DNA of 64,000 bases from Calothrix anomala FACHB-343 (GTDB lineage Bacteria; Cyanobacteriota; Cyanobacteriia; Cyanobacteriales; Nostocaceae): assembly GCF_014696435.1 (NCBI RefSeq), contig NZ_JACJQG010000015.1:91537-155536 (forward strand), read 5' to 3'. Shown in pieces: positions 1 to 64,000 of this stretch. Both the position numbers and the translations under genes were made by a program. Within the stretch, counting starts at the first letter, position 1. Each line of letters begins with the position of its first letter. The notes under the pieces are model-generated. The model did not search any database and was not told the origin of the DNA. It worked only from the letters and a program-made list of their open reading frames with translations.

Positions 1-1028
1 TATTTGATTTAGTCAGAAAAATCGTAGAATCTGGGCTACCCATAGATATTGCCTTGCAAGTTTTTGTTCTAAAACTGCCAACTTTCATTGTTTTAGCCTT
101 TCCCATGTCCACTTTATTAGCTACCTTGATGACTTACAGTCGTCTTTCTAGCGAAAGTGAACTGATCGCCCTCAGAGGTTGTGGGGTAAGTGTTTATCGC
201 ATGGTAATGACTGCTGTGATGTTAAGTTTAGTCGTTACCGGGCTAACATTTGTGTTTAACGAACATATAGCACCAGCAGCAAGTTATCAAGCAAATACAA
301 CTTTAAACAACGCCTTAAAGTCAGACAAGCCAATTTTAAAACAACAAAATATTTTCTACCCAGAATATCGAGATATTAAAGCAAAAGATGGAACGACCAA
401 TAGAATATTGACACGCCTGTTTTACGCTGACCAATTTGATGGTAAGCGTATGACAGGTTTGACAATTATCGATCGCTCTGAACAAAACCTCAATCAAATT
501 GTTGTAGCAGAATCAGGGCAATGGAACGCATCACAAAACGTTTGGGATTTTTATAACGGTACTATCTATTTAGTTGCTCCCGATCGCTCTTATCGCAATA
601 TTCTGCGATTTGAACACCAACAACTGCGCCTTCCCCGTACAGCACTCAGTTTGGCAGAAAAAAGCCGCGACTACGGCGAAATGAACATTTCCGAAGCCAT
701 AGAACAACTAGCTGTAGAAAGACTAGGAGGCGATCGCCAAAAGATCCGTAAACTCGAAGTCCGAATTCAACAAAAAATCGCCTTACCCTTTGTCTGTGTA
801 GTTTTTGGCTTAGTGGGCGCAGCAATGGGAACCATACCCCAGCGTACTGGACGCGGTACCAGCTTTGGTATCAGCGTCATTGTCATTTTCTCTTACTACT
901 TCCTCAGCTTTATCACTGGAGCCTTAGCCCAAGCCAATATTCTCTCCCCCTTTATGGGTGCTTGGCTACCCAACTTTATCGGTTTGGGTACAGGGCTATT
1001 TTTATTATTCCGAGTTGCGCAGAGGTAG
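1..1028 (+). CDS. LptF/LptG (YjgP/YjgQ) family permease, 5' truncated by window edge
   Basis: C-terminal part of an LptF/LptG permease, an inner-membrane subunit of the exporter that moves lipopolysaccharide toward the outer membrane with LptB and LptC. The frame is open through the left edge (first in-frame codon at 3), so the TTG at 54 is not the real start and the N-terminus lies outside the window. Visible are a hydrophobic pair of segments just inside the edge, a polar periplasmic middle region (roughly residues 65-225 counted from 54) and three membrane segments at the C-terminus (about 240-320), which is the family topology. Cyanobacteria often encode only one such permease, and LptF cannot be told from LptG here. 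A heptad repeat tract begins directly after the stop. Confidence 0.85.
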   Translation, partial: FDLVRKIVESGLPIDIALQVFVLKLPTFIVLAFPMSTLLATLMTYSRLSSESELIALRGCGVSVYRMVMTAVMLSLVVTGLTFVFNEHIAPAASYQANTTLNNALKSDKPILKQQNIFYPEYRDIKAKDGTTNRILTRLFYADQFDGKRMTGLTIIDRSEQNLNQIVVAESGQWNASQNVWDFYNGTIYLVAPDRSYRNILRFEHQQLRLPRTALSLAEKSRDYGEMNISEAIEQLAVERLGGDRQKIRKLEVRIQQKIALPFVCVVFGLVGAAMGTIPQRTGRGTSFGISVIVIFSYYFLSFITGALAQANILSPFMGAWLPNFIGLGTGLFLLFRVAQR

Positions 1029-1035
1029 ATTGAAA

Positions 1036-1110
1036 TGGGGCATTGGGCATTGGGCATTGGGCATTGGGCATGGGGCATTGGACAGAGACGCGATTAATCG
1101 CGTCTCTACA
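1036..1110. repeat. GGGCATT heptad tract plus GAGACGCGATTAATCGCGTCTC palindrome unit
   Basis: Six or so tandem heptads of the form GGGCATT or GGGCATG are followed by a perfect palindrome centred on CGATTAATCG (about 1085-1108). The palindrome is the same unit that forms the tandem array at 31398-31537. It lies between two genes that converge here, so it may serve as a transcription end. Such short tandemly repeated heptads are typical of Nostocales genomes. Confidence 0.85.
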
Positions 1111-1148
1111 ATTAATATGAATTGTCTTGCTCCCTCTGCACCCTAGCC

Positions 1149-1766
1149 CTAACTATACTGCCGACATTCCGGGGCTGCTGGGTTGTCTTTACAGTATTTT
1201 TGAAAAGACAGCTTGGCTGATTCCATACTTTCGGCTTTTTGATGGGCTGCTTCTGCTTGGAGTTCTTCTACTTCATCCCAAGCGGCGGCGCAAGCTTTGG
1301 AATAGGCTCCTTGTTCGGTACAAATAGCACGAGCTGATGCGATCGCTTTTTGAATTCTTTCTTCTAGCACTAGGCTTGTAGGAGCTTCAACAAAGTCGCT
1401 TTTTGTCAAAATATCGGTAATAGAAACAATCCCTAACAGCTTACCTTTAATCACAGGTGCCCTACGAATACCAGTATTAGCAAATAACCGCGCTACATAT
1501 TCCACACCCAACTCAGGATTCACGACAATGCAAGGCTTGCTCATGATTTCGTAAATCCGTATTTGCTTGGGGTCTTTACCGTAAGCTGTTACTTTATAGA
1601 CAATATCTGTTTCTGTGACTATGCCATAGGCATCATGCTCGTGACGACGATCCACAACCAAAGCACGCAATCCTTTCTCCTTCATTAGTCCCACCGCTTC
1701 AGCAACAGTTGCTGAACCACGGATGGTGACTACATTTTTGGTCATGATATCTTCAGCTTTCATCAT
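1149..1766 (-). CDS. CBS-domain pair fused to CP12 domain
   Basis: A 205-residue regulatory protein: two CBS motifs (about residues 1-125, with the phrase AEDIMTKNVVTI at the N-terminus) followed by a CP12-like domain. The CP12 part shows the core AAAWDEVEELQAEAAHQ and a C-terminal Cys pair in YCKDNPAAPECRQY. CP12 bridges phosphoribulokinase and GAPDH in the Calvin cycle, and CBS pairs usually bind adenine nucleotides, so the fusion plausibly links energy charge to carbon fixation. An open frame extends upstream to 1853, but the ATG at 1766 is preceded by AGGAGA at good spacing and starts exactly at the CBS domain, so that start is preferred. CBS-CP12 fusions are known in cyanobacteria; the function of this one is inferred. 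Confidence 0.88.
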   Translation of the reverse strand: MMKAEDIMTKNVVTIRGSATVAEAVGLMKEKGLRALVVDRRHEHDAYGIVTETDIVYKVTAYGKDPKQIRIYEIMSKPCIVVNPELGVEYVARLFANTGIRRAPVIKGKLLGIVSITDILTKSDFVEAPTSLVLEERIQKAIASARAICTEQGAYSKACAAAWDEVEELQAEAAHQKAESMESAKLSFQKYCKDNPAAPECRQYS

Positions 1767-2173
1767 TGCCGGAGTCTCCTGGTAAATAGTACTATGCAAT
1801 GCGAGAACAAGGCTGGCAATGCCTTTATCGTCATATCGAACAGAGCAACGCACATTTGAGTAACTAGAAAGTAGCTACAACCATAAACTTAGACCAGGTT
1901 TTAATTTCTGATGATATCTAAAGTAACCATCGCGGATAAACAGCTATTTCATTACATCAGGAAAACCTTATTGAATAAAGTAAATCGGGAAAAGTAAATT
2001 TTTTACAAATAATTCTCTATCGCCCATGACTCATGAAGATTGAGCAGTTAGGATGAAATCAAACTGAAAATTTATTTGCTATCTTTTCTCAAAATTCACG
2101 CTTAAGCAATATCTATTATCGGAAATTACCTAAATTATTACCGCCTCTCAGTAAATTCTCCATAGCTAAACTT
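1767..2173. other. Intergenic, divergent promoter region
   Basis: About 400 bp between two divergently transcribed genes. AT-rich, with no repeat family, RNA gene or credible ORF seen. It presumably holds both promoters, but no convincing operator was recognised. Confidence 0.5.
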
Positions 2174-3355
2174 ATGTCAAATCAACATTATCCCCCTGCA
2201 TACTTACGTTACCTGAAAGCCAGACTCTTGAATTTAGGAAGGCCGAGTTTTTGGGTAACAGCAATTTTGTTATCTGTGTTTGGGTTGGTTGGTTGGGAAT
2301 ATCTCTCCGATCCAGATATGTTGACACAAAAGCCAAATCCTGATGCTGATGTCTCCAAGGTAGGTGAATCTTCACTGTCAACTGAAGATAGAGCTGCGAT
2401 CGCTGATGTTGATAATTTTCCCGCCTTGACTCAAGACTTAGGACGAGTCACTGTAGTAGCACCATTAATTCTCCCGGAAGAGAATCGCAACAATCAAAAC
2501 AACCAAAACTTATTTGATGATGTTGTTAGTAAAAAACCTGCTGTTAGCAATGTTTCTCAATCTGATGCTAACAGGGAAATCTTTGATACCAAATCCACTT
2601 TGACAGAAAATAACCCCTTTGTTGTCCAAGCAGATAATTTATTGCGCTCTGGTTATAGTCATAGTCCATTATCAGGCGCTAAATCTTTCACTAATTCTGC
2701 AAAAGAAATTGACGCAAATGCTTCAGCTAATAACTCAGGATTAGCATTAGCAACCCAAGCTAAAATTAATCGCGATTCTGTAAATATCAGCCCATTAGCA
2801 GATGCGATTAATAAATCACAGTATCAAAATAATTCTAATTTTCCAGTTTCTCAAACTGTAAATATTATGGGGAGTAATTCAGAAGCTGGTGTAAAATTAA
2901 TCAATCAAAACTCAACTAGCCAAACAAATATTATGGGTAATGCGGCATACAATGCAGTAAATAATGGAGCCAAATTACCATCACCTAATAGCTTACCTAT
3001 TCAGACTTTACCCAATAACAATAACTTAAATCCGGGAATAATTTATAATCAACCAACTGCAACTAACCTCAGCCAAAATTCTTATCCCAACTTTAATAGT
3101 AGTCAGCCATTAATCAATGGAACACCAACAACAACAGCAGTAACACCAGCTGTTACCTCTGCTACGAGCAATAATATTTCGCCCTATTCTCCGCCAAGTT
3201 CTATACCAGGTGTTGTCAATACTACAAATCCCATAATGTATGGTAATTATGGCGTACAGCAACCTACTCAATTACCCCAATCGCGAATTTCTCTACCTCG
3301 CCCAACACCAGCGCCTTATGGTGGCGTTCAGATTAATGGTTACACCTATCCTTAG
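2174..3355 (+). CDS. Membrane-anchored Asn/Ser-rich protein of unknown function
   Basis: A 393-residue protein not recognised as any named family. One hydrophobic segment (about residues 27-44, WVTAILLSVFGLVGWEYL) follows a basic N-terminus, consistent with a signal anchor and an N-in topology. The remaining 340 residues are low complexity: very rich in Asn, Ser, Gln, Thr and Pro, with no Cys and little predicted fold, ending in a Pro/Tyr-rich tail. It looks like an extracytoplasmic disordered protein attached to a membrane. It stands alone, with a divergent CBS-CP12 gene upstream and a Uma2 gene converging downstream. Confidence 0.7.
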   Translation: MSNQHYPPAYLRYLKARLLNLGRPSFWVTAILLSVFGLVGWEYLSDPDMLTQKPNPDADVSKVGESSLSTEDRAAIADVDNFPALTQDLGRVTVVAPLILPEENRNNQNNQNLFDDVVSKKPAVSNVSQSDANREIFDTKSTLTENNPFVVQADNLLRSGYSHSPLSGAKSFTNSAKEIDANASANNSGLALATQAKINRDSVNISPLADAINKSQYQNNSNFPVSQTVNIMGSNSEAGVKLINQNSTSQTNIMGNAAYNAVNNGAKLPSPNSLPIQTLPNNNNLNPGIIYNQPTATNLSQNSYPNFNSSQPLINGTPTTTAVTPAVTSATSNNISPYSPPSSIPGVVNTTNPIMYGNYGVQQPTQLPQSRISLPRPTPAPYGGVQINGYTYP

Positions 3356-3557
3356 AGATATTTAAATTGGATATTTTGCAATTAGTTTGTCAAAAGTCAA
3401 AAGTCCAGAGTCAAAGGCTGACTTGGACTTTTGACGATATTCGATCTAAAGCTATAAAAGCTGATGTATTTACGGCAATTGCAAATCATTAAGTAATGAG
3501 AATATAATTTATTCTTATTAGGGTAAATTTTACCCATGATTATGACTTTTTAATTAA

Positions 3558-4034
3558 TTAGCGTTTAATTTGCTTAGGAAAATTTGCAACTAATAAAGAT
3601 TGTTCTAATTCACCTTGTTCATTATGAAATTTCATTTCACCTTGTTCGTTACATATCCATACTTCTATAGCTTTAGCTTCTAAATATAATTTTTGTTTAA
3701 ATTCCATTTCTTCCAAACTGTTACCACTTGATTTAAGTTCTATACAAATTTCTGGTGCAATTGAGGCTGACACTTCATCTTCAATTTGAGCAAATCGTTC
3801 CTCAGAACACCACACAACATCAGCAACTTTCACCCCATCGGATGTGTCTATGGCACATTCTGGCATCACTTCTCCTGTATCTACTAAAGATTCTAATAAA
3901 CGTTGGATTCTCCCTTGGTAAAAAGAATGTTTAATTTTTACGGGACTCATAACAATTTGACCCCATTTATTTAATTCGATTTTGAAGGGTAAATCCTGTA
4001 AATTTTTATTGACACAAACTTCTTCCCATTTCAT
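3558..4034 (-). CDS. Uma2-family (DUF820) putative restriction-endonuclease-fold protein
   Basis: A 158-residue member of the Uma2/DUF820 family, very abundant in cyanobacteria and built on a PD-(D/E)XK nuclease fold; its role is unproven. Family marks are ADVVWCSEERF (core Asp), PEICIELKSSGNS (the acidic residue and Lys of the nuclease-like core) and the C-terminal KLYLEAKAIEVWIC strand-helix. The frame is open upstream to 4223, but that extension is only translated HIP1 repeats (the peptide CDR recurs), so the ATG at 4034 before KWEE is taken as the start. It is slightly short for the family, lacking the usual N-terminal helix. Confidence 0.75.
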   Translation of the reverse strand: MKWEEVCVNKNLQDLPFKIELNKWGQIVMSPVKIKHSFYQGRIQRLLESLVDTGEVMPECAIDTSDGVKVADVVWCSEERFAQIEDEVSASIAPEICIELKSSGNSLEEMEFKQKLYLEAKAIEVWICNEQGEMKFHNEQGELEQSLLVANFPKQIKR

Positions 4035-4084
4035 AATTAATATTTGCTGAGAGTAAAAGAAAGATTGATTTAATTTTAACGTGA

Positions 4085-4226
4085 TTTCGACAGCGATCGC
4101 ACTTTCATCCACAATTACAAAAAGGCGATCGCACTTGATGATGTATGAAATGGGAAAGCGATCGCACTTGATCGTGTATGACAAAAAAGCGATCGCACTC
4201 TGGGTAGTTAGAAAGGCGATCAACCA
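4085..4226. repeat. HIP1-rich repeat block
   Basis: Four GCGATCGC octamers lie within about 130 bp, separated by related spacers (phrases such as TTGATGATGTATGA and CACTCTGGGTAGT). A closely related block occurs at 8640-8830, on the other side of the large CHAP/lipase gene. The spacers are too similar to be CRISPR spacers. Confidence 0.8.
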
Positions 4227-4236
4227 TTACCTCTGT

Positions 4237-7200
4237 TTACGCCCAGAGGATAGTTTCAGGTTCCCACCATTGTGCATCAGCCTTTCTGTACACTAAGTAG
4301 TTTGGAATCCAGCGGCCATCCTTAAGTGTGGCCTCTATACGTCCTTCGTATTTCCCTCCTCCTAGATTAAATCTCTTTCCAACTTCATCAAACTCATCAA
4401 GTTTCCAAGGTCTTTGCCCCATTTTATCTAGTTTAAACAAACTGCTAACACTATCTTTTCTTGTCAGCATAGAAGCAAATAGATCTAGACCATTTCCATG
4501 ATTATCAATTGGGTTATTGTAACCAAAACCAATTGTAAAAGCATCATCGGTCGTAGTAGTTCGTCCAGAGTTGCCAAATGAACTGGTATAGAATCCCCAT
4601 GACCACTGAGAATGAGCACTAAAGTTGACAGACTCTGAATCATAACCTCCAAGTCCCAAAGTTTTACTTGCTGGATCAAAAACAAGCAATCGATTGACAC
4701 CGCCGGAAATTCGCTCTGCTATTTCAGCACTAACATAAGCACCTAAACTATGACCTGCCAAGTTAATGTTAGAGCTACTAATTCCCCAATTACTTAGTTT
4801 ATTTGCTGCCCAGCTAGCAGCAGTTTCAATCCATGACCCTCCAATGTTTGGATTAATGTAACTTTTTGCTGCTTGTGACCAATCTAGGGCAAAAACTTGA
4901 TCGCCATCTTCATAACCATCAATTGCAGACGCTAAATACTTGATATCAGTAGAATTTGGATCGTTATCCATTCCATGAATAACTAACCATGTTTTCTTGT
5001 TTGAACTCACAGGATCAGAGTAGTTATTGTCAACCCTATTAAAGCTAATTGAATGCTGTAGTGTTTGTCCAAAAACATTGGTTCCAAAGATAGTTCCTTT
5101 ATATGGATCATCTGTTGTAACCTCAAACTTTATATTTGCGCCACTACCCCGTTCATAATAATCAACTATAACATCATAGTACGCACCTTCCGAGTAAAAA
5201 CCATTAGTGTATTTTGTTACCTGATCAAACCACTTATCTATGATTGCCTGATTACCAATACGAACTCTCACACCATCATCCGAAGTAGTTTGAATTTGGT
5301 TCCATCCTTTAGCAAAATAGCGTTGAGTTGTGAATCGGGCAGAGAAATTATCAGCTGAAACTAGGGAATGCGGAGAACCGTTACCCCAGTCACGCGAGAA
5401 GTTTTGACTGCCACTGCCCCAATCTTGAACAATTACGGGTGTTCCTGTAAGATTAATGTTATTGAAAAACTCAGCTTTCCAGTTTCCAATAGGTACATTT
5501 GTAAGCGCTTTAGTTGCAAAGTTTAAAGCCGCACCACCACCACGTTCATAGTAGTCAATTTCGACATTAAATTTGCCACCATTTCCAGCATCAAAAATTC
5601 CTGTATTCACTACAAATGGCTGATCGACAAGGCGATCAATAATCGTTTGTCCGTTGATTCGCACTCTTATACCATCGTCAGACTGAACACGAATCTCTTG
5701 ACGACCTGCACCAAAAGATACTTGTCCAAATATCCGTGCGGAGAAGTTATCAGTGGACACCCAATTTGAAGGTGAACCATTTCCCCAATTACGGTCAAAG
5801 CCTGTATTAGTACGACCAAAGCTTTCGGCAAAAACCGGACTACCAGTTCTATCAGTGTTGTTAAAATACTGGGCTACCCAAAACTGCGATCGCGCCTCGT
5901 TACTTCCAGATATACTCTCGTAGACTTGCCGCAATGTCCAATCTCGCGCCAAGGCATCTGTATAACTTTGCAAACCACCTGGATCGGCATCACGTAGTAA
6001 AATCTTGCGGTAGGCTGTGTTAACTTTGTCTCTGCCTTCTGCACTTTTAGCAAATTCAGAGCGCACTTGGGAGAGTGTCATACCAGATGCCATCTGTCGT
6101 ACCCAGTATTGCAAGCCACTGGAATCTGCTTCACGACCGAAAATATCAATATACAGTTGGCGAATTGACCCTTCGTTGTTTGAATAACGAGTATTGAAAC
6201 CAACGAACAAATTTGTTAAATCACCATGCATTGCTCCATCATCAGCTTGCCAACGCTTAGTAAATGAACCATCTGAGTTAGAGGTGTAAGTCTCCAGCAT
6301 TCGATTATTATCCGTGGCAAAGCTTCCTCTTTCTTGACGCAAGAAATCTGCTCTGCCATTACCATCGAAATCGTCGAGAAATAATTTAGTTAAATCACCA
6401 TGCATTGCGCCATCATGCATAGCAGAACGGCTGGTAAAGGAACCATCACCATTGGAGATGAAAGTTTCTAACATCCAGGCATTATCAGTCGCAAATGCAC
6501 CTTTTTCTTGCCTTAAAAAATCTGTTTTGCCATCGCCATTAAAGTCTCCCATAAACAGATTGGTGAGATCCCCATGCATATTATTAGAATTGGAGATTTC
6601 CCAAGCTTTTCTGAAGGAACCATCACCAGTGGATAGATAAGTTTCAAACATGCGGTAGTTATCCGTGGCAAAGCTACCTTTTTCTTGCCTGATAAAGTCC
6701 GATTTGCCATCGCCGTTGAAATCACCAATAAACAAATTGGTTAAATCACCATGCATTGCGCCATCATGCATAGCAGAACGGCTGGTAAAGGAACCATCAC
6801 CATTGGAGATGAAAGTTTCTAACATCCAGGCATTATCAGTCGCAAATGCACCTTTTTCTTGCCTTAAAAAATCTGTTTTGCCATCGCCATTAAAGTCTCC
6901 CATAAACAGATTGGTGAGATCCCCATGCATATTATTAGAATTGGAGATTTCCCAAGCTTTTCTGAAGGAACCATCACCATTGGAGAGATAGGTTTCAAAC
7001 ATGCGGTAGTTATCCGTGGCAAAGCTACCTTTTTCTTGCCTGATAAAGTCCGATTTGCCATCGCCGTTGAAGTCAACCTTGGTTCCCAAAACAATTTCTT
7101 TTTTGTTGTTAAGAGATAGAGTGCTACTTTCTAAGTGAATGAATTTAGCAGTGTTAAAAGCGTTTGTGCCTGGATTAATAGTGCGAGAATTGAATTTACC

Positions 7201-8181
7201 ATCGCCGTAGTTCCAGTTGAACTCAGAGATTACGAAAGATCCATTACTATTCACACGTTCTACAAAAGAGACATGTCCAACAGTACCTGCACCACCTTGA
7301 TTAGCATCCCATACTACAAAACTATTGGCTCTAGCTTCTTTACTCCAAGAGCCTGCTTGCTCGTCCCATTGCCCCGCATTACCCCGAATTTTTGCTCCAA
7401 CGCCACTATTTGGATTGATTAAGCCTTTCTCTAAAGCACGTCCATAGGCAAATTCTGTACACTGATCGAGCACACCATATCTGAATACATTACCGCCTGC
7501 TTGTGCGTAAGAATTAGAGTTTAAATTGATGCCAAAATCTGAAGGAGAGGCAAGTTCAACAGATACTGATTGTCCGTTAATTGTGAAAACAGAAGAGTCG
7601 TCCTCAGCTTTCAATGCGATGAGTTCTGCCTCATTGAATATTTTCCCTTGAACCTGCCCTGCTAATATCTCACCTTCATCGCCAGGGGAGTCAACAGCAT
7701 TCGCGTAAGCATCTAAAAAGTGTCCTTTTTCTTCGACAATAATTTTGCCTATAGCGATTGGGTTATCTGCATTTTCTGTCAGAAAACTACTGTTAATGTA
7801 AATAGTGTTTGTACTTTTAGCATATGCACCTAATGCACCATTCATCTGGGCATTAGAGAGAAATTGCACATCTGGCAATACACCATAGTTTCCACCCAAT
7901 ATCTCTGCACCTAATGCTTCTGCTTTATTAATATCAAAAGATTCTCCGAAAGCAATCTCAGCTACTTCAGCAAAGTTAGTTTTAAAAATACTTCCAGCAG
8001 CGTAAACTAATGCGTTAGTTGGGTTAATTTCGTTTTGCCACGCTTGGATGAGAGTCTCGCCTGCTAACGATAAAAGTTGCTGTGAACTAAATCCTTGCCA
8101 ATCAGCTTGTAAAGGATTAAGCGAATTATTATCTAAGTCTGGAAACGAAGAATTGATGTTAAATTCAGGATTGTCAAACAT
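4237..8181 (-). CDS. Giant secreted-type multidomain protein: CHAP, FG-GAP repeats, DUF4214, two PA14, lipase-like hydrolase
   Basis: 1314 residues. A leader shared with the gene at 8863-9447 (SQQLLSLAGETLIQAW, about 31-50) is followed by a degenerate metalloprotease-like segment (EEKGHFLDA near 150, where family members usually show EEIGH). A CHAP amidase domain has its Cys near 240 (DQCTEFAYG) and His near 303 (GHVSFVE). Five or so FG-GAP/VCBS units with Ca-binding DFNGDGKSDF loops span 365-660. DUF4214 lies at about 670-765, two PA14 domains at about 770-890 and 897-1022, and an alpha/beta hydrolase with GHSLGA (Ser near 1144) at about 1055-1245. The likely role is a surface or secreted peptidoglycan- and ester-hydrolysing protein. 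No Sec signal peptide is visible, so export probably uses the leader or a type I-like route. The FG-GAP part contains a near-identical 351-bp tandem duplication. Confidence 0.85.
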   Translation of the reverse strand: MFDNPEFNINSSFPDLDNNSLNPLQADWQGFSSQQLLSLAGETLIQAWQNEINPTNALVYAAGSIFKTNFAEVAEIAFGESFDINKAEALGAEILGGNYGVLPDVQFLSNAQMNGALGAYAKSTNTIYINSSFLTENADNPIAIGKIIVEEKGHFLDAYANAVDSPGDEGEILAGQVQGKIFNEAELIALKAEDDSSVFTINGQSVSVELASPSDFGINLNSNSYAQAGGNVFRYGVLDQCTEFAYGRALEKGLINPNSGVGAKIRGNAGQWDEQAGSWSKEARANSFVVWDANQGGAGTVGHVSFVERVNSNGSFVISEFNWNYGDGKFNSRTINPGTNAFNTAKFIHLESSTLSLNNKKEIVLGTKVDFNGDGKSDFIRQEKGSFATDNYRMFETYLSNGDGSFRKAWEISNSNNMHGDLTNLFMGDFNGDGKTDFLRQEKGAFATDNAWMLETFISNGDGSFTSRSAMHDGAMHGDLTNLFIGDFNGDGKSDFIRQEKGSFATDNYRMFETYLSTGDGSFRKAWEISNSNNMHGDLTNLFMGDFNGDGKTDFLRQEKGAFATDNAWMLETFISNGDGSFTSRSAMHDGAMHGDLTKLFLDDFDGNGRADFLRQERGSFATDNNRMLETYTSNSDGSFTKRWQADDGAMHGDLTNLFVGFNTRYSNNEGSIRQLYIDIFGREADSSGLQYWVRQMASGMTLSQVRSEFAKSAEGRDKVNTAYRKILLRDADPGGLQSYTDALARDWTLRQVYESISGSNEARSQFWVAQYFNNTDRTGSPVFAESFGRTNTGFDRNWGNGSPSNWVSTDNFSARIFGQVSFGAGRQEIRVQSDDGIRVRINGQTIIDRLVDQPFVVNTGIFDAGNGGKFNVEIDYYERGGGAALNFATKALTNVPIGNWKAEFFNNINLTGTPVIVQDWGSGSQNFSRDWGNGSPHSLVSADNFSARFTTQRYFAKGWNQIQTTSDDGVRVRIGNQAIIDKWFDQVTKYTNGFYSEGAYYDVIVDYYERGSGANIKFEVTTDDPYKGTIFGTNVFGQTLQHSISFNRVDNNYSDPVSSNKKTWLVIHGMDNDPNSTDIKYLASAIDGYEDGDQVFALDWSQAAKSYINPNIGGSWIETAASWAANKLSNWGISSSNINLAGHSLGAYVSAEIAERISGGVNRLLVFDPASKTLGLGGYDSESVNFSAHSQWSWGFYTSSFGNSGRTTTTDDAFTIGFGYNNPIDNHGNGLDLFASMLTRKDSVSSLFKLDKMGQRPWKLDEFDEVGKRFNLGGGKYEGRIEATLKDGRWIPNYLVYRKADAQWWEPETILWA
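6390..7072. repeat. 351-bp in-frame tandem duplication inside the FG-GAP region
   Basis: The stretch from 6390 to about 6721 recurs at 6741 to about 7072 with an offset of exactly 351 bp (117 codons), encoding two FG-GAP units each time. The copies are almost identical at the DNA level, differing mainly around GTGGATAGATAAG versus TTGGAGAGATAGG. The outer FG-GAP units are more diverged, so this is a recent expansion. Confidence 0.9.
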
Positions 8182-8259
8182 AGTTAACCTGATTCAGAAT
8201 ATTGAAAACTAACAGAAATGCTGAAACATTAAACTTGCCAAAATCAATCTATGACTAAG

Positions 8260-8420
8260 TATTTCATACTTCATTTAAAGCATGATTTAGCAAAGTTTAA
8301 ACGCAATTAAATTTGCTGATATATTTATTAACTACATCATGACAAGTTAAGCTGAAGTGTAGTTATAGCGTGATTACCTAAATTGCGATGAATTTAATGT
8401 GAGTGAGGTCAGTCGAAAAA
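8260..8420 (-). promoter_or_regulatory. Upstream element shared by the two CHAP genes (copy 1)
   Basis: The phrase ACATCATGACAAGTTAAGC and, some 15 bp on, TATAGCGTGATTACCTAA, then AATTTAA and GTGA at similar spacing, also occur at 9945-10010 upstream of the paralogous CHAP gene. The surrounding sequence is unrelated, so this looks like a conserved promoter or operator rather than plain duplication. Here it lies about 150-230 bp before the start codon. Confidence 0.5.
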
Positions 8421-8639
8421 GGTATAAAAAACTGAAATTAGATGAAAAATAGATAAAAACCGCTTCGGGAAGACAAAAAAGTAAATTATCTAGTAAGCTT
8501 TCGGCTATTGTGTTCTACTTGCGATCGCAAATACAACCTTTGATTGCAAATTTACATCATCTCAACCTGTGGAAATTACTTAAGAAGAATTCATCTGCAT
8601 AATGCGGGAGTTATTGGGATTTGTCTGCAAAACCTGATT

Positions 8640-8830
8640 TTCAGCGATCGCGCTTTCATCCACAACCAAAAAAGAGCGATGCCTGCGGCGGGCTGCACCA
8701 ACGCACTTTGGGTAGTAAAAAAGGCGATCCCAATTGAATATGTATGAGAATGGATTTGCGATCGCACTCTGGGTATTGAAAAAGGCGATCGCGCTTGGTT
8801 ATGTATGAGGGTGGATTGGCGATCGCTTCT
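8640..8830. repeat. HIP1-rich repeat block, second copy
   Basis: At least four GCGATCGC sites are separated by spacers containing CTTTCATCCACAA, CACTCTGGGTA and TATGTATGAG. These match the block at 4085-4226, placing related arrays on both sides of the giant gene. One unit is interrupted by a GCCTGCGGCGGGCTGC repeat. Confidence 0.75.
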
Positions 8831-8862
8831 AAAACTACCGCGCCATTTGCAGAAGTTACAAA

Positions 8863-9447
8863 TTAGTGTCTTACTAGACGGATATAGCGATGAGGGTTGT
8901 TTACGGTATAGTTAACGATGCGGTGAAATGTTCCATCAGTTGTAATACCATCACCATCTTTATCGCCGTCAAAATCCTGGTTGTAGTGAGATTCTGACAA
9001 GTATACTCGCCCATTTTCAACTTTTTCAACAATTGCAACGTGATTTTGCCCATTGAGATAATACTGAGCTACATCCCCAAGCTGAGGAGTTTCATTACTT
9101 CCTAAGAAAGTTCTTGCGCCATTATAGAGAACTCCTCCCCATTGGTTCGCATTACGTTGTCCAGGTGGCAGCAGTATATCTTCTGGTGTAAAACCTAATT
9201 CTTTTAGACGACCATATGCATACCATGTACAATTGCCCTCTCTTGCGTAAATTAATGCTTGGGTTGGATCGGTATGGTTTGACCATGCTTGGATTAAAGT
9301 CTCACCTGCTAATGACAAAAGTTGCTGTGAATCCAAGCCTAGTCTATTCTGTGGAAAAATATTAAGTGAATTATTATCTAGAGAATTTAAAGTATTATTC
9401 AATTTTGTTAATGAGGAGTCAATGTGATTTTGGGAGTTTTCAAACAT
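8863..9447 (-). CDS. Small CHAP-domain putative amidase
   Basis: A 194-residue protein: a leader (1-60) closely matching that of the giant neighbour (LDNNSLN..., SQQLLSLAGETLIQAW), then a CHAP domain. The catalytic set is visible: Cys in GNCTWYAYGR (near 74), His in GQNHVAIVEKV (near 131) and an acidic partner in VYLSESHYN. CHAP domains are NlpC/P60-like cysteine amidases that usually cut peptidoglycan. The leader is followed directly by the enzyme, so this is a minimal version of the 1314-residue paralogue. Both genes lie on the minus strand with a shared upstream DNA element, suggesting joint control. No standard signal peptide is visible. Confidence 0.8.
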   Translation of the reverse strand: MFENSQNHIDSSLTKLNNTLNSLDNNSLNIFPQNRLGLDSQQLLSLAGETLIQAWSNHTDPTQALIYAREGNCTWYAYGRLKELGFTPEDILLPPGQRNANQWGGVLYNGARTFLGSNETPQLGDVAQYYLNGQNHVAIVEKVENGRVYLSESHYNQDFDGDKDGDGITTDGTFHRIVNYTVNNPHRYIRLVRH

Positions 9448-9548
9448 AGTTAAATGATTTCCAATTATTAAAGTTTACAGAGATTGCTGACAATGTAATT
9501 TTTAATCACAACGAAGATAACTAGGTCGGCGCAATTAAAGACAACTGA

Positions 9549-9602
9549 CGTACCCCTCTGGGGAAGTAAGCTATGCGTAGCGTCTGCGACAGGAGAGGTC
9601 TT
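9549..9602. repeat. Interspersed palindromic repeat (GCTATGCGTAGCGTCTGCGACAG type)
   Basis: A TACCCCTCTGGGG hairpin is followed by CTATGCGTAGCGTC and GACAGGAGAGG, a form of the small palindromic repeats scattered through Nostocales genomes. It lies in the long gap 9448-10405, which otherwise holds only the shared CHAP promoter element, a degenerate MITE end and the raf1 terminator. Confidence 0.5.
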
Positions 9603-9924
9603 TCATTGGTAATTGCTAAGGGTTTCAAGCATGTTTACGTTGCGCAATATAGTTTGGTTTATTCCAGCAGACTTACTTATGTTGAAGAATATTGTAATGA
9701 CTTGATTTCTTCACGAAAATACTAAAGTCATGAATACAAAACCATCTAATTGACAAGCAGAATACTATGAGGGCAATATTGTATTTGCTCCCTATAAATA
9801 AAGCATTTTTTTGTTAATAAAACAGTAATTAACTGGAGAATTAATAACTATCTGTGCAATTTAAGTTTCAAAGAAAGTTCAATTGTCAGCTTTAGCCAAT
9901 CAAGCTGACAATTGAATTAACTTT

Positions 9925-10015
9925 GCATAAATAATTATTAAATACATCATGACAAACCACGCTTAAGCAAGCCTATAGCGTGATTACCTAAGTTTTTATA
10001 AATTTAACGTGAATT
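9925..10015 (-). promoter_or_regulatory. Upstream element shared by the two CHAP genes (copy 2)
   Basis: This contains AAATACATCATGACAAACC, then CTATAGCGTGATTACCTAAG and ATAAATTTAACGTGAAT, matching the element at 8260-8420 in content and spacing. It lies about 480-560 bp upstream of the small CHAP gene, farther than copy 1, so a long leader transcript is possible. Confidence 0.5.
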
Positions 10016-10296
10016 TGGACGAATTAACAGCAGAATGAGTCTGCAGCTATTACCAGTTAGCATAATCATTAATCTGTGAGGCCGTCGGCAGTAAAGTAGT
10101 TTCTCCTGCATCGGCAAGGATAATATTTTGTGTAATTTTATACCATGGTTATAGTATGCATTTTATGGCAATCCTATTTGATATATCAACAAAAAGGACT
10201 AGGAAGACAAATATATTCTAGAGGGTATGGCATTGCCATCTAAGCATTCTTTTTTTTAATTGGTATAAGCTGTTGCGCTCTAATTAACTGAGTAGC

Positions 10297-10330
10297 GAAA
10301 AAATTACCCCTCTGCTGACTCAGGGGGTAA
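10297..10330 (-). terminator. Rho-independent terminator of raf1
   Basis: Read on the minus strand: stem TTACCCC / GGGGTAA (10330-10324 with 10310-10304), a 13-nt loop, then a run of six T. It lies about 75 bp beyond the raf1 stop. Confidence 0.75.
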
Positions 10331-10405
10331 CTATTGCTACATCTATTATTAAATAGATATACAGTGAAATTAGCTAATGCGGTTTTCTGGAAGAGGAATA
10401 TTGAT

Positions 10406-11494
10406 TTATTCGTCAATTTGCCAAGAATCTTTGGTAAATTCTTCATCCAGGATTTTCTTAGGACGCAAGATGATAATTACTTTACCTAATAAGGGGATTT
10501 CAGCTGCAGTGTCAAACCATTGAATATCAAGTTCGCCAGAGTTATCGACAACAAAGTAACTAGAAGCATCCCATTGACGTTGGGCACGATCTACAATTAC
10601 CAAAACTTTTTCTAATTTAGTCTGTTGGGTTTGGTTGGGTAGGCGATCGCTATTTGCGACAATTACTACTGGGTCTTCTGCACTTAAAAGTACTTGCCAA
10701 CCTGGTAATGGTACCCAAGCTTGCTCCCCTGTAAATTTAACCATACGGAATGGTTCAATTTCAGTGACCAAAGGCACAGCTTTTAAAGCATCTGGTGTTA
10801 ATGGTAACTCCCCAGCTACGGGAACAATCCGGGGTAATTCGTCTTCCGATTCCAGGCGGTAAAAGGGTAAAAGTGGTGCTGGTCGTTTTGGCGCGACTGA
10901 AAAATCTGTCAGTAATTGTTCTATTTGTTTCCTGGCTGTTTGCGTATGGGCGAAGCGTAACCCTTTAGCAATTAAGCGCGATCGCTCTTGTAAATCTGAG
11001 TTTTGCTTGGCGAGTTTCCATGCATGATATGCTACAGCATCTCCTGGATGGTCGGAAAATCCTTCCGGGAAAGTCCGGAACCGGGAATACTCTTTAATCG
11101 CTTTGGCGACTTCTCGCGCCTCATCCATGTCTAGCTTATGCTGAAAAGTCAAATCCGCCGCCGCCGCTCGTTCTTCATGGGTGAGCAAGCGTAACTCATA
11201 TAAAATATCACTGCCGCGTGTAGCATAATGCGATCGCGTCGCTTCTGACGCGCCACCTGTTTCTAAAGAACTGTAAACTTGAGAACCAACAACCACCTGA
11301 TTTTGTTGAATCGGCTCAAATCCAGTAGCTTCAAAAATATCTTGAGGATTGTAACCTGTTTTTTGTAAATGAGCGATCGCTTGACCCCATTCCACCCAGT
11401 TACCTTGCTTTTGCCGTAACTTCCGCAGCAACTCTTGGGCGGTATCTGAATCAGCGTTGTGAGGATTTTGAGCGTTGGGTGGTAGGTCAGTCAT
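10406..11494 (-). CDS. raf1: Rubisco accumulation factor 1 (Raf1)
   Basis: A 362-residue cytosolic chaperone that acts after GroEL folding of RbcL: it stabilises large-subunit dimers and helps build the L8 core before small subunits displace it. The sequence has the cyanobacterial Raf1 layout: an N-terminal helical domain with QKQGNWVEWGQAIAHLQKTGYNPQDIFEATGFEP (about residues 28-60, given here in part only as a landmark), a helical alpha domain (about 80-200, including HPGDAVAYHAWKLAKQ), a linker rich in Pro, and a C-terminal beta domain (about 225-350). Length equals that of Nostoc homologues. It is monocistronic, with its own terminator. rbcL is not in the window. Confidence 0.93.
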   Translation of the reverse strand: MTDLPPNAQNPHNADSDTAQELLRKLRQKQGNWVEWGQAIAHLQKTGYNPQDIFEATGFEPIQQNQVVVGSQVYSSLETGGASEATRSHYATRGSDILYELRLLTHEERAAAADLTFQHKLDMDEAREVAKAIKEYSRFRTFPEGFSDHPGDAVAYHAWKLAKQNSDLQERSRLIAKGLRFAHTQTARKQIEQLLTDFSVAPKRPAPLLPFYRLESEDELPRIVPVAGELPLTPDALKAVPLVTEIEPFRMVKFTGEQAWVPLPGWQVLLSAEDPVVIVANSDRLPNQTQQTKLEKVLVIVDRAQRQWDASSYFVVDNSGELDIQWFDTAAEIPLLGKVIIILRPKKILDEEFTKDSWQIDE

Positions 11495-11564
11495 ACGTCA
11501 AAAATTAATACCTGATAGGCAAGTCTTATTCTATCGGAAAACAGCCAGTAAAGCCCGATGATGG

Positions 11565-11705
11565 TTGACTGTTGACGGTTGACGGTTGACTGTTGTACGG
11601 GCGGGTTCACAAATATCCGCACCGATCAACGATAATTCTCAATCAACCCGCCCCTACTGACTGTTATCCAATGCCGAATGCCCAATGCCCAATGCCCCAT
11701 ACCCT
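11565..11705. repeat. Heptad tracts around a GTACGGGCGGGTT...AACCCGCCCCTAC palindromic element
   Basis: TTGACTG/TTGACGG heptads (11565-11594) run directly into a roughly 63-bp element with inverted ends GTACGGGCGGGTT and AACCCGCCCCTAC (11595-11657). AATGCCC heptads then follow (to about 11700). Sister elements lie at 19802-19865, 34869-34931 and 61076-61136, each next to heptads. Confidence 0.85.
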
Positions 11706-11822
11706 GTTCCCTATTATTAATCTACATCCGCAAATTTGCGCAAGGCTGGTTATTTATTTATCGAATAAACTTGGTATGGAATATAACAAGATAGTAAATA
11801 TTTAAAGGCATTTAAGGTATTT

Positions 11823-12767
11823 ATGGATAATGCAGGTCTGGAATTTAATACAGAACGTCGTCAATTAAGAACTTTAGAAAGACCGAAAAAACTCAAAATT
11901 CTGGTGGTTGATGATGAACCAGATAATCTAGATTTGCTCTATCGTACCTTTCGCCGCGATTTTCAAGTTCTCAAAGCAGATAGTGGCATGAATGCCTTGC
12001 AAATGTTGGCTGCTGAAGGCGAAGTAGCGGTGATCATCTCCGATCAACGGATGCCGGAAATGAAAGGTACGGAATTTCTCAGCAAGACAGTACCTCAGTT
12101 TCCCGATACAGTCAGAATCATCTTGACTGGCTTTACAGATATTGAAGATTTGGTAGAAGCAATTAACGCTGGGCAAGTTTACAAGTATATTACTAAACCT
12201 TGGGACCCTGGAGAACTCAAGGCTGTAGTCCAAAGGGCTGCGGAAACCTACGATTTACTCAAGCAACGTACAGAAGAACTACGCTGTGCTAATGCTCAAA
12301 TGGCCCTGCTGACGGTGTTGGTAGAGGTAACCCAAGCAGCTAATAGTTTAGAAGAAACTCTCAAACCAATTGCTACAGCTTTTAGTAAAAGTTTTGGCGC
12401 TGATGCTTGTATTCTGCAACTAGTTGAGGGTAATAATCTCAGTGCGGTTCAGGGAGATTACGGTAACGGTAGTACTGTAGAAAACTGGTTAGCCGTAGAT
12501 TCTCTGGTGAGCGAGGCGATCACTACGGGAAAAGTACAATTATGCTTAAATGTACTGAAAGACCCAAAATTATCTGGTGTAGACCATTACCAAAAATCTG
12601 GTATTCAAGCACACTTAGTTATACCCATTAGTTACCGTAACAAAGTTATGGGCTTGTTGTCTCTCCAGTGGAAACAACCACATACTTTGCGCGATGATGA
12701 ACTTAAGCTAATTCATTTATCAGGCCAATTAGTTGCGATCGCTCTTACTAGCAGTCATTGCGCTTAA
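11823..12767 (+). CDS. Response regulator with GAF output domain
   Basis: A 314-residue two-domain signalling protein. The REC domain (about residues 23-145) has the acidic pair in VVDDEPDN, the phospho-acceptor Asp in IISDQRMPEMKG, the switch Thr in ILTGFTD and the Lys in YITKPWDP; this last form is typical of REC domains coupled to HD-GYP or histidine kinase systems. A helical linker (QRTEELRCANAQMALL) leads into a GAF domain (about 165-310). There is no DNA-binding or catalytic output, so it probably passes a signal by protein contact, with the GAF domain binding a ligand or chromophore; no conserved bilin-binding Cys motif is evident. It stands alone. Confidence 0.88.
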   Translation: MDNAGLEFNTERRQLRTLERPKKLKILVVDDEPDNLDLLYRTFRRDFQVLKADSGMNALQMLAAEGEVAVIISDQRMPEMKGTEFLSKTVPQFPDTVRIILTGFTDIEDLVEAINAGQVYKYITKPWDPGELKAVVQRAAETYDLLKQRTEELRCANAQMALLTVLVEVTQAANSLEETLKPIATAFSKSFGADACILQLVEGNNLSAVQGDYGNGSTVENWLAVDSLVSEAITTGKVQLCLNVLKDPKLSGVDHYQKSGIQAHLVIPISYRNKVMGLLSLQWKQPHTLRDDELKLIHLSGQLVAIALTSSHCA

Positions 12768-12796
12768 TCAAAAATTAGTAGGGGCGGGTTACGCTT

Positions 12797-12896
12797 AGAC
12801 CAATTTGAAAAAAGAATGGGACAGATGGTAGGGGCATGGTATTACCATGCCCTATAGAATATATTGATGTGCCGCCAAGATTATTTAAATTGGTAT
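12797..12896. mobile_element. MITE-like element, ACCAATTT/AAATTGGT family (copy B)
   Basis: A roughly 100-bp element bounded by GACCAATTT and AAATTGGTAT, with an internal palindrome GGGGCATGGTATTACCATGCCC. It shows the family's internal landmarks AAAAGAATG and TATAGAATAT. Relatives lie at 40997-41097 and 41688-41788, with a degraded end near 10200-10266. Confidence 0.75.
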
Positions 12897-13014
12897 GACA
12901 GGGGAACGCTAAATGCTACGCTACGGAAGGCGGCGCTTCATGCGTCTACAGGCGTTTGCCAGTCGGAAAACCGGATAAACGCACTGGCTCCTGTTGATTG
13001 TTGATTTTTGACTC

Positions 13015-13707
13015 ATGACTCACGAAATTCGCGCTATTTTTGATCGTATTGCTCCTGTTTACGACCAGTTGAATGATTGGTTGAGTTTGGGACAGCACCG
13101 AATTTGGAAGGAAATGGCAATTAAATGGAGTCACCCTCAGCCTGGCGATACTTTTCTTGATTTGTGCTGCGGGAGTGGGGATATTACCTTAGGTTTAGCT
13201 AGGCGTGTAGGCGCGACAGGACATGTATATGGCGTAGATTTCTCCGCTAACCTCCTGAAAATGGCTCAAGAACGTTCCCAGGGAAACTATCCTTATCAAT
13301 CAACTATTACTTGGGTTGAAGCCGATGTTCTGAATTTACCCTTTGACAGCAATCAATTTGATGGGGCGACAATGGGCTATGGTTTAAGAAATGTTAAGGA
13401 TATTCCTCGCAGTCTCCAAGAGTTGTACCGAGTTCTCAAACCGAGTGCGAAAGCTGCGATTTTAGATTTCCATCGCCCAGAAAATCAGCAATTGCGATCG
13501 TTCCAACAGTGGTATTTAGATAATGTTGTGGTACCAATTGCAACTCAGTTGGGCGTGAAAGAAGAATATGCCTACATCAGCCCCAGTTTAGACCGCTTCC
13601 CTGGGGGCAAAGAGCAGGTAGAATTAGCTTATGAAGTTGGTTTTGCTTCCGCCACACACTACCCCATCGCGAACGGTATGATGGGAGTGCTGGTAGTCAG
13701 TAAATAA
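13015..13707 (+). CDS. menG: Demethylphylloquinone methyltransferase (UbiE/MenG)
   Basis: A 230-residue SAM-dependent methyltransferase of the UbiE/COQ5 type. In cyanobacteria, which make phylloquinone and no ubiquinone by this route, it adds the ring methyl in the last step of vitamin K1 synthesis for photosystem I. The SAM-binding motif DLCCGSGDITLGLA lies at 49-62, and the UbiE signatures YDQLNDWLSLGQHRIWK (16-32) and GYGLRNVKDIPRSLQELYRV are present. The ATG at 13015 gives the usual cyanobacterial N-terminus (MTHEIRAIFDRIAPVYD). Heptad-like TTGATTG sequence lies just upstream. A DUF445 gene follows after 28 bp, so the two are probably co-transcribed. Confidence 0.93.
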   Translation: MTHEIRAIFDRIAPVYDQLNDWLSLGQHRIWKEMAIKWSHPQPGDTFLDLCCGSGDITLGLARRVGATGHVYGVDFSANLLKMAQERSQGNYPYQSTITWVEADVLNLPFDSNQFDGATMGYGLRNVKDIPRSLQELYRVLKPSAKAAILDFHRPENQQLRSFQQWYLDNVVVPIATQLGVKEEYAYISPSLDRFPGGKEQVELAYEVGFASATHYPIANGMMGVLVVSK

Positions 13708-13735
13708 AATCCAAAATTGGTAATTCCAAAACTCT

Positions 13736-14971
13736 GTGGATTGGTCTCATCTATGGCTTTACCTATCACCCCCGGTGATAGGTGGTATTATTGGCTATTT
13801 CACAAATGATATAGCCATCAAAATGTTATTTCGTCCTTACCGAGCATTTTATATCGGTAAGCAAAGAGTGCCCTTTACCCCTGGTTTGATTCCCCGCAAT
13901 CAGGAACGGTTGGCGCTAAAAATTTCTAATACAATCATGGGGTCACTTTTAACCCCAGAAGAATTGCAAAATCTGGCCCGCCGTTTGTTGCAAACAGAAC
14001 GGGTACAAGGGGCAATTTTATGGTTGTTAAAACTAGCTCTCGACCAAGTTAATTCTGAGGAAAAAAATTACAAAAGCGCCAAAATTGTTGGTAATATTCT
14101 CCGTGATTTATTGGGAGAATCTTTACCAAGACTCCTCAAGGTTTTAGCAAGGCGGGAAGACTTTTTAGAAGTACAGCTAAATCAAATTTTTGACCAAGTA
14201 CTCTTAGAATTTCAACTGAGTGAAGAACAGTCTACAAGGTTGGCGGATTGGCTATTAGAAGTAGTCTTACCGCCAGATGTCCTGCGACAAACTATCATTG
14301 ACTTTTTAACCGATCGCACAATTCAAACTATTGATGAAAGCTTTCGCGAAAAGACTAGCGGTACTTATTGGGTAGTGGCGAATTTATTCGGTTTACGCAA
14401 TACTCTGGCTAGATTGAGAGCTTTTTGCTTGGATGAAAAAGAAGCAACCAATGAGCGCTTAGAGGAATTAATTAAAGAATTGCGAATGCGCGATCGCATC
14501 AAAAAATTATTGCAAAATTTATCATTGCAAAATTTACCTGTAGGTACAGTCAGACAACTGCGCAAAACCACCAGAGAAAGCGTCCGTCATTACCTGCAAA
14601 CAAGCGGGAGCGATTTGTTACAAGGATTATCTGATTCGGTGGACTGGGAAAATATTGCTTCTGTGTTACTTAATCGTCTGAGTACTTCGCCTGTAGTTAG
14701 CAGTTCTTTAGAAGTTGTCAGTCAAGAATTAGCTTTAGTTTTAGAGCGATATTTAGAGAAAGATTTAGAAGCAATTGTTTCTCAGATAATTCCGATTTTG
14801 TCTATAGATCAGGTAATTGTAGATAGAGTCAAATCAACTTCACCTGCTGATTTAGAAGCAGCAATTGAAGGAATTGTCAAAAATGAATTACAAGCAATTG
14901 TGACTTTAGGTGGTGTTTTAGGCGTGATTGTCGGTTTAGGTCAAACTGTGTTTTTATTCTTGAATCAATAG
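13736..14971 (+). CDS. DUF445 membrane protein
   Basis: A 411-residue DUF445 protein of unknown function. The hallmark N-terminus is seen: a membrane segment with [20 protein letters not shown] (about 16-36) followed by [18 protein letters not shown] long amphipathic helical middle part (about 60-380) leads to a C-terminal membrane segment ([19 protein letters not shown]). The start is GTG at 13736; its position directly before the conserved membrane segment supports it. It sits 28 bp after menG on the same strand, so it is likely in one operon, but no functional link to quinone synthesis is established. Confidence 0.85.
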
Positions 14972-15010
14972 TTATATAGACTGCTTTTGTAACGGTTTTT
15001 AACTTAATAT

Positions 15011-15610
15011 TTAACTCAAAATGTTGGCTAAATCCAGCACAAATCCAGGTAAGACATTTTCACCTGATAAACTGGTAGGCGATGTCTCCGACGGGCTACG
15101 CCTACGCAAAATCTCCACTTCCTGTCCAGGGCGGTAAATTTCTACACATTGATTCTGCGGATCTATCAGCCAACCTAAACGCACGCCGTTGTCAATATAT
15201 TCCTGCATTTTCCGTCGCAGTGTTTCTAGGCTATCGGTAGCCGAACGTAATTCTGCGACAAAATCTGGAGCTATTGGTAAAAACTTCGCTGGATCTGGGT
15301 TTAAGGCTGTTAATCTCTCCCGATTTACCCAAGATGCATCAGGAGAACGATTTGCACCATTAGGGAGTTTAAAACCTGTAGAAGAGTCAAAAGTTAAACC
15401 TGTACCATCAGCATCAGCCCAATTACCTAAGCGCTGTGTCAGTCTGCTGTTACGATTTCCGCTTTCCCATCCTGTTGGTGGCATAATAATTAGTTCTCCC
15501 TCAGCTGTCCGTTCAAGACGCAAATCTCGATTATTTTGACAGATTTGGAAGAACTGCTCATCAGTTAGCTCGATAGTAGGGCGTAAGTTGAGAATTAGGT
15601 CATTCATCAT
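15011..15610 (-). CDS. Uma2-family (DUF820) protein with an in-frame repeat insertion
   Basis: A 199-residue Uma2/DUF820 protein, full length for the family: N-terminal helix (LTDEQFFQICQNN), GELIIMPPTGWESG, the core Asp in RSPDASWVNRERL, the acidic strand in PDFVAELRSATDSLE and the final LGWLIDPQNQCVEIYRPGQ. The fold is that of a PD-(D/E)XK nuclease, with the usual basic partner replaced or shifted; its role is unproven. Near the C-terminus, residues LRRRSPSETSPTS are encoded by an interspersed palindromic DNA repeat (15068-15110) that keeps the frame and inserts a Ser/Arg-rich stretch in a surface loop before LSGENVLPGF. Confidence 0.85.
   Translation of the reverse strand: MMNDLILNLRPTIELTDEQFFQICQNNRDLRLERTAEGELIIMPPTGWESGNRNSRLTQRLGNWADADGTGLTFDSSTGFKLPNGANRSPDASWVNRERLTALNPDPAKFLPIAPDFVAELRSATDSLETLRRKMQEYIDNGVRLGWLIDPQNQCVEIYRPGQEVEILRRRSPSETSPTSLSGENVLPGFVLDLANILS
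15068..15110. repeat. Palindromic interspersed repeat inside a coding region
   Basis: The sequence GGCGATGTCTCCGACGGG followed by CTACGCCTACGC is one of the repetitive elements common between genes in Nostocales. Here it lies in frame within the Uma2 gene. Confidence 0.75.
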
Positions 15611-15688
15611 CTGTGACGCATTTAAATTGAATATTTTGCACTCAGGTTGTCAAAAGTCCAGAGTCTAGATTGCCCAATCTACCTTTTT

Positions 15689-18382
15689 CTATGACTTACC
15701 TGACTTAAATTTAGGATAAGCGATGCGTTTGTGATGGAATTGTTGCCAAACCTCTACAAATATTTCTGCAATTTGGCTAACTTCTTCCTTTGTCAATCCC
15801 GAATCTACTAGTTGATTGTCTTGCCATCTTGCCCGCAAGATATTATTTAACATATTTAAGGCTTGTTCTGGAGATGCATCTTTGAGCGATCGCAACGCTG
15901 CTTCACAAGAATCTGCCAACATCACAATTGCTGTCTCTCGCGATTGGGGAATGGGGCCGTCGTAGCGAAAATCATCGTCGTTTACTTTTATACTTGGGTC
16001 TTCCTTAGCCATTTGCTGGGCTTGATGGTGGAAATAAGCAATCAGCATTGTTCCCTGGTGTTCGGGGATAAATGCCTGAATTGCCGTAGGTAAAAGATGT
16101 TGCTGCGCCATCGCTAACCCTTCGCTGACATGCTTTTTGATAATCTCTGCACTCTTCCAGGGGTCTTTAATTTCTGTTTCATGCTTATTCGGCCCGCCCA
16201 TTTGGTTCTCAATAAAACCAAGGGGGTCGTGCATTTTACCGATATCGTGGTAAAGCGTACCAGCTCTGACTAGTTCCACATCGCATTTCAGGTGTTTAGC
16301 CGCAGTTTCCGCTAAGGTGGCGACAAATAGAGTATGTTGAAAGGTTCCCGGTGCTTCTGTGGCTAGTTTCTTTAATAAGGGACGATTAGGATTAGCTAAT
16401 TCGGCTAACCGAATCGGGGTAACTAAATCAAAGATTTTTTCTAAATAAGGACTCAAGCCTAAAGCTACAATACTCCACCCCAAGCCCCATAAAGCAAATA
16501 AGCCGGAACTTTGCAGGATGACATACCAAGAAGTTTGACTATCTAACAACAGCGATAAAATTAAGTAAATACCCCCTTGGGTGGAAGCGATCGCTAAACT
16601 TAATAAAGCTAATTCTTCACGCGATCGCAGTCGTTTCGCCATTAAACTACCAACAATTCCCCCAGCTGCACCAGCTACCAGCGCAATTTTACTAATTTCC
16701 AGGCTCACGGGTAGCACTAGTAAGGTTAGCCCGACAACTGTGACGCCTAAAGCCGGGCCATAAAAGCTGCCTATTAGTAAACCTACCGCACTCCAGGTAG
16801 TATTTGACATCCCAAAACCGATCAGCTTCGGAGTAGCGATCGCGATCGTTCCCGGTATACTCAGGGTTAGGAGCAAGACTAAAATGCGATCGCGTTGGCG
16901 TAATTTATTCCCCAGTCGTCGTTCTATACCGACAAAAATACCAATTCCTGTGGTAACAATCCCTGTTAATTTAATTAACTCTGCCCAGTTAGTCTGGCGC
17001 TCAATTAATTGATAATGTTCTAAAACTTGGATATGCCGCAGCTTGATTTTTTCTCCTTTCTTGACAATTGGCTCATCCTGTTTAACCTCAACCATGATGT
17101 CTTTAACCCCATTAGCTGCTTTTTGTGCTTGCTCTTGGGTTTTCGCATCATCTTTCTTCAAATTTGGTTCCAGCACAGTTAACAACAATTTGCTAACCAA
17201 AGGTTGAGCGGCTGATGGTTCTAATGTGTCAACTTGTAAATTCACCGTATTCTTTAAAGCGTTCTCTGGTAATCCATAGGGGATACCTTGAGCGAGAATG
17301 CGTTGAGAAATATCGCGGATTAATTTTCTGGTTCTTGCCCAATCTTGATCTGATAACTCTAAAAAAATATGTTCTTTATATATCGCTAATGAACTACCAA
17401 CTGCTAACATGGCTAATTTAGCTTTAGCTAATTGGTATTGTTTCCTAATTTGGGAGATTTGAGCAATCAGTGCAGCATATTTTTGTTCGGAATTTGTGAC
17501 TCGGTAAATTTCTAATTCTGTCACTGCTTGAAATGAGTCCGCATTAGGAGAAATCTTCACTGGCTTTTTCTCCAGTTGTGCGGATGGGGCTAATCTCGAT
17601 TTGCTGGAACTAGGTGTAGCGGTAGATAATTTCCCTGGTATGTTTAATGGCTTACTCGGTTCTGGTGTGGTCAACGAGCTACTATTTTGGTTGAGTGGTA
17701 ATAATCCCAATGTCTGTTTTTGAGATTTTTCTAAGGAGAGTAAGATATTTTTCCACTCTGACTCATTACAAGCGCGGAGATAACTTTGGCTAGCAACAGA
17801 TAAATCTATACTTTCCATGAACGGAAAAGATCCCGCCGTAGCCCGAATTTCATCGCCCAGATCTAGAATTTGTTGCAAATTTTGCTCGATTTTGGCATTA
17901 ATTTGGCTATCAACCATTAAAACAGGCCAGAATTTTTTGCGCGCCGCTTGGCGTCGGGCTTCTGTTTCTACCGGATCTACAATCTTGGCTGTATATGGGG
18001 CTTTAATTGTCTCTGGTGCAATATTTCCTTCTTTTAAGTTAGGTTGATTATATAATTTATGGCCAATTACACCTGTGAGCGAGACAACTGCGATCGCTAA
18101 AATCATTGTCGAACGATTTTCATGTACCCAGCTAAACCCAACTGTATTTAATTGACTGGGAGATGTCGCTGATTTGGCGATTATTTTCCGTGTTATTGCT
18201 GATTTTCGGCGATTTTTACCAGGTATTGATACATAAATCTGGATATTCTTCACCAAAGTTTTTTGCCAGTCGTCCAAGCAGTTTTGGCTGCTTTGCAGCA
18301 CTTGTTTTTGACGATGCTTGTACTGTTGTCGCCAAAGATTTAATTGCTTGTTCAAAGAGTTAAAAAATCGCTGATATTTCAT
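15689..18382 (-). CDS. 7TM-HD family phosphohydrolase, PgpH-like cyclic-di-AMP phosphodiesterase
   Basis: An 897-residue integral-membrane HD hydrolase. A basic N-terminal region precedes one membrane segment (about 90-110, STMILAIAVVSLTGVIGH), then a large extracytoplasmic 7TMR-HDED-type domain (about 120-465), a bundle of seven membrane helices (about 475-660) and a cytoplasmic HD domain. HD marks are FQHTLFVATLAETAAKHL, GTLYHDIGKMHDP and a further His in YFHHQAQQM. This is the PgpH architecture, for which the known reaction is hydrolysis of c-di-AMP to pApA. A Pro/Ser-rich insertion near residues 215-275 is unusual. C-di-AMP controls potassium and osmotic balance and the day-night response in cyanobacteria; its role here is inferred. 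No operon partner. Confidence 0.88.
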   Translation of the reverse strand: MKYQRFFNSLNKQLNLWRQQYKHRQKQVLQSSQNCLDDWQKTLVKNIQIYVSIPGKNRRKSAITRKIIAKSATSPSQLNTVGFSWVHENRSTMILAIAVVSLTGVIGHKLYNQPNLKEGNIAPETIKAPYTAKIVDPVETEARRQAARKKFWPVLMVDSQINAKIEQNLQQILDLGDEIRATAGSFPFMESIDLSVASQSYLRACNESEWKNILLSLEKSQKQTLGLLPLNQNSSSLTTPEPSKPLNIPGKLSTATPSSSKSRLAPSAQLEKKPVKISPNADSFQAVTELEIYRVTNSEQKYAALIAQISQIRKQYQLAKAKLAMLAVGSSLAIYKEHIFLELSDQDWARTRKLIRDISQRILAQGIPYGLPENALKNTVNLQVDTLEPSAAQPLVSKLLLTVLEPNLKKDDAKTQEQAQKAANGVKDIMVEVKQDEPIVKKGEKIKLRHIQVLEHYQLIERQTNWAELIKLTGIVTTGIGIFVGIERRLGNKLRQRDRILVLLLTLSIPGTIAIATPKLIGFGMSNTTWSAVGLLIGSFYGPALGVTVVGLTLLVLPVSLEISKIALVAGAAGGIVGSLMAKRLRSREELALLSLAIASTQGGIYLILSLLLDSQTSWYVILQSSGLFALWGLGWSIVALGLSPYLEKIFDLVTPIRLAELANPNRPLLKKLATEAPGTFQHTLFVATLAETAAKHLKCDVELVRAGTLYHDIGKMHDPLGFIENQMGGPNKHETEIKDPWKSAEIIKKHVSEGLAMAQQHLLPTAIQAFIPEHQGTMLIAYFHHQAQQMAKEDPSIKVNDDDFRYDGPIPQSRETAIVMLADSCEAALRSLKDASPEQALNMLNNILRARWQDNQLVDSGLTKEEVSQIAEIFVEVWQQFHHKRIAYPKFKSGKS

Positions 18383-18647
18383 TCCCTCTGCCTATAGTTG
18401 CTTACTTTGATAAGCTCAAAACAAGACAAACCTAAGGGAAGCCCAAGCAGGAGCAACCCAAGTCGCTCAGAACTTCGGAGGTGGGGTTTGCTTGTAGCTG
18501 GTGAGCCACAGTACCTACCTACAGAGTCAGGTTAAGAGTTTCTTTGGAAATTGTAGTATAAAGAACTACTAAATTTTGTATCTGTCAATTGCGAAAGCAA
18601 ATGGCATGTTGGTGTCGCGTCTACAATATTGCTCAGTATAAATAGCA

Positions 18648-19664
18648 TTAACGCGACCGAATGACACGCGGAGCGGCAAAAACCCAGAGAGGAGACAATG
18701 GTTGACTCTGTAAATTAGGGTTATCATCAATGTTTTGGGAAATTGGTGACCATAAAGGTAATGGTAGTTCTTCCTCAGTTGAGAAATCTCCCTGTGTGCC
18801 TAACTGCTCTGAATGCAAGGCATGATTATACAACCCTGACCAAACAGCCACAAGTGCATCAGCTAATTTCACCATTTCAGCAAAATTGCTTAGTCTCCAT
18901 GTTGCTAAATCAGCTTGCGAGTATAAGATCTGCCAACCTAAAGGAATACCCGCAATGCTATTATAGGCCCCTGATAAAGCACCAGTAATTGCACTTATAT
19001 TATGTAAGTGTAAACGCCAATTGTCTTGTTGCCAAATATTACTTTGTTGATGAGCTAATAAAACAGCTAAACGGTAGTCTTCTAAGGTACTGAGAAAGCA
19101 GTAAAACGCCATAGCAATACCTTGAGTCAGTTTTTCTTGTTTACTTAACTCAGCTTGAACCTGTTGTAAACTTGCTCCTTGTTCTAACAAAGTATGAACT
19201 TTGCTTAATTGCTGTGGTAAAGATGTTGAAGTTTCCCCAATAAAGGCAATAATTTCGGGAATAAGGCTAGGGGGATGAAGTTTTTCTGTGAGGATTTGCG
19301 CGATCGCATATCCTACAGCTAAGGTTCCATCACGAATGATTGGGTTATCTTCCCAGATTTGTAACACATGCAGCAAGTTTTGGCGCAATTTTTGCGGGGT
19401 TTCATGAAAAAAAAGTGCTACTGGTAAGGTAGCCAGTATCACTTTCATAGAAGGATAATTATTAGTAGATGCTGGTTGTTGTAGATATTGCCAATCATCT
19501 AAATCTAATTTGCCTAGTTTAATTAAACTTTTAGTACCTATAACTGCTATCTCATCGAGGTCATAGCTGTGGGAGGATGTTCGATCCTGACTCGATGCTA
19601 ATTTTTGCCCAATTAAAGCCCCAAGTAAAGTCCCGCGAAATCGACTAACAACAGAGTAGCGCAT
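18648..19664 (-). CDS. ADP-ribosylglycohydrolase-like protein
   Basis: A 338-residue all-helical protein that resembles the ADP-ribosylglycohydrolase (DraG) fold: an N-terminal RFRGTLLGALIGQKL in place of the family's RxRGxLLGxAxGD, a DGTLAVGYAIAQIL helix, and AITGALSGAYNSIAGIPLGW close to the C-terminal half, matching the family's AITGAxxGAxxGxxxIP. The metal-binding acidic residues expected after the N-terminal Gly-rich helix and in the C-terminal signature are missing (Gln replaces Asp; Asn/Ser in the second). It may therefore be non-catalytic, perhaps a binding protein. Assignment rests on these partial motifs only. Confidence 0.62.
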   Translation of the reverse strand: MRYSVVSRFRGTLLGALIGQKLASSQDRTSSHSYDLDEIAVIGTKSLIKLGKLDLDDWQYLQQPASTNNYPSMKVILATLPVALFFHETPQKLRQNLLHVLQIWEDNPIIRDGTLAVGYAIAQILTEKLHPPSLIPEIIAFIGETSTSLPQQLSKVHTLLEQGASLQQVQAELSKQEKLTQGIAMAFYCFLSTLEDYRLAVLLAHQQSNIWQQDNWRLHLHNISAITGALSGAYNSIAGIPLGWQILYSQADLATWRLSNFAEMVKLADALVAVWSGLYNHALHSEQLGTQGDFSTEEELPLPLWSPISQNIDDNPNLQSQPLSPLWVFAAPRVIRSR

Positions 19665-19759
19665 ACATCAAAGATAATTCTTATGAAGCTAGTCTCTCAC
19701 GCAAAAATCTCTCAGCCAAGCATGAATCAATTCAAAATTCAAAATAAAAATCTCTCTTA

Positions 19760-19897
19760 AGAGTCAATGGTCAATGGTCAATGGTCAACAGTCAATAGTC
19801 AGTAGGGGCGGGTTTTGTGAGATATTCACACAGAAAACAGATATGTCGGTGAAACCCGCCCGTACAGAAGTCAACAGTCAACCGTCAACCGTCAACA
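19760..19897. repeat. Heptad tracts flanking a GTAGGGGCGGGTT...AACCCGCCCGTAC element
   Basis: TCAATGG/TCAACAG heptads (19760-19800) precede a 64-bp inverted-repeat element (19802-19865), followed by CAACCGT heptads up to the 3' end of aroQ. The layout is the same as at 11565-11705, 34837-34975 and 61060-61140. Confidence 0.85.
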
Positions 19898-19902
19898 ATT
19901 AT

Positions 19903-20370
19903 TCATACTTTATCTTTCCGCAAATGATGTACTAAAGCCTGTAAACCTAATATGTAACTTTGGACGCCAAAGCCACTAATTTGCCCAATTGCTATCGGTG
20001 CTATATAAGAATGATGTCGAAATTCTTCCCGACGATATATGTTACTTAAATGTACTTCTACTGTAGGTAAATTAACACCCGCGATCGCATCTCGCAAAGC
20101 CACACTAGTATGCGTGTAAGCCCCAGCGTTAATTAAAATCCCCTGATATGTTCCTGGGGCTTCATGAATAGTATCAACCAAAACGCCTTCATGATTTGAC
20201 TGCACAGGAAAAACACTCACCTGTAGTTTTTGTCCTTCTGCGGCTAGCAGGTGGTTAATTTCCGCCAGTGTCAATGAACCGTATATTCCCGGTTCTCGCT
20301 TTCCTAGCAAATTTAAGTTTGGCCCGTGCAGCACTAAAATACTCAAAGGCTGCAACGTCAAATCCGGCAC
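19903..20370 (-). CDS. aroQ: Type II 3-dehydroquinate dehydratase
   Basis: A 155-residue enzyme that dehydrates 3-dehydroquinate to 3-dehydroshikimate in the shikimate pathway; type II enzymes are dodecamers using an enolate mechanism. The N-terminal [20 protein letters not shown] (catalytic Arg and Tyr), [30 protein letters not shown] and [18 protein letters not shown] (catalytic His) are all present. The start is a GTG at 20370 that gives the usual N-terminus. It follows a 45-residue ORF by 10 bp, so the two are probably co-transcribed. An inverted-repeat element lies downstream. Confidence 0.95.
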
Positions 20371-20380
20371 TTTTTATCTC

Positions 20381-20518
20381 TTAACGACGACGCGAACGCT
20401 CATTTACAGGAATCGGTATAAGTTCTGGTTCCGGCTCTGCTTCTGGCCCGAGTAGGGCTTCAATCAGCTTTCGCGCCAATTCTTTCAGCTTTTCCAGTAC
20501 CTTTTCTATATAGTCCAT
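20381..20518 (-). CDS. 45-residue conserved-looking small protein upstream of aroQ
   Basis: A short ORF (MDYIEKVLEKLKELARKLI..., ending in VNERSRRR) not recognised as any named family. It has an ATG, an AGGAG ribosome-binding site about 11 nt upstream, an amphipathic Lys/Leu/Glu helix (residues 1-24), a Pro/Glu-rich stretch (PEAEPEPELIPIP) and an Arg-rich end. Its stop lies 10 bp before the aroQ GTG, so translational coupling is likely. The non-random composition, ribosome-binding site and position support a real gene. Function unknown. Confidence 0.7.
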   Translation of the reverse strand: MDYIEKVLEKLKELARKLIEALLGPEAEPEPELIPIPVNERSRRR

Positions 20519-20920
20519 TGAAATGACTGCTCCTGAGATACTACCTCAATTTTGATTCACAGCTACGCAGAAACTGGCGTACTTTGGCACCTCTGGTTTG
20601 TGATGGAGGCGATCGCAATCTTTAATGTCGGGAGTGACCCACTCTATCAAATGTTGTGTTGTGATCTGCCTTACTTCTTAGAGTATCACATTCTGATAAT
20701 CATACGGCTATGAAACCATCGCTTTGCTTGATGTCCTTTATTAGTCAAAATTTGACAATTTCTGAACTGTTGACTATTGACTATTGACTATTGACTGTTG
20801 ACTATTGACCATTGACTATTGACTCTTAAGAAAGTTGTTTCATCCTGGGTAAATTATTTCCTAATCAGGACTTTTATCCTGATTAGGTTAGGTATGGAGG
20901 AAAACCAATGTCACAGACTA
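20519..20920. other. Intergenic: heptad tract and inverted repeat
   Basis: Holds a CTATTGA/CTGTTGA heptad tract (about 20765-20825) and a perfect 10-bp inverted repeat (20861-20886). No gene is seen. The promoter of the small ORF-aroQ pair should lie near 20530-20620. Confidence 0.6.
20861..20886 (-). terminator. Stem-loop after topA
   Basis: Perfect 10-bp stem CTAATCAGGA / TCCTGATTAG with a 6-nt loop, 35 bp beyond the topA stop. It is followed on the minus strand only by GAAATAATTT, so it is a weak intrinsic terminator or an RNA-stabilising hairpin. Confidence 0.45.
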
Positions 20921-23599
20921 CTAATCTTCAGCACTACTTTTTTTACTAGCAGTCTTGGTAGCAGTCTTAGAAGTTGACTTAGAAGTTGACTTAGAAGTTG
21001 TCTTAGATTTAGAAGTTGTAGATTTAGTTGATTTGCGCGTTGATTTTGCTGATGCTGCTTTACCTGCTAATAATTGTAAAGCTTTCTCCAATGTCATGCT
21101 TTCCACAGATTCACCTTCAGGAATGCTGACATTTGTTTTACCGTTCTTAATATAAGGGCCGTAGGGGCCATCATAGATATTCACTGGGGTTTCATCTTCG
21201 GGATGGTTACCCAATTCGCGCACAGCTGCTTTCGATTTGCTGGTAGTGGAACTGCGGCCTTTTTTCGGTTCTGCTAACAACTCTAACGCCCTTTCTAAAG
21301 AAACTGTTAAGACATTATCAGCAGCTTTCAGAGAACGGTAATCTTTGCCTTCTTTGCCTTGGTCGTGGACAATGTAAGGGCCGAAGCGTCCTAAACTCGC
21401 TTGAATTCTCCCGCCTGTTTCCGGATGAACGCCTAATGTCCGGGGTAAAGCTAAAAGCCCAACAGCGATGTCTAGGGTGACGGTTTCTGGGGTCACTCCT
21501 TTGGGTAAGGAAGCTTGTTTAGGTTTGGGATTTTCATCTGTCTTGTCGCCTAATTGGACGTAAGGGCCGTAAGCGCCAATTTTCACATAAATTGGTTCGC
21601 CTGTGTCGGGATGGCGACCGAGTTGGTCAGGCCCGGAAGTTTTTTGTCGCAGCAGCACCTCTACCTGTTTGGGGTCAAGGTCAGCTGGGGTGAGGTCTTT
21701 GGGAATGGAAGCCGTAACTACACCTTCACCGTTTTCGACTTCGATGTAAGGGCCATATTTACCAATGCGGACTTTAGCTGGTAGGTTTTCTAGTTCTACT
21801 GTCCTGGCTTTCTTTTCATCAATTTGTGGTTCTCTTTCCTTGACTAGAGTTTCTAAACCTTTGTCTCCCAAATAAAATTCCTTGAGGTAGGGTAGCCATT
21901 TAGCTTCCCCGGTGGCGATGTCATCGAGGGTTTGCTCCATTTTGGAGGTAAAGCTGGGATCGACAACATCCGGGAAGTGTTTCTCTAACAGGTCAGTTAC
22001 CGCAAAGGCTGTAAAAGTGGGAACCAGAGCATTATTAACTAATTGGGCATATCCTTTATCAATAATTGTGCCAATAATACTGGCGTAGGTACTCGGACGA
22101 CCAATTCCTTCACTTTCTAAGGTTTTGACGAGAGTAGCTTCGCTGTACCTAGCTGGCGGTTGGGTTTCGTGACTAATTGCTTCGATTTCTCGACAATCGG
22201 GGCGATCGCCTATTTTTAAACTAGGTAAAATTACTTCCTGGTCTTCTAACGCAGCTTCGGGATCGTCGGAACCTTCAACGTAGGCGCGTAAATAGCCAGG
22301 AAAGTCAATCCGCTTTCCGGAAGCGCGGAAACCAGCGTCTTCAACTTGTAACTGGACGGTGATTTGAGTTTGGCGAGAGTCAGCCATTTGACAAGCGACG
22401 GTACGCTTCCAAATTAAATCGTAAACAGCCAATTCCCGACCGCCTAAACCGGTTTCTTGGGGCGTGCGGAAGGTGCTACCTGCTGGACGAATAGCTTCGT
22501 GGGCTTCTTGCGCGCCTTTGGATTTGGTGGTGTATTGGCGCGGTTGGGGGCTGAGATATTCCTTACCATAGCGTTGTTCTACACAACTGCGTGCAGCTGC
22601 GATCGCTTGCTCAGATAAATGCACCGAATCTGTCCGCATGTAGGTAATGTAGCCTTGCTCGTACAAATTCTGCGCAATCCGCATCGTATCTCTGGCTGAG
22701 AGACGCAATTTCCGGTTAGATTCCTGTTGCAATGTCGAGGTGGTAAACGGTGGCGCTGGTTTGCGGGTCACAGGACGTTCTTCGACCTCGCTGACATTCC
22801 AGGTTTTATCTGCGAGCCGTTCTTTGAGTGCAGCTGCATCGGCTTCACTCAGCAACACCACATTGCGTCCAGCCGCAATTTGTCCGGTATTTGGGTCAAA
22901 ATCGCTGCCATTAGCAACTTTCTTGCCACCTAAGTTCACCAACTGGGCAGTAAATGGCGATTTTTGTTGCTCTAGGTATGCCTTTAAATCCCAGTAAGTC
23001 CCTTCACGGAAAGCGCGGCGTTGGCGTTCCTTGGTAACCAACAGCCTCACCGCTACAGATTGTACCCGCCCAGCCGATAATCCCCAGGCAATTTTTTTCC
23101 ACAGCAAGGGAGACAGGGTATAACCTACCAAGCGATCCAAAATTCGGCGGGTTTCTTGGGCGCGAACCAACTGCTCATCGATATTTCGGCAGTTTTTCAA
23201 CGCTTTTTTAATCGCGTCTTGGGTAATTTCATGAAACACCATCCGCTTAGTCGGGACTTTGGGCTTGAGCAACTGGTATAAATGCCAACTGATGCTCTCA
23301 CCTTCCCGGTCTTCGTCAGTTGCTAGAATTAACTCATCAGCCTCTTTCAGCGCATCTTTGAGTTGGGTAACAACTTTCTTTTTGTCTTTCGGGACAACAT
23401 ACACCGGTTCAAAGTCGGCGTCTACATTTACCCCCAACTGCGCCCATTTTTCTGCTTTGACAGAGGTGGGAATTTCGCTAGCTGACTGGGGTAAGTCACG
23501 TACATGACCCATAGACGCTTCCACCCGAAAGCCTGATGGTAGGTAGTTGCGAATGGTACGAGCTTTGGTCGGAGATTCGACGATGACGAGAGTTGACAT
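20921..23599 (-). CDS. topA: DNA topoisomerase I (type IA)
   Basis: An 892-residue enzyme that relaxes negative supercoils by single-strand passage. The Toprim domain ([20 protein letters not shown] at the N-terminus; metal site [10 protein letters not shown] near 110-120), the catalytic Tyr in [13 protein letters not shown] and the [14 protein letters not shown] motif are all present. In place of the zinc fingers seen in E. coli it carries four C-terminal repeats with the pattern RxGxYGPYIxxx(N/D), typical of cyanobacterial enzymes, then a 60-residue Lys/Ser/Thr-rich tail likely to bind DNA. The tail is built from repeated KSTSKTTSKS-like units and is a candidate for length variation. It stands alone. 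Confidence 0.96.
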
Positions 23600-24066
23600 G
23601 GAAATTTAAAAAAAAAGAATAGCCGTTCAGCTAAACAGAAAAATTTAAATGATTTCGGCGAGATGTGACAATAATACGTCGCGCTTTTGCATGTGAGTTT
23701 ATCCTCACACAAAATGCCCATGAGGGTAAAAATCCGCTACAGTTTGGGCACAGTCCTTTCCAGATAATAAGCTAGGAAAACGCTGGCTGTGAATTTCCAG
23801 CTATTTCCATCTTTAACTTATCAAGAGCAAAATTGGCGACTACAGTTTTCAAAATACCCCCAAAGTGTAATATAGCGATCGCTCTTGTTTTCGGCGCAAG
23901 TCAGGGATCGCAGGTGATGAAGGTGAGTTGATTTCATGATTCCTGCTTCCTTTGTGTCCCCTTACCTTATCTCTCATTCCCTATTCTGCAAAAGGTTGTG
24001 CCAAAATTAAATCAAAATTGAGAGCAAAAGCGAAGTGGGTTTTGTACCTATCTTGGAGCCGAGACT
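23600..24066. other. Intergenic, divergent promoter region of topA and the small gene at 24067
   Basis: About 470 bp with a single HIP1 site near 23878 and no repeat family or RNA gene recognised. An AGCCGTTCAGCTAAAC segment just upstream of topA could be regulatory, but no known operator was identified. Confidence 0.4.
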
Positions 24067-24360
24067 ATGCAACCAATTCGTCAAGGTGATGTCATTCTAC
24101 AACCTGTGCCACAAGTTGAGGGAGAAAAGATACCTCATTTAACTTTGGCAGAAGGTGAGGTAACTGGGCATAAGCACAGGATTACCGAAGGCGATGCTAA
24201 ATTATTCTTGAAAAATGATACTCTTTATCTACGTGTTTATTCTACAACGGCTTTACTGAGTCATGAGGAACACAAGGCGATCGCAGTTCCTCAAGGTCAT
24301 TGGATGGTGAAAATCCAAAGAGAATACGAGCCTGAAGGTTGGCGCTATGTCGCTGATTGA
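24067..24360 (+). CDS. Small protein paired with DUF6745 gene, function unknown
   Basis: A 97-residue soluble protein of no named family that I can assign. It shows a conserved-looking core: IRQGDVILQPV (residues 4-14), LAEGEVTGHKHRI (27-39) and a C-terminal HEEHKAIAVPQGHWMVKIQREYEP. The many His and Glu residues (GHKHR, SHEEHK, QGHW) hint at metal or nucleotide binding, but this is speculation. Its stop codon lies inside the next gene: the DUF6745 ATG at 24347 overlaps it by 14 bp, indicating translational coupling and a joint role. I recall similar small proteins next to DUF6745 genes in other bacteria, but that is from memory. Confidence 0.7.
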   Translation: MQPIRQGDVILQPVPQVEGEKIPHLTLAEGEVTGHKHRITEGDAKLFLKNDTLYLRVYSTTALLSHEEHKAIAVPQGHWMVKIQREYEPEGWRYVAD

Positions 24361-25420
24361 AAAGTTAACGCCCCAACATGAAGCTTTAATTCCAGTTTAT
24401 CGGGAGAAGTGGCGAAAGATTGCGCTTTCAACTGAAAGAATTAATAGAGATAAAGCTGCGGAAGTTGTTGAGACTGTGTACTTATTTGCGGGAAAGAAAC
24501 TGCCGCAAATTATTTTTTGTAATAGTCCTTATCAGGCTATTACCGAAATGCTATTACTGAATTCATCTCAAAATAAACTAGAAAATAATCTAGTAGATTC
24601 TGTAGAGGATTTGATAGAACATCAATTACAAGATTTTTGGAAACAATTATCCTTCAACCCAATTAGCTTAGTTTTTAGAGAAAATAATTTAGATAACCTA
24701 GAATCAGCTTTTAGGCAAGAAAATACCTTAAATTTATTAGGCAGGGTTCTTAGTATCAACCAATCTGAATTAGTTTGGCAGCTTTGGAGTAACAATGTGA
24801 CTGCACAAGCTATTTACTCATTTGATTGGATAGATATTGCTGCTACATTTGATTTTTTTATTTCCGAGATAGACTGCTACTACGATCATAAAGTTTATCA
24901 AGTTGTTGAGCAGGTATTAGTGGCGGGGATGATGATATTTCCTTTTGAAGGATTCTGTTTTATCTGCGATCGCCCGCTTCATCTTCGCTTCGATAATCAA
25001 AATCGTCTCCACGCAGAAGGAGAACCTGCAATAGAGTACGCTGATGGATTTAGCCTTTACTCCTATCACGGCGTCACTTTACCAGAAAAATACGGTAAAC
25101 TCCACCCACAGCAATGGCAAGCTCAATGGTTATTAACAGAGGATAATGCAGAACTGCGGCGAGTGTTAATTCAAGGTATTGGTTATGCTCGAATTTGCCA
25201 AGAATTACAAGCCATTGAATTAGATACCTGGAGAGAATATACCCTATTAAAAATTGCTGCTGATGTAGATGCAGAGCCAATTTACTTATTAAAAATGACT
25301 TGTCCCAGCACTGGATTTATCCACGCTTTGCGCGTTCCACCGGATATGACATCAGCCCATCAAGCAATTTGCTGGGTAAATTGGGGAATTGCACCAGAGG
25401 AATTTGCTATTCAAACCTGA
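24347..25420 (+). CDS. DUF6745-type protein, first paralogue
   Basis: A 357-residue protein of unknown function. Three parts can be seen. The N-terminal 60 residues (KLTPQHEALIPVYREKWRKIALSTERI) and the C-terminal 150 residues (from DRPLHLRFDNQNRLHAEGEPA to the end) closely match the next gene, while the middle (about 62-205) is unrelated in sequence and differs in length. The C-terminal part carries PSTGFIHALRVPPDMTSAHQAICWVNWG, which I associate with DUF6745. It overlaps the small gene upstream by 14 bp. Soluble, with no signal peptide or membrane segment. Confidence 0.72.
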   Translation: MSLIEKLTPQHEALIPVYREKWRKIALSTERINRDKAAEVVETVYLFAGKKLPQIIFCNSPYQAITEMLLLNSSQNKLENNLVDSVEDLIEHQLQDFWKQLSFNPISLVFRENNLDNLESAFRQENTLNLLGRVLSINQSELVWQLWSNNVTAQAIYSFDWIDIAATFDFFISEIDCYYDHKVYQVVEQVLVAGMMIFPFEGFCFICDRPLHLRFDNQNRLHAEGEPAIEYADGFSLYSYHGVTLPEKYGKLHPQQWQAQWLLTEDNAELRRVLIQGIGYARICQELQAIELDTWREYTLLKIAADVDAEPIYLLKMTCPSTGFIHALRVPPDMTSAHQAICWVNWGIAPEEFAIQT

Positions 25421-25499
25421 ATTATTGAATATCAGATGCAAAACTTAAGGATAAATCTACCTTTAGATTTTATTTAAGTACATTTTTATATTAGCAATT

Positions 25500-26735
25500 A
25501 TGATTGACAAGTTAACACCCGAACAAGAAGCTTTAATTCCAATTTATCGGGATAAGTGGCGAAATATTGCACTTTCAACTGAGCGAATTGATAGAGAAAA
25601 AGCTGCGGAAGCAGTAAAAGCAGCCTACATAGCAATTGGTAAGAATGCTCCTAACATTATTTTTTATGAAAGTCCTTATTTAGCTCTAAAACATACTATC
25701 TTTGACAAGCTTGATTACTTGAAAAAGGAATTAAATAACAAAGTTGTTAGCCAATTAAATCATTCACCAATTAGTAAACTAAAAAAGCTGCAACGGGATT
25801 TGCTAGAAAAGCCACTAGAGCAATTGGGAAGACAAACTTCGTTTTTCAAAGATCTGAGTTATTCAATATATCCTCAAGTTTTTCAGGATATCAACATCGA
25901 TGAAGAACTATTCGATGAACTAGTGTATGCTAAATTAAATAACAATTTTTCCGATATTTTAGGTTTTAGGCTAAGTTTTGTACTGGAAAATTACAGCAGA
26001 ATATATCTGAATGAACAACTACAAAGTGAAGATTGGCAACAAATAAACCTGCAACTCGGAAGTCGGCTATCATCTTCTCTCCAAGCCAGTTTATACTCTT
26101 ACATAAATAATTTCTTTGGGCTATGTTTTCAGCCAGAAGAAGAGTGCAAAATTAACAGCTTTCGGGATTTTATTATTACTTGTGTATGGTGTGCAGAAAT
26201 TTTCCCAGAATTGTTAGTATATCAATCTTTAATTAAAGAGTGTGGATGGATTTTTACTTTTGATCAAGCTGTAATTATCTGCGATCGCCCGCTTCATCTG
26301 CGTTTAGATAATCAAAATCGTCTCCACGCAGAAGGAGAACCTGCAATAGAGTACGTTGATGGATTTAGCCTTTACTCCTATCACGGCGTCACTTTACCAG
26401 AAAAATACGGTAAACTCCACCCGCAACAATGGGAAGCTCAATGGTTATTAACAGAAGATAATGCGGAATGGCGGCGAGTGTTAATTCAAGGTATTGGTTA
26501 TGCCCGAATTTGCCAAGAATTACAAGCAATTGAATTAGATACCTGGAGAGAATACAGCCTATTAAAAATTGACGCTGATGTAGATGCAGAGCCAATTTAC
26601 TTATTAAAAATGACTTGTCCCAGCACTGGATTTATCCATGCTTTGCGTGTTCCACCAGATATGACATCAGCACATCAAGCTATTTGCTGGGTAAATTGGG
26701 GGATTGCGCCAGAGGAATTTGCTATTCAAACCTAA
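25500..26735 (+). CDS. DUF6745-type protein, second (mosaic) paralogue
   Basis: A 411-residue paralogue of the preceding gene. The last 150 residues differ at only six positions (for example F/L, A/V, Q/E and L/W), and the DNA is nearly identical from about 24963 and 26279 onward, whereas the middle (about 62-260) is different and 50 residues longer. The N-terminal 60 residues are similar but clearly more diverged than the C-terminus. This pattern implies a duplication followed by gene conversion at the 3' end, or replacement of the central segment. No small partner gene precedes this copy. A MITE-like insertion begins 2 bp after the stop codon. Confidence 0.72.
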   Translation: MIDKLTPEQEALIPIYRDKWRNIALSTERIDREKAAEAVKAAYIAIGKNAPNIIFYESPYLALKHTIFDKLDYLKKELNNKVVSQLNHSPISKLKKLQRDLLEKPLEQLGRQTSFFKDLSYSIYPQVFQDINIDEELFDELVYAKLNNNFSDILGFRLSFVLENYSRIYLNEQLQSEDWQQINLQLGSRLSSSLQASLYSYINNFFGLCFQPEEECKINSFRDFIITCVWCAEIFPELLVYQSLIKECGWIFTFDQAVIICDRPLHLRLDNQNRLHAEGEPAIEYVDGFSLYSYHGVTLPEKYGKLHPQQWEAQWLLTEDNAEWRRVLIQGIGYARICQELQAIELDTWREYSLLKIDADVDAEPIYLLKMTCPSTGFIHALRVPPDMTSAHQAICWVNWGIAPEEFAIQT

Positions 26736-26737
26736 GT

Positions 26738-26916
26738 CAATACTGCTCGGTTAAGCTCAAAAACCTTAACCCGCGTAGGTTGGGGAGCCACTGCGTTGGA
26801 CGGGTTTCCCGGCTTGAAGCAAGTGGCGTTTGAGGAACGAAACCCAACATTTGGGTAGCTCTGTTGGGTTTCGCAGAGCCTCAACCCAACCTACAATTTT
26901 CCTTAACCGAGCAGTA
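26738..26916. mobile_element. MITE-like insertion with TIRs and 13-bp flanking direct repeat
   Basis: Terminal inverted repeats ATACTGCTCGGTTAAG (26740-26755) and CTTAACCGAGCAGTAT (26902-26917) enclose an interior containing GTAGGTTGGG...CCCAACCTAC-type palindromic sequence. The element is flanked by the direct repeat TTCAAACCTAAGT (26725-26737 and 26917-26929), the left copy of which includes the stop codon of the DUF6745 gene. No ORF inside. Confidence 0.75.
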
Positions 26917-27140
26917 TTCAAACCTAAGTGCAGATAAATATATTAGTCGAAATAATAAAAAATTTTGTATTTTAGCACACATGATGACAAATGGATAAGA
27001 TATATTGCCAAATCACAGAAAAGTTGTGCTAGCATAAAATCGGAGAAGTTAAATTCGGCGGTCAAAATCTTGTTTTTATTTATAATTGCAAGTTGCTCTC
27101 CGGATAAGCATCTCTGCATCAATGGATTCGGGAGAGTTTC

Positions 27141-27452
27141 ATGTCTATTTACGTAGGTAACCTATCCTACAGCGTCACACAAGACGACCTCAGCAAAGTA
27201 TTTTCTGAGTACGGTACTGTTAAGCGAGTTCAATTACCCACAGATCGGGAAACTGGACGCGCGCGGGGCTTTGGTTTCGTGGAAATGGAATCATCAGCCG
27301 CCGAAGATGCAGCTATTCAAGCTCTAGATGGTGCTGAATGGATGGGGCGTGTAATGAAAGTTAATAAAGCTAGACCACGGGAGGACAAAGGTGCTCGCTC
27401 TGGCGGTGGCAATTGGGGAAGAAATGCTAGCGGATACTCAAGACAATATTAA
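27141..27452 (+). CDS. RRM-type RNA-binding protein (cyanobacterial Rbp)
   Basis: A 103-residue single-RRM protein. RNP2 (IYVGNL, residues 3-8) and RNP1 (RGFGFVEM, about 43-50) with their aromatic residues are intact, followed by a short Gly/Arg/Ser tail (GARSGGGNWGRNASGYSRQY). Cyanobacterial Rbps of this type bind RNA, and several are cold-induced or guide photosystem mRNAs to thylakoids. A strong GGGAGAG ribosome-binding site precedes the ATG. The upstream region from 26930 is AT-rich and probably includes a long leader, as expected for a cold-regulated gene. An intrinsic terminator lies downstream at 27560. Confidence 0.93.
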   Translation: MSIYVGNLSYSVTQDDLSKVFSEYGTVKRVQLPTDRETGRARGFGFVEMESSAAEDAAIQALDGAEWMGRVMKVNKARPREDKGARSGGGNWGRNASGYSRQY

Positions 27453-27559
27453 GACTTGAGGCGATGCATTAAGGCAGGAAGATAAAAAGCCTTTAGCTAA
27501 AAAAATTATCCCATATTTAGCAGCTTCGGTAGCATACTGGACTGCTGATTTATATAAAA

Positions 27560-27594
27560 AGCAGTTCAAAATATCGCTGAACTGCTTATTTTTG
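27560..27594 (+). terminator. Intrinsic terminator of the RRM gene
   Basis: Stem AGCAGTTCA / TGAACTGCT (27560-27568 with 27578-27586) with a 9-nt loop, then TATTTTTG. It lies about 110 bp after the stop codon. Confidence 0.8.
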
Positions 27595-27748
27595 CGTGAA
27601 ATATTGAATAATGGATTGGCAGTAGAGAAAATGAATATAATTTACTCTATGGAATCGGACAAAAAGGTTTATGGAACTTTGGTTCAGAACAATAGATAGA
27701 ATGAACAAAGTTAGCCTTGATGTCTAATCGCCAAAACCTATACAACTC

Positions 27749-29311
27749 ATGGATTTTGCTAATCTTGCATCCCAGCTAAATGCGGGAACGATTTTACCAG
27801 AGGGTATTGTCATTCTCACCCTCTTGGGGGTTTTGATTGTTGATTTGATTTTGGGGCGTACATCTTCACGCTGGATTGGGTATCTAGCGATCGCAGGTTT
27901 ATTAGCTGCGATTGTCGCCCTGAGCTTGCAATGGGATGCTACTAATCCCATTGCTTTTAGCGGTGGCTTTAATAGTGACGACCTCAGTATTGTCTTTCGC
28001 GGTATTATTGCCTTATCTGCCGCCGTCACTATTTTGATGTCCATTCGCTACGTAGAGCAGAGTGGCACCGCTTTAGCAGAATTCATCGCGATTTTGTTAA
28101 CCGCTACCCTGGGGGGAATGTTTTTATCCGGGGCTAGTGAGTTGGTGATGATTTTCATCTCCTTAGAAACCCTGAGTATTTCCTCTTATTTGTTAACAGG
28201 TTATACCAAGCGTGACCCACGCTCAAATGAAGCAGCACTAAAATATCTGTTGATTGGGGCTTCCAGTACAGCAGTATTTTTATATGGCGTGTCCTTGCTT
28301 TATGGTTTATCTGGCGGACAAACTCAACTAAGTGCGATCGCCGATGGCATTGCCAAAGCACACATTGGGCAGTCATTGGGTATAGTCATTTCTCTGGTTT
28401 TTGTAATTGCCGGTATTGGCTTCAAAATTTCTGCTGCTCCCTTCCACCAATGGACTCCAGACGTTTACGAAGGCGCTCCTACCCCAGTGATTGCCTTTTT
28501 ATCTGTAGGTTCCAAAGCAGCAGGTTTTGCCCTAGCTATCCGCTTACTCACCTCAGTCTTCCCCCTAGTCGCTGACGAATGGAAATTCGTCTTTACTGCC
28601 CTTGCAGTTCTTAGTATGGTGCTGGGTAACGTAGTTGCTCTCGCCCAAACCAGCATGAAACGAATGCTAGCCTATTCATCTATCGCCCAAGCTGGGTTTG
28701 TGATGATTGGGATGATTGCTGGTACTGAAGCCGGATATGCCAGTATGATTTTTTACTTGCTGGTCTATCTGTTCATGAACCTGTGCGGCTTTACCTGCAT
28801 TATTTTGTTCTCCCTGAGAACCGGAACAGATCAAATTGCCGAATACTCTGGCTTATATCAAAAAGATCCACTGCTGACATTAGGCTTGAGTATCTCCCTG
28901 CTCTCTTTAGGTGGTATTCCCCCACTAGCAGGATTTTTCGGGAAAATTTACTTGTTCTGGGCAGGTTGGCAAGCTGGCCTTTACTGGTTAGTCCTGTTAG
29001 GCTTAGTTACCAGCGTTGTCTCCATCTACTACTACATTCGTGTAGTTAAGATGATGGTAGTCAAAGAACCTCAAGAAATGTCAGAAGTAGTGCAAAATTA
29101 TCCCCCAGTGCAATGGAATTTACCTGGATTTAGACCTTTGCAAGTGGGTTTGATAGTAACTTTAATCGCCACTACTATTTCTGGGATTTTGTCAAATCCT
29201 CTATTTACTTTAGCTAACAATTCAGTTTCCCATACTGCAATATTGCAAGGAACTACTGCTGTTAGCACTCAGGCAAGTGCCGTTAACATCGAGCAGCCAG
29301 AGAAAATGTAA
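27749..29311 (+). CDS. ndhB: NAD(P)H-quinone oxidoreductase subunit 2 (NdhB)
   Basis: A 520-residue antiporter-like membrane subunit of the thylakoid NDH-1 complex, which takes electrons from ferredoxin to plastoquinone and pumps protons in respiration, cyclic electron flow and CO2 uptake. About 14 hydrophobic segments are present. The proton-antiporter family signature is clear: [15 protein letters not shown] (conserved Glu), the Lys in [30 protein letters not shown] and [19 protein letters not shown]. Length matches cyanobacterial NdhB. It converges with the kinase gene downstream, sharing a hairpin at 29324-29356. Confidence 0.96.
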
Positions 29312-29323
29312 ATTGAACGTCGG

Positions 29324-29356
29324 TAATGGGTAATTGCTCACAACAATTATCCATTA
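29324..29356. terminator. Bidirectional hairpin between ndhB and the kinase gene
   Basis: Stem TAATGGGTAATTG / CAATTATCCATTA (13 bp, one G-U pair) with a 7-nt loop, between two convergent genes and reaching the stop codon of the minus-strand kinase. T runs are weak on both sides. Confidence 0.6.
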
Positions 29357-30643
29357 CTTGTTTTGCGAATTTATTGGTAGAGTAATCGCAAATTCTGCGC
29401 CTTCACCAAAAACAGAATTTACTGCAATTTTTCCCCCATGTTTATCAACAATAATTTGTTGAGTAATAGATAAACCTAAACCTGTACCTTTGCCTACAGG
29501 TTTAGTTGTAAATAGATGGTCGAATATTTGTGATTTAATTTTATCGGGAATACCCAAACCATTATCTTGAATAGTAATTAAAATATTATTTTTATCGGCA
29601 ATTAATTGAGTTTTGATTTTAATATAATTAGGATTTTTGGCAATTTCTTGATAGCTGCGTCCTAAATTAGACTCTTCTAAAGCATCAATTGCATTACCTA
29701 AAATGTTCATAAATACTTGGTTTAATTGCCCAGGAAAGCATTCTATGTCTGGTAAATCATCGTAATCGCGGATAATTTCAATAGCCGGACGCCGATTAGA
29801 AGCTTTTAATCTATGTTTGAGAATTAAAATAGTACTGTCAATGCCATCGTGAATATTAAAAGGAATTTTCACAGCACTATCAGCACGAGCAAAGGTGCGT
29901 AGAGACATACTAATATCGCAAATACGCTCTACTCCCTCATCCATAGAATCGAGAATATGGGGAAAATCTTTGAAAATATATTCTAAATCTATTTTGGCTG
30001 CGTGTTTGGCTATTTCTGTTGCTGAGGCTTGATTTTTATAAAGATGAATGTGATCGATTAAATCTTGCATATATTTTTGTGCAAAGGTGAGATTACCTTG
30101 CACAAAGCTAGTCGGATTATTAATTTCATGGGCTATTCCGGCGACTAATTCGCCCAAAGTGGACATTTTTTCACTTTGTACCAAACGCTGTTGAGATTGT
30201 TTTAACTGTTCCACAGTCGCAGTTAATTCTGCTGCTCGTTGTTCTAGCTTTTGGTTGAGATAAGATAATTTCAAATGAAGATTAATCCGCGCTAATACAT
30301 CGGCTGGTTGAAATGGCTTGGTAATGTAGTCTACTGCACCGAGGGTTAAACCCTTGACTTTATCTACCACATCTGATATGGCGGTCATAAAAATCACGGG
30401 AATATTTTGAGTAGCTGGGTTTGCTTTTAAGCGTCGGCAAGTTTCAAAGCCATCAATTCCCGGCATCATCACATCTAATAAAATTAAGTCAGGCAAAATT
30501 TCTTGCACTTGTGCCAAAGCTATCTCGCCATTTTCCGCCAGTGAGGCTTGTAAACCGGAAGCTTGTAAATAATCAAACAGTAATTTGGCATTGTTTGGGT
30601 TATCGTCAACAATCAGGATCAGGCTTTGTTTATCAGTAACCAT
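29354..30643 (-). CDS. Response regulator-histidine kinase hybrid (REC-HisKA-HATPase)
   Basis: A soluble two-component protein of about 429 residues. An N-terminal REC domain (about 1-120) has VDDNPNN, the phospho-acceptor in LILLDVMMPGIDGFE and Lys in YITKPFQP. A coiled coil (QKLEQRAAELTATVEQLKQSQQ...) leads into HisKA with GELVAGIAHEINNPTSFVQG (phospho-His) and a HATPase_c domain with NILGNAIDAL, ITIQDNGLGIPD and GTGLGLSITQQIIVDKHGG. This REC-first arrangement is common in cyanobacteria and suggests a phosphorelay hub fed by another kinase. The frame is open to a GTG at 30715, but the ATG at 30643 sits just before the REC domain and is preferred; neither has a strong ribosome-binding site. 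Confidence 0.87.
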   Translation of the reverse strand: MVTDKQSLILIVDDNPNNAKLLFDYLQASGLQASLAENGEIALAQVQEILPDLILLDVMMPGIDGFETCRRLKANPATQNIPVIFMTAISDVVDKVKGLTLGAVDYITKPFQPADVLARINLHLKLSYLNQKLEQRAAELTATVEQLKQSQQRLVQSEKMSTLGELVAGIAHEINNPTSFVQGNLTFAQKYMQDLIDHIHLYKNQASATEIAKHAAKIDLEYIFKDFPHILDSMDEGVERICDISMSLRTFARADSAVKIPFNIHDGIDSTILILKHRLKASNRRPAIEIIRDYDDLPDIECFPGQLNQVFMNILGNAIDALEESNLGRSYQEIAKNPNYIKIKTQLIADKNNILITIQDNGLGIPDKIKSQIFDHLFTTKPVGKGTGLGLSITQQIIVDKHGGKIAVNSVFGEGAEFAITLPINSQNK

Positions 30644-30928
30644 ATTTACAGGTGTCAAATGTACTGTTTCAGTAACTGGAGAATGGCTAGTATGTCTATA
30701 TAACTTTAAATTCACATTGATACACGATCGCTCCGGAGGCGATCGCTTTTTGAACAGTGTTTAATATCCATTAGCACAAATACTATAGGTATGTGTTGCT
30801 GAAACTATTTCACAATCAAGCTATTAGCTTGACTGCATCATGGAATGATTGCGGCTCAAGCTAAAAACCAAAGTTAAAAAGACAATAGTTAAGCTATAAA
30901 CACAAAAGATAGTGTTGGATATGAATAA

Positions 30929-31375
30929 GTGCGAAATCGTCAATTCATTTATACCTTGTTTGCCATTAGCTTAGTGGGAATTCTCGGCTTTTCTTACATA
31001 TCAGAGCAGCCTATTGGGAGATGTTATAAACGCGGATTTATTGCTTCAACCAACCAAAAACACTATATTTCTCCCGAAAAAATCGTGATTCAGCCTTGGC
31101 GGGGTCAACATCATGTTTATGGGATTTTTCAGATTCCCAACGGCTATATTCATGACTATTTGCTGCAATTACGGTTACCAACAAACACCATTTACTGTGG
31201 GACTGCGTACTTTAGTATACATCCCAATCTCAATGGAATTACTGCCCAACCAGGTAATTATTTAGTTAAGGGATATGTCAATACTAGATTAGCGTTGTGG
31301 CTCATGGTACAAGGTCAACTCGATCATCTACAACAACCGAGTAATTGGAGCCTGGGGTACGTGAGGAAAGAATGA
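30929..31375 (+). CDS. Exported or membrane-anchored protein of unknown function
   Basis: A 148-residue protein not recognised. A hydrophobic N-terminal segment (about 6-22, FIYTLFAISLVGILGFSYI) after a basic start suggests a signal peptide or anchor. The rest is a probable beta-rich domain with two Cys (GRCYKR and IYCGTAYF) that could form a disulfide outside the cytoplasm. GTG start at 30929; the start could also be slightly upstream. It precedes a palindromic tandem array at 31398. Confidence 0.6.
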   Translation: MRNRQFIYTLFAISLVGILGFSYISEQPIGRCYKRGFIASTNQKHYISPEKIVIQPWRGQHHVYGIFQIPNGYIHDYLLQLRLPTNTIYCGTAYFSIHPNLNGITAQPGNYLVKGYVNTRLALWLMVQGQLDHLQQPSNWSLGYVRKE

Positions 31376-31397
31376 GGCAGGGGGACAAATGACAATT

Positions 31398-31537
31398 GTA
31401 GAGACGCGATTAATCGCGTCTCTGATTAATCGCGTCTCTGATTAATCGCGTCTCTGATTAATCGCGTCTCTGATTAATCGCGTCTCTGATTAATCGCGTT
31501 TCTGATTAATCGCGTTTCTGATTAATCGCGTCTCTAC
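31398..31537. repeat. 16-bp palindromic tandem array, 8 units
   Basis: Eight copies of ATTAATCGCGTCTCTG with a strict 16-bp period; two carry a C-to-T change (GCGTTTCTG). The first unit is preceded by GAGACGCG, so the ends form a longer palindrome. A single unit of the same sequence lies at 1085-1108. There are no unique spacers, so it is not CRISPR. It abuts the 3' end of the transporter gene, and each unit could fold into a hairpin. Confidence 0.92.
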
Positions 31538-32742
31538 ACCAACATCCCCGCAATACAAGCGGTGATAAAACCTGCCAGTAAGCCGCCAATCATGGATTTT
31601 ACACCCATCCGTGCTAGGTCGTGTTGGCGATCGGGTGCTAGACCGGCAAGTCCACCTATGGTAATTCCAATAGAGCCAATATTCGCAAAATTACATAAAG
31701 CGTAAGTAGCAATGATTATCGCTCTTTGGGAAATTTTGCCACTAGCAATTAATGTTTTTAAATCTAAAAAAGCAATAAACTCATTAAGAATAGTCTTTGT
31801 ACCTAATAATGCGCCTACTTGCAGACAATCCGCCCAAGGTACACCCATCAACCAAGCTACAGGAGCCATAATAAAAGATAAAATCCACTGCAATGATAAC
31901 TGGGGTAAATTAACAAAAGCTCCTAACCAAGCTAAAAAAGCATTGAAGGCTGCGAGTAAACCCAAAAAGGCGATGATCATCACCCCAACATTTACTGCTA
32001 GCTTGACGCCATCAATTGCACCTGTGGTGATAGCATCAATTACATTAATATAGTTTTTTTCCACATCTAGCTTGGCATGTCCAGCAGTTTCTGATACTTC
32101 GGTTTCTGGGTATAGCAGTTTTGACACAACTAAAGATGTGGGTGCAGTCATAAAGAAAGCTGCTATTAAATGTTCAGCAGGAATACCAAATGATAAATAA
32201 GCGCCTAATACTCCCCCTGCAATGGTAGCAAAACCGCCTGTCATTACAGCGTGCAGTTCTGATTGGGTCATTTTACCTACATAGGGCTTAACTATTAATG
32301 CTGACTCAGTTGGCCCTAAAAAGATATTTCCTGCACAGGATAAGGACTCGGAACCTGATGTTTTCATTGTCTTGATCATTATCCAGGCAAGTCCATTGAC
32401 TATGCGCTGTAAAATTCCGTAGTAATATAAAACACTGATAAAAGCAGAGAAAAAGATAATTGTGGGTAATACTTGAAAGGCAAATAAGTGATCCTTGAAA
32501 TTTTCGCCAAAGACAAATTTTGCACCCACATCAGAAAATGCTAAGAAATTGCTGACGACATCTCCTAAGGTTTTAAATACAGTCAAACCACCAGGAGTTT
32601 TGAGAATTAATAGGGCGAATGTAAATTCCAAACCCAACCCCCAGGCTATTGTTCGCCAACGAATAGCACTGCGATTCACAGACAAAGCGTAAGATATGCC
32701 TAGAAAAACTAAGATACCAAAGGCAGAGATAGCACGTTCCAT
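31534..32742 (-). CDS. Concentrative nucleoside transporter (CNT/NupC family)
   Basis: A 402-residue inner-membrane symporter that takes up nucleosides with Na+ or H+. About ten hydrophobic segments; family marks are GNIFLGPTESALIVKPYVGKMTQSE, MTGGFATIAGGVLGAYLSFGIPAEHL, GALLGTKTILNEFIAF and YALCNFANIGSIGITIGGLAGLAP. The open frame begins with a GTG at 32781, but the ATG at 32742 gives MERAISAFGILVFLGISYAL, which aligns with the start of E. coli NupC (MDRVL...), so that start is chosen. The last codons overlap the palindromic array by a few bases. The divergent upstream gap holds heptads and a candidate small RNA. Confidence 0.92.
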   Translation of the reverse strand: MERAISAFGILVFLGISYALSVNRSAIRWRTIAWGLGLEFTFALLILKTPGGLTVFKTLGDVVSNFLAFSDVGAKFVFGENFKDHLFAFQVLPTIIFFSAFISVLYYYGILQRIVNGLAWIMIKTMKTSGSESLSCAGNIFLGPTESALIVKPYVGKMTQSELHAVMTGGFATIAGGVLGAYLSFGIPAEHLIAAFFMTAPTSLVVSKLLYPETEVSETAGHAKLDVEKNYINVIDAITTGAIDGVKLAVNVGVMIIAFLGLLAAFNAFLAWLGAFVNLPQLSLQWILSFIMAPVAWLMGVPWADCLQVGALLGTKTILNEFIAFLDLKTLIASGKISQRAIIIATYALCNFANIGSIGITIGGLAGLAPDRQHDLARMGVKSMIGGLLAGFITACIAGMLV

Positions 32743-32814
32743 AATAAATCCCCAGAATTTACTGCTTTGAGGCTTGGTCACAAAGCATACACAAAAAGAG
32801 GATTATGGGCTAGG

Positions 32815-32890
32815 GTGTGTTGACTGGTGACTGTTGACTGGTGACTGTTGACTGGTGACTGTTGACTGTTGACTGTTGACTGTTGACTGG
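32815..32890. repeat. TGTTGACTGGTGAC heptad tract
   Basis: About ten tandem heptads alternating TTGACTG and GTGACTG, in the gap upstream of the nucleoside transporter. Confidence 0.85.
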
Positions 32891-32910
32891 GAAAAAGATT
32901 TTTTCTTGAC

Positions 32911-33000
32911 AAAAAAAAGACCCCCGGTAATTAGCCGAGGGATTCTGCAAGTCGGTATTGTCGCACAAAGACATTCGCGAATTTCAAGATACCAACATGA
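32911..33000 (-). ncRNA. Candidate small RNA ending in an intrinsic terminator
   Basis: On the minus strand a closing stem GUUGGUAU (32996-32989) pairs fully, with one G-U, with AUACCGAC (32958-32951). Inside lie the palindrome ATTCGCGAAT and a TGTC/GACA hairpin. It is followed by a terminator stem CCCTCGG / CCGGGGG (32941-32935 with 32927-32921) and TCTTTTTTTT. The gap holds no gene that this terminator could serve, which suggests an independent transcript of about 80-90 nt starting near 33000. I cannot match it to a named cyanobacterial sRNA. A short ORF across it (32803-33003) looks incidental. Confidence 0.45.
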
Positions 33001-33487
33001 CAATTAAAATATCTGCCAAAATGCCAAATCCATATGTTTAGAGGATTGTAGAGATTAAGGTTCGGATCGGTTATCAAATTTAAGCTTTTTTACTGCTGTG
33101 TGATGTCCCAAATTACCGCAGTTGATTGTGTGGCGAAAACGGAAGATAAATTTTGTCATGAAACGTTGAAAATCTTGATTGTCTCAGGGTTGCCTCTGCT
33201 TCATGGGTGAGGTAAATCATACCGCAAATATGCAACACGGAAAATTTTGATTATGCTAAATTTAATGGACATAATATCAGATTTTCTGCCATAACCAGAC
33301 AAGAAACATTTGTCAGGATAGTTGTTGATGCCAGACTCAACTGTTAACTAAAAAGTTGATATTTAAGCTTGTATTTTGTGTTTGGCGATTCAAGTATAAA
33401 TCTTTGACAAAGAGAATCAATTGATACTGCAAGCGCTAAAATATCAGTTTTTAATCAAAAATTATCTTAAAAAAATCTAAAAAAAGT

Positions 33488-34792
33488 ATGTTAAGTATTT
33501 CTGTTAATTTGGGTTTACCGCGCATACCTAATTTGGTGACTGCTTTACCAGGGCCGCGCGCTCAAGCAATTATAGAACGCGATCGCAATGTTACTTCTCC
33601 TTCTTACACTAGAGACTATCCCTTAGTTGTCGCTAGGGGTGAAGGTTGTATGGTGGAAGACGTTGATGGCAATGTTTTCTTAGATATGACAGCAGGTATC
33701 GCTGTTACCAACACCGGACATGCTCACCCTGAAGTTGTAGCCGCAATTCAAGCCCAATCAGCCCAATTGTTACACATGTCGGGGACTGATTTTTATTACG
33801 AACCGATGGTAGAACTGGCGGAAAAATTAGCGGTTCGCGCCCCTTTTCCCCAAGGTGCGAGGGTATTTTTTACTAACTCAGGGGCGGAGTCTAACGAAGG
33901 GGCAATTAAACTAGCTCGATATTACACCAAGCGATCGCACATCGTCGCTTTTTTAGGTGCATTTCACGGGCGTACCTATGGCGCAATGTCTTTGACTGGT
34001 TCTAAAGCTGTGCAAAGAGCTAATTTTGGCCCGTTTGTACCGGGAGTAACTCATATTCCCTACGGCACTCACGCTAGCTTAGATTATCTAGAAAAACAGC
34101 TATTCCCAACTCTATTACCACCAGAGGAAATCGCCGCCATTGTTGTAGAACCAATTCAAGGGGAAGGCGGTTATATTGTTCCTGAGTCAGGCTTTTTAGA
34201 AAGAATTCGCAATATATGCGATCGCTATGGCATCTTAATGGTAGTTGATGAAGTGCAATCGGGTATGGGGCGCACTGGTAAGTTATTTGCTATTGAGCAT
34301 TGGGGCGTCATGCCAGATATTATTACCACAGCTAAAGGTATCGCTAGCGGTTTACCTCTAGGTGCAATCCTTTCTCGCCCAGAATTAATGACTTGGCCTC
34401 CTGGTGCCCACGCTACCACATTTGGGGGTAATCCTGTAGCTTGCGTTGCTGGTATTGCTACCCTGCGACTGTTAGAAGATGGTTTAATGAGCAACGCTTT
34501 AGAGATGGGAGAGCTATTACAAGCTGGGTTAACACAGTTACATGAGAAATTTCCCCGTGTCTCCCTACCCAGAGGTAAAGGCTTAATGGTAGCGATAGAT
34601 TTAATAGATGAAGAAGGTAATTTAGATCGTCCCATGCGCGATCGCATAATTCAAGAAGCCTTCCTACGCGGTTTATTATTACTTGGTTGTGGTAAAGCCG
34701 CAATTCGTTTTTGTCCACCATTAATAATTGATAGCAACCAAATTCAAATCGCCCTTGATATTCTCGCGGATATTTTAGGGCATGGGGCATAG
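33488..34792 (+). CDS. Class III PLP aminotransferase (acetylornithine/4-aminobutyrate type)
   Basis: A 434-residue fold-type I aminotransferase. Visible motifs: FFTNSGAESNEGAIKLAR (phosphate loop), FHGRTYGAMSLTGSK, VVEPIQGEGGY, the PLP-ring Asp in ILMVVDEVQSGMGRTG, the Schiff-base Lys in ITTAKGIASGLPLGA and ATTFGGNPVACVAG. Sequence style (434 residues, GLMVAIDLIDEEGNLD) fits the broad 'acetylornithine aminotransferase family' group close to GABA and omega-amino-acid transaminases rather than ArgD itself. The next gene is a DUF1338 enzyme, so a 2-aminoadipate or related substrate is possible. The last codons and stop lie inside a GGGCATG heptad tract. A 700-bp non-coding gap precedes it. Confidence 0.87.
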   Translation: MLSISVNLGLPRIPNLVTALPGPRAQAIIERDRNVTSPSYTRDYPLVVARGEGCMVEDVDGNVFLDMTAGIAVTNTGHAHPEVVAAIQAQSAQLLHMSGTDFYYEPMVELAEKLAVRAPFPQGARVFFTNSGAESNEGAIKLARYYTKRSHIVAFLGAFHGRTYGAMSLTGSKAVQRANFGPFVPGVTHIPYGTHASLDYLEKQLFPTLLPPEEIAAIVVEPIQGEGGYIVPESGFLERIRNICDRYGILMVVDEVQSGMGRTGKLFAIEHWGVMPDIITTAKGIASGLPLGAILSRPELMTWPPGAHATTFGGNPVACVAGIATLRLLEDGLMSNALEMGELLQAGLTQLHEKFPRVSLPRGKGLMVAIDLIDEEGNLDRPMRDRIIQEAFLRGLLLLGCGKAAIRFCPPLIIDSNQIQIALDILADILGHGA

Positions 34793-34975
34793 GGCATGGG
34801 GCATTGGGCATGGGGCATGGAGCATAGGGCATTGGGAAATAACAACTGACAACTGACAACTAACAAATGTACGGGCGGGTTCACAGATATCCTCAAATAT
34901 CCATAAGGATTTCCCATAAACCCGCCCCTACTAACAACTGACAAATGACAAATGACAAATGACAAATGACAAACT
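34775..34975. repeat. Heptad tracts and inverted-repeat element between two genes
   Basis: GGGCATG heptads (34778-34835) form the 3' end of the aminotransferase gene. AACTGAC heptads and a 63-bp GTACGGGCGGGTT...AACCCGCCCCTAC element (34869-34931) follow, then AATGACA heptads (about 34937-34974) that supply the start codon of the next gene. Confidence 0.85.
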
Positions 34976-35879
34976 TGCTATTCATCTTTACTCGTTACTG
35001 TGGCAAGAATATAGTGCCAGAGTAAGTTATGCTCGCACCTATCAGCAAATGATTACGGCGGCTGGTGGGACTGTAGCTAACGATCACATTGCTTTGCGGT
35101 CTTTACGTATGTCTATTAATACCCCAAAAGGTTTAGTTAACTTGGGGATTAACTATCTGGAACAATTAGCTACAGCTTTAGGTTACGTAGCCGCAGGGGA
35201 ATATACATTTCCGGAAACTCATTTGTATGCCCGTCATTATACTCATCCCCAGGAAGCAGAATTTGATTTACCTAAGTTATTTATCAGCGAGTTAATTGTT
35301 GAGGAATTACCGGAGAGAATTGTCCAACTTATTAAAAAAACAGTCTCTTCATTTCAGGAAGAACTGATATTTTCTCTAACTGATTCTCTACTAGAAAATA
35401 AAAACGTAGAAACAACTGCTCAAGAATTACACAAAATATTTACTCGTCCTTGGCTACCTCCGCAACGTTTGGTTGTGGAAGAAGTTAACGAAGTAACTCA
35501 ATATGGTGCTTGGGTATTGTTACATGGTTATGCTGTTAACCATTTTACAGGCTATGTGAATCGGCAAAATACACCAAAATATCCAGATATTGATGCTACT
35601 GTTAGCGGTTTAGTTAATCTGGGTGTACCGATGAAAGCGGAGATAGAAGGTAATATTGCTTGCGGTTTGCGACAAACTGCTACTCAAGCTGTTAAGGAAA
35701 TGGTTACGGTTTTAGATGATAACAGTGGTGCGGAAATTCAGATTCCTTGGACTTACGCTTATTATGAAATTGCCCAGCGTTATCCTGTAGAAATAGAACC
35801 GGGTAAATCTAGACTGTTTGATGCTTTTTTGGGTAAGAATGCCCAGCAATTATTTGAAATGACACGGGTTGACGGTTGA
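34959..35879 (+). CDS. DUF1338 protein, 2-oxoadipate dioxygenase/decarboxylase-like
   Basis: A 306-residue DUF1338 protein. The characterised member HglS converts 2-oxoadipate to D-2-hydroxyglutarate in bacterial lysine breakdown, using Fe(II) held by two His and one Glu. Here the ligands fit His43 (NDHIALR), His near 195 (GYAVNHFTGY) and Glu near 228 (KAEIEGNI). The adjacent aminotransferase could supply the 2-oxo acid. The only in-frame start is the ATG at 34959, part of an AATGACA heptad tract, and the last codons (TRVDG) are formed by TTGACGG heptads, so repeats bound the gene on both sides. No normal ribosome-binding site is visible. Substrate is inferred. Confidence 0.85.
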   Translation: MTNDKLAIHLYSLLWQEYSARVSYARTYQQMITAAGGTVANDHIALRSLRMSINTPKGLVNLGINYLEQLATALGYVAAGEYTFPETHLYARHYTHPQEAEFDLPKLFISELIVEELPERIVQLIKKTVSSFQEELIFSLTDSLLENKNVETTAQELHKIFTRPWLPPQRLVVEEVNEVTQYGAWVLLHGYAVNHFTGYVNRQNTPKYPDIDATVSGLVNLGVPMKAEIEGNIACGLRQTATQAVKEMVTVLDDNSGAEIQIPWTYAYYEIAQRYPVEIEPGKSRLFDAFLGKNAQQLFEMTRVDG

Positions 35880-35935
35880 CTGTTGACTGTTGACTGTTGA
35901 CTGCGCCGCACTGAGCCTGTCGAAGTGTTGACTAT
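35868..35935. repeat. TTGACTG heptad tract
   Basis: TTGACGG/TTGACTG heptads overlap the end of the DUF1338 gene, followed by CTGAGCCTGTCGAAGTG, another common repeat. The gap to 36448 also holds the inverted-repeat element at 35997 but no gene. Confidence 0.8.
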
Positions 35936-35996
35936 TGACGACAATAGATTCTGCAACTTACAGCAGTTTTCACCTATTTGAACCACATCTGTCGTA

Positions 35997-36094
35997 GTAG
36001 GGGCACGGCATCGACAATCTTTTGGTAAATACAATAATTTTACTGGTGCCGTGCCCCTACAGCGTGGTCTATTTACCTGAAAATAGCTGTAAAA
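35997..36094. mobile_element. MITE-like element, GTAGGGGCACGGCA family, copy 1
   Basis: Inverted ends GTAGGGGCACGGCA (35997-36010) and TGCCGTGCCCCTAC (36047-36060) enclose 36 bp. The match to the copy at 38538-38635 continues for about 34 bp beyond the right end (AGCGTGGT, TTTACCTGAAAATA). No ORF. Confidence 0.82.
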
Positions 36095-36448
36095 GCACAA
36101 TCAATAGCTTAACTCTCCTACAAACAATTTATATTTATTCACATCTATTGACCCTGAGCAAAGTCGCAGGGTCAAATTTTTTATCAATCTTAATGAGCAA
36201 GATAGTGATTGTTATCAAATCCAAAACAAAACTAGTAAAGATTGATTTTGATTATAAACTCGATGTAAATTACTATGATAATAGCTAAAATAGCGGTTTT
36301 TGCCCCAAGATGTCGATATTCTATAGTTTTTATGTGTACAGATAAATTCGTAGATTAGCTAAAAATCAATAGTTACAAAATATACCATTTTCTTTTTGTC
36401 GGTTTCCATGATTGACCAATTATCAGTTAAAAAAATAGAGGATGCAAA

Positions 36449-38494
36449 ATGAGTTTAATTGGGATAACGCTGCGGAATCGATATCAAATTTTTAAACAAT
36501 TGGGAGTTGGTGGATTTGGTGAGACTTACCTGGCTTATGATTTGGATTTACCTGACTACCCTACATGCGTAGTCAAGCATCTCAAACCTAAAAATGCAAA
36601 TCCGACGATTTTAGAAATTGCTCAAAAAAAGTTTGACCAAGAAGCAAAAATTTTATACAAACTTGGGAACGCACATCCGCAAATTCCCCAATTATTTGCC
36701 CATTTTCTGGAAAACGAAAAATTTTATTTAGTTCAAGAATACGTTGATGGGAATAACTTAACATCAGAAATTATTCCTGGTTACCGTCAAAGCGAAGCTG
36801 AAGTATTAAAACTTACCAAGGAAATCTTAGAAGTTTTAGCGTTTGTGCATCAACAAGGTATTATCCACCGAGATATCAAACCAATGAATTTAATGCGGCG
36901 CAAAGATGGGAAAATTGTACTGATTGACTTTGGCGCAGTTAAAGAAATTGGTGCTTTGCAAGTTAATCCTCAAGGTGAAAGTAGCCTGACAGTAGCAATT
37001 GGTACTCCTGGCTATATGCCTAGCGAACAACAGGCGCTTTATCCCCAGTTTAGTAGCGATATCTATGCAGTGGGGATTATTGCTTTTCAGGCTTTGACTG
37101 GGTTACAACCTCTCCAGCTACCACGAAATGTTAATGGTGAGATATGTTGTGCTTTGTTCCAAGGCACAGTTAATATCAGCCTTGGCTTTGCAGAATTTTT
37201 AGATAAAATGGTGCGCTATGACTATCGCCAGCGTTACCAAGATGCTACGGCAGCTTTGCAGGCTTTACAGCAACAGTTTAATATATCTCAGGCTCAAACA
37301 TTGGTGCCAGCGCCACCAACAGCTAGGCTAATTTCTTCTCAGTCTGGTGGTGAGGCTTCGATTTTCCAAAAAATTAGGCTATTCTTCCAAGATTTATTTA
37401 GTGAAAGTACACCGGATAATTCTTTTGCATCAACTGTTGCGATTACTCAGCCTGCTTTTAATTCTGCTGCTAAACAGATACATTTTGAACAGCCAGAAGG
37501 ACAGGTTAGTTTAGAATCAGCTTTTTATATAGAACGTCCACCGATTGAGAGTGACTGTTATGAAGAAATTTTACAATCAGGGGCGCTGATTCGGATTAAA
37601 GCTCCTCGACAAATGGGTAAAACTTCACTGTTAACGCGGATTCTTGATTGTGGAACAAAACAAGGTTATTCTGCTGCTTATTTAAACTTTCAATCAGCAG
37701 ATGCAGAATTTTTTACTAACTTAGATAAATTCTTGCAATGGTTTTGTGTGAGTATTGCTCAAGAATTGAATCTCCCAGATAAATTAAGAGAATATTGGCA
37801 AGGTGTTTTGGGTAGTAAAGACAAGTGTACCAACTACTTTCAAAGATACTTGCTTGCAGAAATTCCTCACCCGATTGTTTTAGGTTTAGATGAAGTCGAT
37901 CAAGTTTTTCAATATCCGCAAGTAGCCTCGGAATTTTTTGCATTGTTACGAGCTTGGCATGAAACTTCTAAGAATAAAGAAATTTGGAAAAAGCTGCGCT
38001 TGGCGATTGTTCATTCTAAGGAAGTGTATATTCCTTTAAATATTAATCAATCACCATTTAATGTGGGATTGCCAATTGAGTTACCAGAGTTTAATAAATT
38101 ACAGGTAGAGGATTTGCTGCAACGCCATGATTTACATTGGCATGAAGTAGAAATTCAGCAATTCATGGATATGTTAGGGGGACATCCATATTTGGTGAGA
38201 AAAGCTATTTATGAAATTGCTCGTGGCAGGATAAATTTATCACAATTATTACAAATTGCGCCTACAGAAGAAGGTTTTTACAGCGACCATTTACGCAGAC
38301 ATTTATCGAATTTACAGGAGGATATTAACTTAGCTAGTGCGATGAAACAAGTAGTTGCAGCTAGTAGTTCAGTACGCATAGATTCTGGTTTGGCATTTAA
38401 ATTACGCAGTATGGGATTGGTGAAATTTCAGGTGAATAATGTTATTTCTTCCTGTGAGTTGTATCGTCAGTATTTTGATGAGCATTTGGGGTGA
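36449..38494 (+). CDS. Ser/Thr protein kinase fused to AAA_35-type ATPase
   Basis: A 681-residue cytosolic fusion. The kinase (about 1-290) has a Gly loop (LGVGGFGETYLAYD), the Lys in CVVKHL, IIHRDIKPMNLM, LIDFGAVKE and GTPGYMPSEQ, a complete active set. A linker precedes an AAA-like STAND ATPase (about 345-680) with Walker A APRQMGKTSL (near 386), Walker B IVLGLDEVDQV (near 476) and the GGHPYLVRKAIYEIA sensor-like motif. It probably couples phosphorylation to a nucleotide-gated switch; cyanobacteria use such proteins in signalling and possibly in defence, but no target is known. The neighbour downstream carries a second AAA_35 domain. The last ~40 codons and stop are duplicated at 38631-38756. 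Confidence 0.87.
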   Translation: MSLIGITLRNRYQIFKQLGVGGFGETYLAYDLDLPDYPTCVVKHLKPKNANPTILEIAQKKFDQEAKILYKLGNAHPQIPQLFAHFLENEKFYLVQEYVDGNNLTSEIIPGYRQSEAEVLKLTKEILEVLAFVHQQGIIHRDIKPMNLMRRKDGKIVLIDFGAVKEIGALQVNPQGESSLTVAIGTPGYMPSEQQALYPQFSSDIYAVGIIAFQALTGLQPLQLPRNVNGEICCALFQGTVNISLGFAEFLDKMVRYDYRQRYQDATAALQALQQQFNISQAQTLVPAPPTARLISSQSGGEASIFQKIRLFFQDLFSESTPDNSFASTVAITQPAFNSAAKQIHFEQPEGQVSLESAFYIERPPIESDCYEEILQSGALIRIKAPRQMGKTSLLTRILDCGTKQGYSAAYLNFQSADAEFFTNLDKFLQWFCVSIAQELNLPDKLREYWQGVLGSKDKCTNYFQRYLLAEIPHPIVLGLDEVDQVFQYPQVASEFFALLRAWHETSKNKEIWKKLRLAIVHSKEVYIPLNINQSPFNVGLPIELPEFNKLQVEDLLQRHDLHWHEVEIQQFMDMLGGHPYLVRKAIYEIARGRINLSQLLQIAPTEEGFYSDHLRRHLSNLQEDINLASAMKQVVAASSSVRIDSGLAFKLRSMGLVKFQVNNVISSCELYRQYFDEHLG

Positions 38495-38756
38495 ATTTAT
38501 GAGGATGTCTAAAAATTTTGTAGTATGTAGTTGGGTCGTAGGGGCACGGCACCGACAATCTTTTCGTACATACAATAATTTTACTGGTGCCGTGCCCCTA
38601 CAGCGTGGTTTATTTACCTGAAAATATCTGTAAATTATTCAGTATGGGGTTGGTGAAATTTCAGGTGAATAATGTTATTTCTTCGTGTGAGTTGTATCGT
38701 CAGTATTTTGATGAGCATTTGGGGTGAATTTATGAGGATGTCTAAAAAGTTTGTAG
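38398..38756. repeat. Duplicated 3' end of the kinase gene split by a MITE-like element
   Basis: About 116-125 bp covering the end of the kinase-AAA gene and its 3' flank (38398-38522) recur at 38631-38756 with few changes (for example CCTGTGAG to CGTGTGAG). Between them lies the second GTAGGGGCACGGC element (38538-38635). Confidence 0.88.
38538..38635. mobile_element. MITE-like element, GTAGGGGCACGGCA family, copy 2
   Basis: Inverted ends GTAGGGGCACGGCACC and GGTGCCGTGCCCCTAC (38538-38601), plus the same right-hand flank as the copy at 35997. It sits exactly between the two copies of the duplicated gene end. Confidence 0.82.
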
Positions 38757-38844
38757 GTTGACATTTTGACAAATGTTGGGTTTCGTTCCTCAACCCAACC
38801 TACAGCTAATGCAAAATTTTAAACAAAAGTTGAGATATAACTAA

Positions 38845-40863
38845 ATGAATGCCATACCCCGCCCATCTTACGAATATCAAGTAGGGGGCAGTTTACCAGT
38901 TAATGCCCCAACTTATGTGCAACGACAAGCAGATATTGAACTTTACCAAGCATTAAAAGCGGGAGAGTTTTGTTATGTGCTGAATTCGCGGCAAATGGGT
39001 AAGTCGAGTTTGCGGGTACAGACGATGCAACGATTGCAAGCAGAGGGTATTGCCTGTGCTGATATTGATATTACAGGAATTGGCACTGCTGATATCACTT
39101 CTGAACAATGGTATGCAGGGGTGATTAATGGCATTATTAACAGTCTCCATCTTTACGATAGCTTTGATTTAGATGATTGGTGGACTAGTCACAGTTCATT
39201 GTCTTCTGTTAACCGATTTAGCGAGTTTATTGAAAGAGTTCTGCTTAATTCAATTTCACAAAAGATTGTGATTTTTGTTGATGAAATTGACAGCGTATTG
39301 AGTCTGGGATTTAATATTGATGATTTTTTTGCGTTAATTAGAAAGTTTTATAACAGTCGCGCAACTCAGCCAGAATATCAAAGGTTGAGTTTTGCTTTAT
39401 TTGGAGTGGCGACTCCCTCAGATTTAATTCAAGATAGGCAACGTACACCATTTAATATTGGTAGGGCAATTGAACTGACTGGTTTTAAGTTACAAGAAGC
39501 CCAACCATTAGCTGGGGGTTTGGCGACGAAAAGTAAAAATCCCAAGTTGGTAATGGAAGCCATTTTAGAGTGGACAGGGGGACAACCATTTCTTACTCAA
39601 AAAATTTGTAAATTAATTCTGAATCATGATTCTCCCATTCCAGAGGATAGGGTGGCGGCGTGGGTAGAGGAATTGGTGCAAACCAAAGTAATTTCTAATT
39701 GGGAATCGCAGGATGAACCAGAGCATTTAAAGACAATTCGCGATCGGATTTTACGCAGTGGTGGACAGCGTACAGGTAGATTGTTAGGGTTATATCAGCA
39801 AATTTTGCAACAGGAAGAAATTGCAGATAATAATAGTTTAGAGCAAACTCAATTGCGGCTTTCGGGATTGGTCGTCAGGCGCAAGGGCAAGCTGGGAGTT
39901 TATAACCGGATATATGCTGCTGTGTTTAACCTGAATTGGCTGGAAAAAGCACTGGCTGATTTACGCCCCTATGGAGAAGCACTAAAAGCTTGGGTAGATT
40001 CAGGTTATCAAGATGAATCGCGTTTATTGCGAGGGCAAGCTTTGCGGGATGCCTTAGCTTGGGCAAGTGATAAAAGTTTGATTGATGAAGATTATAAGTT
40101 TTTAGCTGCTAGCGAAAGAATAGATAAAAGAGAAATTGAAATTGCTTTAGAAGTTAAAGAAGAAGAAGGAAGGATATTAGCACAAGCGAATGAGACTTTA
40201 AATAAAGCGCAAACAAAAGCCAAGCAACAAATTCGCATTGGTACAATTCTTTTAGCTGTGTCGATAGTTGGAGCAATTATTGCTGGAATATTTGCAGCTA
40301 GTGCAATTAAGCAAGCACAAGAAGCCCAGGAAGGTACAAAGCTGGAACAAACAGGAGTTTCAGCATTAAACCAGTTTGAGAAACAAAATCAAGAACTAGA
40401 TGCTTTAGTTGCGGCTATGGATGGGGGACAAAGGTTACAAGAACTGGTGAAAGATGGACGACCTTTAGACCTATACCCCGCTAGTAGCCCGATTTTGGCT
40501 TTGCAAACAATTGTTGATAATATCCGCGAACGGGTGCAACTTAAAGGGCATCAAGGTTCGGTGAACAGCGCCAGCTTTAGCCCGGATGGACAGCGCATCG
40601 TCACTGCATCAGATGACAAAATTGCCAAGGTGTGGGACAGCAATGGCAAGTTGCTCGCTGACCTCAAAGGGCATCAAGATTTGGTCAGCAGCGCCAGCTT
40701 TAGCCCGGATGGACAGCGCATCCTCACTGCATCAGATGACAACACCGCCAAGGTGTGGCGGGTTGGTGGGTTGGATGATTTGCTGGCGCGGGGTTGCGAC
40801 TGGCTGCAAGATTATTTTGTCACCCATCCTGAGGTGCGGGAGAGGTTGAAGGTGTGTCGGTGA
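38845..40863 (+). CDS. AAA_35 ATPase with membrane segment and two WD40 repeats
   Basis: 672 residues. An AAA_35 domain (about 15-330) with Walker [12 protein letters not shown] (near 50), Walker [13 protein letters not shown] (near 145) and [14 protein letters not shown]; a winged-helix-like region (330-420); a coiled coil; one membrane helix (about 463-488, [21 protein letters not shown]); a helical stalk; two WD40 repeats of 41 residues (from about 567); and a C-terminal tail ([15 protein letters not shown]) typical of cyanobacterial WD40-STAND proteins. Relatives usually carry ten or more WD40 units, since a propeller needs about seven, so this looks like a contracted array. The two units are nearly identical in DNA. 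Likely a signal-sensing switch protein. Confidence 0.83.
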
Positions 40864-40897
40864 GGGTTGTTGACGGTTGACGGTTGACGGTTGACTG
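40862..40897. repeat. TTGACGG heptad tract
   Basis: Four to five TTGACGG heptads directly after the AAA-WD40 stop codon. Confidence 0.8.
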
Positions 40898-40996
40898 TTT
40901 TTATTAGTAGTTAGGCAATTTAGACGCGCATTAGCTTAGGGCTGGGGGTTGTCTGTTTGTGATGGGGCGATCGCTTTTAGTTTTGTGTTAAAAATG

Positions 40997-41097
40997 ATAC
41001 TGATTTAAATATTGTTTGCGGTATATCAATATAATCTAGAGGGCATGGCGGTGCCAGTGCCCCTACCATGTTTGGCATTCTTTTTTAAAATTGGTAT
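40997..41097. mobile_element. MITE-like element, ACCAATTT/AAATTGGT family (copy C)
   Basis: A roughly 100-bp element ending in AAAATTGGTAT, with the internal TCTAGAGGGCATGGCGGTG, CCAGTGCCCCTAC and GCATTCTTTTTT landmarks of the family. The left end (ATACTGATTTAAAT) is partly diverged. Confidence 0.75.
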
Positions 41098-41155
41098 GGC
41101 AATTAAGGGCAATTTGCTATAAATAGCAAGTTCTCGCAGTCGTTTTGATTGGCTT

Positions 41156-41344
41156 CAATGTTGTGTTGATTGCAATCAATGTTGCGTTGATTGTCGTCAA
41201 TGTTGTGCTGATTGCAATCAATGTTGCGTTGATTGTCGTCAATGTTGTGTTGATTGCAATCAATGTTGTGTTGATTGTCGTCAATGTTGTGTTGATTGCA
41301 ATCAATGTTGCGTTGATTGTCGTCAATGTTGTGTTGATTGCAAT
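41156..41344. repeat. 21-bp tandem array, nine units in alternating types
   Basis: Nine 21-bp units alternate between CAATGTTGTGTTGATTGCAAT and CAATGTTGCGTTGATTGTCGT types, giving a 42-bp higher-order period. Both strands are open in one frame (repeating NVVLIAI on plus, NQHNIDD on minus), as expected for a repeat whose unit is a multiple of three. No ribosome-binding site or non-repeat coding context; considered non-coding. Confidence 0.9.
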
Positions 41345-41687
41345 CGATATCGAGGTGTGATGTGTCAGACAAGGGACTGCGCACCCATTGCATTAAAGTG
41401 CGATCGCATTATTGCTGCACATTAACGCCCGCAGGAGTAGCCACGCACCTTATTCTCTGCTTTGGTGCGTTGCGCTACGCGACAACACACCCTACGTCTA
41501 GGTCTTTGTGTTTAAGCATTTTTGGGCTGCGAGATTCAGCTACTATATTGAATTTATTCGCCATATTCTATTCCCCATACTCAAAAACTCAATCTACTTG
41601 GGGGTGGAGTTTTTCATTTTAAATTTATTTATAAATACTCCCTAAGAAGGAAGCTAAAATTTAAAAATTAATTTTATCCACACTCTA

Positions 41688-41788
41688 ATACCAATTTCAA
41701 TAATCTTTGCGACACATCAAAATATTCTAGAGGGCATGGCAGTGCCAGTGCCCCTACAATCTGTCGCATTCTTTTCTCCCATTGGTAT
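41688..41788. mobile_element. MITE-like element, ACCAATTT/AAATTGGT family (copy D)
   Basis: Bounded by ATACCAATTT and ATTGGTAT, with TTCTAGAGGGCATGGCAGTG, CCAGTGCCCCTAC and GCATTCTTTT inside. Best-preserved copy of the family in this window. Confidence 0.8.
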
Positions 41789-42017
41789 AACCTAGCGTTT
41801 TTGCTGCCATTTCTTGTAACTGAATTGTTTAGATTTCGCTCACAAAAAAATTTTTATAATCTTATATTTGTTTATGTTAAGTTATGCATCAAAATCTTAA
41901 ATTAACTATGTTAACAGCTAAATAATCAGCTATTTTTTGTGGTGAAAAATACAAAACTCCATCCACGGATCGGAGTTTTTGGACATGGGGAATCGGGTAT
42001 GGGAAAGAACATACCAA

Positions 42018-42050
42018 TGCCCAATGCCCAATGCCCAATGCCCAATGCCC
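42018..42050. repeat. AATGCCC heptad tract
   Basis: Five AATGCCC heptads about 120 bp upstream of the radical SAM gene. The whole gap 40864-42171 is a repeat collection (this tract, two MITEs, the 21-bp array) with no credible gene. Confidence 0.8.
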
Positions 42051-42171
42051 CAAGCGGCGGGGCAGTTGTCCCTCTCCACCCACAAGAGTATGCAGTTTCC
42101 CGCCGCTTTCAAAGTTTGAGCGATCGCCTGGATATTGAATTCGCAAACTGTTTCGCCCAAGAGTGCCAATT

Positions 42172-43770
42172 ATGACACAGCAAAATAACTCTGCGTTTAT
42201 CTCTCATTCTGCAACCTCGACTATGGCAAACAAAAAGCGTCCGACTATTGGATTGATTGAACCGCCAGCTACGGGATTATACGATGCAGCCGGTAAAAAT
42301 TGGACTTCTTTATATAGACATCGTTCGTTAATCAGCAAGCAAGTTTTAATTGCTGATTTACAAGCAGGTGGATTTGATGCGCGCTTAGTCAACCTCAGAG
42401 ATGACAATTATAGCGAAGACTTTGGCGAGATTGACTGGAAAGGAATGACTCTGCGGAAAACCTACGTCGGAGGTAAAATTTCTACTCTTGACCCGGAAGC
42501 TTACGATGCTTGGGGTATTACAGTCAATTTCTCCCAAGATCGTCAAGTCAGTTGTATGGTGATTGAGCATTTAGCAAAAGGCGATCGCCCCATTGTTGTG
42601 GGTGGTTCGGATGCGCTAGCGGAACCGCAGCATTACTTCAAAGCTGGCGCAACCGCAGTGGTTCAAGATAAATCGGGGGGCGCAAATTGGGCGATTTTCG
42701 ATTATGTACTCGGAAAAACTCCACGGGAAGAACTCACAGGGGTGATTCTCGCAGATGGTAAACAGTATGCGCGAAAAACTAAAGCTAAAAGTCCTGATGA
42801 GTGGGCGCTACCTTCATTAGAAGTGGCGCAAGAATGTTTAGGAACGCTTCCCAATGTGCAGGGATTTGTACCTGTTGGTTCTTTGGTTGCAGATATTGGA
42901 TGCGATCGCACCTGCGATTTTTGCATGACACCTACCTATGGTACTGGTTTTCGCAGAATGTCGCCAGAAACATCCTTAAAATGGTTAGAAATTCAGAAAC
43001 AGGTGGGGGCGCGTTCAATTAATATCGGTTCCGATCAATTTCTCGCCCGCGTACTGTTTCCCGGAGGACGAGAAGAAATCCTCGCAATTACCAATGGTGC
43101 GCGGGAAATGGGAATCACTCTCATGTGGCCGAATGGTTTGGAACTGCGGAAAACTACTCTTGGTGCTGGGCGCAACTATGATAGCACCGACCTCAGACCG
43201 GATGAAGAACTAATTGAAGCTTTGTTTGGCTGGGATGGGAAAGTGGGTTGTCCTTTGGCTTATATTCCGGCGGAACGTCCGGTTTTTGGCCGAGAAGCGT
43301 ACAAAAAGCTGGTACCTTGGCAAGAGCATTGTGAATTGATGAAAGCTGTAGTCAGAACCGGTGTACCTGTGGTGACTTATGGCATTATTATTGGGCTACC
43401 TGATGATGACCATGAGGACTTGCTACGTCTGGAGGAAGCGATTACAGAACTGGTGGATGAATTGGTAAAGATTAATCCCAAGTTGGAATTTCAAACTTCT
43501 TGTTACAGTATTATTCCTTTACCTGGAACTCCCCAATCTTTTAATTTACGCAAAACCGGAATGCTCCAGTTTGAAGATACTTGTCTTTGGGGAGTATGGA
43601 CGACTACTTCTAATACTCGTCATCTTACTTACGAGCAGGTTTCTGATTGGCAAATTCGTCTGTCTAATATTCGCAAAGCGCCGGCGGAATTTACTAACTA
43701 TAACGGGGAATATTCAGCAATGGTAAGTACGGCTTCCTCGAATGACTCGAAGATTGTGTTGGAAAGGTGA
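42172..43770 (+). CDS. B12-binding-type radical SAM protein
   Basis: About 532 residues. The N-terminal part (about 20-190) resembles a cobalamin-binding Rossmann domain of the BchE/P-methylase class (IGLIEPPATGLYDAAGKNW, then GGSDALAEPQHYFKAGATAVV), although the classical DxHxxG motif is not obvious. The radical SAM cluster motif is DRTCDFCMTP with Cys at about 244, 248 and 251 (CX3CX2C), followed by a barrel that includes SINIGSDQFLAR and GIIIGLPDDDHEDLL. The start may be the GTG at 42163, the ATG at 42172 or the ATG at 42223; 42172 is used. Substrate unknown. It lies beside the tyrosine-degradation cluster with the unknown gene converging on it, but membership in that pathway is unproven. 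Confidence 0.82.
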   Translation: MTQQNNSAFISHSATSTMANKKRPTIGLIEPPATGLYDAAGKNWTSLYRHRSLISKQVLIADLQAGGFDARLVNLRDDNYSEDFGEIDWKGMTLRKTYVGGKISTLDPEAYDAWGITVNFSQDRQVSCMVIEHLAKGDRPIVVGGSDALAEPQHYFKAGATAVVQDKSGGANWAIFDYVLGKTPREELTGVILADGKQYARKTKAKSPDEWALPSLEVAQECLGTLPNVQGFVPVGSLVADIGCDRTCDFCMTPTYGTGFRRMSPETSLKWLEIQKQVGARSINIGSDQFLARVLFPGGREEILAITNGAREMGITLMWPNGLELRKTTLGAGRNYDSTDLRPDEELIEALFGWDGKVGCPLAYIPAERPVFGREAYKKLVPWQEHCELMKAVVRTGVPVVTYGIIIGLPDDDHEDLLRLEEAITELVDELVKINPKLEFQTSCYSIIPLPGTPQSFNLRKTGMLQFEDTCLWGVWTTTSNTRHLTYEQVSDWQIRLSNIRKAPAEFTNYNGEYSAMVSTASSNDSKIVLER

Positions 43771-43774
43771 ATTT

Positions 43775-43850
43775 TTAACGCATAGGCGCTTCGCCTTCCC
43801 GCAGGGTAGGGGCGCTAAGGTAAACGCGGAGGTACGCGGAGGATGAGTTA
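43775..43850. repeat. Palindromic interspersed repeat
   Basis: GCATAGGCGCTTCGCC, TTCCCGCAGGGTAGG and CGCGGAGGTACGCGGAGG units: small GC-rich repeats typical of the genus. A related copy in the other orientation lies at about 49545-49580. Confidence 0.55.
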
Positions 43851-43870
43851 GGGGTTGATGAACTGTTTTG

Positions 43871-44740
43871 TTAAGGTAAGAGTTTGAGTGTTTTGAGATC
43901 GTCTATTGGTTCTTGAAATGAACAGGAACCGAAGGAACGAAAGAATTGGGTTCTGGCTGACTTTATTTCTGCAATATTTAGTTGGTAATTTTTCCAGGAA
44001 AGGCGATCGCTTGTAAAGTGAAAGTTGTCTGGAGATGTTTCTTGTAGTATTTCTACGGCGATTTGTGGTGTGATTTTTTGCTGATAAATTAGTGCGGCTA
44101 AAACGGCGACATTTAAAAAGCCTTGCATCAGGGCGATTGGGCTGTTTGGTTCGCTGGTTACAGGATGTTTACTGAGTAATGGATGATGCAGTCCGGCGGT
44201 GGCTTTAAAGGGAATTTGCGCTTGTGCAAAGGCGAAGATAATTTGGTAAAGTTGCGCAAAGTTAGGGAAAGCATCAACTGTGACGCCGCCAGTACGGATT
44301 TTAGCGGCTGCGCGAGGATGTTGCAATAAGGGTAAATAGCTTTGTAAGTCGCTGTTAAAGGGAATTTCAAAGAATGATTCTACATCGGGAGGAATTAAGG
44401 GAAGGATATTTTTGATTTCTGTTGCTGGAAGGGGGGGAAATTCTAAAGAGGCGATCGCAATTTTGGGATTGTTGAGTGATTTTAAAATAGCGATCGCTTT
44501 TTGCACATCTCCAGTCATAATTATGCTGAGTAACCATTGCGCTGGATAATCGGGTAAAAGCTGCTCAAATTCCTGTAAGCGAGAAATTGGTAAAATAAAC
44601 CGACCTAACATCCAATTGTAAGCTGTTGTTTGATATTGAGCATAATTCGCCATTGCTGGCTGTAATTCCAATTTTGCAGGCGGAAATAACCCAGCATAAT
44701 CCACAACCGACGACAGCAGCGCCTTTACTGATGAAACCAT
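43871..44740 (-). CDS. Uncharacterised conserved-type protein in the tyrosine-catabolism cluster
   Basis: A 289-residue soluble protein without a named family that I can assign. Landmarks are VDYAGLFPPAKLELQPAMANY (about 13-33), WMLGRFILPISRLQEF (43-58), AAKIRTGGVTVDAFP (145-159) and FKATAGLHHPLLS (178-190). The latter two look like barrel-type active-site loops with conserved Arg, Lys and two His, so an enzyme is likely. A perfect GGAGGTGA ribosome-binding site precedes the ATG. It follows the Lrp-type regulator by 48 bp on the same strand, opposite HPPD and homogentisate dioxygenase. It could fill one of the missing steps after homogentisate cleavage, but this is inference only. Confidence 0.7.
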   Translation of the reverse strand: MVSSVKALLSSVVDYAGLFPPAKLELQPAMANYAQYQTTAYNWMLGRFILPISRLQEFEQLLPDYPAQWLLSIIMTGDVQKAIAILKSLNNPKIAIASLEFPPLPATEIKNILPLIPPDVESFFEIPFNSDLQSYLPLLQHPRAAAKIRTGGVTVDAFPNFAQLYQIIFAFAQAQIPFKATAGLHHPLLSKHPVTSEPNSPIALMQGFLNVAVLAALIYQQKITPQIAVEILQETSPDNFHFTSDRLSWKNYQLNIAEIKSARTQFFRSFGSCSFQEPIDDLKTLKLLP

Positions 44741-44756
44741 TACATTTCACCTCCTA

Positions 44757-44786
44757 CCAATGACAAATGACAAATGACAAATGACT
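44757..44786. repeat. AATGACA heptad tract
   Basis: Four AATGACA heptads in the 48-bp space between the Lrp regulator and the unknown gene downstream. Confidence 0.8.
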
Positions 44787-44788
44787 AT

Positions 44789-45283
44789 CTAATCCAATGG
44801 TAATGAAGTTGAAGCTTTAATTTCATTCAGCACAATATTTGTCTGGATTCTATCTATACCAGGAATGCGGGTGATTTTTTCTGAGAGTAACTTGGCTAAG
44901 TGCTGATGGTTAGGGACAACCATTTTTAATAAATAGTCAAATTCGCCGCTAAGATGGTGACATTCTAAAACCTCTGGTAATTCTTTGACGCGATCGCAAA
45001 AAATACCCACGCATTCCGGTTGATGATTAGTTAATGTAACCTGCGCAAAACATAGCAAATCTAAACCTAACGCCTCGCGATTCACCAAAGTTACATAACG
45101 ATCTATCACACCTTTTTCTTCCAGCTTGCGCAATCTCTTTTGCAACCCTGGCGTTGAGAGATTAACGTGACGCGCTAATTCCGCGAAAGTAATACGGCTA
45201 TTTTCTTGTAAGAGACATAACAGTTGTCGATCTATTTCATCCAATTGTTGCAGGTGTTCCCAGTTTTTGAGTGTTGGCTTCAC
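44789..45283 (-). CDS. Lrp/AsnC-family transcription regulator
   Basis: A 164-residue regulator: an N-terminal winged helix-turn-helix (LDEIDRQLLCLLQENSRITFAELARHVNLSTPGLQKRLRKL, about 14-54; quoted as a landmark in part) and a C-terminal RAM domain for amino-acid binding and oligomerisation (about 75-155, with ECHHLSGEFDYLLKMVV). Lrp-type proteins often sense the amino acid whose metabolism they control. It is transcribed away from the HPPD-homogentisate dioxygenase operon across a 504-bp gap, the usual layout for a local regulator, so tyrosine or a derived acid is the likely ligand. Confidence 0.92.
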   Translation of the reverse strand: MKPTLKNWEHLQQLDEIDRQLLCLLQENSRITFAELARHVNLSTPGLQKRLRKLEEKGVIDRYVTLVNREALGLDLLCFAQVTLTNHQPECVGIFCDRVKELPEVLECHHLSGEFDYLLKMVVPNHQHLAKLLSEKITRIPGIDRIQTNIVLNEIKASTSLPLD

Positions 45284-45787
45284 TTTGATAGTCTCCAGTC
45301 TTATTATGCAAGGCAGAGGGCAGAAGGAAGTATTAATTGACAGTCACAAAGCTGATTTCCTCCTCTACGTAGAAGGAAAGGGCGGTTTTGATTGTTATGT
45401 TTTCAGAATATACCTATCTAGGGTAGTCAAAAATACATTCTAAAATTATCTTAAAAGTTAATATCTTACACTTGTAGATACTCGTTAGTAAAATTTATAA
45501 TCTAAATTAGGAGAGTAGAGTTTATAATCTCAACTCAAAAATTGATAGCTAAAGACAGAGTCTTGCACAAGGCATTATATAAATCTGCCAGAAGAGAGAT
45601 GTTTTTTATAAAAGTCAGAATTAATGAGGGTTTGTCTCTCATCTATTTTGCTTTAGATTCTTATTTCACCAAATTAAACATTTGGTAATGTTTCATATTA
45701 ATTCTGAAAGAAACACAAATAAATATCTTACAACTCTTCTTTTTCTGTTCTTTGCCTTCTGCCTGATTTTAAATGAGGGAATAGATA
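45284..45787. promoter_or_regulatory. Divergent control region between the Lrp regulator and HPPD
   Basis: 504 bp, AT-rich, with no ORF. It carries the direct repeat TTTATAATCT at 45494-45503 and 45521-45530, spaced 27 bp apart, which could be a regulator site or -10-like elements. A GAGGGAAT sequence just before the HPPD ATG is its likely ribosome-binding site. Confidence 0.45.
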
Positions 45788-46891
45788 ATGACCGATTTCT
45801 GCCCAATTAAACGCATCGACCATTTAGAATTTTATGTTGGTAACGCCAAGCAAGCAGCGCTATTTTACGCGCAGTGTTTTGGATTTACGAACACAGCTTA
45901 TCGCGGATTAGAAACCAAGTACCGCGAAACAGCATCTTATGTGATGCAACAGGGAAATATTAATTTTGTTTTAAGCTCAGGCTTAAGTCCAGATCATCCC
46001 ATTGCCAAAAGTGTGTTGAAACATGGTGATGCTGTGGGGATTATCGCCTTAGAAGTACCGGATGTTGTCAGCGCTTATCAACAAACAACTAGCCGAGGTG
46101 CAATTGGCGCGATCGCACCTACAGAAGAAGAAGATACCTATGGAATATTCCGTTATTCCGCCATTCGCGGTTACGGTGACACCATCATTAAATTTATCGA
46201 TCGCAGCGATTATGCAGGGGTATTTGCACCTAGTTTTGAGGCGCAAAATAAAGCGCATCTCAAAAGTACAGGTTTGGGACTTAAAGCGATAGATCATATA
46301 GTTGGTAACGTTGAATTAGGCGCAATGGAACGTTGGGTAGAATTCTTTGCCGAAACAATGGGTTTTAATCTTTTAGTAGAGTTTGATGATAAAACCATTA
46401 CTACCGAATATTCTGCTTTAATGTCCAAAGTTATGCAGGATGGTACGGGAAAAATTAAATTACCAATTAACGAACCTGCTAATGGTAAACGCAAGTCGCA
46501 AATAGAAGAATATTTAGAATATAACTACGGGGCGGGAGTGCAACATATCGCCTTAGCAACTGATAATATTATTGCCACAGTTAGCGGCATGAAACAAACA
46601 GGCGTTGAGTTTTTAGTTCCCCCACCGACTTATTACGATAACTTAGAAGAACGGGTAGGAAAAATTGACGAACCCATAGAACAGTTGGCAGAATTAGGTA
46701 TCTTAGTAGACCGAGATGAAGATGGCTATTTACTGCAAATTTTTACCCAACCCGTACAAGATAGACCGACATTATTTTTTGAAGTCATAGAAAGACACGG
46801 CGCGCGAGGTTTTGGCGAAGGAAACTTTAAAGCTTTATTTGAAGCCATTGAACGCGAACAAGCCAAGCGAGGAAATCTTGTGAGCGTGTAG
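45788..46891 (+). CDS. hpd: 4-Hydroxyphenylpyruvate dioxygenase
   Basis: A 367-residue Fe(II) dioxygenase that converts 4-hydroxyphenylpyruvate to homogentisate, the entry to tyrosine breakdown and also to tocopherol and plastoquinone-like head groups. Two VOC domains are present (RIDHLEFYVGNAKQAA and AIDHIVGNVELG begin each). Iron ligands are His in AIDHIVGN, His in GVQHIALATDN and Glu in LFFEVIERHG; the C-terminal GARGFGEGNFKALFEAIEREQ helix is complete. The homogentisate dioxygenase gene follows after about 80 bp, so the pair forms an operon and here the product is destined for degradation. Confidence 0.96.
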   Translation: MTDFCPIKRIDHLEFYVGNAKQAALFYAQCFGFTNTAYRGLETKYRETASYVMQQGNINFVLSSGLSPDHPIAKSVLKHGDAVGIIALEVPDVVSAYQQTTSRGAIGAIAPTEEEDTYGIFRYSAIRGYGDTIIKFIDRSDYAGVFAPSFEAQNKAHLKSTGLGLKAIDHIVGNVELGAMERWVEFFAETMGFNLLVEFDDKTITTEYSALMSKVMQDGTGKIKLPINEPANGKRKSQIEEYLEYNYGAGVQHIALATDNIIATVSGMKQTGVEFLVPPPTYYDNLEERVGKIDEPIEQLAELGILVDRDEDGYLLQIFTQPVQDRPTLFFEVIERHGARGFGEGNFKALFEAIEREQAKRGNLVSV

Positions 46892-46974
46892 AAATAATTC
46901 GTAATACTTCGACAAGCTCAGTACAAGTTCGTAATTAATGACGAATTACGAATTAAAAATTGGAGCATAGCGAT

Positions 46975-48162
46975 ATGACTTATTACTATAAATTGGGTAA
47001 TATACCACATAAAAGACATACCCAATTTCGTCAAGCTAACGGTTCTTTATATCATGAAGAATTAATTAGTATTCACGGCTTTGCTGGCGTGCAATCTCTG
47101 CTTTATCACCTGCATCCACCAACGCAAATTGAGAAGATTTTGCTGGAAGAAACGGTAGAAATTCCTTTTGCAGAAACAGGTGCTTTACTACATCGCCACT
47201 TACGAACAGCGACAGTAGAAACTGGTGGAGATGCGATCGCCTCTCGTGTTCCCCTGATGGCGAATACAGATGTCTGCATTTTCGTGGCTCGTCCTACCGC
47301 AGCAATGCAATACTGGTATCGCTTTGCTCATGGCGATGAAGTTATTTTTATTCATGCAGGTAGCGGTATCCTTGAAAGCCAATATGGTCTTCTGCGTTAT
47401 CAAGTAGGAGATTACCTAGTAATTCCCACAGGAGTATTGTGGCGAATTATTCCCGACGCGGGAATTGAGCAACGAATGCTGGTAATTGAAGCACAGGGAC
47501 ATATTGAACCCCCAGCCCGTTACCTCAATCGTTACGGACAATTTTTAGAACATTCGCCCTACTGCGAACGGGATATACGCCCACCAGACGAGCTAATTAC
47601 CCATGATGAAGTTGGGGAATTTGAAGTCCGAGTCAAAGCACGCGATCGCATTACCAGTTATTTATATCGCCATCATCCCTTAGATGTGGTGGGCTGGGAT
47701 GGACATTTGTGGCCTTTTGCTTTCAATATCGAAGACTTTGAGCCAATTACAGGGCGACTACATCAACCACCGCCAGTACATCAAACCTTTGAAGCCCCCG
47801 GATTTGTGGTGTGTTCTTTTGTACCGCGTTTATTCGATTATCATCCCCAAGCAATTCCTGCACCTTATAACCATTCCAACGTTGACTCTGATGAAGTTAT
47901 CTATTACGTAGAAGGTAACTTTATGTCACGTAAAGGAATTGAGCAGGCTTCGATTACCATTCATCCTAGCGGTATTCCCCACGGCCCCCATCCAGGAACC
48001 TATGAAGGCTCAATTGGCAAAGAACGGACAAATGAGTTAGCAGTGATGGTTGATACTTTCCGTCCGTTGAAACTAACGAAGTATGCTTTGGGTTTAGAGG
48101 ATAAAAACTATGCTTACAGTTGGCTATCACATCCACATACAGCAGAACATATACAAGGGTAA
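46975..48162 (+). CDS. hmgA: Homogentisate 1,2-dioxygenase
   Basis: A 395-residue cupin-type Fe(II) enzyme that opens the homogentisate ring to maleylacetoacetate. Motifs: YYKLGNIPHKRHTQFR at the N-terminus, the first cupin with GDEVIFIHAGSG, and the iron site HPSGIPHGPHPGTYEGS near the C-terminus, followed by ELAVMVDTFRPL. The frame is open to a TTG at 46960, but the ATG at 46975, 9 nt after TGGAG, gives the expected N-terminus. It is downstream of HPPD and upstream of a diiron oxygenase-like gene and an acetoacetyl-CoA-synthetase-like gene on the same strand. Confidence 0.95.
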   Translation: MTYYYKLGNIPHKRHTQFRQANGSLYHEELISIHGFAGVQSLLYHLHPPTQIEKILLEETVEIPFAETGALLHRHLRTATVETGGDAIASRVPLMANTDVCIFVARPTAAMQYWYRFAHGDEVIFIHAGSGILESQYGLLRYQVGDYLVIPTGVLWRIIPDAGIEQRMLVIEAQGHIEPPARYLNRYGQFLEHSPYCERDIRPPDELITHDEVGEFEVRVKARDRITSYLYRHHPLDVVGWDGHLWPFAFNIEDFEPITGRLHQPPPVHQTFEAPGFVVCSFVPRLFDYHPQAIPAPYNHSNVDSDEVIYYVEGNFMSRKGIEQASITIHPSGIPHGPHPGTYEGSIGKERTNELAVMVDTFRPLKLTKYALGLEDKNYAYSWLSHPHTAEHIQG

Positions 48163-48476
48163 AAATTCTATAGCAATCCTAAATCATTTGTGAAATTTAC
48201 TAATTCTCTATTTTTTCTCTTATCCTTGGCGTACTTGGCGTCTTGGCGGTTCATTTTAAAAATATTTTTGCAATTCAAATAGGATTGCTATATCTGAGTT
48301 TGATGGTTGAAATTTACTGGTGGAGTGTGACGAATTAGTATTATAAAAAACCGCAGAGGACGCAGAGAGCGCAGAGAAATAAGAGTGAAAAAATGGTGTT
48401 TGCAAAAGTCCTAACCATAAATTAAGCCCTTCTGCCTTCTGCCTCCTGCCTTCTGCCTCCAAAATGAGGTATATTT
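48163..48476. other. Intergenic with GCAGAGGACGCAGAG-type repeats
   Basis: About 310 bp with CCGCAGAGGACGCAGAGAGC and CCTTCTGCCTCCTG tracts, common low-complexity repeats of these genomes, and no gene. A related block lies at 49425-49480. A GAGG ribosome-binding site for the next gene lies at about 48466. Confidence 0.55.
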
Positions 48477-49397
48477 ATGAATCAAGTTATTACCAAACCA
48501 AATAATTTAACGATTTCCTCACGAATTGAAGAACGCTTACAACGAGGCGAATTAACTCAAGCGCAAGTTGAAAGTTTTCGCGATTTCTTGAATGAAATAG
48601 AACGGGAATTTTTGCAGCATCGCATCATTACTAACAATACTTATACTCGCTGGTTTAGTAATGGTACGGCAACAGATGCAGAATTACAGCACTTTCTCAA
48701 ACAATTCTCGGTGTTCTCCAATCAATTTTTAATTGCAGCTTTACTCAAAGCAATTAATTCACCAACCCTGCAACAATCACGGGCTAGTCGGGAGATTTTA
48801 TTAAATGAATTGGGCGTAATTTATCGCCAATCAGGCAAAAATTCAGGTCAACAAATTGCCCAAACTGAAGAACAAAAAGACCGAGAAGGCGACCCCGAAT
48901 TAATCAGTACAGAAGGTACAGTAGACGGTGGTATTTGTCGTTTCCGGGCGGCTCATTTTGAATGGTTGCTGAATGTAGCTGAGGATTTAGGATTACACTA
49001 CGAAGAATTAGGTAAACGCAAACACGGACGCCCTTCAACTTTACATTTTTGCGATGAATTACAACGCCTCTATGGTAGCGACGATCCGCAAATAGCCGAA
49101 GGCGCTAGCTTTGCTGTTGAAAATTGGGCTGCGGCAGGCTTTTGGCAAGAATTAGAAGACGGACTCACAAAAATTAAACAAACACGACATCCCCAATTAC
49201 ATTTAGCATTTTTCACTTGGCATAACCGCGTCGAAGGACAACACGCCGGACATACCTTAGAGGAACTAGAGGAAGTCTACTTTAAACCCCACTTTGATCA
49301 AAGTAAATTCATTCAAGGAGGACGAGAAATTTTAGATGCGATCGCTATTTTTTGGTACGGTCTCAACGAAGACAAATTAACCCAAATTTCCACTTAA
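48477..49397 (+). CDS. Heme-oxygenase-like (TenA/PqqC-fold) putative diiron protein
   Basis: A 306-residue all-helical protein resembling the iron-containing heme-oxygenase-like oxidase (HDO) group. Candidate metal ligands are Glu in LLNELGVIY, His/Glu in FRAAHFEWLLNVAEDLG and the FFTWHNRVEGQHAGHTLEELEEVY helix (HxxxExxH), which is the typical C-terminal HDO ligand set. Members of this group oxidise or cleave small acids and amino-acid-derived substrates. It lies in line after homogentisate dioxygenase and before an acyl-CoA synthetase, with a clear GAGG ribosome-binding site, so it may act on a tyrosine-derived intermediate. Function is inferred from fold and neighbours. Confidence 0.72.
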   Translation: MNQVITKPNNLTISSRIEERLQRGELTQAQVESFRDFLNEIEREFLQHRIITNNTYTRWFSNGTATDAELQHFLKQFSVFSNQFLIAALLKAINSPTLQQSRASREILLNELGVIYRQSGKNSGQQIAQTEEQKDREGDPELISTEGTVDGGICRFRAAHFEWLLNVAEDLGLHYEELGKRKHGRPSTLHFCDELQRLYGSDDPQIAEGASFAVENWAAAGFWQELEDGLTKIKQTRHPQLHLAFFTWHNRVEGQHAGHTLEELEEVYFKPHFDQSKFIQGGREILDAIAIFWYGLNEDKLTQIST

Positions 49398-49661
49398 AAC
49401 TCTTAATTCTCTCCGCGTTCTCTGTGTCTCTGTGGTTCAAAAACTTTTTATAACCGCAGAGGCACAGAGGACACAGAGTTAAGAAAGTTACTAGACTTTT
49501 TGCAAAAGTCCTTATTCTTAGCTTCTTCTTTGCGTCTTTGCGCCTACCCTGCGGGAAGCCGCTCCGCGTCTATGCGTGAGACAAAAAGATATTTATGCAA
49601 GAGGATATGGATTTTTAATCCAAAATCTAAAATCTAAAATTCATATATGAGGTAAAAAGCG

Positions 49662-51698
49662 ATGACAAAGCAGTTATCGCTCGAACAAATAACCGCTTGC
49701 GGCATATCCCAAGAAACCGCCGCCATCATGCTACCACAAATCAATCAGTGGTTATCCTCCCTGCCTGCCGCAAAATGCTGGCAGCACCTCACCCAAAATA
49801 TCCTCAAACCCGATCAACCCTTTCACTTTCACGAACTGCTTTATCAAACCACCTTTGCTGATTGGCAAACCGGACAACCTCCGGCTTGGTTTCCCAGCGA
49901 TGAGCAAATTCAATCAACCAACATCGCGGCGTTGATGAAGCAGCTCAACGTAAACTCCTATCCAGAATTACACGCTTGGTCAACCCAGCATCGTGGAGAA
50001 TTCTGGGAGATAATGATTCAACGATTAGGCATTCGTTTCCAAAAACCGTACAGCAAAATTGTGGATTTATCCCAAGGTGTAGAATCACCGCAATGGCTAG
50101 TAGATGGGCGTTTGAATATTGCGGAGAGTTGTTTTTTAGCCGATGAAAACGCCACCGCCATTATTTTTCAGCAAGAAGGCGGTTCGTTATCTACCCTTAC
50201 ATATAGCGAACTCCACAGTTTAACTAACCGCGTCGCTAATGGATTAGTACAAGCTGGCTTTGTGACTGGAGATGCGATCGCGATCGCTCTACCCATGACT
50301 GTAGAATCAGTAGCAATATATTTAGGTATTGTCAAAGCTGGCTGTGTAGTTGTTTCCATCGCTGATAGTTTTGCGCCTGCGGAAATTGCTATGCGGTTGC
50401 ACCTTGCACAGGCTAAAGCTATCTTTACTCAAGATTATGTTTGGCGTTGCGGTAAACAACTCCCCCTATATAGCAAAGTAGTTGATGCCAATGCGCCAAG
50501 AGCGATCGTCCTGGGTTCATCTGTAGAATTACGTGTTGGCGATGTAACTTGGCAGGAATTTCTCAGTCAAAACGAGCAATTTGATGCTGTAATTTCCCAC
50601 CCAGCAGCCCATATAAATATCCTGTTTTCCTCTGGTACTACCGGAGTACCCAAAGCAATCCCCTGGACGCAAACCACCCCGATAAAATGCGCTGTAGATG
50701 GACATTTACATCAAGATATTCACCCTGGTGATGTGGTAGCTTGGCCTACCAATTTAGGCTGGATGATGGGGCCTTGGCTTATTTACGCCAGTTTAATCAA
50801 TAAAGCAACCATCGCCCTTTACTATGACACGCCCACAGAACGGGGATTTGGGGAATTTATTCAAAATGCTCCTGTGAATATGCTGGGTGTAGTCCCAAGT
50901 TTAGTCAGCACTTGGAAAACCACCGCCTGTATGCAAGGACTGGATTGGAGCAGTATCAAAGCTTACAGTTCCACAGGTGAATGTTCTAATCCCCAAGATA
51001 TGCTGTTTTTGATGTCTCAAGCTGGCTACAAACCAATCATAGAGTACTGCGGTGGTACAGAAGTTGGCGGCGCATATCTGACTAGTACAGTGGTACAGCC
51101 TTCCGCACCTTCAACTTTCACTACACCAGCTTTAGGTTTAGACTTGGCGATTTTTGATGAAGCTGGTCATCCCAGTGACAAAGGCGAAGTATTTATCATT
51201 GCTCCTGCCATCGGGCTATCTACTGAGCTAATTAACAAAGACCACCATCAAGTTTACTTCGCCCATACTCCCTGCTCATCCTTACGTCGTCACGGCGACC
51301 AAATCGAGCGATTAAGCAACGGCTACTACCGGACTCATGGACGTGTGGATGACACGATGAATTTAGGCGGTATCAAAGTTAGCTCGATGGAGATTGAGCA
51401 AATTTTGAATACTGTAGAGGGAATTTGCGAAGCTATTGCGATCGCTTATTCACCCCCTGAAGGCGGGCCGAGTCAGTTAATCGTTTACGCTGTGCTAGAA
51501 AGTCACATCCAGCCAAACAAAGAATTACTGCAAAATTCCTTACAAACCGCAATTCGTAAGCAACTCAATCCTTTATTTAAAATTCAAGACATCGTCATTA
51601 TTGATACATTACCGCGAACTTCATCCAATAAAGTCATGCGTCGCGTACTGCGCGAAGATTATCAGGAGGCAAAGCATTATGACTGCCAAAAAAGTTGA
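49662..51698 (+). CDS. Acetoacetyl-CoA-synthetase-like ANL ligase
   Basis: A 678-residue AMP-forming acyl-CoA ligase of the acetyl/acetoacetyl-CoA synthetase branch. The long N-terminal extension (1-150), the P-loop ILFSSGTTGVPKAIPW, the STGECSNP and YCGGTEVGGAY segments, YYRTHGRVDDTMNLGGIKVS and the catalytic C-terminal Lys in LPRTSSNKVMRR are all present. Tyrosine degradation ends in fumarate and acetoacetate, so an acetoacetate-activating enzyme fits this cluster; similar plant and algal acyl-activating enzymes exist with unknown substrates. Ribosome-binding site GAGG. The next gene's ATG and AGGAGG lie inside its last codons. Confidence 0.85.
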   Translation: MTKQLSLEQITACGISQETAAIMLPQINQWLSSLPAAKCWQHLTQNILKPDQPFHFHELLYQTTFADWQTGQPPAWFPSDEQIQSTNIAALMKQLNVNSYPELHAWSTQHRGEFWEIMIQRLGIRFQKPYSKIVDLSQGVESPQWLVDGRLNIAESCFLADENATAIIFQQEGGSLSTLTYSELHSLTNRVANGLVQAGFVTGDAIAIALPMTVESVAIYLGIVKAGCVVVSIADSFAPAEIAMRLHLAQAKAIFTQDYVWRCGKQLPLYSKVVDANAPRAIVLGSSVELRVGDVTWQEFLSQNEQFDAVISHPAAHINILFSSGTTGVPKAIPWTQTTPIKCAVDGHLHQDIHPGDVVAWPTNLGWMMGPWLIYASLINKATIALYYDTPTERGFGEFIQNAPVNMLGVVPSLVSTWKTTACMQGLDWSSIKAYSSTGECSNPQDMLFLMSQAGYKPIIEYCGGTEVGGAYLTSTVVQPSAPSTFTTPALGLDLAIFDEAGHPSDKGEVFIIAPAIGLSTELINKDHHQVYFAHTPCSSLRRHGDQIERLSNGYYRTHGRVDDTMNLGGIKVSSMEIEQILNTVEGICEAIAIAYSPPEGGPSQLIVYAVLESHIQPNKELLQNSLQTAIRKQLNPLFKIQDIVIIDTLPRTSSNKVMRRVLREDYQEAKHYDCQKS

Positions 51699-51798
51699 CC
51701 TCAACAATGGCAAGATGTGAGTTAATCCTACACCATCAACAAACCCTAAGCTACCTGACACAACAAACACAGAAAAACCAGATTGGATTGCTTGGAGT
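51679..51798 (+). pseudogene. Broken 5' part of the vWA gene (in-frame stop at codon 14)
   Basis: An ideal AGGAGG lies 9 nt before the ATG at 51679. Translation gives MTAKKVDLNNGKM and then an in-frame TGA (51718-51720), after which the same frame runs on without a stop (VNPTPSTNPKLPDTTN..., including the start of a membrane helix) into the vWA ORF. The well-placed ribosome-binding site and open continuation show that this is the true gene start, interrupted by a nonsense mutation. The ATG overlaps the end of the upstream ligase gene by 20 bp. Confidence 0.7.
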
Positions 51799-52701
51799 TT
51801 GCTACTTATCACAAGGTTTATATATCTATATATATGTTTAAAATGGGCAGCTAAGTTTAAGATTGAGGAAAAACCCATTAATCGCAGTACCTCTGTTGCC
51901 ACAGCAACTTTAAAAGAAACTAATTCGCCAATTGCTTCAGAATTTATACAAGTAGTCAAAGATGAAGTAGAAGTGGCTCAAGCTGTCCTACACGCTACCA
52001 GCAGAGATGAGGACATTCCTTATAGTGGCTTCATGGTGAACACTGAGTATTTTCCTGTAACTGAACGGCAAATGAAACAGATTTGGCGCTATTTACGCCG
52101 TCCAGTACGTGAAGGTTCACCTACAGAGTTGGATGTAGAAGCAACAGTCAACCAGATTGTCAGCCAAGGTTTATTGCTTGAACCTGTTTTAGTTCCGCGT
52201 CGGGTGAATAAGGCGGAATTGCTATTACTAATTGACCAAGATGGCTCAATGGTGCCTTTTCACGCACTATCACGGCGTTTGGCAGAAACTGCTTTGCATG
52301 GTGGTCGTTTGGGTAAATCTGGGGTTTACTACTTTCACAATTGCCCTATGGAATATCTCTACGAAGATTCGTACCATCAGCAAGCAGAGTTAATCACCGA
52401 TGTTGTTACCCATGTTTGCACAAATAGAACTACTATATTAATTTTTAGTGATGCTGGTGCTGCCCGTAGTAGATATAGCGAAGAACGGTACGCTTTTACT
52501 AAAGAATTTTTGGAGAAGTTGAACAAACGGGTGCGTTACATTGCTTGGCTTAACCCTATGCCGAGAAAACGTTGGTTTGGTACAACCGCCGATGAGATTG
52601 CTAGTCTTGTCCCGATGTTTGAAGTTAGCCGCAGAGGTGTGCTAGATGCAATTGGTGTACTGCGGGGAAGACCGACTAATTTTGAGGGGCGGAGAATATG
52701 A
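51799..52701 (+). CDS. Membrane-anchored vWA-domain protein (remaining ORF after an in-frame stop)
   Basis: The remaining open frame encodes about 300 residues: a membrane helix (its first residues lie before 51799: WIAWSLLLITRFIYLYICL), a linker, an N-terminal helical region (ERQMKQIWRYLRRP), and a vWA-like domain with LLLLIDQDGSMVPF as the MIDAS motif (DxDGS) and an ILIFSDAGAARSRY strand. Such vWA proteins occur in NTP-dependent conflict or signalling systems with MoxR ATPases or FGE-type partners. The next gene overlaps by 4 bp (ATGA), a tight operon. The native start at 51679 is followed by a TGA, so expression would need readthrough, or reinitiation at the TTG at 51799; the gene is probably decaying. 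Confidence 0.62.
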   Translation: MLLITRFIYLYICLKWAAKFKIEEKPINRSTSVATATLKETNSPIASEFIQVVKDEVEVAQAVLHATSRDEDIPYSGFMVNTEYFPVTERQMKQIWRYLRRPVREGSPTELDVEATVNQIVSQGLLLEPVLVPRRVNKAELLLLIDQDGSMVPFHALSRRLAETALHGGRLGKSGVYYFHNCPMEYLYEDSYHQQAELITDVVTHVCTNRTTILIFSDAGAARSRYSEERYAFTKEFLEKLNKRVRYIAWLNPMPRKRWFGTTADEIASLVPMFEVSRRGVLDAIGVLRGRPTNFEGRRI

Positions 52702-53651
52702 GCAAAATTAGGACAGACGTTGCCAGGCGACGTATTGAGTCTTTTGAAAACCAAAACCGCTTCGGCAAAGCGCACCTATATTTGGCGTATCATGCGGCTT
52801 TTCCTTTAGCACTCACACCGGATTTGTTATATCGTTTATGGGCTAAATTCCAACGAGATATTCACGGCGAAATGTTAAATATTCCTTGGATAGCTGTAGC
52901 TGATTTACTACTTTCTAACTTGTGCGATGAAGTTGGATATGAACTTTATGAAATGGATTTAGCAGTGCGAAATTTGCTGTTGCAGCGATTGCAAGAAGAT
53001 AAAAACTTCGGTCAACAAAGGATAAATGAATTATCAGATTTTTTGCTTGCTTATGTCAGGCAGAAGCTTCAGAGTGATGATCCTGATACTTATGAATTTG
53101 CCCAGACTCAACGGTGGGTAGCTCTAGCATATACACAACCTAATCACGCAGATCGTGAACTAGCTTTAGCATTCTCAAAGTTAAATTTGCATGATAAATC
53201 TGAAATGGTGCGAATGGCTTTTTTAACAGAAACCTTTGCAGACCCATTGGCACAATTCCAACCCCTACTAATTTATGCTCATGGAATGGGAAAGTTTGCC
53301 CGTGGTAATTTGGATGTTGCAAAAGCTGTTATTAGTGAATTACTAGACAAAGAAAACCAGATACGAATTTTGGGAGTTAATTTGCCAATCCCCGAACAGT
53401 TAAAGGCTGATCGTAAAAAAGCCATAAAATTCATTCCACGAGCTTTATTAGCAGTATACATTGGTACGATTAGTCTCAGTCTTAGTATGAGCATTTATCA
53501 AATTTTAACCCCTTGCCCAGCAGGACAACAAAAAAATTTAGGTATTTTTTGTCAACAAGATACAAATAGTATTAGTAGGGGAGAAAGAACTTTTTATCCT
53601 CAAATTAAAAACAAAAACCGCGATCAAGGTATCGAAAAATTCAATTACTAG
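52698..53651 (+). CDS. Partner protein of the vWA gene, membrane segment near C-terminus, frameshifted
   Basis: A 317-residue protein not assigned to a named family. It is helical, with LYLAYHAAFPLALTPDLLYRLW near the N-terminus, and a membrane segment at about 250-270 (IPRALLAVYIGTISLSLSMSIY). It overlaps the vWA gene by 4 bp, so the two products probably work together. The frame ends at FNY, but another frame continues without stop from the same point (SITSYDATQAFIKTLFPY...) to 53847. Removing one A from the A run at about 53634-53638 would join the two. The gene is therefore frameshifted, or the base is a sequencing error. Confidence 0.65.
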   Translation: MSKIRTDVARRRIESFENQNRFGKAHLYLAYHAAFPLALTPDLLYRLWAKFQRDIHGEMLNIPWIAVADLLLSNLCDEVGYELYEMDLAVRNLLLQRLQEDKNFGQQRINELSDFLLAYVRQKLQSDDPDTYEFAQTQRWVALAYTQPNHADRELALAFSKLNLHDKSEMVRMAFLTETFADPLAQFQPLLIYAHGMGKFARGNLDVAKAVISELLDKENQIRILGVNLPIPEQLKADRKKAIKFIPRALLAVYIGTISLSLSMSIYQILTPCPAGQQKNLGIFCQQDTNSISRGERTFYPQIKNKNRDQGIEKFNY

Positions 53652-53847
53652 CTATGATGCTACACAAGCTTTTATCAAAACTCTATTTCCTTATCCTTCT
53701 CGACAAACGATTTTACAAAGATTAAAAGAAGTGAATGTTGCATCTACTGAAACATCAGGAGAGCCAATTCAGTTTAATCAAGGAGAGCGTCAGAGTAAAC
53801 CTGTTCTTGTAAAAATTGAGGGCGGAGATTTTGTTATGCTTGAGTGA
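53638..53847 (+). pseudogene. Frameshifted C-terminal remnant of the preceding gene
   Basis: In the frame shifted from the 52698 gene, about 70 codons are open: NSITSYDATQAFIKTLF, PSRQTILQRLKEVNVAS and finally LVKIEGGDFVMLE before TGA at 53845-53847. The end resembles the first strand of formylglycine-generating-enzyme-like domains (VxIxGGxFxMG), so a larger downstream domain may have been lost. This last point is inference. Confidence 0.55.
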
Positions 53848-53986
53848 GAGGAATTTAAGTGATTTTAATTGAAAAAAGTTCTGTAGACTCTTAATAGTCA
53901 TGGGGCGCAGCGACCACACATAACACACTACAAAATAGGGTATGATAAACCCAAAATGTAAATAAATCACATTAATTAACACAAGT

Positions 53987-54246
53987 GCGATCGCAATTCC
54001 CCACAAGTTGATCGAGTAAAACCAGCGATCGCTCTCAACCATCACATCAGCTTTTAGGCGATCGCACTTCCCCACAAGTTGATCGAGTAAAACAAGCGAT
54101 CGCTGTCAACAATCACATTCGCTTTTAGGCGATCGCACCTCCCCACAAGTTGATCGAGTCAAACAGGCGATCGCACTCAACCATCACATTCGCTTTTAGG
54201 CGATCGCACCTCTTCACAAGTTTAGCGAAGTAAAATAGGCGATCGC
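53987..54246. repeat. 71-bp tandem array with eight HIP1 sites
   Basis: Nearly four units with an exact 71-bp period (CCACAAGTTG at 54001, 54072, 54143 and, diverged, 54214). Each unit holds two GCGATCGC octamers in different contexts (GGCGATCGCACC and AGCGATCGCT). Internal sequence is shared between units, so there are no unique spacers. Confidence 0.92.
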
Positions 54247-54375
54247 TCTTTTGTGTAGTCAGGATAACTGATGCTGTAATAAAGATAGCTTGTTGTTTTC
54301 ATGAACACAATTGACTCAGTAATTCCTAATTTTCCGATACAATGAAGGGGGAATAATTAGCGGTCAGAAATAATT

Positions 54376-54666
54376 ATGACAATCAAGGAACAACTACTAC
54401 AAGAAATTGAATCCAGCCCCGATAATATTCTGGCTGAAACTCTAGATTTTTTACGCTTTCTAAAAACAAAAGAAACTGAAACTCAGCCTAAGCCAGAAGC
54501 TTCAACATCTCCTACTCACGCTAATACAAATTCTACAGGTCGCTCGCTTCTAGAACATCTAAAAACTATTGGTAAATGGGAAGGTGATGATTTAGAAGAG
54601 TGTCTGCGGCTAGTTTATGCTACTCGCGGCAAAGCAAAATTTGATTATGATAACCCTTTTGAATAA
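54376..54666 (+). CDS. Putative antitoxin (DUF2281-like)
   Basis: A 96-residue protein whose N-terminus (TIKEQLLQEIESSPDNILAETLDFLRFLKTK) is the DUF2281/VapB-like helix pattern seen in cyanobacterial antitoxins, followed by a flexible Thr/Ser/Pro linker and a C-terminal segment (WEGDDLEECLRLVYATRGKAKF) likely to bind the toxin. Its stop overlaps the ATG of the PIN-domain gene by one base (TAATG), the typical toxin-antitoxin arrangement. The DNA-binding part, if any, is not clear. Confidence 0.8.
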   Translation: MTIKEQLLQEIESSPDNILAETLDFLRFLKTKETETQPKPEASTSPTHANTNSTGRSLLEHLKTIGKWEGDDLEECLRLVYATRGKAKFDYDNPFE

Positions 54667-55109
54667 TGTACCTATTAGATACAAATCATTGTAGTGCTGC
54701 CATTCTAGGTGATGTGAATCTACTACGTCGCATTGCCGAATTAGAAAACAGCCTAATTACAACTTGTGTCATTGTTCAAGGTGAACTGGTAGATATGGCA
54801 GAACGTTCTCAACGCAGGGAAAGTAACTTAGATCTGATTCACCGCTTTCTTCAGGGTATATATATTTCCAGTATTAATGCATCTACTGCTACTATTTATG
54901 GTCAACTAAAAGCAGCTGTATTTAAGCAATTTGCACCCAAAGATAAAAACAAACAGAGAAAAACTAAAATCACTGATTTAGGTTTTGATGAAAACGACAT
55001 TTGGATCGCAGCTATTGCACTGCAAAATAATTTAACTGTTGTTTCTAGAGATAGTGATTTTTTGCGAATTCAACAGGTGAGAACATTTGCCCTAGAATCT
55101 TGGGTTTGA
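54666..55109 (+). CDS. PIN-domain ribonuclease toxin (VapC-like)
   Basis: A 147-residue PIN-domain protein. The four acidic residues of the active site are visible: Asp5 (YLLDTNHCS), Glu40 (VQGELVDMA), Asp in FDENDIWIAAIAL (near 110) and Asp in VVSRDSDFLRI (near 130). VapC toxins cleave tRNA or rRNA and are held inactive by the antitoxin encoded directly upstream. Length and motifs are intact, so the pair is probably functional. A caspase-like gene follows 13 bp later. Confidence 0.88.
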   Translation: MYLLDTNHCSAAILGDVNLLRRIAELENSLITTCVIVQGELVDMAERSQRRESNLDLIHRFLQGIYISSINASTATIYGQLKAAVFKQFAPKDKNKQRKTKITDLGFDENDIWIAAIALQNNLTVVSRDSDFLRIQQVRTFALESWV

Positions 55110-55122
55110 TAAAAAAATAAGT

Positions 55123-56166
55123 ATGACAAACGCAACTTTTAACAACGGTTATGCATTACTCATTGGCGTAGGTGCAGATTTACCTGTCACTGTCAAAGAT
55201 GCTACTGCTTTCAGAGATGTATTGATTGACCAGAACCGCGCCGCCTATCCAGCAACACAGGTGACACTGCTTACTGAAACTGCTGCTACTCGGCAAAATA
55301 TCCTCGCAGCTTTTGACGAAATTATTACCCAAGTCAATCAAAATCCTGATGCGACTGTCATTATTTACTACTCTGGACATGGGGGACGCATTAAACGCAC
55401 CAATGAATACTTCCTTGTACCTTATGGCTATGATCCTAGTCAACGCCCAAATACTGCGATATCAGGTTTAGAATTTACCCAAAAAATTGAAGCCATTACA
55501 GCGCGGAAGCTGGTGGTTTTGTTAGATTGCTGTCATGCTGGCGGTGTTCCGGCTTTGAAGGAATCAGGGGAGGTATTTGAGAAATCACCTTTACCACCAG
55601 AATTGTTGAATGTGCTGGGAACTGGAAGCGGTAAAGTGGTGGTTGCTTCTTCACGGGAAGATGAATATTCTTATACAGGTCAACCTTATAGTGCTTTTAC
55701 TGATTGCTTGCTGGAAGCTTTGCAAGGGAAAGCTGCATTTAATCAAGATGGCTATGCTCGGATTCTAGATATTTTAGTGTACTTGTTTGACCAAGTACCA
55801 AAAAGAGCTTCGGGGCCACAACACCCATTTGTCAACAAAGTGCTGGATTTAGGCGATAATTTTCCCCTGTGTTACTACGCTGGGGGAAGTAAATTTTTAC
55901 CTGGGGAAACTGCAACTATTGAAACTAGCCCAATTGCTCTAGGTTTAACTGCTGGACAACGCAGGCGATCGCAGCAGAAACTAGATATACTTCAAGCTGA
56001 ATGGAACAAGCGTACTGAGAAAGTGAAGCAGATGCGGGAAGCTTTAGCGATTGAAGCTGGTACAGCAGTGAAGTTTCAGTTAGAACAACAGCTACTTGAT
56101 GAAGAAGCGAAACTCGCTCATCTCAGCGATGAACTGGATCGCATTGAGTCATTTATCGAATCATAA
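55123..56166 (+). CDS. Caspase-like (C14/metacaspase) protease with C-terminal coiled coil
   Basis: 347 residues. The p20-like domain (about 1-240) has the catalytic His86 in YYSGHGG and Cys137 in LLDCCHAGG, with NGYALLIGVGADLP at the N-terminus and SREDEYSYTGQPYSAFTDCLLEAL near the substrate pocket; both catalytic residues are intact. After a linker, a charged helical domain (about 275-347, KLDILQAEWNKRTEKVKQM ... DELDRIESF) resembles the effector-associated adaptor segments that recruit such proteases in cyanobacterial conflict systems. It starts 13 bp after the PIN toxin gene and is probably in one transcript. No adaptor partner is seen nearby apart from the damaged vWA pair. Confidence 0.87.
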   Translation: MTNATFNNGYALLIGVGADLPVTVKDATAFRDVLIDQNRAAYPATQVTLLTETAATRQNILAAFDEIITQVNQNPDATVIIYYSGHGGRIKRTNEYFLVPYGYDPSQRPNTAISGLEFTQKIEAITARKLVVLLDCCHAGGVPALKESGEVFEKSPLPPELLNVLGTGSGKVVVASSREDEYSYTGQPYSAFTDCLLEALQGKAAFNQDGYARILDILVYLFDQVPKRASGPQHPFVNKVLDLGDNFPLCYYAGGSKFLPGETATIETSPIALGLTAGQRRRSQQKLDILQAEWNKRTEKVKQMREALAIEAGTAVKFQLEQQLLDEEAKLAHLSDELDRIESFIES

Positions 56167-56184
56167 GGCATTAAGTAAAAATAA

Positions 56185-56262
56185 GTAGTGCGAGCATCTT
56201 GCTCGCGCGGGCAAGACTTCGGCGTGAGCGCTCAGTCGAACGCTGCTCGCACTAGAAATATT
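56185..56262. repeat. Palindromic repeat (GCGAGCATCTTGCTCGC type)
   Basis: Nested inverted repeats with outer arms AGTGCGAG and CTCGCACT and an inner GCGAGC/GCTCGC pair, about 20 bp after the caspase gene; possibly acting as its transcription end. Confidence 0.6.
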
Positions 56263-56357
56263 AAATTGTTCAACTTATTTTTACACGACTCCTAAACACT
56301 CAAATGCTCGTTGTATTTAGAGTTAAAAGATTGGCTCTGATTTTTATTTTCACAAAG

Positions 56358-56494
56358 TTAGGACTTACGCACCGAACACAAAAACCCTCACAAGGGTGGT
56401 CAAAAGTCAATGGTCAAAATTCACGTTTTTGGACTATGGACTATTGATCATTGACAAAAAGCATGAAAAATATATGACACTGCGTAAGTCCTAA
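56358..56494. mobile_element. MITE with TTAGGACTTACGCA ends
   Basis: 137-bp element with perfect 14-bp terminal inverted repeats TTAGGACTTACGCA (56358-56371) and TGCGTAAGTCCTAA (56481-56494). The interior has a CCCTCACAAGGGT hairpin and TCAATGG/ACTATTG heptad-like sequence. No ORF. These ends are frequent in Nostocales genomes. Confidence 0.88.
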
Positions 56495-56588
56495 AAGTGA
56501 CAAAACATGCTTAAAAGCGATCGCTTCACACCCCAAACGGCATATATAGCGTAGACACTGCCTGTAAGCGATTGAATAGCAGTTTGGG

Positions 56589-58433
56589 CTAATTTTGCGG
56601 ATTCACTGGATTATTATCGCTTGATGAACTCGGTGGTATTTGTTCAATGGGAATCAACGCTTCCATCACGGCTTTAACAATTGGTGCAGCGACGGTAGAA
56701 CCGTAGGCATTTTCTCCTTTTGGCTCATCTACTAATGCCAAAACAACATAGCGGGGAGATTCTACAGGTAAAATCCCGACAAAGCTGGTAATTCTAGCAC
56801 CAGCTAAATAACCGCCGGAGGCACTAGCTTTTTGTGCTGTACCTGTTTTCCCACCAATTCGGTAGTTGGGGATTTGTGCTACCTTACCAGTACCCTCAGC
56901 AACTACAGATTCCATCATTTCAACTACCCGTTGGGTTGTAGCTGGTGAGAAAATTTGGCGCGGCATCGGACGATTTGGTACATAATGCATCTGTCCTTTA
57001 CTATCAACTAACCCACGGATGACATGGGGAGTGACTAATTTACCGCCATTGGCTAAAGCTCCGTGCATTTGTACTAATTGCAAGGGTGTTAAAGAAAAGC
57101 CTTGCCCAAAAGAGGTAGTCGCAGGTTCAATGGGTGAAGAAATGAATTCTTCTTGACTTTTTAAGCGACTGCCGACTTCAAAAGGTAAATCTGTATCCGA
57201 GGTTTGTCCTAACCCTAAACGTTCCAGCCAATTGTAATAGACATTGGGCTGCAATCTTTGGATGATTTGCACCATGCCAATATTGCTGGAATGTTGGAGA
57301 ATTTGAGCAATGTTGATTTGCCCGTAACTTTTGTTTTGCGCATTTTTGATAATGCGATCGGCTACTGCAATAGAACCAGGATCGTTAAATACATCATCTG
57401 GTCTAATTACACCATTTTCCAGAGCGATCGCTACATTTAAAGGCTTAAATGTCGAGCCTGGTTCGTAAAGATCGGCGACAGTCCAGTTTTTAAACAGTTC
57501 GATTTTCGCTTTAGAATACTGATTTGGATCGTAAGTTGGTTGAGAAACTAAAGCAAGTATTGAGCCATCCATTGCATCCATCACAATGACTCCACCTCGT
57601 TTTGCACCAAACTTTTCCATCTGTTGCTTGAGTGCAGAACGAGCAGCCCGTTGCAGGCGGCTATCAAGAGTTAATTGTAATTGCAAGTCATCAAAATGCA
57701 AAAACCCTTCCGGTGCATTATTAGGCATCAATGCGCCATTACCAGATCGACTTAATCGCACCGTTTGTACAGGACGTTCTAATAACTTCTCTTGACTATA
57801 TTCCACCCCCGCCTGACCGCGACGGTCAAGATTGACGTAACCTACCACATCAGCTGCTAAGTCTTCTTGTGGGTAAAAACGCGAATATTTTTGTGTAAAT
57901 TCAAACCCATTTAGCCTTAAGGCGATAAAGCGATCGGCGATTTCTTCCGGCAATGCTGCGGCTAATGTAATGCCACTTTTTTTACTGTCAAATATTTTAA
58001 CTAATTCATCAGCATCTTTATTTATTACTGGAGCTATGAGTTTAGCGATTTCTTTATTAGATTTATCAAACAGCTTGGGATGGGCAAAGACAGTATATAC
58101 AGGACGGTCAATTGCCAATACATTATTACTGCGATCGATTACCGGACGACGGGGCATAAAAGGCCTAAGATTTACCATTTGCTGGTTTCTCGCCCTTTCC
58201 GTTAGCTTTGCGCCCTGCAAGATTTGTAATTGATACAAATTAATCGCCAACCCCAAACCGGCAGCAATTAGTACACCCCATGTGATGAACAGTCGAGTTC
58301 TGCTATTGCCTAGCTTTTCTTGATTATTAGTCGTCGAGTTTTCTGGTAAACTCTGCTTAGAAAATTGCCTCCGCCTCGTAAAATCTGAATGGCGAAAATT
58401 TTTAAATCTACTTTTAGTTGGTGACTTACGCAT
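56589..58433 (-). CDS. ftsI: Peptidoglycan DD-transpeptidase FtsI (PBP2b/PBP3 class)
   Basis: A 614-residue class B penicillin-binding protein that cross-links septal peptidoglycan in the divisome. A basic cytoplasmic N-terminus, one membrane anchor (about 48-68, LFITWGVLIAAGLGLAINLYQL), the dimerisation domain with RGVI-like RPVIDRSNNVLA, and the transpeptidase domain with SxxK in EPGSTFKPLN, SxN in HSSNIGMVQ and KTGT in IGGKTGTAQK are all intact. The gene upstream on the same strand encodes a membrane/coiled-coil protein in the position of FtsL. Confidence 0.93.
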   Translation of the reverse strand: MRKSPTKSRFKNFRHSDFTRRRQFSKQSLPENSTTNNQEKLGNSRTRLFITWGVLIAAGLGLAINLYQLQILQGAKLTERARNQQMVNLRPFMPRRPVIDRSNNVLAIDRPVYTVFAHPKLFDKSNKEIAKLIAPVINKDADELVKIFDSKKSGITLAAALPEEIADRFIALRLNGFEFTQKYSRFYPQEDLAADVVGYVNLDRRGQAGVEYSQEKLLERPVQTVRLSRSGNGALMPNNAPEGFLHFDDLQLQLTLDSRLQRAARSALKQQMEKFGAKRGGVIVMDAMDGSILALVSQPTYDPNQYSKAKIELFKNWTVADLYEPGSTFKPLNVAIALENGVIRPDDVFNDPGSIAVADRIIKNAQNKSYGQINIAQILQHSSNIGMVQIIQRLQPNVYYNWLERLGLGQTSDTDLPFEVGSRLKSQEEFISSPIEPATTSFGQGFSLTPLQLVQMHGALANGGKLVTPHVIRGLVDSKGQMHYVPNRPMPRQIFSPATTQRVVEMMESVVAEGTGKVAQIPNYRIGGKTGTAQKASASGGYLAGARITSFVGILPVESPRYVVLALVDEPKGENAYGSTVAAPIVKAVMEALIPIEQIPPSSSSDNNPVNPQN

Positions 58434-58440
58434 TGGGTTT

Positions 58441-58560
58441 GTCCATTGTCAATAGTCAATAGTCCAGAGTCAATAGTCCAGAGTCAATAGTCCAGAGTCT
58501 AAAGTCAATTTAATCTTGACCATTGACCATTGACCATTGACCATTGACCATTGACTCTTA
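58441..58560. repeat. Heptad tracts between the FtsL-like gene and ftsI
   Basis: TCAATAG/TCCAGAG heptads and TTGACCA heptads fill most of the 130 bp between the two division genes. The spacer is thus repeat-made, unlike the tight spacing usual in division operons. Confidence 0.85.
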
Positions 58561-58563
58561 ACC

Positions 58564-59256
58564 TTAATACCCCAAGGGTGAAGAAATTGGTTGTTGTGTC
58601 TCTTGGTTGGGTGTTGTCTGATCTGGTGGGGAATTAGGACTATGAGATGCTGGGGGCAGAAAAATCGTGCGGGATGGAGTTGGTAGGGCTAATCCGGCTG
58701 TTGGTTGTTCTGCTTCTTCAGCCATTTTGTTGGTGAGTGCAGCATTAGTTGTAGTCAACTGTCGTTCGTGACGTTGTAAATTTTGTAATTGACGGTATCC
58801 CCGACTCCAAACATCCTGAGAATAAACTGTCCAGCCATAAACTACTAGGGTGGCTGCGACTAATAAAAATGCAACAACTGAAGAATAACGATGAACTGTA
58901 TAAAAACGTAATAACCATACAGGTAAATTTCCGCGATCGCTATTCACGGGAAACTTCAAAAAGCCTAATTTCTGGCTTTTCTGCCCAGAATTAGCTTTTT
59001 CGGGGAAATTGGCAGATGATTTACCCGATCGCTCTTTTGGGTGGATAACAGATCCATTTTTTGCCGAAACAGATAACTTTGGCGATGAACGCCGTTGTCT
59101 GCTAGTCGTGACTGGTAAAGATTCAACAGCAGGTGTAGAGGCTGGTGTGGCTGAATTTCGATTTGGCGATCGCCTTTTCCCTAAAGATAGGGTAGGTTCT
59201 CGTCGAAACCAATTATTACTCGATACAGAAACAGCTGATTTGCGAGCCGCAGGCAT
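58564..59256 (-). CDS. FtsL-like bitopic protein upstream of ftsI
   Basis: A 230-residue protein: a long, basic, Ser-rich cytoplasmic region (1-120), one membrane segment (about 126-147, VVAFLLVAATLVVYGWTVYS), then a short coiled coil (DVWSRGYRQLQNLQRHERQLTTTNAAL) and a Pro/Ser-rich tail. This is the layout of FtsL/DivIC divisome proteins, and the gene directly precedes ftsI, where FtsL is encoded in many bacteria. Sequence alone is not diagnostic, because FtsL evolves fast. The very long cytoplasmic region is unusual for bacterial FtsL but occurs in cyanobacterial proteins. Confidence 0.65.
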   Translation of the reverse strand: MPAARKSAVSVSSNNWFRREPTLSLGKRRSPNRNSATPASTPAVESLPVTTSRQRRSSPKLSVSAKNGSVIHPKERSGKSSANFPEKANSGQKSQKLGFLKFPVNSDRGNLPVWLLRFYTVHRYSSVVAFLLVAATLVVYGWTVYSQDVWSRGYRQLQNLQRHERQLTTTNAALTNKMAEEAEQPTAGLALPTPSRTIFLPPASHSPNSPPDQTTPNQETQQPISSPLGY

Positions 59257-59649
59257 AATTTTTTGGAGATATGGAAAAACTAGATTGTATATTGCTTGTC
59301 CGGGTTTGTTTAGGTGGAAATCGCTCCCGAATGCGATCGGCGCAAATAATACCCTAAACTCATTTTCAATATTCTGCTAGGTAGCTGCCCCAATGTTTGC
59401 ATCCCTTAAATATGGCGATGCTTGCTGATTGCAAACTGCAATTGGACAACTTGACCTTTGGGCATTGTCTCTAAAGTATGGCAATGCTCTCAAGAAAGCT
59501 ACAAGTGTCCGCGAAAACATCACGATTTTTGGTATGATAGCTCGCTTTGCGCTAAAGTTACAGATTTTAACTAGGTGTTAAGCTTTGACTGTCTTGGCTA
59601 TCTGCTTTCACCGATATCTAGATAATTCTTTTGCCAAAGTTTTAACTAA

Positions 59650-60050
59650 CACTGCGGGAAGTCCCCAGGTTCCGTGAACTACACCTGGGGATGAAAGCAG
59701 GGCAACAACGAAGACCGCAACGAACTAAATCAACCGCTCTTTGATGTGTGAGGCGGGTGTCTTTTGGAATTGCCAAATATTTTATCTGATTGCTTTACTG
59801 AGAATTACATATGGAAACGCAGCGATAAATATAAGAGCAGAAGGTATCAGAATGCTTGCATTGAGCGAAGCCGAAATGCTAAAGGCGGAAGGTGACGCTC
59901 CTTCGTCGCTAACGCTTCGCTATCAGCCGTCTCTGCTGTAGGAGGGGAGGTAAGACCGAAACTAGGGCGAAAGTCCAAGTTACGGCACTCGCCTGTGAGT
60001 ACAGAAGCTCAGGGTTAGCCAACGCGAAACCCTGAGTAGTTCACGAAAAA
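59650..60050 (+). ncRNA. Structured RNA resembling HEARO/omega RNA, without a nuclease gene
   Basis: Directly visible pairings: a 9-bp stem TCCCCAGGT (59662-59670) with ACCTGGGGA (59683-59691); its loop sequence CGTGAAC (59673-59679) is perfectly complementary to GTTCACG at 60039-60045, giving a 360-nt long-range pseudoknot; a 9-bp stem CTCAGGGTT (60008-60016) with AACCCTGAG (60028-60036) just before that partner; and AGCAGA/TCTGCT (59836-59841 with 59932-59937). The phrases GGGCAACAACGAAGACCGC and GGGCGAAAGTCCAAG remind me of HEARO, the RNA of IscB-type elements, but this is from memory. No IscB ORF lies downstream. An AGCGAAGC...GCTTCGCT repeat (59864-59921) seems inserted in the variable stem. 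Confidence 0.55.
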
Positions 60051-60168
60051 ATCTTTTCCATTAATTTGAATATATATCTCTCAAAGTATTTTAAAAAAAA
60101 GCAATAAATAGGGTATCTTATTCATCAGGCGAAAATTTGTTATTGCCACAATTGGTGAAAGAGGAGTT

Positions 60169-60423
60169 ATGAAAACAAAAATCTTCGGTTTGGCTCTCGC
60201 TTTAAGTCTGGCTACATTTCTCGGTGCTTGTGAAGGCGGTGGTGAACCTGGTGGTACTGGTAGCAGTCCAGCCAGCAGCCCAGCTGCTACAGGCGAACCC
60301 AGTGACTCTGGTTCTACTAAAACCCCTGCTTCTCCTGCTGCTACCACTTCTCCTGGTGGTACTACTAAAACTTCTCCTGCTGCTAGCCCTGCTGCTAGCC
60401 CTGCTGCTACAAAGTCACCCTAA
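60169..60423 (+). CDS. Small Ala/Pro/Ser/Thr-rich lipoprotein
   Basis: An 84-residue exported protein. The signal sequence MKTKIFGLALALSLATFLGAC ends in a clear lipobox (LGAC, Cys21). The mature part has no fold signature: Gly-rich (EGGGEPGGTG), then repeats of SPAA and TKT. It is probably a lipid-anchored surface or periplasmic spacer protein. A strong GAGGAG ribosome-binding site lies 4-9 nt upstream. The repetitive codons (CCTGCTGCTAG) make length change likely. Downstream lies a strong intrinsic terminator at 60567. Confidence 0.85.
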   Translation: MKTKIFGLALALSLATFLGACEGGGEPGGTGSSPASSPAATGEPSDSGSTKTPASPAATTSPGGTTKTSPAASPAASPAATKSP

Positions 60424-60566
60424 TAGTATATTTAGGTTTAGTAACTACATTCCTCACCATTATCCTGAGAGTAGGTTGGTGGGGATATAAGGTTACCCAA
60501 GTTCTGGTGTTGCTCAATGCAAATTGAGGGTGCTTAAGTACCTGTTTAATCCAATCAGCAAGAAAG

Positions 60567-60610
60567 AGGACACTGGTGAAGAAGCAAAGACTGCTACCAA
60601 GTGTCCTTTT
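60567..60610 (+). terminator. Intrinsic terminator
   Basis: Stem AGGACACTGGT / ACC-AAGTGTCCT (60567-60577 with 60596-60607, one unpaired A) followed by TTTT. It lies about 145 bp after the lipoprotein stop. Confidence 0.7.
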
Positions 60611-60735
60611 GCTGCGATCGCATCACAATATCTCATTAAAAAAATTTATTTTTGAGCTTTCTTGGCTTTGGTCGGCAGTTAGTAGCCTTAAGCTTAGTTT
60701 ATGGCAATCTGGACTCAGAACTTAAAAGGATACCG

Positions 60736-61050
60736 ATGAAGCGGACAAGATTTTTGGTTTTGAGCATCAGCATCAGCATTGTATTGTGGTTGAACAGCCA
60801 TTTAACAACAGTGGTGAGGGCGTTACCACCACCAGAGGATATTCCCGAAGAAATCCTCCGTACAGAGATAATACTTGCAGCGCGATCGCCTATTGATGGT
60901 AAGCCTCTAACTGCTGCAGAATATGCACAATTGCAAGAAAATTTGCAAGTCAGCCCACCGCCCAAACTAGATCCCCGAATCCGGGATCAGATTTTCTTAT
61001 TACGCATCCGGAAAGCTTTGCTGCAATTCTTCCCATTTTTAGGAATTTGA
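60736..61050 (+). CDS. Small secreted protein of unknown function
   Basis: A 104-residue protein with a Sec-type signal peptide (MKRTRFLVLSISISIVLWLNSH, cleavage likely after TVVRA) and a mature part of about 75 residues starting LPPPEDIPEEILRTEII. It contains a helix with AARSPIDGKPLTAAEYAQLQ and a basic C-terminal helix (RDQIFLLRIRKALLQFFPFL). Not a named family that I know. The open frame extends upstream to 60652, but the ATG at 60736, preceded by AAAGGA, begins the signal peptide and is chosen. Confidence 0.75.
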   Translation: MKRTRFLVLSISISIVLWLNSHLTTVVRALPPPEDIPEEILRTEIILAARSPIDGKPLTAAEYAQLQENLQVSPPPKLDPRIRDQIFLLRIRKALLQFFPFLGI

Positions 61051-61059
61051 GCGATTGGT

Positions 61060-61140
61060 CATAGTCAGTTGTCAATAGGGGCGGGTTTATGTGCGATCGT
61101 TAGGATATTTGCGGATATCTGTGAACCCGCCCGTACAGTT
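61060..61140. repeat. GTAGGGGCGGG-family inverted-repeat element (fourth copy)
   Basis: ATAGGGGCGGGTTT (61076-) and AACCCGCCCGTAC (to 61136) enclose about 35 bp. AGTTGTC heptad-like sequence lies on both sides, as at 11565, 19760 and 34837. Confidence 0.8.
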
Positions 61141-61184
61141 GTCATTAGGGACTGGTTGATGAGAGAGCGATCGTTTTGATCAAA

Positions 61185-61365
61185 GAGGCGGAGGGGCAGG
61201 GGGCAGGGAGCAGGGGGAGCAGTCCCCTGCCCTGGAGCCGTGGAGCGGAGCGGCGGAACACGGGTATCAAGCCCCGCCCTTCTTTGTTCGCTCTTACTGG
61301 GGCGGAGTTTGAGCTTCCGTTCCCAGTCTTCCCCCTTGCCCCCTGCTCCCTGCTCCCCTGCTTCT
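61185..61365. repeat. Long imperfect inverted repeat of GGGCAGGGGGCAGG / CCCCTGCTCCC tracts
   Basis: GGGGCAGGGGGCAGGGAGCAGG (about 61192-61215) faces the complementary CCCCCTGCTCCCTGCTCCCC (about 61335-61357). It is separated by a GC-rich stretch and could form a large hairpin upstream of glgB. A short ORF across it (61176-61370) is not credible. Confidence 0.6.
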
Positions 61366-61515
61366 TTTGACTTTTGACTTAGGCGCTAGCAGTATTAGTG
61401 AATCATTTCTGATGTACGATAACGGTGAGGACAAAATTGCAAATAAATGTAAAGAATATATATAAAGTTAGAAAACTCGTTTACTCAATCACTTTATTTA
61501 ACGTAGGTAGCTTTC

Positions 61516-63810
61516 ATGTCCATGACCACGATCGCCCCTGAACAGGTTAACCGTATCGTTTGGAATCAACATCAAGATCCTTTTGAAGTACTGGGTTCGC
61601 ATCTTATAGAACAAAATGGCAAAAATGTCTGGGCTGTGCGAGCTTACCTACCAAATGCAAGTGCAGTGTCGGTAGTAGTTCCCGAAGAACGCAAAGAATA
61701 CCCGATGCAAACAGTGCATCATCCCCACTTTTTTGAATGCACGATTGAAACAGCAGAACTACCAAACTACCAGCTAAAAATTAAAGAAGGCGATCGCGAG
61801 CGCGTCACCTACGATCCTTACGCCTTCCGTTCTCCCCGTCTCACAGATTTTGATTTGCATTTGTTTGGTGAAGGTAACCACCACCGAATTTATGAAAAAC
61901 TAGGAGCGCACCTGACAGAAGTAGACGGTGTTAAAGGCGTCTACTTTGCTGTTTGGGCACCTAACGCCCGTAACGTTTCTTTATTGGGCGATTTTAATAG
62001 CTGGGATGGGCGCAAACACCAAATGCGCAAAGGCCCTACTGGCGTTTGGGAATTGTTTATTCCTGAATTAGGTGCAGGCGAGCATTATAAATATGAAATC
62101 AAAAATTTTGAAGGTCACATTTACGAAAAATCCGATCCCTACGGTTTTCAACAGGAACCGCGCCCAAAAACTGCATCGATTGTTACCGATTTAAATACCT
62201 ATAAATGGAGTGATGAAGATTGGTTAGAAAAGCGGCGTCATAGCGATCCTCTCACTCAGCCTGTTTCCGTCTACGAAGTCCATATCGGCTCTTGGCTACA
62301 TGCTTCTAGTGCTGAACCAGCCAAATTACCCAATGGCGAAACTGAACCTGTAGTTATAGTTTCCGAACTCAAACCCGGCGCGCGCTTCCTAACTTACCGA
62401 GAATTAGCAGAAAAATTAATACCCTACGTTAAAGAATTGGGTTACACTCACGTAGAACTGTTACCCATTGCCGAACACCCCTTTGATGGTTCTTGGGGTT
62501 ATCAAGTAACCGGATATTATGCTCCTACCTCCCGGTTTGGTACTCCTGAAGATTTCATGTATTTTGTTGATCAATGTCACTTAAATGGCATTGGTGTAAT
62601 TGTCGATTGGGTTCCCGGACATTTCCCCAAAGATGGACATGGTTTAGCCTTCTTTGATGGTAGTCATTTATACGAACATGCCGACCCCCGCAAAGGCGAA
62701 CATAAAGAATGGGGAACACTGGTATTTAATTATTCGCGTCATGAAGTCCGTAATTTCCTGGCGGCAAATGCCCTGTTTTGGTTTGATAAGTACCATATAG
62801 ACGGTATTCGCGTCGATGCTGTGGCTTCTATGCTCTACCTCGACTATTGCCGTAAACCAGGAGAATGGCTACCTAACCAGTACGGTGGTAGAGAAAATCT
62901 AGAAGCCGCAGATTTTCTGCGTCAAGTAAATTATCTGATTTTCACCTATTTCCCCGGTGCGCTTTCCATTGCGGAAGAATCTACTTCTTGGCCGATGGTA
63001 TCTTGGCCTACCTACACTGGTGGTTTGGGTTTCAACTTAAAGTGGAATATGGGCTGGATGCATGACATGCTGGATTACTTCAGTATGGATCCTTGGTTCC
63101 GTCAGTTCCACCAAAATAACGTCACCTTTAGTATGTGGTACAACCACAGCGAAAACTTCATGCTGGCACTTTCCCACGATGAAGTGGTGCATGGTAAGAG
63201 TAATATGATTGGCAAAATGCCAGGGGATACATGGCAGAAGTTAGCTAATATACGTTGTTTGTTTAGCTATATGTTTGCTCACCCTGGTAAGAAAACCATG
63301 TTTATGAGCATGGAGTTTGGGCAGTGGAGTGAGTGGAATGTCTGGGCTGATTTAGAATGGCACTTACTGCAATATGAAGCCCATCAACAGTTAAAACAAT
63401 TTTTCCACGAACTAAATTATCTTTATCGCGGCGAACCCGCTTTATATACCCAAGATTTTGCTGAACCTGGGTTTGAGTGGATTGACTGTAGCGACAACCG
63501 CCATAGTGTAGTTTCCTTTATTCGTCGGGAAAAAGATTCTGATAATTTTGTAGTTGTGGTTTGCAACTTTACACCTCAGCCTCATTCCCATTACCGCATA
63601 GGTGTACCAGAAAAGGGTTTTTATACCGAGTTGTTTAATAGTGATGCGCGCCAATATGGTGGTAGCAACATGGGTAATTTAGGCGGTAAATGGACTGATG
63701 ACTGGTCGTTGCACAATCGTCCTTATTCCCTAGATTTATGTTTACCACCTTTGGGGGTTTTAATTCTCAAGTTGGATAAAGAGAAGACAGCAAAAGCGCT
63801 GGAATCTTAA
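61516..63810 (+). CDS. glgB: 1,4-alpha-glucan branching enzyme (GH13)
   Basis: A 764-residue enzyme that creates alpha-1,6 branches in glycogen, the storage polymer made in the light. N-terminal N1 domain and CBM48 ([23 protein letters not shown], about 140-160), then the GH13 barrel with [11 protein letters not shown], the nucleophile in [15 protein letters not shown], the acid in IAEESTSWP and [10 protein letters not shown], and a C-terminal beta domain. Length and motifs match the full cyanobacterial enzyme. An intrinsic terminator follows the stop at 63816; the gene appears to be monocistronic. Confidence 0.97.
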
Positions 63811-63815
63811 TTAAG

Positions 63816-63844
63816 AGGGTGGGCATAGTCCCACCCTTTAATTT
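63816..63844 (+). terminator. Intrinsic terminator of glgB
   Basis: Perfect 8-bp stem AGGGTGGG / CCCACCCT (63816-63823 with 63830-63837), loop CATAGT, then TTAATTT. Confidence 0.85.
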
Positions 63845-63893
63845 AGGCGATCGCGCAATTTTTCGTTTTAGAATCGGGAGTGGTGTTATATAG

Positions 63894-64000
63894 CTGTTGA
63901 CTGTTGACTGTTGACTGTTGACTGTTGACTGTTGACTGTTGACTGTTGACTGTTGACTGTTGACTGTTGACTGTTGACTGTTGACTGTTGACTGTTGACT
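63894..64000. repeat. CTGTTGA heptad array running off the window
   Basis: Fifteen perfect CTGTTGA heptads up to the last base, so the array continues outside the window. It is the longest and most uniform heptad tract here. Confidence 0.95.

Follow-up and report, generated by a model that had tools for sequence, protein, structure and literature searches.

What kind of element forms the structured stretch around positions 59650 to 60050 of the window, by which we mean the whole 64,000 nt of Calothrix anomala FACHB-343 DNA that was analysed? A preliminary description had proposed a solitary omega RNA of the HEARO type, lacking its IscB nuclease, in a gene-free gap and with a long-range pseudoknot between its two hairpins. 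We consider it very probable (about 94%) that the structured stretch, 399 nt from 59646 to 60044 on the plus strand, is a core-deleted transposon of the IS200/IS605 family, TnpB-only (IS1341) type. It is a common cyanobacterial jumping gene in which most of the RNA-guided nuclease (TnpB) is gone while both ends remain, a relic of an ordinary kind and not an IscB-type RNA. From left to right it contains a left-end hairpin and leader, a frameshifted 3' stub of tnpB with a short dispersed repeat, an omega-RNA (reRNA) scaffold and the right-end hairpin leading into GTTCAC. Of the earlier proposal, the broad idea of an omega RNA without its nuclease, including the option of a relic, survived; the family (HEARO/IscB) and the pseudoknot did not, and the nuclease is TnpB. 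The main value of the analysis lies in this correction: a striking hairpin pair with a long-range match marks the left and right termini of a TnpB transposon in decay.

Reading the sequence confirmed the two perfect 9-bp hairpins at 59662-59691 (arms TCCCCAGGT/ACCTGGGGA) and 60008-60036 (arms CTCAGGGTT/AACCCTGAG), as well as the previously reported complementary heptamers CGTGAAC at 59673-59679 and GTTCACG at 60039-60045. Folding of the 401 nt yielded -131.9 kcal/mol compared to a shuffle mean of -115.4 kcal/mol (z -2.7), and 0 of 100 shuffles were better. The weight given to the heptamer match as unlikely by chance found no support, since exact 7-nt complements spaced by 200 nt or more turned up in 58% of 2000 dinucleotide shuffles, with a mean of 1.1 per shuffle versus 4 in the real sequence, though for this loop and tail pair, as picked afterwards, the chance was about 0.002 (2000 dinucleotide shuffles). 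For exact 7-nt complements at any distance the shuffle mean was 4.25 versus 12 observed, with the two hairpins counted in.

The relatives argue against the pairing. Their left ends diverge from one another, and a pattern search gave candidates in 64 of 80 tnpB loci (the best 80 of 273) and no candidate in 16 of the 80; several of the 64 are, judged by eye, probably wrong (L107, L120, L121, L130, L132, L142, L147 and L148). The loop sequence GTGAAC occurred in one of these 64 candidates, L126, where it lies inside an apparent insert. At the other side, 80 of 80 loci (best 80 of 273) had a right end made of a hairpin, whose stem counted at least 7 pairs when one mismatch was tolerated, and TAGTTCAC, with variable DNA beyond; as the right end had been sought as GTTCAC after a short motif, this count is conditioned on the hexamer, and TA preceded it in 80 of 80 (again the best 80 of 273). 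Base 60045, the last G of GTTCACG, is consequently flanking DNA outside the element. A long-range pseudoknot of left-end loop and right-end terminus was therefore rejected as not conserved, and the match, rare as picked yet not kept in relatives, is best read as chance. An alternative pairing of the right-end TCAC with alignment columns 70-73 (GTGA 18, ATGA 16, TTGA 3, GCGA 2 and ACGA 2 of 41) was uninformative because TCAC is invariant.

Ends, tnpB stub and RNA scaffold

Using positions 59640-60055 as query against 59 genomes, the own genome included, matches were found in 35, some of them through a dispersed repeat (about 59889-59926) only. The strongest DNA matches lay mostly over 59811-59856 and 59923-60011, and translated matches corresponded to the C-terminus of TnpB, a protein of about 408 aa. 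The TnpB proteins of the relatives carry the Pfam domains OrfB_IS605, Cas12f1-like_TNB and HTH_OrfB_IS605 and reached 351.8 bits with the NCBIfam model guided_TnpB (cut-off 100); with the narrower IS200_TnpB model TnpB scored 400.4, below the cut-off of 425. In the own genome 56 matches to the TnpB query were observed. The best lay on contig C55, which is the query itself (100%), on C53 (89%) and on C93 (85%); of these three only the C53 copy contains a stop, a single one. The stub in the window is among the weaker matches.

The left-end stem-loop (59652-59700, plus strand) combines an outer stem CTGC/GCAG (59652-59655 and 59697-59700) with the inner 9-bp hairpin, an architecture similar to that of the relatives' left ends. 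It is followed by the 5' leader ahead of tnpB (59701-59806, plus strand), which starts with most of GGGCAACAACGAAGAC and ends near the deletion breakpoint. The phrase GGGCAACAACGAAGAC, cited in the preliminary description, lies at the start of this leader. Homology of the left half was derived by aligning it in MAFFT to 13 left ends of relatives and to the C53 copy of the own genome, all picked by hand, in which the window tracked the others from 59640 to about 59806; by this alignment the left-end hairpin and leader of this cyanobacterial tnpB family are present in the element. Upstream of tnpB in the relatives, a short spacer separates TTAAC from a G+C-rich hairpin, and then comes the leader with blocks, for example GGGC..C.ACGA, ATCAACCG, GCCAAATATTTT and CTTTACT, that vary among relatives. 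Written as a pattern, a leader motif was present in 34 of the 64 candidate left ends only, so the left half is less uniform than the right half.

Ahead of the left end TTAAC was seen by eye in 11 of 14 relatives (not seen in L015, L020 and L031). The pattern which yielded the 64 candidates itself required TTAA and gives no independent support for a TTAA flank. In the window the corresponding left flanking target-site or TAM-like motif is TTTTAA (59640-59645, plus strand), assigned from the TTAAC of the relatives and from the unoccupied counterpart of the C93 insertion described below.

Past about 59806, an approximate breakpoint, the sequence continues directly with the zinc-finger end of tnpB. 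Compared to the C93 copy, ~1053 nt (about 1.05 kb) of the ORF are missing, and the final portion of the leader is gone as well. The remaining 3' stub, from the zinc-finger end to the C-terminus and frameshifted (59810-60024, plus strand), was recognized by DNA alignment over 59811-59893 and 59923-60008, by a protein match over 59908-60024 and by translation. The protein match (C52:151444-151560) shows 74% identity to TnpB residues 366-404 and contains one TAG stop; the 41-aa stub by itself gave no Pfam match. The term gene-free consequently holds for intact genes only. With this part of the ORF gone and a stop in the stub, no intact tnpB gene is present in the element, and as tnpB is broken the element is unable to make its own nuclease. 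Both IS605-type ends are present while most of tnpB is missing, which amounts to core loss with the ends kept. Global alignments scattered across the deleted core and were used for the right half only.

Within the stub, a gap in the alignments to long copies marks a short dispersed genomic repeat (59894-59922, plus strand) with other copies in the own and in related genomes. Pieces similar to this repeat were also noticed in the tnpB gene of locus L012 and, by eye, in the left end of L117.

The tnpB 3' end of the element doubles as omega-RNA scaffold. This TnpB omega-RNA (reRNA) scaffold spans 59926-60044 on the plus strand and includes the right-end hairpin and the terminal TAGTTCAC. In an alignment of 41 sequences, the window and 40 relatives, its consensus fold comprised 26 pairs, 11 of which were changed on both sides, and the window retained 26 of 26. 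Two of the 80 loci were without anchor; from 74 distinct rows the 40 relatives were taken by eye for diversity. We are aware of the fact that the consensus structure was derived from the same alignment, so that the following shuffle and shift controls lean towards structure: 96.1% of the cells paired compared to 86.5% in shuffles, 11 pairs were changed on both sides compared to 7.2, and the covariation score was 0.286 compared to 0.121, with 0 of 500 shuffles reaching any of these values, and shifting the partner columns by 1 to 3 lowered the covariation score to below 0.08. One of five covariation measures, the further pair types, set the alignment less clearly apart (29 versus 25.4, reached by 29 of 500 shuffles). 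On the basis of these comparisons 59926-60044 is predicted to be a real conserved RNA fold of the TnpB omega RNA, or reRNA.

By analogy, it corresponds to the reRNA region of ISDra2, for which an RNA of about 150 nt is described that matches the 3' end of tnpB plus the right end and takes its guide from about 16 nt of adjoining DNA (PMC8612924). Both systems would share an RNA region in which the 3' end of tnpB is continued by the right end and the adjoining DNA serves as would-be guide; in contrast to ISDra2, the element has no intact tnpB in cis, and its RNA is a predicted one. Following the same source and the right-end boundary, the flanking DNA at 60045-60064 (plus strand) would provide the guide if an RNA were made. 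Both hairpins are transposon ends of the kind that a TnpA would recognize, the 3' hairpin being also part of the putative TnpB guide RNA.

Insertion site and history

The boundaries of the element were obtained from the C93 sister copy in the own genome. Its joined flanks matched genome G001 over query bases 1-300 at 94%, with TTTTAA/GTGATG at the empty site and TTTTAACTAATTCGG...GTTCAC/GTGATG at the filled one (the slash indicates the junction). For this sister copy the clean empty site shows that integration took place 3' of a short motif and left no duplicated target. Applying the resulting boundary rule, TTAA/C...GTTCAC/, the window element extends from 59646 to 60044, behind TTTTAA. Its ends match those of the relatives, and none of the 8 other genomes of the genus carries it at the orthologous site.

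At the window locus, G001 (L053) has flanks of 92-95% identity, matching up to TTTTAA and resuming from GAAAAAATC. In between it carries about 190 nt, ending in CTACTTAA, in place of the element, and the stretch missing in the window reaches from TTAA to TTAA. As G001 holds this DNA where the window holds the element, the empty site of the element itself is not clean, and a deletion would have accompanied or followed the insertion. A weakly similar stretch was seen by eye at the same place in G005 and G007, from which we infer that the about 190 nt were ancestral and disappeared from the lineage of the window, perhaps by a deletion reaching from one TTAA to the other.

Mobility of TnpB-only elements is generally ascribed to Y1 transposases supplied in trans. 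Nine Y1 transposase matches were found in the own genome, two of them fragments of 25 residues, and none of the nine was tied to this tnpB family. The element would have entered next to a TTAA through single-strand 'peel and paste' transposition catalysed by such a Y1 enzyme in trans; it would also have lost its core and taken up the small repeat, and decay would be ongoing. Most likely it is a decaying relic and has no present function, its ends and RNA scaffold still looking usable in trans.

Rival readings

Loading of the RNA in trans by the paralogous TnpB proteins of C55 and C93 is possible, judging from the sequences. That the element is a working stand-alone guide is nevertheless improbable. 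This reading would require that the tnpB-less element is transcribed from an outside promoter, that the intact reRNA is loaded by the C55 or C93 TnpB, that the element-less allele is cut and that the relic is kept by homing; if true, a gutted transposon holds its place through its relatives' nuclease. The complete set of consensus pairs agrees with it, as do the identity to L110 at 83 of 85 bases within 59923-60007, the TnpB genes without stops on C55 and C93, and the presence of CTTAAGAAAAAATCTTTTCCATT at the orthologous place of G001, where a TTAA adjoins a match to the would-be guide. However, no sigma-70-like promoter was found in 59500-60200, and the leader is truncated ahead of tnpB. Moreover, a scan of the own genome for TTAA followed by 14 bases of the guide, 18 bases in all, gave 0 places with 0 or 1 mismatch and 5 places with 2 mismatches, one of them the element's own junction, compared to 1 for the reversed control pattern. 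In a modest way the locus could serve to examine, in a natural setting, whether IS605 relics that lack tnpB but have an intact reRNA scaffold can work in trans with paralogous TnpB.

Far less probable is the solitary HEARO, or IscB omega RNA, of the preliminary description. A structured element without an adjoining nuclease gene would fit it, and the own genome has both HEARO RNAs (RF02033) and RRXRR (IscB-type) genes, the latter with three matches, on C71, C57 and C80, and none on the window's contig C52. Nevertheless, the Rfam HEARO model did not match the element at E up to 10 in 59400-60170. The model works on this genome, with 9 matches, 7 over the cut-off, all of them elsewhere. In addition, the right half and the leader of the element align with tnpB elements, and the proposed pseudoknot is not conserved. 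What HEARO and the scaffold found here have in common is the role of a guide RNA of a transposon nuclease.

Six of the seven HEAROs over the cut-off lie on contigs without RRXRR match (L041, L042, L043, L045, L046 and L047 on C90, C54, C110, C9, C53 and C13, respectively), hence HEAROs with no IscB-type gene close by do occur in the own genome, outside the window; the seventh, L044, adjoins the RRXRR gene on C71. Other Rfam families were without match in the window at gathering score, or in 59400-60170 at E up to 10. A tRNA or tmRNA reading was searched for and rejected.

A small ORF at 60169-60423, by eye lipoprotein-like with a low-complexity tail, starts about 125 nt past the element, and the DNA around its start was matched in 9 of 9 genus genomes, the own included. 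A host small regulatory RNA upstream of this ORF is highly unlikely, because the absence of the element there in the other 8 genomes means that it is no conserved regulator of the ORF, and the same absence rules out a conserved host RNA in general.

Known systems and other shortened copies

The core-deleted transposon agrees with TnpB-only (IS1341-type) members of IS200/IS605 in its subterminal hairpins at both ends and in a tnpB gene whose 3' end passes into the right end; TTAA-type insertion without target duplication was seen for the sister copy. It differs from them by the loss of about 1.05 kb of tnpB and by the small repeat that interrupts the remainder.

Core-deleted IS605 elements have already been described as palindrome-associated transposable elements (PATEs) of Haloquadratum (PMC3119063). 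According to that report, PATEs are transposase-free with near-terminal palindromes, some originated from IS605-type elements by core loss, and other small repeats insert into them; all of these traits are shared by the element. In contrast to the PATEs as depicted there (PMC3119063), it is cyanobacterial, still contains the RNA scaffold and a piece of tnpB, and is single-copy at full length, with one full-length match in the own genome rather than a multi-copy family. A full-text literature search found nothing on this particular element, which does not prove absence.

Shortened copies were also noticed in other loci. L018 and L027 consist of the right part of the element only. For L027 (reverse complement) these are the last ~110 nt before the terminus, with the omega-RNA part and right end, starting near the start of the consensus fold and terminating in TTGTTCAC instead of TAGTTCAC. 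In another genome, L014 represents a second core-deleted tnpB element of 314 nt from TTAAC to GTTCAC (1310-1623, reverse complement), in which a left-end piece is joined directly to the tnpB 3' end and the right end.
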